This document shows, piece by piece, positions 1 to 37,689 of a stretch of 37,689 nucleotides of DNA. Position numbers and translations under genes: made by a program. Positions within the stretch are counted from its first letter, which is position 1. Each line of letters begins with the position of its first letter. Source of the stretch: Pseudopyrenochaeta lycopersici (Eukaryota > Ascomycota > Dothideomycetes > Pleosporales > Pseudopyrenochaetaceae); NCBI GenBank assembly GCA_003313425.1, contig NHZP01000134.1:1-37689 (forward strand), read 5' to 3'. Below the pieces are notes generated by a model. The model did not search any database. It was given only the letters and a program-made list of their open reading frames with translations, and was not told where the DNA came from.

Positions 1-649
1 TTTAACATATGCGGCCTGGTAACAGACTAAACGGCACTGCAGTGACCAGTACTAGGATTAGGATAGGTTTGCTTCTTTGAAGCATTCCAAAAGCCTGGAT
101 ACATTTTAATAAACATATTATGCGAGCAAATTTGCGGTTGTTGACACCGTAAGAAGTGATTTAAAGGAAAATTATGGGCGTAATTATGATACGAATCACC
201 TACTCAAGACTCTTGAAGAGCCATCGTCGTGGAAAGTCACCCGAACATTATGACAAGGGTCTCTCCTAATCTGAAATGTCGTAAAAAGGTCCTAAATCCG
301 GTTTTGTATGCGGTGAGGTCTCGCAAGGATCGACCCATGGGGTTAAGAACGACTTGGCACCTCCACCTTCAAAAATCATGCCTCGGTCATCGGTCAAGCT
401 TCTGATTCGATGCTTGCCTGTTCAACCTAGAAAACTGAAGTTCTCGTGAGAAAAAATGACAAAGTTCTAATGAAATTCTCTCGAACAGGTGCGAATCCAC
501 GAAGTTACATTGAATATTGTGCGATTCATGTGCTACATTACATGGGTACTCTAGAACAGGCTTGGCATGGAAAGGGCAAGTACATAAGGCAGGCTTAATC
601 AACGTTGTAATTCGAATAACAACATATAATTCTCATATTCAGTCTTGAA
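1..649. other. Left-end spacer, no gene recognised
   Basis: I see no coding segment with recognisable family signatures here. Short open frames on the - strand lack homology that I can name. The last 100 bases are AT-rich and would hold the promoter of the oxygenase relic that starts at 650. Confidence 0.4.
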
Positions 650-1964
650 ATGTCTCTGGGAGCTTTTTCTTCGGAAAATTCACCAATGGCGCTGGAAGGC
701 TTGCTCATTTTCCTCGCACAGCATTATGTTTTTGTTATCTTTGTTCTCGCCTATCTATTGCTCGTTCGATGGCTTAGATACAAACGTGCCATCAAGATCG
801 CGTTTCCTTATTCACAAGGCAAGAGACAACTTTCAAGCATGAGTACGAAAGAGGCTTTCGAGATTACGACACAGCTCCAATCACTTGAGTTTCCCTACGC
901 GATAAATAAGGCTCGAAGTGTTGCACTCCTAAAGGTAATTGCTTTCAACTTTGGGATTGAATTGTTGCTGATAATATTAGGCTGGTGGAATTCCTACTAT
1001 GTCAAAACTCTTCGCCGTTACAGGGCAAAACAACGTTAGAAATGCGGGAAGGCGGCGGTAGATACAGAGATTCTGCTACGCGAATCGCAGGTACAGCCCC
1101 GGAGTCTGAGCGCTATAGAAACGCTGTTGCGCGAATGAACTATCTTCATGCGCGTTACCGAAAAGCAGGAAAGATCTTAGACCTGGATCTCCTTCATACG
1201 CTAGGCGATGGAGCGCTTGAGATTTTGCACATCATTGACAATGAAGAGTGGCGAAAGCTCAGTGACGTCGAGAAATGCGCAGTGGGCGTCTTCCACTATA
1301 ACCTCGGCGAAGACCTGGAGATTCCATTTACGCCCTTGAAAAGCTCTAGGATAGGATGGCACGATGGGTTGCATTTCGTCACCGAACTGATTGAATGGAC
1401 GAAAGAGTATGAGAAGCAAGTGGCAATTCCAACAAATACCGGGGACCAATACGTCCGTGTATATGTGGATTCGGCTACGAAGAAAATGGGGAAGGTCGCT
1501 ACAATATTTCTAAGGAAAGTTGTTGGTTCAGACCTAGATGACACAATGCGAAGAAGTCTCTGCATAGAAGCTCCGGTCTGTTCGTGTCAGCATTACTCTT
1601 CACTATTAAGAATAGCGCAAAATCTTCCTTCGTCACCTCTCTCTGCCTCGCCCCGGATTGCTTGCCTACCAAGCCCGTCTCCAGCTCTCTAAATGCCGAG
1701 GGCCTGTATAACTTCAACCACGGAGGCTTCCAGCCGTGGTACATCCAACCTAGCTTCTGGTCGACCTGGAGCCTTCGTGCCATCCTTCTGAGGATGTTTG
1801 GTGCCCGAAAACCTGGTAGCAAAGGCGACAGGTACAAACCAACAGGATACGATCTCCAGACAATTGGGCCGCCTCCACAAGAGGGCAAGGGTTTCGAAGA
1901 GATGAGAGCATCAGTTGAATCCATAAATATCAGGGGACTCAAGGGTGCCCTTTTTCTGGAATGA
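650..1964 (+). pseudogene. mpaB/mpaB'-type ER-bound oxygenase relic (frameshifted)
   Basis: The conceptual protein resembles the fungal ER-bound oxygenase family MPAB/Lcp (formerly DUF2236), haem-type oxygenases anchored by an N-terminal membrane helix; some act in oxidative cleavage of terpenoid chains. Exon 1 (650-934) encodes a hydrophobic helix at about residues 18-44. An intron at 935-980 (46 bp, GT...AG, branch-like GCTGATA) restores a frame that continues into the family sequence. Recognisable blocks follow: RMNYLHARYRKA, LLHTLGDG, GVFHYNLGEDLEIPF, DQYVRVYVDS, GSDLDDTMR and, near the C-terminus, GLYNFNHGGFQPWY and PGSKGDRY. Three one-base frame breaks interrupt it, near 1055, 1101 and 1575, each explained by loss of a G. 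No internal stop is needed otherwise, so this is either a young pseudogene or a gene with assembly indels. The substrate cannot be told from sequence. Confidence 0.72.
935..980 (+). other. Predicted intron in the mpaB-like relic
   Basis: A GTAATT donor directly follows an AAG codon, and the acceptor is ATTAG before GCTGGTGGAATTCC. Removing 46 bases joins ...VALLK to AGGIPTMSKLF, which fits the family. The branch site would be GCTGAT about 11 bases before the acceptor. At 46 bp it is near the lower limit for ascomycete introns. Confidence 0.6.
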
Positions 1965-2552
1965 AGCAACGGAAGGAGTTTGATCCTCGTATAGAGTAAT
2001 AGAAGGGACACAGGTGCAATAGAACTCCGATCATGCTGAAGAAACGACGAGAAGAACGAGTGAATACTTTAGGGAAACGATCAAGCATAGCAGCATTCCC
2101 TGTCGCAACAAAGAAAGCGTGTACGCAGCTATATTCGCTGTACGGGCGCTGAGTTCCTTGTTTCAATTACTCGTAAAGCCCAGATCAAAAGTCATAGCTT
2201 GTTCGCAAGGTGTACATCATTTGAGGTTTTCCGCAGTCATCCGTTTTACTCCTCTTGGACGACCCATGGATTTTAATATAACCTATAGGAATATTATATT
2301 AGGAATGAATGTTTACTTAGCGTCCCGCTGTGTTAGTCCTGTTCAATGCCACTTAGGAGTGAATATAAGGCCAGTTTCGAAAACTTGATGATTAATAATC
2401 AGACCTCGGCGTTGACCCACACTGATCTTTAGAATCAGCCTCTCCAATGTGATGCAGCTACGCATCTTAATATTTGTATGTAACGACGTCTTAATATATT
2501 TGCCTATTCAACATTTGCATAGCTGCCAAAAAAAAAACAGAAGCCGACTGAG
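1965..2552. other. Intergenic spacer between two relics
   Basis: No recognisable gene. The stretch contains AT-rich segments (2270-2310, 2470-2520) and a run of A at 2528-2537 shortly before the ATG at 2553. It probably held the 3' end of the first gene and the promoter of the second. Confidence 0.4.
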
Positions 2553-4086
2553 ATGGACGACCCTTCAGGAATTCTCGTTGAGGCGGAAGCTTTGATGACT
2601 ACGGCGGGTGGATTATGGACTCTCAATTTGACTTGGAGATGGGCTCACCTTACCTATTAGCTCATGGGAATGGTATACCGGTTGCAGATGCATCAACTGA
2701 TATATTTATTCCAGAAGCAGGCGAGTACAATGTTTGGGTTAGAGCAAAGGATTGGGCTTCCGGCCATCCGGGGCGATTTACTCTCGCTATTGATGGAAGA
2801 CCGCTCCAAACTGTGTTCGGTTCTAATGATAAAGACTGGACCTGGCAGCTGGGAGGAAAGGTCTACCTTTTAACTGGTACTACGCGATTGCAGTTGCACG
2901 ATCTTACCGGATTCTGCGGAAGATGCGACGCGATATTCCTCACCCGCGACCGCAAAGCTCCTCCTGAGGGGTGCAGACGAAACGGTACGGGCATGGCGAC
3001 GTAAGCTCCGTGGACTGCCTGATAAACCTGTTGATGCAGGGCATTTTGATGTCGTGGTCTTGGGAGGTGGAGTGGTTGGGTCTGCAGCTGCGCTCGCGGC
3101 CGCTCGTCTTGGGGAACGTGTTGCTCTCGTGCATAACCGTCGTTATCTTGGAGGAAATGCCAGTATTGAGATCGGGCTCCGTCCACGCGGTGTTACAGGT
3201 CCGTTCATTGAAGAGTTGTACGAAAGAGAATCGAATGGGGACTTGAGTGCAATGCGCTTGCTTGATGCTGAGCCAACAGCGAAGGTCTTCCTGGAACATA
3301 CGATTTACAGGTCTACGAGTTCAGAAGACTGCAGGATTATCTCAATTGACGCGCGGGATGCCTACAGCGGAAAGGAACTGCGATTCACAGCACCAGTATT
3401 CATCGATTGCTCAGGGCGGGCTTTGCTGGGTGGCTTCGCCGGCGCAGAGACTTTGTATGGCCAGGAATCACAAGCAGAGTACAGAGAGAAGCTTGCACCA
3501 AAAATTCGCGATGAAACACACCATGGAAATACTGTTTTCTTCCGTACGAAGGAGAGCGACTCGCCTGTTTCGTTCCCTGATGTACCATGGGCTACCAAAG
3601 TGGCGAAAGACTTCTGACCTTCGGGGCCAGCTCACAAAGCCCGGCATAGAAAACGGACCAGGGCCAATGGTAGTCCCTCCAGACCCCAGCGTCCGCCGAC
3701 GCATGCAGAGACCACTCACGCATTTCTGGGAATACGGACAACGGCTTGATCCATATATGCAGGGAGAGCACATCCGCGATCATCTACTTTGTGCCATATA
3801 TGGTACTTTCTCCAATGTGAAAATGATGGAACCTGAGAAGTACGCTAACCTGCAACTTGATTGGGTGGCTTTCGTTCCAGCGCAGGGCGAGTTCCGCAGA
3901 TATAAGGGCGACTACGTGCTCACTGAAACTGACATCCGTACACACAAGCAATTTCGAGATGCCGTAGCCAAGAATCGGGGTACATTTTATTTGCATTACC
4001 CACCTGCAGCTGGCGCAAAGTACGACTTTCGGCTTGATTATTGGGAGTGGGACGAAAGGGACGGGAAAGACTATGACATACCATTT
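2553..4086 (+). pseudogene. FAD-dependent oxidoreductase relic, frameshifted and truncated by a retrotransposon
   Basis: The reading begins at ATG 2553 (MDDPSGILVEAEA) and gives an N-terminal beta-rich accessory region (SPYLLAHGNGIPVADAST, GEYNVWVRAKDW). It is followed by a dinucleotide-binding fold with VVLGGGVVGSAAALAAARLG at about 3050-3110, and by GGNASIEIG and FIDCSGRALLGGFAG. This matches the FAD_oxidored group (PF12831-like) with an N-terminal carbohydrate-associated-looking domain; the reaction is not known to me. Three frame breaks (near 2593, 2972 and 3615) need indels to join the family sequence. The last readable block is DYWEWDERDGKDYDIPF, which ends exactly at the left LTR at 4087. 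The rest of the C-terminal FAD-binding region is absent from the window, including beyond the right LTR. Confidence 0.75.
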
Positions 4087-4209
4087 TGTTAGCCAACACG
4101 GTTAGCTCCTCACGTGCTCTGTTATATAAGCATCCACAGGGTATATAGTTCCCTTGTGTCTCATTTGATAGGAATCAACCTAGTTCCTCCTGCCTGCTGC
4201 CCACCAACA
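4087..4209 (+). repeat. Left LTR of the copia element
   Basis: The repeat is 123 bp, begins TGTTAGCC and ends CCAACA. It contains a TATA-like segment (TTATATAAG near 4123). It abuts the broken oxidoreductase reading frame directly. Confidence 0.95.
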
Positions 4210-4220
4210 GTTATGAGCCC
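4210..4220 (+). promoter_or_regulatory. Primer-binding site (initiator tRNA-Met half-molecule)
   Basis: GTTATGAGCCC directly after the LTR is complementary to the anticodon stem-loop of initiator tRNA-Met (GGGCTCATAAC). Priming by a half-tRNA from this region is a known feature of copia-type elements. Confidence 0.8.
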
Positions 4221-4422
4221 GGTTTGCACCTCCTAAGCTACGCAACTCTGCACGAATATAGCTTTAGACGTGTAACTGATAACAACTACGTTTACCTTTA
4301 CCCGTTGTGTCTATTGACAGCTAGGTTAGCGTCAAAGACCTATATAGTTGATAAGTGTCGCTATTTAACTAGAACTATTGCTCTCTGTATAGAGATTAGT
4401 TTAGTGATTGATCACTAAGATT

Positions 4423-7400
4423 ATGATGTCGTACAACGACGCAGGAGTCACACAAGTGACTGTTTTACTGGATAAACTAGCTGACTAGGAGTCGTAGTTC
4501 CAGCTACGACGAGAGAAAGCTATCGTAGATGGTATTTAGAAGTACTATAATATCTTAAAACTAAAGAATAAGCTACTAAAGCTTAGAGAACTAACTAGAC
4601 TGTTACCTAGTAATATACGGCTAGGAGCGACAGAGATTAGCTAGCTAGACGCAGCTAAAAAAGTATTATACAGTAATCTCTTTTAAGACTAGAGATATAA
4701 AAGAGCAGAGTATATAAAACTTAAGCAGAAGGATAGTAAGCTCCTTCTTAATATTAGCTGTATGATTGCTGCTTAACACCTTTACCTTATTAGCGGAAAA
4801 GATAAGGCGTACGATTAACTAGTTACTCTTAAGAAGTAGTTTACGCTAACAGCTGCCTTACGAAGCAGAGAGCTAACTATTAAATATTAAGCTCTGCAGG
4901 ACAGTCCTTAGAGTTAAGATCTTAAGTAATAGCTTAACGACTAGATTTATATTACTAACTAAGGCGGGGAGGCAGGTCTCCCTAAAATAACAGGTTATTA
5001 AGCTTAAGAGGATTTCCTAATATCTATTAGGACGATTACCCCTAAATAGGCAGTATTGTCGCACTATAACCTTATTAAAAAGGAGACCTTAGATAAGATA
5101 AATAAGATTCAACCTCTAGTAGACTATATAGCTTAGTTTAGGGTCTATTATTAATAAATTAGGCCTAGTATAACGTCGCTTAGCACGTTTATAACACTTA
5201 GTGTTTTAAACAGAATAAACTAGAAGAACCAGAAGGACTAGAAGGAGCAGAGATTATTAAAATCAGCTCATAAGCCAGAATGTCTCTGCAGAGGTATGCA
5301 TTAGTATAGGGAGTACTAGTACCTATTTCCAGATCATCTAAAGAGACTAGAGAGCTTTTAACCTGTTAAAGCTGTATAGGATAGGATAGCTAAGGCCTTA
5401 AAGAACCTAGAGCAGGTTAAAAGGATTAACAAGCTCCTCGCTTGTTACGGCAAGAAAATTAAGGGCGTAGATAAGCTAATAAGCCTTGACAGTAGAAAGG
5501 AGAGCTAGGGGGCAGTTTTGCGACCTACAGCTTCTTCTCTATTACTTAGGTGCAACTAAAAACGCTGCTAACGATTATTAATTGATAGATCCTTAACCTA
5601 GGCTCAAACATCTATATATGCAATTTAAGGAGGTTTAGCTGGTAAGAGATAAGGTAGGCTACAGCCTAGGAAATAGTGCTTGCAGGAGACTTAATTCTAG
5701 CAATACAGGCCTGGGGAGAGGTTGTGTTTAAGGTTAATTAACTGTCTAGAATAAGTTAGATTAAGCTGACTAATGTAGCCCTTATAGAAAGCTTCTTTAC
5801 AAACGTTGTAAGCCTCTTAAGATGCCGAGAAATAGGCATTTAGTTCAACTTAGGACGAGATGTTATACAAGTAGCATCCGTTAAACGTTACATGCCTACT
5901 TAGGTATAGAGAAGGATACTAGATCGTTAATGCTGACGAGAACGATCGTCTAGTACTGAGTAGCTTTGCAACAGCTCTTTAACGAGCGTACAAGGTCTCA
6001 CGGGAAGATCGACGTCCAATTGCCGCATCTTATGTTGAAGCTTATAAGATGTTTGCACACGCGAGCAAGGAGGCAATTGATCACTTAAATGCAAACGTAT
6101 AAGGAATTAACTTTAAGTAAGGAGCTCGAGCACTACAGCTGCGAGAATGCGAGACCTGCATTAAGTTAAAATCGACAGCTTAGGTTAGCAGGCGTTAATC
6201 GGACGATTAAGCTACAAGGCCTTTCTATAGGATTATAGTTGATCTCGTACAGCTAATCCTAATAGGAGAAACGTGCTATAACGGAGATCGTTACCTCCTG
6301 CATGCTGTATGCGAGTTCTTAAGGTAGCATAAGGCGACGACTCTTGCTAATAAAACTACCTGTCGTAATAGCAGCGTTGTGAGCGCTGATAAATAAGATT
6401 GAACGCTAGTATAGACATACTGTTGTTGTCCTTAAGGTTGACGGCGATTGCGGGTACAGCTTACAGCTCTATAAGATTGCGAGGCAGGCTGGCCTTAAGG
6501 TTAAGCTTTAAGCCCCTAACACGCCTGAACAGCTAGGAGCTGCAGAGCAAGCAGGGAACGTGATTATAATAAGAGTAAGATTACTTCGAATAAGGCAGGA
6601 CTGCTAAAGTTGCTGTTAAATAAGCTAGCAGTTACAGCAGCTCGAATCGTCAATATCACGCCTACTAAGTCAATCGCATGGAAGACGCTATATGAGCTAG
6701 TCTATGGCAGGCAGCCTTCAGTTGCTACTTCTCACAGATAGGCTGTAAAGCCTATATCCTGAATAAGAAGCTAAAGAAAGCAGATAAGCTTAAGTCTTGT
6801 ATATTTATAGGATACCTTACAGGGTACAACTTAATAAATATCTTCTATATCTAGCTGCTAAAGAAGAGCCAGGTAATACGCGTGAGAGACGTGATATTTT
6901 AGAAGAATAGCTTTTTTAATAACTACAAGAAAGCTGAGAGAGAAGCTATCGTACGAGAAGATATTGACTATCTTAACATACCTTAGGTACAGGAGATAGA
7001 GGCTAATTAAGAGATACTGCAGAACTAGAGGCATCAGCTTAACGATAAGACAGCTCGTTCTACAGAGATAGCTGAAAATAATATAGTAGCAGAGTTCTAT
7101 AAGGACTGGGCTTTCTACTAACACTAGAACTATTAGATTATAGTACTGTACTACCTTAATAGGAGGCAGGCGATAATAGAGAACTAGACTAAGCTACAGA
7201 GCTAGTAGAATAAGTTAGTGCTGAAGATTAAGGCACTAAGGAACAGGTTTAAGAACAGCTGCTTAATGAGCTGCAGACACATTATAAGGATAACACGTCT
7301 ACAGTTACAAGTAGACTAGATGGACCAAGTAGGCCAGATGGACCACTTAGGCCAGCTGCAACAGGCAGGCGAGGCTGACTATAAAAGCTACTATCTGAGT

Positions 7401-9340
7401 AGCCTAGAGGATAGAGTAATACAGACAACTATGTACCAGATCGTTAGCAGAATAATGCACCAAAGATAGCTAATCTTACTGTTAGAAGTAGCAGTAATAT
7501 TATAGAAGGGAAGAGAGCTAGGAGGCTAGCTAACTAGGCCCTAGCTACATACTACAGAGCATTTGCAGTAGCATTAAATCTAACAGCTCCTTTAAAGCTT
7601 ATAGGTGAGATGCCTAGGTTAAGGCTATATCGTAACTAACTACTAGAGCCGCCAAAGCGATAGAAGGAAGTAAAGGATTATCTATTTAGTGCTGAGTTTA
7701 GAGAGGCAGCACGAGAGCTTAACAGCTGCTAGTTAAAAGATTGCTTTAAGCGTACGGAGGTTACTGTAAAACAGCAGATACTAAGGTTCTACCCTAAATA
7801 TAGGTGTTCTTATATAAGTTTAACGAAAGACGGGTACCTATATAAGTTTAAGGCGCGTATATACATACAAGGAGACCTGTAGGAGGCATAGGGTAAGACA
7901 TATACTGCAATATTAGCTATTAAGGTCTTTTAATCTCTTGTAGTATTAGCAGCAGTATTTAACCTAAAGATGTTTTAGTTTAACGCCCTAAACACCTTTC
8001 TTAACGCTTAACTACTACGCAAGATATACTATTATACGCCTAAAGGGTTTATAGATAATTTAGCGAGCTTCTTAAGCTTTAGTAAGCGCTCTATAGCCTT
8101 AAGGAAGCACTACTGCTGTAGTACTAGGAGCTCTTATTAACCTTAAAGAAGCTTAGGTTAAGGCCTGTGCTAGGAGCACCGTGCCTATACATAAACAACT
8201 GTCTAATTATCTTTTTCTATGTGGACGATATCGTTGTCCTCGTCCATCCGCTTAATATAAGCTACTACTAAACGTTTAAGCAACAGATACTTAGAACGTA
8301 CGAGATCTGTAAGCTAGGCGAGCTGAAGTAGTTCCTTAGTATCTGTGTAATCCGCGAGGAGCTTACTTAATTAATCTACCTAGCACAGGACTCATTTATT
8401 AATAAGATCGCAGCGAAATTTAATCTTAAGGGAAACACAAGATACCTAGATATACTACTAAGGGACAACGTCCTCCTGCCTTCAATAGAGGAACTAAGTG
8501 CTGCTTGAACACAAAAGTATCAGTAACTAGTTAGCTTACTAGCGTATATCTTAACCTCGACGCGACTAGACGTCGCGAGAGCGCACTTAATCCTTGTACG
8601 CTACCTACAGAATCTAGGGCAAAAGTACCTGCACGCTGCCAACTATGTGTGAGATACCTAATAGGCATAAAGCACCTAGCTATTCGAGCGTTAGGGGACA
8701 TCCAGCACAGCATAACTAGCATTACATCGCTAGCTTAGCAGGAGCTAGACTAAGAACCTCTCTTTTATAGTGTATTAGATGCGGCCTTCAGATAAGCTAA
8801 AACTCGCTGAAGCTCTTAAGGCTACATCTTTAAACTATATAGACTGCCTATTAACTGAAGGTAACAGTCTAACGATTAGTTATAAAATCAACTACTGAGG
8901 CTGAGCTGCTATCTCTATCCCTTGCAGGATTAGAGATGAATAGTGGTAACGCTTCTTTTAAGCTATTTAATTTGACTCTAAGTTTACACTAGCACTGTGT
9001 GTGATAACTAGCAGACTGTCTTAATTGTAATAAAGGCAGTTAATAAGCTTCAGACAAGCTGAAGCATGTGGACGTACATCATCATTGTTACGTCAGGAGG
9101 TAGCAGAAGGCAGACTGCAGGTAGACTAGAAGGCTACTACAGAGATGCCAGCTGACGGCCTTATAAAGATCTTAGTCGATAGAAGCACGCTGACTTTGTA
9201 CGCCAGCTAGGACTAAGTGACCTATCAAGGATTCGAGAGGAATCAGAGAGTACTGCTCTTAGTCTGCAGGACCTGGGGGGGTGGTACTACCAACTACAGT
9301 AGAGGCAGATGCTTAAGGACCTTCATTTACAGCTTTCGTT
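4423..9340 (+). pseudogene. gag-pol of the copia element (dead)
   Basis: If TAG/TAA are read as Gln, a coherent polyprotein emerges. It begins at ATG 4423 (MMSYNDAGVTQVTVLLDKLA). A zinc knuckle-like C-x-C-x3-H block lies near 5280-5320. The GAG-pre-integrase block (HASKEAIDHLNANV) is near 6060-6100, and the integrase core (FYRIIVDLVQLI, CYNGDRYLLHAVCEF) near 6220-6320. Reverse transcriptase runs from about 7650 (AILAIKVF, GFIDN) with an intact YVDD box at 8218-8229. An RNase H block (DAAF, GYIFKLY) is near 8775-8845. Frames shift more than once. The loss pattern, C to T mainly before A, is typical of RIP. Confidence 0.85.
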
Positions 9341-9359
9341 GCTCTCATTCACTTAAGCT

Positions 9360-9368
9360 GGGGGGGTG
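9360..9368 (+). promoter_or_regulatory. Polypurine tract of the copia element
   Basis: Seven G followed by TG lie immediately before the right LTR, the expected place for plus-strand DNA priming. Confidence 0.65.
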
Positions 9369-9491
9369 TGTTAGCCAACACGGTTAGCTCCTTACGTGCT
9401 CTGTTATATAAGCATCCACAGGGTATATAGTTCTCTTGTATCTCATTTGATAGGAATTAACCTAGTTCCTCCTGCCTGCTGCCCGCCAACA
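9369..9491 (+). repeat. Right LTR of the copia element
   Basis: The repeat is 123 bp, the same length as the left LTR, with five transition differences. The sequence to its right is a different, - strand coding relic rather than the missing part of the oxidoreductase. Confidence 0.95.
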
Positions 9492-9494
9492 GTT

Positions 9495-10462
9495 TTTTAA
9501 ACTTGTCCTAATCCTTAAATATTTCCGTGTTGTCTGCGTTAATAATTCCTTAGTCTATGTATTGCTCTAGTTAAGGCGTGACCTAGTCTAGCGCCTTACT
9601 TGTAAGGTAAGTTAATCGCGATAGGTGCCTTATTACTTTCGTTAATGTCCTTATAGAGATAGAAGTACAGGTTGAGTTAGAGTAACTATCCTTTTAGGTG
9701 TTGTTAGTTACCGCTGAACGTAGTAGGTTTGCTAATTAGACAACCTTTAGTAGTTACGGTTAAAGAGTCGGGGGTAGCTACGTATTCGCTAGGGCTGCTT
9801 ATCTTAAGCGTAATTAAAATATTAAAGATCTAATTAAGTAGTTATAATATAAAGTAACTGGTGTTAACTAGTTAATATCTTTAGAGTATTCTATAGATGT
9901 GGCAGGCTAGGTTAAAGGTAGAAGTATTAAATAGTAGTATACTCGTAAATTGTCTAAGTTAATTATAATGTGCTATAGGGCCACATTATATAAGTCTATA
10001 TACATGGTTGTCTTATAGGATTCCTATAAGGCCCCCTCTAGGATTTCTGGGTTTGTCTCCGTCCTATAGGATATAGTCCGTCTTAGCGTGGGTTTCTTGG
10101 GATCACGTGACCCTGGCGTCATTAGTTGGTTCAGAGGCTCGGCCTCCCCGTTGGTCGTCCGTGCCTCCTCCCACATCCTCATAACCGCCGCCTTCCACTT
10201 CCTGTTCGTAACACCTAGCTTCTAGCGACGCTTTTTCTGAACTGTATTAGAAGTAGTTATTGTCTTTCGCGCAGATTTACTAGCTAGATCCTTTACAGAT
10301 ACAGTATCTAGAGTAGGGTTAGGAACAATTAAAGGTAATTGTTCGTATTAGTAGGCTATTTTCACCTAGAATAGTCTATCTGCGTGATCTAGCATATAGT
10401 ATTGGCTATCAGAGGCTATTCAGACGTACTCACTGCCCTCTTATTCTAAGGCTGCGGGATTA
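9495..10462 (-). pseudogene. Stop-ridden coding relic of an unrecognised repeat
   Basis: Reading the - strand from about 10462 downwards with TAG/TAA taken as Gln gives roughly 320 codons with no TGA and a protein-like composition. Recognisable stretches are RRYNPAALE, DSQYYMLDHADRLF, YEQLPLIVPNPTLDTV, NRKWKAAVMRMWEEART and TSISIRTLTKVIRHLSRL. All interruptions are TAG or TAA, as expected if CAG/CAA codons suffered CpA to TpA change. It runs right up to the copia right LTR. I do not recognise the family; a transposon protein is likely because RIP acts on repeats, but this is inference. Confidence 0.55.
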
Positions 10463-11208
10463 TAACGTCTTTGAAACCCAGAGCATGTAGCTGAACATGA
10501 GAGAGGGGCTCAGCCGCTTTGGGTTGCATGCCATATAGCCCCTGAGATGCTCAGGAATCTTTTAGGTAACAAGAAAAACAGGTCTATTAGCCCCTACCAG
10601 TCCCACGACATGACCTATGCTCTTTATTGTGACAACGAGACAGACCGCCACATGGACTTCGCCTTGTCACATACTAGATCATCGATCCCTCCTCAGTTAT
10701 GAAGCAACACCTTATTTTTTGTTATTCTGATTAATAATGTACAGCATGCGACTGTACGGTTCTCTACTGTATACCCCGGATCTTGTCCTGCTTTTACTAT
10801 TACATGAAACTATAATAATAGTTAGCTGTAACCGCTATGAGCAGTTTGGCGTACTGTACGAGCATTTTGAGTGCGTGAGTAATGAGCAGCGCGTTCTGGG
10901 TAGCAGTTGCCATCGGACCGTAATAATTTTCCTAAAACGGTGATCAGTTAAAATATGAGGTAAAATCACTAAATACTATGAGAACTGGCCCATGACCGAT
11001 GAGCGCGTGGCTGCGGTCATGTAGATTGGGTGTTGGCTTTTATATCTGTTCGAGCTTGGATTGCACCATGCGGGCGACTTTACGTTGTGCGTCTTCGAGT
11101 ATATTTCCCATAAACTCACTCCAGAGAATGGTGCCACTAGATACGGTACTAATAACCCTAATAAGTCTATTTCCTTTGCCAGCGCACCGTAGAGGATGGA
11201 GAGACCCG
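10463..11208. other. Spacer, no gene recognised
   Basis: No convincing coding sequence. Short open frames (for example 10737-10943) have no recognisable protein features. The part next to 11209 may be the 5' untranslated region of the LINE relic. Confidence 0.4.
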
Positions 11209-11910
11209 ATGGGAATCTCAACTCCCGAATGCGTGTCCTACCTTAGGGCCCACCGGCAGCCCCCAAAGGAGGCACAAGGAAGCCAAGCGAGAAGGGCTCG
11301 AGGCCCAGCAGGCGCTACGAACACGAACTGTCACACGACTCTCAGCGCAGAGCGAAGGACAGACCCTTGTTGTGCAAGCCGCACAGCGAACCATCCGCGC
11401 AATTGTCGAGCATACCGCACCACAAGCAACGCAGAATGAACTGCCTCTATTCCCAACTGCAGGGGCCCTGGACCACCTGTACGCGGATGAGACAACGATT
11501 CTGTTGAATTAGGCAGACTGATCGAGAGCCTCACGAAAGCCATAGCACAGGCAGAGCAAGATCATCACTACTCATAATTAGCATCATCGAAGGCATCCGA
11601 ACCGAGCTCGTAGACATCAAAGCGGAACAACAGTGCCTACGGAACTAGAATTATGAGCTCCAGGACGTGGTCCACTCCCTGCGAACGCAGCTGTCGGTCG
11701 CGGCCAGCAGTGGCCCGGCAGGATCGAGGGACGACCCTTTCGCGCACGACGAGTTCCAAAAGCACGAATAGCGAGATTACTCGGGAGATGGTGATTGTCA
11801 TCAGCCGAGCTAGTGAGGGAACGGCAGAGAGGGCAGCAAACACAGAAGAAGCCAAAAATGCCATCCAGCAGGGCATGGACGGAGTCGAGAAGACTGGCCG
11901 GAGCTGAGGT
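11209..11910 (+). pseudogene. Tad-type LINE ORF1 relic
   Basis: An ATG at 11209 gives MGISTPECVSYLRAH, close to the usual start of fungal Tad1-clade LINE ORF1 (gag-like) proteins. In shifted frames this continues as QTLVVQAAQRTIRAIVEH, then IIEGIRTELVDIKAEQQCL and NYELQDVVHSLRTQLSVAAS, the coiled coil typical of these proteins before the nucleic-acid-binding part. Frame changes near 11300 and 11520 and a stop near 11647 break it. No reverse transcriptase follows, so it is a truncated 5' fragment. The Tad assignment rests on memory of the family start and coil and is moderately secure. Confidence 0.5.
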
Positions 11911-13176
11911 GCTGAGTGGTTACGATCGTGAGTGATGTCAGCAGTGCTGTGCCATAGGATGACCAATCCTTGAGAGAAGATGTCGCAGGCCAAGGCATCG
12001 TCTCAGGGAACCTGAGAAAGAACTGCATTACTAATCTTGCCATATAGTCTCAGACGTGCGGGTCAGGTTCACCAGACTAAGACACAACACACACACAATA
12101 CAACTCTGCTGTTCACTATCAATTATTTGACTTCTCATCATTTTAGCACGTCTAGTGTGACATCTGGTTTGTGGCGGATTCGTCATCAAATACGAGATCT
12201 TCCTCATCGAACTGCCTAATGAACTTGTCGGACTATTGACGTTCTGCATGGTCTTGTGATGTCGATCCCCCCCGCATTACCTTCCTAGAGCCCTGATCAC
12301 TTCTCTTGCAGATACTAGCTTAGTTCATCAAGATATAATGTAGATTTGGTGGCCAGGAGACGCGCGAGGTGTCTTCTATTTTAGGGGTAGTCTTTAGTAG
12401 CGCACTGAGTTAACCGCGTGGGAGCTATATGACGCCGGAGGTGTTTAGATTGGATAAGTATTATTCAATTGTGTGTAGCCCTATACCCTTAAAAAGCCGG
12501 TGGACTTAAGGAGCTCAGCCTCGATATCGTGCTACGGGTCTGCGTGCAGCTGTTGGACCATATTAACTTTAGAGATTAGCAATCTTCTTAGAATAACCTA
12601 AATAACAACCTACAACGCGTTAACACGAAGCGGAGCACGCGTTGTTGAGATATAATCGCATAACTAACGATTCTGGGTGGCCTTGTTTTCCTAAGACCGC
12701 CAGAACTTATTGAAGCATTAATAACGCTAACTTAGCTAGGTTAACTTAACTCGACTAACTGAAAACATTGTTTACATGATCATGACAAAGCTGTGATACG
12801 GATATGTACAATCGCAACCAGTGCCCTATTAGTTGAGAGCGCTTCCAGGCTGTGCCGCACGGTAGAATGTTTGCGTCTTCTGCCCTGGTTAGTTTTTCCA
12901 GTGGATAGACTATTCTGGGTGAACGAGGGGCATGCCGCCGCACTGCCTACTATGATTTGCCAGACTGTTCTAGCGCATCTTGGACATCAGCTGTGCAGCA
13001 ACGGTTGCATGTTCGAAGCAGAAAGCATATGTGGCACGCGCTGGTTCGATATGGATATGAGGTTGGTCACGACGCTTGCCAGGCAAGACATCCTTTACGA
13101 TGCCCCACTTTCCCAGTGTAACAACCCGGGCCTCGATTTGGACCTTACTTGCTCGGGACCGTGTAGGGAAGAGGGG
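11911..13176. other. Spacer, mostly featureless
   Basis: No recognisable gene. An open frame at 12793-13278 has no family features and overlaps the likely promoter of the next gene. An inverted repeat at 12612-12645 is listed separately. Confidence 0.4.
12612..12645. repeat. Perfect 9-bp inverted repeat with two ACGCGT cores
   Basis: The left arm ACAACGCGT (12612-12620) and right arm ACGCGTTGT (12637-12645) are exact reverse complements separated by 16 bases. Each arm contains the palindrome ACGCGT, the yeast MCB (Mbp1-type) core. It may be a protein-binding site or a chance palindrome. Confidence 0.5.
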
Positions 13177-13183
13177 TATATAA
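13177..13183 (+). promoter_or_regulatory. TATA box candidate for the FAD monooxygenase
   Basis: TATATAA lies 159 bases before the ATG at 13342, preceded by a purine-rich stretch. It is the best TATA match upstream of the intact gene. Confidence 0.4.
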
Positions 13184-13341
13184 CGGAGCTCATTCATGCT
13201 AGGGAATGTAGTCATCTCTACTTCATTAAGTTGGGTTCGGTACTTGAGTCCGTGACACTTTGTCACATACTTTACTAAGAACTTCTTAAGTCAACGGTAG
13301 TCACACAATACTACTACAGGGCAGATTCTTACGCTATTATA

Positions 13342-14757
13342 ATGAGTTCGAGTACCTTTAGAGTTATTGTCGTCGGTGGTGGCCCAGTCGGGCTGACAGC
13401 CGCTCACGCCCTCTCACGGGCAAACCTTGACTTCGTCGTGCTCGAGCGCCGCGCCAAGATAGTTGAAGATGCCGGCTCAAATCTCGTCCTACTTCCTATA
13501 GGATTGCGTGTATTGGGCCAACTAGGCTTACTCCCCACCATCGAGAGCGTCAGCTCACCGATGAGCCGTTTCAGGCGCATCGATCACGGCGGACGCGACC
13601 TTGGCGACACCCTGTGGTTCACGTATTTCAAGGAGAAGTCAGCACACACGCTTGCAGCAGCTTCCGGCCTCTTGAATATCTATGGCTAACGGTGATTATG
13701 TAGCCACGGTGCTTATCCACGAGTGATAAGCCGACATGATCTGATGCAAACCCTGCATGACGGACTCCCGCCGGCGGCGCAAGCGAAGCTGCTTCCTGGC
13801 AAGAAGGTCACAGATGTCTCTTCTGGCCCTGAAGGCGTCAGCGTGACTTGCGCAGATGGCACCGTGTATACCGGATCTGTCCTTGTCGGCGCCGACGGCG
13901 CCCACAGCGTGGTGAGAGACTTGATGCGGACGGTGGCCTTACAAACACTAGCCACCACCGAGGACAAAGTCAATGAAGTGAAGCCGTTTGTCACTACCTA
14001 CCGTGCCATGTGGGTCCGCTTCCCAACGGTCCCTCCGATCAAGGCCGGAGACGCTAGCGAGACACACGGCTACAGTTGTACTCTCCAGCTCTTTGCTGGC
14101 GAGGAGACCTCGGTCATCGGCGTGTATGAGCGTATGGAGAAGCCGACGCGAGATGGAGTGCGGTACAACCAAGCGGACGAGGAGAAGTTCATAGAAAGGT
14201 GGGGTCACCTGCCTATTATCGAGGGCGGGTTGACAATTAAGGACGCTTACGTCAACCGGACCCAAGCCGGCATGGTGAATCTTGAGGAGGGCGTCGTTAA
14301 GCATTGGAGCTGGGACCAAATCGTTCTTGTCGGCGACGCGGCGCATAAGTTCACACCAAGCACCGGCGCGGGTTGCAACAACGGCATCGTCGATGTTGTT
14401 GCGCTCGCTAATGAGCTATATCACGCCTTCAAGGCTGTCCGGGCCTCAGACCCGGATGCTTTTCCAACCAAGGAACAGGTCTTGGCTGCGTTTGATGGCT
14501 ACCAGCACGCGCGCTTTGAGACAGTCAAGGCAGGCCTCGCCGGTGCAAGCCAGGCCACCGGGGCGGCGACGTGGTCGGATACAACTCACAAGTTCGTAGA
14601 CCGCCATATCCTCTCAAAGCAGTCGCTTCAGAAGTTCTTTGCAAATCGGAACGCACCGGCGCTGGCTCGCACACCTGTCTTTGCGTACGTAGAGGGCGAG
14701 GAGCACATGGTTGGGAAGTTTCCCTGGGCTCATCCCATCAAGCCGGCGTCCTCTTAG
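13342..14757 (+). CDS. FAD-dependent monooxygenase (group A aromatic hydroxylase type), two exons
   Basis: The spliced product is 449 aa from exons 13342-13637 and 13704-14757. It shows the three class-defining motifs: GGGPVG at residues 12-17 for FAD ADP binding, the DG motif in VLVGADGAHSVVRD, and the GD motif in IVLVGDAAHKFTPSTGAG. Splicing joins FKEN to HGAYPRVISRHDL, which matches the family well. The fold and length fit the PHBH/UbiH-like hydroxylases common in fungal secondary-metabolite clusters (for example paxM-like epoxidases), where NAD(P)H and O2 are used to hydroxylate or epoxidise a substrate. It has no signal peptide and no obvious C-terminal membrane anchor. It is the only intact metabolic gene here, with no partner genes in the window, so the substrate is open. 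Confidence 0.9.
13638..13703 (+). other. Intron of the FAD monooxygenase
   Basis: The intron is 66 bp, with donor GTCAGC, branch site GGCTAACGG near 13684-13692 and acceptor ATGTAG. Removing it joins the two family-matching reading frames through a split AAC codon. The donor is weaker than the fungal consensus GTANGT. Confidence 0.75.
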
Positions 14758-15500
14758 TTGGCTGCTACTTAGTCTCTGTGCTGTAGGAGATGTATCTCTG
14801 TGGTTTCTCTTACAAATAGTCAATTATGATAAGACGTATAAGTCCCGAGAACTCTAAAGACTCTACAGCTGCATATCTTTAAATATCTCTTTATAAAGTG
14901 CCTTGAGGAACGAAAGGCCTCTAACGCCTCCCGCCCGTCAAAACTGCAGCCACTTCCGACGCCACACCACATAAGAATCGAATCTTTTTAAGATCTTTTT
15001 TCATCTCTCTACGTTACGTATGATCATATTGATATGGCGTAATATATCCATCTATCCACGCTCAGTTCCTTACACTTTATCTGAGTTCTTCGTCTTCACC
15101 TGCCCCTTTAGCAGATAAATTACGTTAAGTTTATCGTTATTATGTTAGGTATAGCTGCATCGGCTGTAGTGTGACAAATTCGGCCACTTACATTCACTCC
15201 ATCTTTTCTTTTCCTTTCTCGTCAGCCAACTCTACTGCCTAAGGCATCATTTTTGGCAATCCCCACTCCTACTGCCGCCATCGAACAACACACACGACAC
15301 CAAAACTGTAGCCTGATCACTGTACAACTCTCTTCTCTATACTATGCTATCTATTCCTTGATTCTGGAGAGATTTCTTCCATTTTGCTATTATTATACTA
15401 TTTGCTTCGCCACGCCGGGGAGGTCCAGTCCCATGCTTCCGCCTCTTTGATCGTTGCTTCGCTGCAATCCTCTAACCTCTTCTCCGCCACAATCATATAT
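14758..15500. other. AT-rich spacer
   Basis: It holds the probable 3' region of the monooxygenase and then pyrimidine-rich DNA (15180-15420) that could be a former promoter or 5' part of the patatin-like relic. No coding block is recognised. Confidence 0.4.
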
Positions 15501-15501
15501 C

Positions 15502-15800
15502 ATGTTCTCCGGCACCGTGTTGCCGATGATGTCCCTCTCTCGTTATCCTGCTGTTGCACTTCTTCCAAAAGTCTTTATGCCTAGCACATTCCAAGACCCT
15601 GGCGCCCTAGAGAACGACCCAGTGCTATGGGCGCTCTCAGAGGCCTCGGCAATGTTCCCGCTGGTCAAAACGCCCGACTTCGTAATCTCTCTAGGAACGG
15701 GCGAGCCAGGATGGAAGAACTACGAGGTCTCCACGGGAGACTGCCGCAGCTTCTGGAAGAACGGGATGCTACGGCGATTCCTTGGTCTGAGCTTCGTCTT
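15502..15800 (+). pseudogene. Patatin-like phospholipase fragment
   Basis: The readable part gives TFQDPGALENDPVLWALSEA and then VKTPDFVISLGTGEPG and VSTGDCRSFWKNG. This corresponds to the region of fungal patatin-like (cPLA2-type) lipases around the catalytic Asp (usually DGG or DGA, here DPG) and the following SLGTG strand. The N-terminal half with the oxyanion loop and the GxSxG serine is missing, and after about 15770 the family frame is lost. An open frame of 71 aa at 15923-16138 may be decayed sequence of the same gene, but I cannot align it. In fungi such domains often form part of NLR-like proteins; nothing here shows that. Confidence 0.6.
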
Positions 15801-16159
15801 GCGAGCCTCCATCACTTGCACAAACAGCTATTCGGCATCGTCCCATCGTCCTTGATTCCCGTACAGTTCCTCGCAAAACCAGCCTCACCCTTAACAGTTT
15901 CTTCCTCAGGCTCCCTAAGATAATGCTTTTGCCTGCGACATATATGGAGCTATTATACGAATTCTCGTTGCGGAAAGAGGCGGAGGTGCAGGAAGCACGG
16001 CAGATGCTTTGGAACATCCTTGATTATGCTGTTGGAGAGCGTCTGCAGTCTATAAAGGCGGCTCTCCCGGCATTTGCGAGGAACAGAGGGCAGTTGAAAC
16101 CCATCTTAGAGAGTACGGTTGCATATTGTAGGGTGTGAACAGGTGTATAGGGTTCGGGT

Positions 16160-16438
16160 TAGGGCTAGAATTTTTGCCCCTAGGAGTAAAACCTCTTCTA
16201 ACAGTAAGTTTAACGCGCAGAAATTCTTACCCTTAGGGGTAAAACCTCTTATAATAATAAGTTTAATAAATAAAAATTCTTACCTCTAGGGGTAAAACCT
16301 CTTATAGTAATAAGTTTAATAAGTAGAAATTCTTACTCTTAGGGGTAAAACCTTATAATAATAAGTTTAATAAGTATAAATACTTACCCCTAAGGGTAAA
16401 ACCTCTTATAATAGTAAGAAAAGTAATAGTAAGAAAAG
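16160..16438. repeat. Minisatellite, about 57-59 bp units
   Basis: Roughly five imperfect units share the cores ATTCTTACCCCTAGGGGTAA, AACCTCTTATAATA and GTAAGTTTAATAA. Inside each is a near-palindrome around CTAGGGG. It starts next to a telomere-like GGTTCGGGTTAGGG at 16147-16160. Confidence 0.8.
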
Positions 16439-16439
16439 G

Positions 16440-17063
16440 TAGGTGCATAGTTATATTTCTATAGCCTACTCTAGGATAGTGCACCGGAACGCATGTCGTT
16501 CCCAGAATGCGTGTCGACCGAATCACCAAAGTAGAGGCTGACTAGGTAAATATTCCCTATTTTCCATGCAAATTTACAGCCTAGTGTAACCTGCTGCTGC
16601 AAACAAGATACACCTTCTAGATTATCCCTATCTCCTCTACTTACATACTTATAAGGTGTTAAATATAACCCTAAGTAACCCTAACAATACGCTATGACTA
16701 GTTACTTCTCCCTACTAAAACTTCTAAGCCTACCAGCGACGCTACAGAACAACAGCAACATAATAGTAATAAAACCAACCCTAATAATATAGTAAAGGTT
16801 CTAGAGGCTAGCTACTATATATAGTAAAGGCAATTCCTATTCCTAAGGCAAAAGCTAGAATTCTTACGAGCGCATTATAGTAGGTACTCCAGCAAAGTAA
16901 CGCAGAACGTATGTGTTAAGCCTATTTATTTGCGCACTAACTATCACATTTAAACTTTTATAGTCCCCTGCCTAAGATACTAACTAAGACAGTTCTAGCA
17001 TTTCGTTTTTATTACCAGATTAACGATGCCCCCCTTTTTTTTGTTGCTAGCTTAGAACGCATT
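16440..17063. other. Spacer upstream of helicase copy C
   Basis: No gene is seen. It contains CCCTAA-like words near 16670-16685 (the reverse orientation of the right-end TTAGGG) and AT-rich DNA that may once have held the promoter of copy C. Confidence 0.4.
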
Positions 17064-20000
17064 ATGTTCCCTGCCCTGACGCTCCTGCGCAGGATCACTC
17101 CTCACTTTCTACATGTAATTTTGCTTAGATTCACAATAGCTTCCTCATCAGAATCTAACGAAGCTAATCTATACCCTATATTATTATCCTTAGGCTGCAA
17201 CTCGCTTAATAAGCTTAACGAGCAGCTCGAGCTGCTTAGCTTATACATAAATTCGCCAGAGCGTGCTATACTATGCAGAACTTGCAAGTACGCACTAAAG
17301 CCTAGTGGGAAGTCTAACACTATTACAAGGCATTTAAGTAAGCATAGCATTTTACTACTTTATTATAAATAACTTACTAACTTTATACGTACGCTACTTT
17401 TACTAGACCCTAAGACTCTGCCTCTAAGGCATAATATCTCTCCTTGTCACCCTTTCCTTACGAGCCGTAAAGGTGTAACATGCAACTACTATAACTATCG
17501 CATAATAAGCGTAGAGATTTTTAGCTAGCACGTAGGGAAAGTACATAGAGGTATTAGTAAGAAGGCTAGAAAGTAAAACGCCTTGTACTGGGAACGCGAC
17601 AACAGAACGTATGATGTCTTCCTCTAAACCTAGACTAAAAACAGCTCTTCTGGCTTCTAGGTAGTAAAGCCACTTTAGGGCGATGCAATAGTCGTTAGTG
17701 ATAGAGGCTTAGAGAATGCTATACATCTAGCGTTAATCTCGCGTTATATTCGTTTTAAGGAGGTGTGTGATTTAGAGAAAAAGCGCACGAAGGAGCAGTA
17801 TATAAGTGCCGTTATTAGTGCTAGCGGCTCTGACATAATAATAGTCAACAATTGGACGCACCGCACCGGCTGGAACGAGCTATTTCGGGACGAGAACTGG
17901 GCCCTTTTGGTCTAACTAGCCTAGCTACCACAAGTGACGCGAAAGACAGGCTTAAACCTTAGCTGCTACGCGGGCAAGGATATCGTCAGCCTACTTAAAG
18001 ACGAGATAAAACTTACCCACATCTTAGCAGCTCTAGACCGAGCCCTAGCATGCTGCAGAGACACCGTTAAGCACACAGATATATCTATTCGTTGCTGGCT
18101 TCGTGGTTAATATCCAGACCGTCCATACAAGGCCCCATTTAAGCTACCTAGCAGGGTAGCCACAGTAGTTAAGTATAATAAAACCTTAAAGCAGTGCTTT
18201 TGTTTCTAGATGCGTTTTTAGCGACTAAGTAAATTAACGAAAGGATCGATTCTCTAGCGGAAGCTTATAAACCAGCAACACGAGGCGCTTAAATAAGTCT
18301 AGTTTAATATAATATAGCTATCTATTCTTCTAACAGATATAACACTTTTAGATTACGAGGCTAGTAATAGTGACGACGAAGATAATAAGGAAGAAGAAGG
18401 AGAGGAAGGGGAAGAGGAAGAGGAAGAGGTGTATAACCGAGCATTCGACAAAGGCGGTAACGATGTTAGGGCATTAGGAGACAAGACTGTACGGTTTAAA
18501 GGCACAGTAGTAGATCGACCTACTACAGCGCACTTAACAGATAACTATTTGTTAGATCTAGTCCTTCGGCTTGCGTACTTTTTCGCTACTAAAGAGTATG
18601 AAGACGGGAGATTAAGCTCTACGCTCCTTATCTACTTTAGTAGTGTGCTAGGAATATCAGCCGATGGAGCAACATTTGAGAGAGCGCTGAATTACACCCC
18701 TAAGCTATCGGCAATTATTCACTACATTCAGTTGATCTCGCTAGAGTCAGTTCTTCCACGTTTCACACACGCCCACATTGGATGGGAAGCACGGCCCGTC
18801 CGTGGACAACTCAACTTGCTGAACAGCCTTCGGGTGGAGAAAATGTGCCTTAGCTCTCAGGCGCCTATAGGCGAACTCCTTAGTCTCTACAGCTACGGCC
18901 AGGCAGTCAGTTGTTCTGAGGGTCCATCTTTCCGAGTCGAATAGAGCGAGGATGGACATAAGCTCTCTTGGGAAAAGTATTGGTTAACCATAACCCAGTT
19001 CTAAAGGATTAGTTCTGATATACTGTAGAGCGCTAGAGCCTGCTGCAAACGCTTAATGTATGATTGGGAGCCGCCGTGTGATATAACTAAAGTCAGGGAC
19101 CGACTCTCAATTGTAGCTAATAGGTACTCTTTTGTATCAGATCTAGAGAATAAACTTTCAGACGCATACCTGGAACTGTTAAGATTAGCATGCCTAGCTG
19201 CTGTTGACGGCCTAATAACAGACGATAACTAGAACATGGCCGCCGTTTCACGATATCTTAAGTTGCATGAAAAATTACAAGAGCTACTAATGCTGCTTGT
19301 CGTTCTTTATGGTGGACAGGCGCCAAGGGGCACTGACCTACTCGCCGTACAACATTGCAACAGTTTATCTAACCGCCGAGGCATTTGCATTTATGCGGGC
19401 ACAATCGTTATTATTAACATGGTTAATAAGGCTCGTCGCGCAACAAACAGAGAGTTTTACGTGGTTAGAGTACTCCTAAAAGAACCTGCTGAGCTCTTCT
19501 ACTACTACCTAGTCTACATACGCCTATTCTGCTGTATGCTCTACCGTAGATGTCTAGGTAGTGAACTTAACACGCCGCTGCTCTTCTTCTCAGCTGTTAA
19601 TCCTCAGAACCCTTGGAAGACAAGCCGGCTGACAAAGATACTTAAAGAGTACACGACAAAAGCTGTCGGCATACTAATTAGGGTTCACGAGTACCGTTAA
19701 CTGACTATCGTAATTACTGAAAAACACATAAAGCAGATTAGCAAGCCATTCAATCGATACGACGACAAGACTAAAGAAGCAGATGTGGGCGTTGCATTTG
19801 CTTGGCAGAGCGGATATAGACCCTTGCAAAGAGGAGCTAGCTACGGGTTGGATGGGGCATTCCCTGACCGTCTTTAACCAGCGCTCCTTAAGGTTTATAG
19901 ATAGGTTTCTGGAGAGTAGCATAAGTTTCTCTAGCCTAGTGAACTAGCTGTTCTTTATAAAACTATTAACATTTATAAAGTATCTAAACTAGGCTTAAAA

Positions 20001-21530
20001 CGACTAGCTAGTACAGAGACATAGCTAGAAGCAAAGCGCTTTTAACGAAGACTATCTTCTGCGTTTTATTCTAGTTATAATTTTAATATTAAAGACGGCT
20101 TGCTACAGGTGGAATGTAAGAAAGATATAGAGGGAAGCGAAGATACTAACGACAGTGCCAACGAGTATACCACTCCTACCGTCAATTAAAGTCCGTAGGC
20201 TACTGAGTCTGAGCTCCAGGTACTTTGTCAGGCTCCTGTTATACCTTGGCTAGGCTGCCTAGGTCTATTTAGTCGTCTTAATAGACTCTAAAAGACTAAG
20301 CAATTAGAAGAACAGAAAAAAAATCCTAGAATATATTAAGGTGAAAGAGACCTCTGTAAACTGTTATTTTCAGTCTTATAGTTAGCTAAGCTTTAGCTGG
20401 TAATTCACTTAATAGAGAAATGTTAGATGTCAGCTATACTATGTAAACACAGGGAAACCTGAGCCTAACTATAGTATAGGCCAGTGTGAATTGTGGACGA
20501 ACTGCAAGAGCGCAAGAGATATCGAACACTGGTTGGAACAGCTCCCTATTCCTGAATTCAGCGAAGGAATAGGGTGTTGTAGTTTATGCACTTTGACAGA
20601 TTCCCTATGTAATGCGGTGCGACTAGGCTGCCGGGCGGCAGAAGCGGAGTCACAAGAAAGTCGGACCTTCTAGGAGAAGCTGCTCAAATCCAGATGTAAC
20701 TTAAACAGTTACTGTAAGAACAAACCAATTATAAGGAAAGCTATTACTGCTATTTCTGCTTACGACAAGTAGATACTCAGTAAAGTCCTTACAAAACAGT
20801 TCTCTAAGAAAGACAATGTAGTGTTTTCTGCAGAGAATTAAGTCTCGTTCTAGTTCTCTCGTAAGGTGCCGTTTCAAGGTAAATAGGTACCGCGAATTCT
20901 TTTTATCTTTAAGATGCTAGTATAGGCATTCAATTTCCGTTTAAAGGAACGACGCTATAAACTTAAAGCGGCCCTCTACTCTAAAGGGTAAAATAAAATA
21001 AGATTAATAGGTTAGGATAATAAGGAAGAGGTCTAAAGCTAGGAAGAATTGCTTAAATAGTAGGCGGGTAAGTGCGGGTTCTGCGCAGGCAAGGGTTTAG
21101 TTGAAGCTTATATTAACTATATCCTTAGAGACTGCTTAAGAGGTAGTGCAGTAAGCATAAAGACTGAAATTAGCGAATGCATTTACCTAGAAGGATTAAA
21201 AGCTTAAGGGGGATGTAGAACGTGCGGTGTGCCCTGTGAATTTTACTAAAAGTAGCAGAAGAAGCATAATAGGAGATAGGGTATTCTGCCCTCTAAACGA
21301 TGCTAGTATAAGTTACTTATGTATAATATAGTAGTTGGTCTCTTCTACTGCGGTGACAACAAATATTGTACAGAGGTATTTAATACGATTTTAGAGTAAG
21401 GTAACGAGGAGTACATAGGCCTTAGTAAGGAAGATGTAGTAAGTTAGCTTTCTATAAGACTAACAGTAGAAGGGTTTAAGTGCTTATATTTTATGCGAAC
21501 CTTTACTATTTAGACGTAGATAGTTTAGCA
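17064..21530 (+). pseudogene. OrsD-tyrosine recombinase-RecQ gene, copy C, degraded and lacking the helicase motor
   Basis: The N-terminal OrsD-type zinc region is readable at about 17260-17570 (ILCRTCKYAL, ITRHLSKHS, LDPKTLPL, GVTCNYYNY). The middle contains VLGISADGATFERALNYTP near 18645-18705, parallel to copy A. The recombinase part shows GGQAPRGTDLLAV (catalytic Arg) near 19310-19345, a Lys in NMVNKARR, the VHEYR block (HxxR) near 19680, and a motif YRPLQRGASYGLD near 19815-19850 in which the first Tyr sits where His is expected. The Cys-rich tail (KCGFCAGKG, GGCRTCGVPC) is at about 21068-21240. No Walker A or DEAH-like block lies between them, so the motor is deleted. Stops are mostly TAG/TAA at Gln positions, as in RIP. 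Confidence 0.75.
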
Positions 21531-21639
21531 GATAGAGCTGTTATAAGATAGTTTAGGGTTTAAATAGGACTTAGTTTACTAGATAGCGAAGACCTAAGAC
21601 GAAACGCCTACTCGTATATGCTTACTAGCGTAGTGTACT

Positions 21640-22385
21640 GCTACTTGGTGTGCTTCCAGCGGCACGGCGCGACAAGCGAACGGACGAGGATCAAGAGCAC
21701 TTTCTGCTGATGCGGCGAAGATTTTTAGCAGATAGGTTTGTGGCAGCATGCCTACCCAGCGATCCACCGAGAGCTAGCAAGAGACGGTAGGGTCGTGGAG
21801 ATATTGGATGCCATCTACTACAACCGAGAGCAGGCTGTTCTAAGCGATGCACGTGCACGACAGTCTGGGAATACACACTGCACTGAGGAGATAGTCTACG
21901 GCAGAGCCATGATAGAGTCGCCATTTCAGACCATGGCAGAGCGCGAAGAGTTTAGGCGTGTAAGCCTCGACTGGCACTGGGTGTTGGGATTTGCATCTGC
22001 CTGGGAGGAGGGTCGAGTACATCCTGCTATTCGCTCCAAGATGTTAGCAGAGTAAGAAGAGAAGGAGCTAGCGAGATGGGCAAAGCTGGCGAAAGTTGAC
22101 CTTACGGCCCAACTGAGGCGATTGGTAGGGCGGCCAGATGCTGAGTTCAGAGGCAAGCAGACAGATAGCCTAGAGGCAATTATGCAGCGAATTCTTTGTG
22201 TGCTGGTAGTCATGAGCACAGGCGGTAGGAAGAGTATGCGATTTATGCTACCGGCTGCTCGTACGCTAGATGGGGGTATAACCGTGGTGATTATACCCTT
22301 AACTGCTCTCTAGGCCGGCTTTTAAGATCGCTGTGACCGCCTTGGGATCCATTGTGGGAGGGCAGGCGGCTACCAGGCCTTATGA
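21640..22385 (+). pseudogene. OrsD-YR-RecQ family fragment D (recombinase end plus first helicase lobe)
   Basis: The fragment begins inside the recombinase domain (RQSGNTHCTEEIVYGRAM at about 21856-21909). The tyrosine keeps its place nine residues after the position of the catalytic His, which is Asn here. The stretch VSLDWHWVLGF follows, then RRLVGRPDAEFRGKQTDSLE and a spoiled Walker A (VVMSTGGRKSMRFMLPA, near 22205-22255). TVVIIPLTAL comes next, and, with stops read as Gln, RCDRLGIHCGRAGGYQAL. It ends near 22385. It aligns well to residues around 900-1060 of copy A. It lies between the tail of copy C and the start of copy B in the same orientation, so it is a deletion product of another array member. 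Confidence 0.72.
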
Positions 22386-22544
22386 ACACCCAGAACTATG
22401 CGGTCTCCCCCTTTTTTCTCTTGCCCTGTGCGTTCGCTAATCTTACGAAACAGAAGGAGAACACCTAGAAGAATGCGTCCGCCCCCTTTATTCTGCGACT
22501 AAACCTTTCTTAGCTAGTTCTCTAACCTAGATTAGCTAGTACCT

Positions 22545-22606
22545 ACGCGTAACGCGTTAGAGCATAAATCGCGTTCCTAGACGCGTAACTACGCGTTCTA
22601 TATAAT
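22545..22606 (+). promoter_or_regulatory. Promoter of copy B with four ACGCGT boxes and a TATA box
   Basis: ACGCGT occurs at 22545-22550, 22552-22557, 22581-22586 and 22591-22596, followed at once by CTATATAATA (22598-22607). The ATG of copy B is at 22667. ACGCGT is the core of the yeast MCB element bound by Mbp1/Swi6-type factors at G1/S. Whether it works so in this fungus is inference. Confidence 0.5.
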
Positions 22607-23155
22607 AGAATAAATAAGAGTAAAAGCGAGAGGGAATAAAAGAGAGAAAAAGAAAGAGTATCTATAATGTTTACCTTTCTCCCATCCTACAGCGTCCTTG
22701 TCTGCCGCTAGCATACCTGCGCTGTCTACGGCCTAGATCAGTACCTAGAGCGCCAGCATAGTATACCTGCAACGCAGCGGAGAGAGCTGCTCGCAGCCTA
22801 CTAAGGCCTTAACTTAAACCCGCTAGCGGAGGTCCCTCTCCCTCAACCAAACAGCCTGCCTATCGCGGAGCTAGGTTCCCTACAGGACGCATTTCTCTGC
22901 TGTAATCACGTCGCTAGCAGTAGCAGTAGCAGTAGTAGTAGTAGCACTACTACTAGTAAGCGCTGCGGCTTTCTAAGCATAAGCCGTAAGTGTATACAGA
23001 AATATATAAACGAGCAGCACGGTATAAAGCTTACACGATGGTCCTCTGCCTCTGCGACCTCGTACTAGGAGCACGCTACGCAGCTATGGAGGCTAGTTAA
23101 GGTGCAGACTTTTTTCCGCGAACGGCGCTACGTCTGGTACTTTGTAGTACAGGCA

Positions 23156-23262
23156 GAGGTACAGGAGCAGGCACAGGAGCAGGCACAGGAGCAGGCACAG
23201 GAGCAGGCACAGGAGCAGGCACAGGAGCAGGCATAGGAGCAGACGCAGGATTAGCATTCGGG
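23156..23262 (+). repeat. 12-bp minisatellite in copy B
   Basis: About eight units of ACAGGAGCAGGC encode a Gln-Glu-Gln-Ala run within the N-terminal part of copy B. Confidence 0.8.
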
Positions 23263-25432
23263 GCAGCAATAACAGCAGAGAAAGCGGCTAGACCCTAAGG
23301 AGAGGCTCACTAGCTTGTTAGCTGAGTGGGAAACTATTGAGCGTCAGGATAATAAGGCAATCAGCCAAATCGCTGAAGAGGCCTTAGCCTACGACCGCAC
23401 TGGCTGGTTAAAACGGACGTAATAGGAGCAGTACCTTAAAGCCTACCTAGACTGGAAGCAGCTCGCCTACGCTGTGCGACCGCCAGGCGACGACGAGCTA
23501 GTATTACAATGTATGGTACGCCGCGTTGAAGAGGTAGTTGAGCAGGCTGTCGAGGGGCTCAGCTTGCTATTGATTGAGACGTTGCGCTGGCTACGTAGTG
23601 CAACACTACAGCAGTCTGATTGTCGCCCTCTAGGTTGTATGTAGAAGATAGAAAGCTAACGTTGCGCAGCACGGCTCTGGGCACGACTTATTTGCTACTG
23701 CCTGCGGTTAATTGCTGCTGGAGAGAAAGAGAAGGAGGAGGAAGACGCAGAGGACGGATTCTAGTATATCGTCCGCCTATTCCCCTGGCACGGAGGGTAG
23801 AAGCAGGAAGTAGTAAAGCTCTGGAGACTACTGACTGCTGCTGACGGAAGCAGTCACGTAGCTGAACAGCAGAAGGCTATCCTAAGCCTATCTAAGGCAC
23901 TGTTCTGCCAGGAGGTATACTGTTAGCTGTTTCATAGCGGTATAATCTACTTCCTCGCCGCGCTAGCTATTAACCTAGATACGAACTGACTACGCGACGC
24001 CTCGCAGTTCTTAACGCTTCTTAGCTTAATCGTCTACTGCGTCCGCGTCCTAGCAGCTGAAGCTTTCCTCCTATCTACCTAGCGCGCAGAGCAGGGTGCT
24101 GCTAAGACAGCTGCTCTACTACATCAGCGAGCGCGCTATCTTGTTGATGGCTCGCATAGCCCGATGAGCATTATGATTAGTCTACTTGCTTACGCTAAGC
24201 ATATCTCTCTACGTACCCTAGGCTGTATTGCAGGCAGTATGTGGTGGTCTCTTAACCGCCAGACGTTCTTCCTTAAAGGCCGGCCTATTAAGCTAGAGCG
24301 CTTTCGCGCTATGGCACAAGGACTAGTAGCGAAGGCAGAGCAGATCCTTTGGGGGGAACTGCTCTGGGTAGAGGAGCAGGTACAGCGACGCTCTACTAAC
24401 CTAGCAGCTATCTAAGATAATGTGACAACAGCACAGCGAGCAGGCTGCTTCTTAACACTAGCTTAGCTTAAAGAGGGCAGGGACTGGGTTCTCGCGCGGC
24501 TCGCGAGCGTGCCAGCTGCGCAGCAACTATATACATTAAGAGGGGAGCAGGAAGGCGAGGAGGGCAATCAAGGTAGCTAAGTCTACCAAGCTAAGGCGTC
24601 TATACTGTGGCATAAGCAACAGGTGCAGCGATATCTCCAGCGCGTGGGACGCTTCCTTGAGCTACTCTGTCTCGCGGTCTATATTACAGGCGGGCAGCTA
24701 GCGCGCGGGCCTGAGTTGCTGTTAGTTTGGTGGCGTAATGGGGTGCTCCAGGATCGCAACCTCTACGTAATTGATGGGCAGGTTACGCTAGTCACCCGCT
24801 ACTATAAGACGCAGGCGCAGTGGGATCGACCTAAGGTAGTTCCGCGCTTCCTGCTAGAGGCAGTAGGGCAGTTGATCGCAGCGTACCTGCTCTACGTACG
24901 GCCTCTGCGGGCGATGCTGCTAGCTAGCTAAGGTAAAGTAGCTTTAGCATCGATGAACGACTACCTCTGGGTAGACAAGGATAAGCTCTGGGATATAGAT
25001 AGGCTTACGCGTGCGTTAGCGGTTGAGTTAGTAGAGCTTCTAGGCACGCGGCTGACGATCTAGGAGTACCGGCACGTAGCTGTAGGTATTAGGCGCGAGG
25101 TAGTAGGACAGCGGTTTGCAGCAGGCTATTGTCAGGAGAAAAAGAGTCGCGGTAGTTACTGGGCGTTTGCACCTGAGGTAGATGGTGGCAGTGACGGCGA
25201 GGAGGACGGAGAGGATCCGCTTGAGCTACAGAGCGGGTGTTTTACGACGACAGGACTAGTAGCCTATGCTGTACAGGCTGATATAGTACAGGGGCTAAGT
25301 GTTCGTTCAATTAACGTCTTCCGCACGTTAAGCTATAGCTGGCACGCCTTCCTTGGCTTCCTTCTATATACAGAGGCGAGTAGAAAGAGGAAGCAGGAGC
25401 AGAGCAGCCTAAGCGATAGAGACGAGCCGCAG

Positions 25433-25620
25433 AAGAGGCAGCAGACGCAGCAGTTCCAGCAGACGCAGCAGTTCCAGCAGACGCAGCAGTTCCAGCAGAC
25501 GCAGCAGTTCCAGACGCAGTAGTTCCAGCAGACGCAGCAGATGCAGCAGTTCCAGCAATTCCAGCAATTCCAGCAGTTTGAGCAGTTTCAGCAGTTTTAG
25601 CAGTTCCAGCAGTGGTAACG
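25433..25620 (+). repeat. CAG-rich 18-bp minisatellite replacing the Walker A region of copy B
   Basis: Units of TTCCAGCAGACGCAGCAG degenerate into CAG/TTC runs. They encode Gln-rich sequence in one frame. They sit exactly where copy A carries helicase motifs I, Ia and the DECH box. Confidence 0.8.
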
Positions 25621-26296
25621 GTGGCAACTGAGGTAGAATTAAAGGCAGTAGTTAATAAGTCGCATGTTGTTATTACAGCAGACTCGTGGCGGACAAAGCT
25701 GCACAGGCTAAAGGATCTTCGGCTGCTACTGTGCCAGCAGGTACTACTTACAGCTACGTTGCCGCCGTCGCAGGAGAGGCAGCTACAGGAGGTAATGTTA
25801 ATGCGCGGAGCAACAATTATCCGCGCAGAGACAACGCAGCGACGTAGGACGCAGTATACAGTAGTACGCTGCAGGCGTAAGGTAGAGCTGCAGGAGACGG
25901 CTGTAGAGCTTGCGCGCAGGCTGATGGACAAGGCAAGGTTGCTTAGTAGCGCGCAGGTAGCAGAGGTAGCAGGAGGACGAGAGGTAGCAAGAGCGAAAGG
26001 GGTTGTGTACTGTCGCAGCAAGGCGCTGTGTGAGCAGCTAGCAGGGCGGCTAGGCTGCGTAGCGTACCACGCAGGCATGCCCGAGCGTGCAGAGGTACTA
26101 GAGAGGTAGAGACAGTCAGGAGGGCTAATCACGTGCACGTCAGCGCTTGGAGTAGGAGTAGATATCGCGCAGGTGCTCTTCACGCTGCATGTAGAGAGGC
26201 CGTGGGGGATGGTTGATTTTGTGCAGGAGAGCGGGCGAGCGCGAGGGGCAGGCAAGGCAGTGATTCTAGTGGTGCAAGGACAGCAGTGGCAGAAAG

Positions 26297-26408
26297 CTGA
26301 GGCAGAGGCAGAGGCAGAGGCAGAGGCAGAGGCAGAGGCAGAGTCAGAGGCAGAGGCAGAGGCAGAGGCAGAGGCAGAGTCAGAGGCAGAGGCAGAGGCA
26401 GAGGAGCA
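26297..26408 (+). repeat. GAGGCA hexanucleotide repeat in copy B
   Basis: About 18 units of GAGGCA, with two GAGTCA variants, encode a long Glu-Ala run just after helicase motif VI. Confidence 0.9.
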
Positions 26409-26829
26409 GCAACCGATGAACGATAGCGAGGTGATGGACGCGTTTATTAGCACAGTAGGTTGTTGAAGAGCAGTAATAAGTTAGTATATAGACGGCAGGC
26501 AATTATCTTGCAGACAGCTACAGGCAAGAGCAAATACAGGAGTAGACGGCGCAGCAGACGGCGCAGCAGAAGGCGCAGAGATAGCGTTCTGCGATAACTG
26601 TGAGGAGCAGGAGTATAGAGGGCAGAAACAGTGGCAGGACGAGGAGCAGGTACAGGCGAGGCAGGAGCAGGTAGTACGGGCGAAGCTTGATGAGCTATCA
26701 CAGACGACGTGTCCATACTGCTAGGGTATGTTGCATGAAGTATTTAGGAGGGAGGAGGGCAAGGTGGTAGTACAGTAGGAGGAAGAGGAGGAGGAGTATG
26801 AGGCAGGGCAGTAAGAGGAGGAAGAGGCG

Positions 26830-26968
26830 GAGCAACAGACTAAGCAGCAAGCTGAGCAGCAAGCTAAGCGGCAGGCCGAGCAGCAGACCAAGCTGCAGAC
26901 TGAGCAGTAGGCCGAGCAGCAGGCCGAGCAGCAGGCTAAGCAGCAGGCCAAGCAGCAGGCCGAGCAGG
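26830..26968 (+). repeat. CAG/AAGCAG-rich repeat in copy B tail
   Basis: Imperfect units around GCCGAGCAGCAG encode a Lys/Glu/Gln/Ala-rich, probably helical stretch. Confidence 0.75.
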
Positions 26969-27469
26969 AGCTCGAGTAGAGAGAGCGCAAGGCGGCAGTA
27001 TATAGTCTGTGGTAGTGTCCGCGGCTTAGGCAGGAGGGGTTGCAGGATATAGAGGAGCTGCGGAGTAGGGTAAGGTATAAAAAGCAGGTTTAAACGTGCT
27101 GGAAGTGTGGGATAATAGAGTATCTCTGCGGCAGAACGCAGGGTAGTAAGCAGAGCAGCAAGCAGAGCTGTAAGCAGAGTAGTAGGCAGGCAGATTGCGC
27201 ATAGCCGAACGTAGCGATAGCAGTACTATATAGGCTACGAGTAGCAGCAGAGGCAAAAGCAAAGCTAGAGGTAGGTAGAGGAATTCAAGATAGTAGGCTT
27301 TGGGAGGTAGGATATTAAGGGCAGGTAGATAGTAAGGAGGAGCTAGGTAGATGGATAGGAGAGGTATATTAAGATAGGCGGATTTTTAAGGATATTACTA
27401 GTAAAGGAGTGGCTAGTATTATATATAGTATCTTAGAAGAGGAAAGAAAGAAATAGATATAATTTATAT

Positions 27470-28110
27470 AGTATTTATAAAAGAATAGTTAACTAGTTTA
27501 AATAAGAAAAAAGAAGAAGAGAGTAAAGTAATTTAATATAAGATATTAGAAAGAGAGTAGATAATAGCTAGCTGTATTAAATAAGAAAAAAGAAGAAGAG
27601 AGTATAGTAATTTAATATAAGATATTAGAAAGAGAGTAAATAATAGCTAGGTGTATTAAATAAGAAAAAGAAGAAAGAGAGTAAAGTAATTTAATATAAG
27701 ATATTAAAAGAAGGTAGAATATAAGTAAGTAGTTTAAATAAGTAAAAAAAAAGAGTAAAGTAATTTAATATAAGATATTAGAGAGAAAGTAAAGAATAGG
27801 CAAGTAGTTTAAATATAAAAAAAGAAGAAAAGGAGTAAAGTAAATTAATATAAGATAAAGTAAAGGATAGGTAAGTAGTAATAATAGGAAAAAGAGTTAG
27901 AAGAGTAAATTAATTTAATATAGTATATTAGAGGGCGAGTAGAGAAAGTGTAAGTAGTTTAAATAAGAAAAAGAGTTAAGAGAGTAAAGTAATATAATAT
28001 AGTATAGAGAGAGAAAGATAGTAGGGATTTGCTAACCGCTTTTATAAGGTTATAAAAGAGGAGAGTAAAGTAATATAATATTGTATAGAGAGAGAACGAT
28101 AGTAGAGATT
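27470..28110. repeat. Degenerate tandem repeat, about 75-85 bp units
   Basis: Seven to eight units share AGTAAAGTAATTTAATATA, often followed by AGATATTAGA, GAAAAAGAAG-type runs and TAGTTTAAATAAG. The last two units carry AGTAATATAATATAGTATAG-like versions and GATTTGCTAAC. It separates copies B and A. Confidence 0.8.
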
Positions 28111-28123
28111 TGCTAACAGCAAA

Positions 28124-28225
28124 GACCGAAGGGATTAAGGTCGTTTTTGGGGTTAATCCCCTGAAAAACCCTAGCAGTTGGGGCCTTAATCCCTAAGGTC
28201 GATAATATCAATGGGATTAAGGTCT
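28124..28225. repeat. Nested inverted repeats at the start of the intact gene's block
   Basis: Arms at 28124-28142 and 28182-28200 are 19-bp inverted repeats with three mismatches (core GGGATTAAGG / CCTTAATCCC). Between them is a second hairpin (28143-28170, GTTTTTGGGG against CCCCTGAAAAAC). A third copy of GGGATTAAGGTCT lies at 28213-28225. Its role is unknown; it could be a small element end or a boundary structure. Confidence 0.65.
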
Positions 28226-28532
28226 GAACTTGCGTGGATTGCGCTGCAACTTCACAGTCTAATGCATCTAACTCCGTTGCGTTGATTGAACCAACTTTCA
28301 TGACGATTGGACAAGTATGTCGTGAGATATTTAATGAAAAGTGTAATGGTTTTCGTGGTTGTTAGGGTAGGCCGTGCGCGTTTGAGTTGAGTAACAATGC
28401 CAAGATTAGGGTTTCGAGACACCATACAAAGTGCCCGGGGGAGAGTCCGACAGCGTGATAGACAAGGCATCACAAAAAGAAAGTTCATTGAAGTACAGTA
28501 ATTTCCGTTAGAACGACCGCGAGGATTGCAAC

Positions 28533-28573
28533 CATATAAGGAAGAGAAAGGGCAATTTTATAGAGTATATATT
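28533..28573 (+). promoter_or_regulatory. TATA-like segments upstream of copy A
   Basis: CATATAAG (28533-28540) and TATAGAGTATATATT (28559-28573) precede the ATG at 28593. The first, about 55 bases upstream, is the better placed candidate. No ACGCGT cluster like that of copy B is present. Confidence 0.3.
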
Positions 28574-28592
28574 GTCTATGTAGATTAATACA

Positions 28593-31500
28593 ATGGAGCA
28601 GTTTACCAGCATTTTTGAGTATTTGCCCGCACAGCGCATCGCCGTATGCAAGAGCCACCAACAGGGTGTTATTAAATCCCAGTTGAAGACCCATTTAGAC
28701 ACCAAGCATCAGGAATATGTTCGCAGGACACGTTGGGAAATCGTCGAGGTAGTACAGGCAGAGGCATCATTGCAACAATGGGCCATGACCCAAGACGAGG
28801 TTGTTTACCCCAGCCCAGAGTCCAGCCCGTTGCCCCATTTGCCGGTGTACCACGACGGATTGCGTTGCCAGCAGTGCCCGTACGTTAATCGTAGCATCAA
28901 ACGTATCCAAGAGCATTGTCGACAAGAGCATGGTTGGAAGGGGGACAGTCGGCCGAAGCCAGGGCGTCCGTCAGGCACGCGAACCATGTGGGCAACCGTG
29001 TCATGCCAAAAGTTCCAAAACACCAGTAAGATGGGCCGATTGTTTGAGGTCAGCGCAGCCACAGAGGCCCAGCACACAGGCGACGCGGACGTGGACGTAA
29101 GCCGGGCGATTGAGGAGTCGTTGGTCCAGGCCACAGCCCAGTTAGAGGAGTTGGAAGAGAAGAAGAATTCCACCATCCAAGCCAACGACGACCGGTACGA
29201 TTTTAGCAAGTGGTTGGATCGAGCGGGTTGGGCCCGACATTTGAAAGGGTTGAAGCGTGATTGGTTGTTAACAATGGCGACAAAGCCCACGACCAAGGAG
29301 CGCGCATTGTACGAGGTATGTTGGGCAGCACGCATGGTCATGTGGCGGGCACAGCAGGCGTCCAAGGCAAGTGTGGTCGGGTTACCAGCCATGATGTACA
29401 TCAATCGGCGAGAGTTTGGTGGCAAGGGCAACGAGAAGCCGTTCAATGCGCAGCAAACAGGAAAAACAATGGTCAGGTACAGCAATTGGTGGTTGGAGAT
29501 TATTTCATACATTTGGCGGACCCACGAGTTGCCCGTTGTCAGCAGCCGCAACGACGACGTGGAGGTGGAAGGAAAGAGACCGCCGTATCACATCAGTGGC
29601 AGGCAGGATATGTGGTTGCAAAAGATCAAGATGATCGTAGGGCGGGACCAGGAGGAGGATTGGTTTGAGGAGATGGAGTCGGACGGCGAGGGCGACGAGG
29701 AGAGGTTGGACGAGACGCAGGAGGAGGAATTAGAGGGCCATGTGTTGCAGTTCATGTTAGCATTGTTGGACCATTTTTTGGGCGACAGTGAGTACACGAG
29801 CGCGTTGATCAGTGGTATGGCCGTGTTGGGGATCAGCGCCGAGGACGGTTGGTTGAGCCCGTTGGTATACACGCCCAAGCAGGCCGCCATCGTCAACACA
29901 TCACGCATGTTGGTGTTGTACAAGTCGACCCAGTTGCGGCAGCAAGAAGTAGGCAAGTTAATGGCCGAGGGTTGGGGAGCAGAAGATGCAAAAGCCATGG
30001 CACCAAGCCATTTCCATTTGGTGCAGGAGATGGCCCAGCGGTTTATGACGTTGACCGATTACAATGGCAAGCCAACGCCCATTGATTATATACAGCGGTT
30101 GAAGGCATTTGGATTCCACATCCGGTACAACACGAACGCAGAGGGAGTGGTCGATTGGAACGGCGATACGTTGTTGTACCGTAACATCCGGTTCAGCATG
30201 CCGCAAATGCGGTCGATGATCCACGGCACAATGGCCAGCACACGACAACAGATTGTAAGGGATTTAATGTTGTTGCAGATAGACGACGAGGGCGCGATAG
30301 CCAAAGACACAACGGCGTTGCCAGTCATCGATTGGGCAAGGTTGGTCGACAATGCAGCCGAGCAGCGGGTTGGGTGGAGTTTCATGGAAGACCCGCGCAA
30401 CAAAAATGCCACAAGCGTAGATGATCCCAAGCAGTGGTTAGCGCAGCGGGTACAGAAGGAAAAGGCCATACAAAATAGTTTTATCGACGTTGAGGTGACA
30501 CGGGCGGCGTTACCCAGAGGTGGAAGCGTGGTGTGGTTACGGGACCGCATACAGGCATACGGGCAAGCCATGAAAGAAGCCCGACACAAGTTGGCAGCGT
30601 TAGTCCATATGACAGGAGGTGCACCAGCGCGGGCGACGGAGTTGGTGACGGTCAAATACAAAAATAGCGCGAATGGTGACAGTCGAGGAATTTTTATCGA
30701 AGATGGGTTGGTAGTGTTTGTTACCAAATATCACAAGAATATCGGACAGTCAGGCAACGGTAAAGTAATCCACCGATATTTACCACGCGAAGTAGGCGAA
30801 TTAGTCGTTTATTATTTGTGGTTCGCCAGCCCGTTTTGGCACCAGATCGAGGGGGCGGTTCGTGGCAAGGCGGTAGACACGAGCGCATATATGTGGGAGC
30901 CCCAGCCGGAGCAGGGTTGGCAGAAACCCGAGAGGAAAAGAAGACGCGGTGCCGAGAGCGTCCAGTGCCGCAGCAAGAGCGCAAAGAGAGACAGCAGATG
31001 CCGCAGCGTCGGTCGAGCGAGCCAGGATTCGTGGGAAGAGGGGGCCGAGTCGGGTGACGATACAGAGCAACCAGACGACCAGCAGCGCCCCATAGAGTTG
31101 TGGAACACCAACCGGGTCAAGCACGCGATGCAGAAAGCATCGTTGCCGCATATGGGTGTCAAGTTAAATGTGCAGGCGTGGAGACATGGCACCAAGGCGA
31201 TGTACCGTCGATACATTCACAACCGGGCCGCGGTCAAGGCATTTTTAGACGCCGACGAGGACAGTGACGGTTCAGAAAACGAAGATGAGTTTTTCGACAT
31301 CCAGACAGGTCACGGCAGCCGCATGGCCGGCGGCATATACGGACGACCCGTCACGGAGGCCATGTTCAGCGTCGAGGCGAAGAGGGTCGGGTTACGTTTG
31401 GCCAGCATGGAGTGGCATGCGTTTTTGCAGATTCCGTCCACCATGTCGATGAAACCGCGGAAAGGCACGCAGGCAGCAGCAGCCCGTAAAGAAGCAGTAG

Positions 31501-33398
31501 AGGAAGAATACCGTCGGTGGAAGATGATGCGGTTGGTGGACGTAGACGCCGAGTTGAAGAATTTGTTGGGGGACCAGGCCGAATTCCGCAGCGTCCAAAG
31601 GCCAGCCATCCAAGCGATTATGCAGCACAAGAGCCCAGTAGTAGCCATCATGGGCACAGGGGCCGGCAAGAGCGTGTTGTTCATGTTGCCAGCGTCGGTG
31701 TCCACCGGGGTGACGATCGTGATTGTTCCGTTGGTTGCATTGCGGTTCGACATGAAAGAGCGGTGCGAGCAGTTGGGCATTGTCAGTGCAGAATGGAACA
31801 GTCGACGGCCGCACGAGTCCGCGCAAGTCATGTTTGTAACGCCCGAGGCAGCGGTGGGCGAGATGTTTGGCGATTACATCACCCGACAGCGGTTGATAGG
31901 ACGTTTGGATCGGATTGTGGTGGACGAGTGTCATGCCGTATTAGATTCGTTGGACGGTTTCCGTAGCCGGATGTTGAAGTTGAGAAGTTTGGTTCGAGTG
32001 GAGACACAGATGGTGTATTTAACGGCGACATTGCGGCCCAGCGAAGAGCAGCAGTTCATCGACGTGATGGGATTACCGTCCAAGAGGCAGTGCCAGTGGT
32101 TCCGCGGACAGACGACGCGTAAGAACATCCGATATCGAGTACATGCGTACGACACAGCCGACGAGCAGCAAGCAGTCCAGCATTTGGTGGAGGATTTGAA
32201 GAATAAGTACCCGTTGCCCGGCCAGGTTGTTGTGTATTGCGGTTTAGTGAAGCGAACAAAAGACATGGCCAAGAAGTTAGGGGCCGTTTGTTACCATCGG
32301 GAAGTTGGCAGTATCGAAGAGAAGAAGGAGATTGTCAAACAATTAACCAGTGGACAACAGCAGGTGTTCACAGCGACCAACGCGTTAGGGTTAGGGATCG
32401 ATGCGCCGACGATCCGCGCGGTAGTTCACATAGGCACAATCCGCAAGATGCGGCATTACGCACAAGAAAGTGGCCGGGCAGGGCGTGATGGTAAGCCGAG
32501 TGAGGCAATCATCATGCGAGGGTATCGGAAAACACGACAAGGGAGGGTGTATGGTAAGTTTGGCAAGGACGTGGAGGCAGAGATGCAGGATTTGATTGCG
32601 GGAGAGGGGTGTATGCGGAAGGTGATTGACCAGGCGATGGATGGGGCGGATGGAGTGGATGGGGTGGACACGCGGTGGGAGTGCGAGGAGGATGAGGAGC
32701 GGTGTCAACGTTGCGCGAGGCCAGGGGTAGGGAGGGCGCAGGAAGAGGAGTGGGTGACAGCAGAAAAGATGGAGTTTGAGCAGCAGGGCAGGGGGCGGAA
32801 ATGGTTGGCGGAGCAAGAGATGGAGCGGCAGTGCAGAGAAGCAGCAGAGGTGGAGGCATTGGTGGAGTTGATGGAGGAGTGGCGGGTAGGGTGTCAGTTG
32901 TGCCGGGCGTGGGGGGAAGATGGAAGGGGACATGAGTTGGAGGATTGCGTTCACGAGCAGGCGGAGAACGCGCGAGAAGGGTGCGAGAGGTTCCAGAAGG
33001 ATTGGATTTATGTTAAGTTTTCATGTTGTTATGATTGTAAATTGCCGCAGGCGTTATGCAGGAGTTTTGAGATGGATATCATGGATGGGGGGTACAGAAA
33101 AAAGGCAGGGAGAAGATGTCAGTACGAGGGCGTGTTGATGAAGACATTGGTAGTGGCGTTAATGCGGGAGGTGTTTAAGGTTCCGGAGTTTTTTCACGGG
33201 GCGATAAAAGAGGATGGGGTTGCGGGGGGGTTGGGGTTTGAGGAGGACGAGGAGGACGAGGAGGACGAGGACGAGGTTGTTGGGGGGACATTCCGGGCGA
33301 TCGTGCAATGGGGGAGCGGGAGGAAGCGATGGGGAGGGATTGAAGGGAACAAGTTGAGTTGGATTATTGGGAGGATTGTTGGGTGTTTGAAGGGTTAG
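28593..33398 (+). CDS. OrsD-zinc / tyrosine recombinase / RecQ helicase fusion protein, copy A (telomere-linked helicase)
   Basis: This is an intact 1601-aa protein without introns. Residues 1-115 form an OrsD-like (PF12013-type) region: C19...H34-x4-H39, then the conserved PLPHLPV and C92-x2-C95-x12-H108-x4-H113. Residues about 660-930 carry a tyrosine-recombinase signature: GGAPARATEL (R680), TKYHK (K712), QAWRHGT (Q-x-x-R864) and GHGSRMAGGIYGR, with H907 and Y916 nine apart as in the box II end of the family. Residues about 985-1310 are a RecQ motor: Walker A GTGAGKS (1021-1027), DECH (1111-1114), LTATL, NALGLGID and QESGRAGRDG (1291-1300). A Cys-rich segment (about 1363-1500) and an acidic stretch follow. 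Telomere-linked RecQ genes are known in fungi; the recombinase part suggests DNA breakage-rejoining as well as unwinding. Leucine is encoded only by TTG/TTA. Confidence 0.85.
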   Translation: MEQFTSIFEYLPAQRIAVCKSHQQGVIKSQLKTHLDTKHQEYVRRTRWEIVEVVQAEASLQQWAMTQDEVVYPSPESSPLPHLPVYHDGLRCQQCPYVNRSIKRIQEHCRQEHGWKGDSRPKPGRPSGTRTMWATVSCQKFQNTSKMGRLFEVSAATEAQHTGDADVDVSRAIEESLVQATAQLEELEEKKNSTIQANDDRYDFSKWLDRAGWARHLKGLKRDWLLTMATKPTTKERALYEVCWAARMVMWRAQQASKASVVGLPAMMYINRREFGGKGNEKPFNAQQTGKTMVRYSNWWLEIISYIWRTHELPVVSSRNDDVEVEGKRPPYHISGRQDMWLQKIKMIVGRDQEEDWFEEMESDGEGDEERLDETQEEELEGHVLQFMLALLDHFLGDSEYTSALISGMAVLGISAEDGWLSPLVYTPKQAAIVNTSRMLVLYKSTQLRQQEVGKLMAEGWGAEDAKAMAPSHFHLVQEMAQRFMTLTDYNGKPTPIDYIQRLKAFGFHIRYNTNAEGVVDWNGDTLLYRNIRFSMPQMRSMIHGTMASTRQQIVRDLMLLQIDDEGAIAKDTTALPVIDWARLVDNAAEQRVGWSFMEDPRNKNATSVDDPKQWLAQRVQKEKAIQNSFIDVEVTRAALPRGGSVVWLRDRIQAYGQAMKEARHKLAALVHMTGGAPARATELVTVKYKNSANGDSRGIFIEDGLVVFVTKYHKNIGQSGNGKVIHRYLPREVGELVVYYLWFASPFWHQIEGAVRGKAVDTSAYMWEPQPEQGWQKPERKRRRGAESVQCRSKSAKRDSRCRSVGRASQDSWEEGAESGDDTEQPDDQQRPIELWNTNRVKHAMQKASLPHMGVKLNVQAWRHGTKAMYRRYIHNRAAVKAFLDADEDSDGSENEDEFFDIQTGHGSRMAGGIYGRPVTEAMFSVEAKRVGLRLASMEWHAFLQIPSTMSMKPRKGTQAAAARKEAVEEEYRRWKMMRLVDVDAELKNLLGDQAEFRSVQRPAIQAIMQHKSPVVAIMGTGAGKSVLFMLPASVSTGVTIVIVPLVALRFDMKERCEQLGIVSAEWNSRRPHESAQVMFVTPEAAVGEMFGDYITRQRLIGRLDRIVVDECHAVLDSLDGFRSRMLKLRSLVRVETQMVYLTATLRPSEEQQFIDVMGLPSKRQCQWFRGQTTRKNIRYRVHAYDTADEQQAVQHLVEDLKNKYPLPGQVVVYCGLVKRTKDMAKKLGAVCYHREVGSIEEKKEIVKQLTSGQQQVFTATNALGLGIDAPTIRAVVHIGTIRKMRHYAQESGRAGRDGKPSEAIIMRGYRKTRQGRVYGKFGKDVEAEMQDLIAGEGCMRKVIDQAMDGADGVDGVDTRWECEEDEERCQRCARPGVGRAQEEEWVTAEKMEFEQQGRGRKWLAEQEMERQCREAAEVEALVELMEEWRVGCQLCRAWGEDGRGHELEDCVHEQAENAREGCERFQKDWIYVKFSCCYDCKLPQALCRSFEMDIMDGGYRKKAGRRCQYEGVLMKTLVVALMREVFKVPEFFHGAIKEDGVAGGLGFEEDEEDEEDEDEVVGGTFRAIVQWGSGRKRWGGIEGNKLSWIIGRIVGCLKG

Positions 33399-34480
33399 GG
33401 TCACGTGAGTGGCATGAGACCCCAGTGGGATCCGGAGTGACATTTTCAAAACAGTACAGTATAACGTAATAGAGGCAGTAGCAGTACAGGGTTTGTAAGG
33501 GTGTAAGGAGTGTTTTTGATAGTTATTTGATAAGAGTTGGGGTTAATGCCCGTACAATAATCCCAGGGAAGACGTAAACACCCGTACAAGAATTTGCAGG
33601 GGAGTAGAGGGAAGCCCGTACAAGGATTTAGGGGAGAAGGTAGATGTTCGTACAAGGATTGCAGAGAGAAGTGGGATGCCCGTATAAGAATTTACAGGAG
33701 AAGTTGGACGTCCGTACAAGGATTGTATGGAGTAGTTAAATAAGGGAGGGAGAGAGATTTGAAGAGTTGAATGAAGGGAGGGAAAGAGATTTAAAGGAGA
33801 GGAGGGGAATGCCCGTATAAGAATCCCAGGGGAGAGGTAACCCGTCCGGTGCAGAACGCGGAGCGTAACAGAGGGATGGGGGTTTGGGCCCGTAAGGTGT
33901 CATAAGAAGAAAGGAGGGGAAAGAGGGAGAGAAGGGGTACCCGAACCCGAAGGGCAGAGGAAACCCGTAGGGTGTAATAGAAGGGGAGGCGTAAAAGGTA
34001 GGGTAAGTTCCGGCCCCAGCAGGGGCGGAAGTTACGGGCAACAAAGCGATATAAAAAACAGGGGTAAGTAAGGTAGGGTGGAGAGGGCAGCAAGGATGGA
34101 GGGCAAGAAAGGGTTGCAGAAGCAAGGTAAGAAGGTAGAGAGTGGGCGGACAGTAGGTAGACGTTAGGTGCAGGTAGGAGGAGTTCCGGCGCCGTCAGGG
34201 ACAGAATTTGGGAGTAGTAAGGAATAGTAAAGTTCCGTTCGGGCCGGAACCGAAATCAGAAAGGTAGCCCCGACCCGTTCAGTAGTATGTTGTAGCCGTA
34301 GAGAAGAGGCCCGTAGAGAAGACGAACAAGGCAGGTAGCCGGTTAGTGTAAGAGGAAAGGAGAAGAAGAGGGGAAACCGTCCGGTGTAGGAGAAATGAAG
34401 GGTTAGGCGGTGAGCCCGTCCGTGCAGGAAAAGAAGCCGAACACAGCGGGTTGGTAAGGATATAAAGTAGAAAGAAGAGT
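33399..34480. other. Downstream region of copy A, no gene
   Basis: There is no coding sequence on the + strand. - strand open frames are long only because the + strand is purine-rich. Recurrent words are CCCGTACAAGGA (33548-33720), CCGTCCGGTG (33843, 34378) and TTCCGG-type near-palindromes (34008-34035, 34182-34250). Confidence 0.6.
33548..33830 (+). repeat. Regularly spaced CCCGTACAAGAA motif, about 32-34 bp apart
   Basis: Six units at about 33549, 33581, 33615, 33647, 33679 and 33711, and a further one near 33811. Each reads CCCGTACAAGGATT or a close variant, followed by a more variable purine-rich spacer. This is a degenerate minisatellite. Confidence 0.75.
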
Positions 34481-35885
34481 TTGGATTATATTAGTAAAAG
34501 AAGGTTTAGGTTTTAAAGTAAGGCAGATTAGGAAAAAGTATAATGTTTTAATAAAGTAGATTGCAGGGGAAGAAGGCGAAGAAATGAGGATTAGGGTTTT
34601 AGAGGTAAAGAGAAGGTTAGAGTGGTAGGAAAGAGGTAAAGGGGAATGTTAAAAGCGAAAAAAAGGGAGAAGAGAGTTGTAGAGAAGAGAAAAGGGCGGT
34701 GAGAGTTGGGAGGACAGGTAAAGATGAAGTTAAAAAAGTTGTGAAAGGGAGGTAAGTAGAGAAAACAGGAGAAGGTAGAGAGAGTAGAGAAAGTAGAGTA
34801 GGAGAAAAGAGAAGAAGAGAAAGAAGAGAAAAGAAGAGTAAGATAAGAGTAAAAATAGAAGAAGGAAAGGGTAAAGTGGTAAAACGAGTTAGTTTGGTAA
34901 GAAAAGAAGAAAGGCAAAAAGGGTAAGAGTAAGTAGAAGAAAAGAGTAGTTTAGTAGTTAAAAGAGGGTTATAAAGAAAGAAGAGAGTAAGGGAGAGGGA
35001 GAGGGTTAGAGTTGAAAGAAAGAGGTAAGGGGGAAGGTTAAAGAGAAGAAAAGAGAAGAAGAGGAGGAAAGAAAAGGTAGTAAGTGTTAGAAGAGGGGAA
35101 AGAGGTTGAGAGAGTGTAAGAGTAAGGGTTTGGAAGGTTAAAAGAGTTAGAGTTGTAGGAAAGGATAAGAAGGTAAGTTGAAAGAGAAAAAAGAGAAAAG
35201 AAAAAGAGTCGCAGGAAAGAGAAAAGAAGGTTAAAAGTAGAGGGAAAAGGGAAGGTAAGAGTTAGAAGGAGAAGTAGAGAGAAAGTAAAAGAAGTTTAAC
35301 AAGGGAGGTAAGTTGTAAAAAGGAGAGAGTAGAGAAAGTAGAGTAGAGAAGAAGAGAAGAGGAAGGAAAAAAGTAAGTAGAGAGTAGGTGCAAGTGTGAG
35401 AGAGAAAGTAAAGAAAAGTAGAGGGGTAAAGTTGTAAAAGTCGTAGAAAAAAGAGAAAAGAAGAGTAAGAGAAGAGTAAAAAAGGAGAAGGAAAAAGAGG
35501 AAAGAGTAAAAGGATAAGTTTAGTAAGAAAAGAGTAAATAGAAGAAAAGAGGGTTATGGTTTGAGAAGAGAGTAAGGGAGAGGGAGAGGGTAAAAAAAGA
35601 GAGGGTTATGGTTTTGAGAGAAAGAGAGTAAGGTTTAGAGAGGGAAAAGTAGGGAAAAGTAGAGAGTAGGGGAAAAGGAGTAAGTTAAAGAGAGAAGGTA
35701 AAAAGAAGTGTATAGTAAAGTAAAGGAGAAAAGAGAGAAGAGTAAAAAAAAAGTAGAAATGGAGAAGGGTTAGTTTAAGAGAGAAAGAGTTTAAAAAGAG
35801 AAGAGAGTTTTGTTAGATAGAAAAGGGAGAAGGAGGATAGAAGTAGGAGTAAAGGGTAGGAAAGAGAGGAGAAAGAAAGAGAGTA

Positions 35886-35980
35886 GAGGGTGAGGGAGAG
35901 TAAGAGTAAGGGTGAGGGAGAGTAATAGTGAGGGTGAGGGTGAGTAAGAGTGAGGGTGAGGGAGGGGGAGAGGGTTAGGG
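35886..35980 (+). repeat. GAGGGTGAGGG repeat ending in GGGTTAGGG
   Basis: Short imperfect units (GAGGGTGAGGGAGAGTAAGA) give more than eight GGG tracts within about 95 bases, ending with a TTAGGG at 35975-35980. The spacing would allow G-quadruplex folding. Confidence 0.7.
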
Positions 35981-36180
35981 TTTTTGGAAGAAGGAGAGGG
36001 TTAAGGTTTGAGAGAAGTAAGGGAAAGGGGTTAGAGAGAGGGGAGAGAGAGTTAAATAGTAGAAAGAAGAGTAGAAAAAGGATGAGGAAAAAGTAAGGTG
36101 TTTAGAGAAAGTAAGGTAGTAAGGAAAGAGTAAAGAAAGAGAAGAAAAGAAGGGTTAGTTTTTTAAGAAAGGAGGGAGAG

Positions 36181-36246
36181 TAGAAGTTGGGAGAGAGTAG
36201 AAGTTGGGAGAGAGTAGAAGTTGGGAGAGAGTAGAAGTTGGGAGAG
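36181..36246 (+). repeat. 17-bp tandem repeat, four units
   Basis: Three exact units of TAGAAGTTGGGAGAGAG and a partial fourth. Confidence 0.9.
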
Positions 36247-36274
36247 TTGGGGTTGTAGAAGTAAAAGCAGAAGT

Positions 36275-36343
36275 AAGAAGAAGAAGAAGAAGAAAAGAAG
36301 AAGAAGAAGAAGAAGAAGAAGAAGAAGAAGAAGAGAAGAAGAA
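36275..36343 (+). repeat. GAA trinucleotide tract
   Basis: About 69 bases of (GAA)n with two single interruptions. Long GAA tracts are known to form triplex (H-DNA) structures. Confidence 0.85.
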
Positions 36344-37385
36344 GTAGGAGAGAGGAAGAGAGGTAAACAGGCGGAAAAGTAGAGGTTTAAGAAGAGTAGG
36401 AAAAGAAAAGAGAGGTAGGAGTTAGGAGTAAGAGTAGAGGAGAGAAAGTAGAAGTAAAGGGATGTAGGGGTTGAGAAGGGTTAGAGTAGTAAGAAAGGCA
36501 GGGAAAGAGTAAAAGGGGGAAGAAAGTGTAAGGGAGAGGGTTAGAGTTGTAGGAAAGGTTAAAGGGGGTTAGTTAAAAAGAGAAAAGAAGGGTAAAAGTA
36601 GAGGAAAAAGGGAAGGTAATAGTTAGAAGAAGAGGTAGAGAAAAGTAAAAGAAGTTAGAAAGGAAGGTAGGTTGTAAAAAGAAGAGAGTAGAGAGTATGT
36701 AGAAGTGTGAAAAAATAAGTAAAGAAAAGTAGGAGGAAAAAAAAAGTAGAGAGGTAAAGTTGTAAAGGTAGTAGGAAAAAGAGTAAAAAGAAGAAAGAAG
36801 AAAAGAGGAAAGTAAGTAAAAAGAAAAGAAAAAAAGTTGAGGAAGAGAAGAGGAGGTGGAAGAAAAGGTTGTTAAGAAGTAAAAGGGAGAGTTAAAAAGG
36901 AAGAAAAGAGTAAGGAAGAGAGGGAGAGGTTAAAAGGAGTAAGAGTGTAGTAGAGTAAGAAAGGGAGGGTTAGGGTTGTAAGAGAAAGAGGAGGTTAGAG
37001 TTGTAAGAAGAGAGAAGTTTAAGTTTAAGGTAAAGGAAGGAGTTTAGAGAAGAAGGAGAAGAATGGGAAGGAGAAGAAGGAGAGGGGGGAGGAAGGAGAA
37101 GAAAAGGGTAAAGAGTAGGAAAGAGAGGGTGAGCAAGTAAGGTAAGGTGTAAAGAGTTGGAAGTAGGGGTAAAGAAAAAGAGGGGAGGTAAAAGGTAAGA
37201 AAGAGAGGTAAAGAGAGGGGGGGAGTTAGGTAGTAGAGGAGAGGAGTAAAAGAGAGAAAAGGGTAAAAAAAGAAGGGTTGTAGTAGAGTTAAAAGGGAGT
37301 TGAAGGTGTAGGAGAGGTAGGTGTGAAGTTAGAAGAGTAGTAAAGGGTTGAGAAAGAAGGTAGTGAGGGTGGGAGAAAGGAAAAG

Positions 37386-37450
37386 AGGAGAGGGTTAGGG
37401 TTTTGGAGGAGGAGAGGGTTAGGGTTTTGGAGGAGGAAAGGGTTAGGGTT
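37386..37450 (+). repeat. 24-bp repeat carrying TTAGGG
   Basis: Three units of GAGGAGGAGAGGGTTAGGGTTTTG or near versions, with TTAGGG at 37395-37400, 37419-37424 and 37443-37448, all in the same orientation. Further single TTAGGG copies lie at 33395, 34591, 35975 and 36970. Confidence 0.85.
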
Positions 37451-37689
37451 TTAAGAGAAAGAGAGTAGGGAAAAAGAGAGAGTTAAAGAGAGAAAGTAGA
37501 AGAAAAGAGAGTTTTTTTTTTGAAAAGAAGAGTAGAGTAAAGTAAAGAAGAGAAGAAAGGATAAGAGTAAGGAAAAAAAGTAGAAGAAGTAAAGAAAAAG
37601 AGAAGAGAGTTTTGTTAGAAAGGTAGAAGTAAGAGTAAAAAGTAGGAAAGGGAGGAGAAAGAAAGAGGGAGAGGTAAGGGTAAGGATGA

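What the first reader, a model, noticed from the sequence alone, without database searches (positions are those of the whole stretch)
28297..37689. More than 9 kb with essentially no CT dinucleotide on one strand
From 28,578 to the end (9,112 nt) I find zero CT on the + strand, and only one (28,576-28,577) after 28,296. AG, its reverse complement, is very frequent, so the effect is strictly strand-asymmetric. CA, CC, CG and TC are all present. The DNA immediately to the left has normal CT. The block covers promoter, gene and noncoding DNA, so codon bias cannot explain it, and RIP (CpA to TpA on both strands) does not fit. Candidate explanations, all inference: a cytidine deaminase with CpT preference acting on exposed single-stranded + strand (the 3'-ending G-rich telomeric strand after resection, or the non-template strand of R-loops); a strand-specific modification or nuclease that selects against CT; or selection against AG in antisense RNA.
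Basis: partly seen in the sequence, partly recalled or inferred. Interest (0 to 1): 0.95.

Follow-up and report, generated by a model that had tools for sequence, protein, structure and literature searches.

The report
Telomere element lacking its own target
A gene-bearing element found at many chromosome ends of a fungus (very probably a tomato-root pathogen) has almost no CT letter pair on its telomere-ward strand, and since all 23 copies examined are joined to the chromosome right behind a CT, the missing pair likely keeps the element from becoming a landing site for its own kind.

Summary
In detail: 0 CT in 9,112 nt where about 200 are expected, on one strand only. The block is the body of a subtelomeric element held here in 23 near-identical, partial or RIPed copies. 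Its 1,601-codon gene has an OrsD zinc finger, an unannotated tyrosine-recombinase-like domain and a RecQ helicase. It is not RIP (RIP here spares CpT), and miscalling is very unlikely (no missense footprint). Nor is it simply C-to-T conversion: at four-fold sites before T the lost C was replaced by A, G or T (T 16 of 70; conversion predicts about 33). CT is avoided by any synonymous route. Four flank types have near-identical empty sites carrying that CT; one is the last CT before another chromosome's telomere. I infer that the element attaches 3' of CT on the strand ending at the telomere and purged this dinucleotide so that newcomers cannot attach inside it. A 47%-identical paralogue has a CT-normal gene but a CT-free distal tail, as expected if exposure falls off from the chromosome end. 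The causal link and enzymology are untested.

The parts
27494..28112 (+). Left flank: RIP-like, A+G-rich repeats of about 79 bp, the DNA the element was joined to; repeats of the same type lie next to the telomere on contig C17
   Evidence: Tandem repeats 27494-28001; flank differs between copies; C17 end L062
28113..28114 (+). CT at the left junction; the element's common sequence AACAGCAAAG follows in 23 of 23 copies
   Evidence: empty sites
28115..28296 (+). CT-normal leader with inverted GGGATTAAGG-type repeats (possible recombinase or promoter sites, inferred)
   Evidence: 13 CT against 11 expected in 28113-28296; inverted repeats; shared by copies
28297..28592 (+). 5' region of the gene, 1 CT (28576) against 11 expected
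28593..33398 (+). Intact 1,601-codon ORF, 0 CT: OrsD zinc finger + tyrosine-recombinase-like domain + RecQ helicase
28611..28934 (+). OrsD (PF12013) domain, residues 7-114
30132..31436 (+). Tyrosine-recombinase-like domain (residues 514-948, the range aligned to 4a8e); candidate catalytic residues R664, K715, R864, H907, Y916
31590..32492 (+). DEAD and Helicase_C domains, residues 1000-1300, RecQ type
33399..34500 (+). Noncoding tail with repeated modules (CCCGTACAAGG, GTTCCGG), 0 CT against 26; short blocks 76-92% identical to the tail of paralogue L031
34501..37689 (+). Purine-rich tail, C 0.6%, 0 CT (only 3 expected); related tails at about 65-70% on other contig ends

Best explanation
This is a telomere-region element whose copies are joined to the chromosome directly 3' of a CT on the strand that ends at the telomere, and it has likely purged CT from that strand of its own body so that newcomers cannot attach inside it. 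Shown: the junction rule, the empty sites, the outward orientation, the absence of CT and its avoidance by any synonymous route. Inferred: when a chromosome end erodes or is resected, the 3'-ending strand is exposed; the element's own protein (zinc finger, recombinase-like domain, RecQ helicase) or another factor joins a new copy behind an exposed CT; any CT inside a resident copy is a point where it can be cut short and replaced. TTAGGG repeats have no CT either, so the first usable CT lies inside the telomere. Copies with a long CT-free distal tract would be shielded; exposure would fall with distance from the end, which would explain why a related family is CT-free only in its distal tail and why the leader, furthest from the end, keeps its CTs. 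RIP of dead copies re-creates CT (from CCA and CCG), which would make dead copies landing sites.
For: Left junction CT|AACAGC in 23 of 23 copies with 13 distinct 12-nt flank endings, although CT is only 1.4% of positions in the 800-nt left flanks of 22 of them. Empty sites, best match 98-100% over about 160 nt, for four flank types: TTCT|ATAAG, CCGCT|TTGAA, AAAGACT|AAGTAG, TTCGCT|AACCG; a fifth, ACCGCT|TAGG, at 84%. From the CT counts in the flanks of those four (6, 14, 5 and 3 per 800 nt, the junction CT included) chance gives about 3e-9 (hand product). C23's flank is 100% identical over the 800 nt compared to the end of C17, and the junction is the last CT before C17's telomere, 50 nt away, with no CT beyond it. 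C174-type and C40 junctions use two successive CTs of one array. 13 of 14 copies on contigs over 75 kb point to the nearer contig end; the other, C92, points to the end that has TTAGGG. Avoidance, not conversion: four-fold G/V/R codons before T have T 16, A 12, G 42, C 0; conversion predicts T 47% (P 3.6e-5), avoidance 25% (p 0.87); of 19 well-aligned xCT sites of L031, 15 kept the C and lost the T; no missense footprint. Paralogue L031: 5' flank and ORF CT-normal (102/85, 203/198 observed/expected), tail 1 CT against 47 expected after nt 57.
Against: The leader 28115-28296 keeps 12 CT and is not purged. The right end of the element was not seen, so insertion with a resumed flank and terminal capture cannot be told apart. 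On C92 and C83 the telomere is 68 and 38 kb beyond the gene; only the first 4-5 kb of that matches the tail, the last 1.5 kb of C92 is CT-normal other DNA and the rest was not seen, so something seems able to be added beyond a CT-free tail. The CT at the junction could be the element's own first two bases, used as microhomology. Three copies share a young CT at 34245 and three others one at 28331, so single CTs are tolerated for a while. The 13 flank endings need not be independent events; for 8 of them no close empty site was held (5 have only repeats at about 73-89%, some of which lack the CT; 3 have none). All copies belong to one family of one genome. The selection strength needed has not been modelled.
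Confidence: 0.5

Rival explanations
1. Strand-specific deamination: a cytidine deaminase with CpT preference acts on exposed + strand DNA (resected telomere or R-loop) and turns CT into TT; purifying selection keeps the protein.
For: TT is in excess (499 against 281); pyrimidine-ending two-fold codons before T end in T in 51 of 51; where L031 has CT in well-aligned coding stretches the window has TT in 71 of 157.
Against: At four-fold sites T is not in excess (16 of 70 against about 33 expected). Of 16 homologous four-fold sites with C before T in L031 or L034, 11 became G, 2 A, 3 T. No C-to-T missense excess: 4 forward against 6 backward of 149 differences, rank 21 of 30 sequences; the relatives used as yardstick may themselves be CT-free, which would blunt that test.
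Confidence: 0.13
2. Selection against AG in antisense RNA: the - strand has no splice acceptor over 9 kb, so telomere-derived antisense transcripts cannot be spliced, or splice only at the boundary (an extreme AG exclusion zone).
For: A bare AG is what nearly every 3' splice site needs (established knowledge), which fits a dinucleotide-level one-strand rule and avoidance by any route. At the boundary of the CT-free tail of L031 the - strand reads CTGAC TTTTGCTTGA TAG, like a fungal branch site and acceptor (sequence; consensus recalled).
Against: No transcript data. It does not explain the CT at the junctions. The window's own boundary (28576, 28295) has no good branch-site match by eye. 9 kb is far longer than the exclusion zones I recall.
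Confidence: 0.12
3. An unknown strand-specific nuclease, modification or RNA-level process selects against CT (or CU), and the CT at junctions is a separate matter, for instance microhomology with the element's own first bases.
For: The avoidance evidence fits any selective agent.
Against: It needs two unrelated reasons for the same dinucleotide on the same strand.
Confidence: 0.18
4. Sequencing or assembly artefact that reads CT as TT on one strand.
For: Single-technology long-read assembly (PMC6034849 passages); some copies carry indels.
Against: Conserved A, L, P, S and T columns are kept (174 of 179) and none of 21 departures at conserved columns is of the CT-to-TT type; CT is called normally in the leader, RIPed copies and paralogues; of 19 xCT sites of L031, 15 are xCA, xCC or xCG here.
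Confidence: 0.02

Closest known systems
Telomere-linked helicase (TLH) genes of fungi (Fusarium oxysporum, PMC12857005; Magnaporthe and Ustilago recalled)
   Same: RecQ-type helicase in many near-identical copies at chromosome ends (occurrence at many ends in F. oxysporum seen in passages of PMC12857005)
   Different: This gene has a tyrosine-recombinase-like domain and a CT-free telomere-ward strand; TLH ORFs of F. oxysporum are about 3.5 kb (same passages) against 4.8 kb here. No paper in the held library has both 'telomere-linked helicase' and 'tyrosine recombinase'. Whether other TLHs have either feature was not tested
Tyrosine-recombinase mobile elements (Cryptons, Starships recalled; Xer/Cre fold)
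   Same: Predicted fold and R-K-R-H-Y residues; a short target at the junction
   Different: Right end and circular intermediate not seen; fused to RecQ; copies point towards the telomere
Telomere-attaching retroelements (FoTeR, PMC12857005; MoTeR and HeT-A recalled)
   Same: Build up at chromosome ends
   Different: No reverse-transcriptase family matched in the ORF; joined at CT, whereas FoTeRs are associated with telomeric repeats (passages)
Transposon target immunity (Tn7, Mu; recalled)
   Same: Protects resident copies from newcomers
   Different: Those use proteins; here the target dinucleotide itself is removed from one strand (inferred)

Membership tests
Telomere-linked helicase (TLH) | RecQ-family helicase domain | tested here: met
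   DEAD and Helicase_C; profile best matches RECQ1 and RecQ chains, E to 2.3e-48
Telomere-linked helicase (TLH) | Multi-copy, next to chromosome ends | tested here: met
   23 copies held; 13 of 14 on contigs over 75 kb point to the nearer contig end; C92 and C83 end in TTAGGG
Tyrosine recombinase superfamily | Catalytic fold | tested here: met
Tyrosine recombinase superfamily | Conserved Arg, Lys, Arg, His/Trp, Tyr | tested here: met
   R664 24 of 26; K715, R864, H907, Y916 26 of 26; the assignment to catalytic roles is by recalled motif, activity untested
Crypton or Starship element | Two precise ends with resumed target sequence | tested here: inconclusive
   Left end precise; right end not reached
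RIP-mutated repeat | C-to-T at CpA on both strands explains the missing CT | tested here: not met
   RIP of copies L024 and L028 hits CpA and CpG; CpT 1 of 758 and 3 of 571
Deaminase footprint (APOBEC or AID type) | C replaced by T in the target context | tested here: not met
   Four-fold sites and missense test
Helitron | HUH Rep endonuclease fused to a helicase | tested here: inconclusive
   Pfam scan of the ORF lists only OrsD, DEAD, Helicase_C and ResIII; no dedicated test

The most novel reading that the evidence does not exclude
A new kind of self-immunity in a mobile element: a tyrosine-recombinase/RecQ telomere element captures chromosome ends at the last CT on the 3'-ending strand and has erased that dinucleotide from its own telomere-ward strand across promoter, gene and noncoding tail, so that live copies cannot be used as attachment sites while RIP-killed copies, which regain CT, can.
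Probability: 0.42. Interest if true: 0.96.

Novelty: categorically new. Interest (0 to 1): 0.9.

Why it matters
Complete loss of one dinucleotide from one strand over 9 kb, through an intact 1,601-codon gene, is not a state that I know from mutation bias, codon bias or RIP. If the link to the attachment site is right, it shows how strong competition between elements for chromosome ends can rewrite a whole gene at the dinucleotide level, and it gives fungal telomere-linked helicases, whose role is (to my knowledge) unsettled, a testable activity: capture of chromosome ends at CT.

Tried and rejected
RIP as the cause: rejected. Base-calling artefact: rejected. C-to-T conversion as sole route: disfavoured. 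Position effect of the telomere as such: telomere-adjacent DNA of C5, C18 and C92 has normal CT (79/85, 82/84 and 78/84 observed/expected). Rfam: no match in 27900-37689 up to E 1. Viral contigs: 8 stretches matched a pattern, none a relative. Relatives in other species: 43 proteins found (27 of them used, 25 in the alignment) but no DNA for them, so it could not be tested whether their genes are CT-free; protein sequence alone cannot show it. Left end of the L034 family: homology runs past the 1.5 kb held, so its junction was not found. Right end of the element: not found. Fragment C8 (L070): a CT-bearing distant relative with no hold on the question. Papers: searches; no title or abstract start in those listings describes a CT-free element or a recombinase in telomere-linked helicases, but the library lacks most subscription journals, and of the papers only passages of PMC6034849 and PMC12857005 were read.

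Full report
What was checked. The + strand of 28578-37689 has no CT; about 200 are expected. One CT lies at 28576, and 13 lie in the 184 nt 28113-28296. The signal comes from the ORF (0 against 185), the 5' region (1 against 11) and the proximal tail (0 against 26); the last 3.2 kb has hardly any C and adds little.

Where it is. The window is contig C134 of a genome of 62,731,430 bases in 188 contigs. This agrees closely with the PacBio assembly of Pyrenochaeta lycopersici ER1518 (188 unitigs, 62,731,747 bp; passages of PMC6034849), so the species is very probably that one. The CT-free tract belongs to a unit whose left end, 28113, is common to the copies. 23 copies are held, fully or in part; the genome also has tail fragments on C62 and C76. 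Contigs C92 and C83 end in TTAGGG on the same strand as the gene, so the + strand is the 3'-ending strand of the chromosome.

How CT was lost. Among codons ending in C or T, C is 392 of 552 before A, C or G, and 0 of 73 before T. In two-fold codons only T is possible. In four-fold Gly, Val and Arg codons before T the counts are T 16, A 12, G 42; conversion of C to T predicts 47% T (P 3.6e-5), proportional avoidance 25% (p 0.87). At 16 homologous four-fold sites with C before T in L031 or L034 the window has G 11, T 3, A 2. Over all 157 well-aligned coding CT sites of L031 the window has TT in 71, GT 22, AT 19, CA 12, CC 8, CG 8 and others 17; at codon position 2 the C stayed and the T went in 15 of 19. 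Conserved Ala, Leu, Pro, Ser and Thr columns are kept in 174 of 179, and the window shows no excess of A-V, T-I, S-F, L-F or P-L changes (4 forward, 6 backward of 149; rank 21 of 30), with the caveat that the relatives may be CT-free too. RIP has hit two copies, at CpA (16-44%) and CpG (4-21%), but CpT in 1 of 758 and 3 of 571 sites.

Paralogues. L031 (47% identical, intact ORF) has normal CT in its 5' flank and ORF but 1 CT against 47 expected in 1,398 nt of tail, counted from the loop of a 15-bp perfect hairpin behind the ORF. The tails of the L034 family share modules with it; in their nt 560-1110 the CTs are mostly followed by A or G (15 of 17, 13 of 15 and 18 of 20 in L034, L037 and L036, against 962 of 1670 in the left part of the window), as RIP of CCA and CCG would leave. 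The CT-free zone thus begins at different places relative to the gene, but lies on its telomere side.

The junctions. In 23 of 23 copies the unit starts right after CT, with 13 distinct 12-nt flank endings. For four of them the held sequences contain empty sites at 98-100% with the CT in place and different DNA after it; a fifth is at 84%; three (C83, C170a, C170b) have none; the other five have only distant repeats, some without the CT. The clearest case is C23: its flank is 100% identical over 800 nt to the C17 chromosome end, and the element sits exactly behind the last CT before the telomere repeat, 50 nt from it.

Interpretation. The dinucleotide that the element is joined to is the dinucleotide that its own telomere-ward strand lacks. 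The simplest reading is self-target purging under competition for chromosome ends. It would explain strand specificity, the outward orientation, coverage of coding and noncoding DNA, avoidance by any route, and the distal-only pattern in L031. It does not by itself explain the CT-bearing leader or what lies beyond the element on C92 and C83, and the right end is unknown. I put it at about one half; an unknown selective agent with junction CT as a separate matter, deamination, and antisense splice-site avoidance share most of the rest.

Noticed in passing
L063 (C18 right end), L069 (C92 right end), L044 (C5 left end): Telomere-adjacent DNA of C18 holds an ORF that looks like a capsid-type protein of small circular DNA viruses (recalled resemblance). 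C18 and C92 share the motif CTAGTGTGGCG...CCTATATATGAT right before TTAGGG; C5 has it about 0.6 kb inside its telomere.
   Followed up: no
window 21741-22289: A fragment like the helicase part of another TLH family (68% to L034) lies about 6 kb left of the element, so this end seems to have been built up repeatedly.
   Followed up: no
L025, L026, L027 at the position matching window 32926: Three copies are cut at the same place and followed by CT-normal DNA with GGACTGGACTGGATT and its inverted repeat, perhaps another transposon.
   Followed up: no
L031 1382-1414: Perfect 15-bp palindrome with a 3-nt loop at the start of the CT-free tail, also seen by eye in the L034 tail in RIPed form; the tail start ATCAAGCAAAAGTC resembles the window element's 5' end AACAGCAAAGACC.
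   Followed up: partly
   Followed up: partly
window 1-28296: CT, AG, GC and TA are in excess of expectation here, the opposite for CT of the element next to it; probably RIP-decayed DNA.
   Followed up: partly
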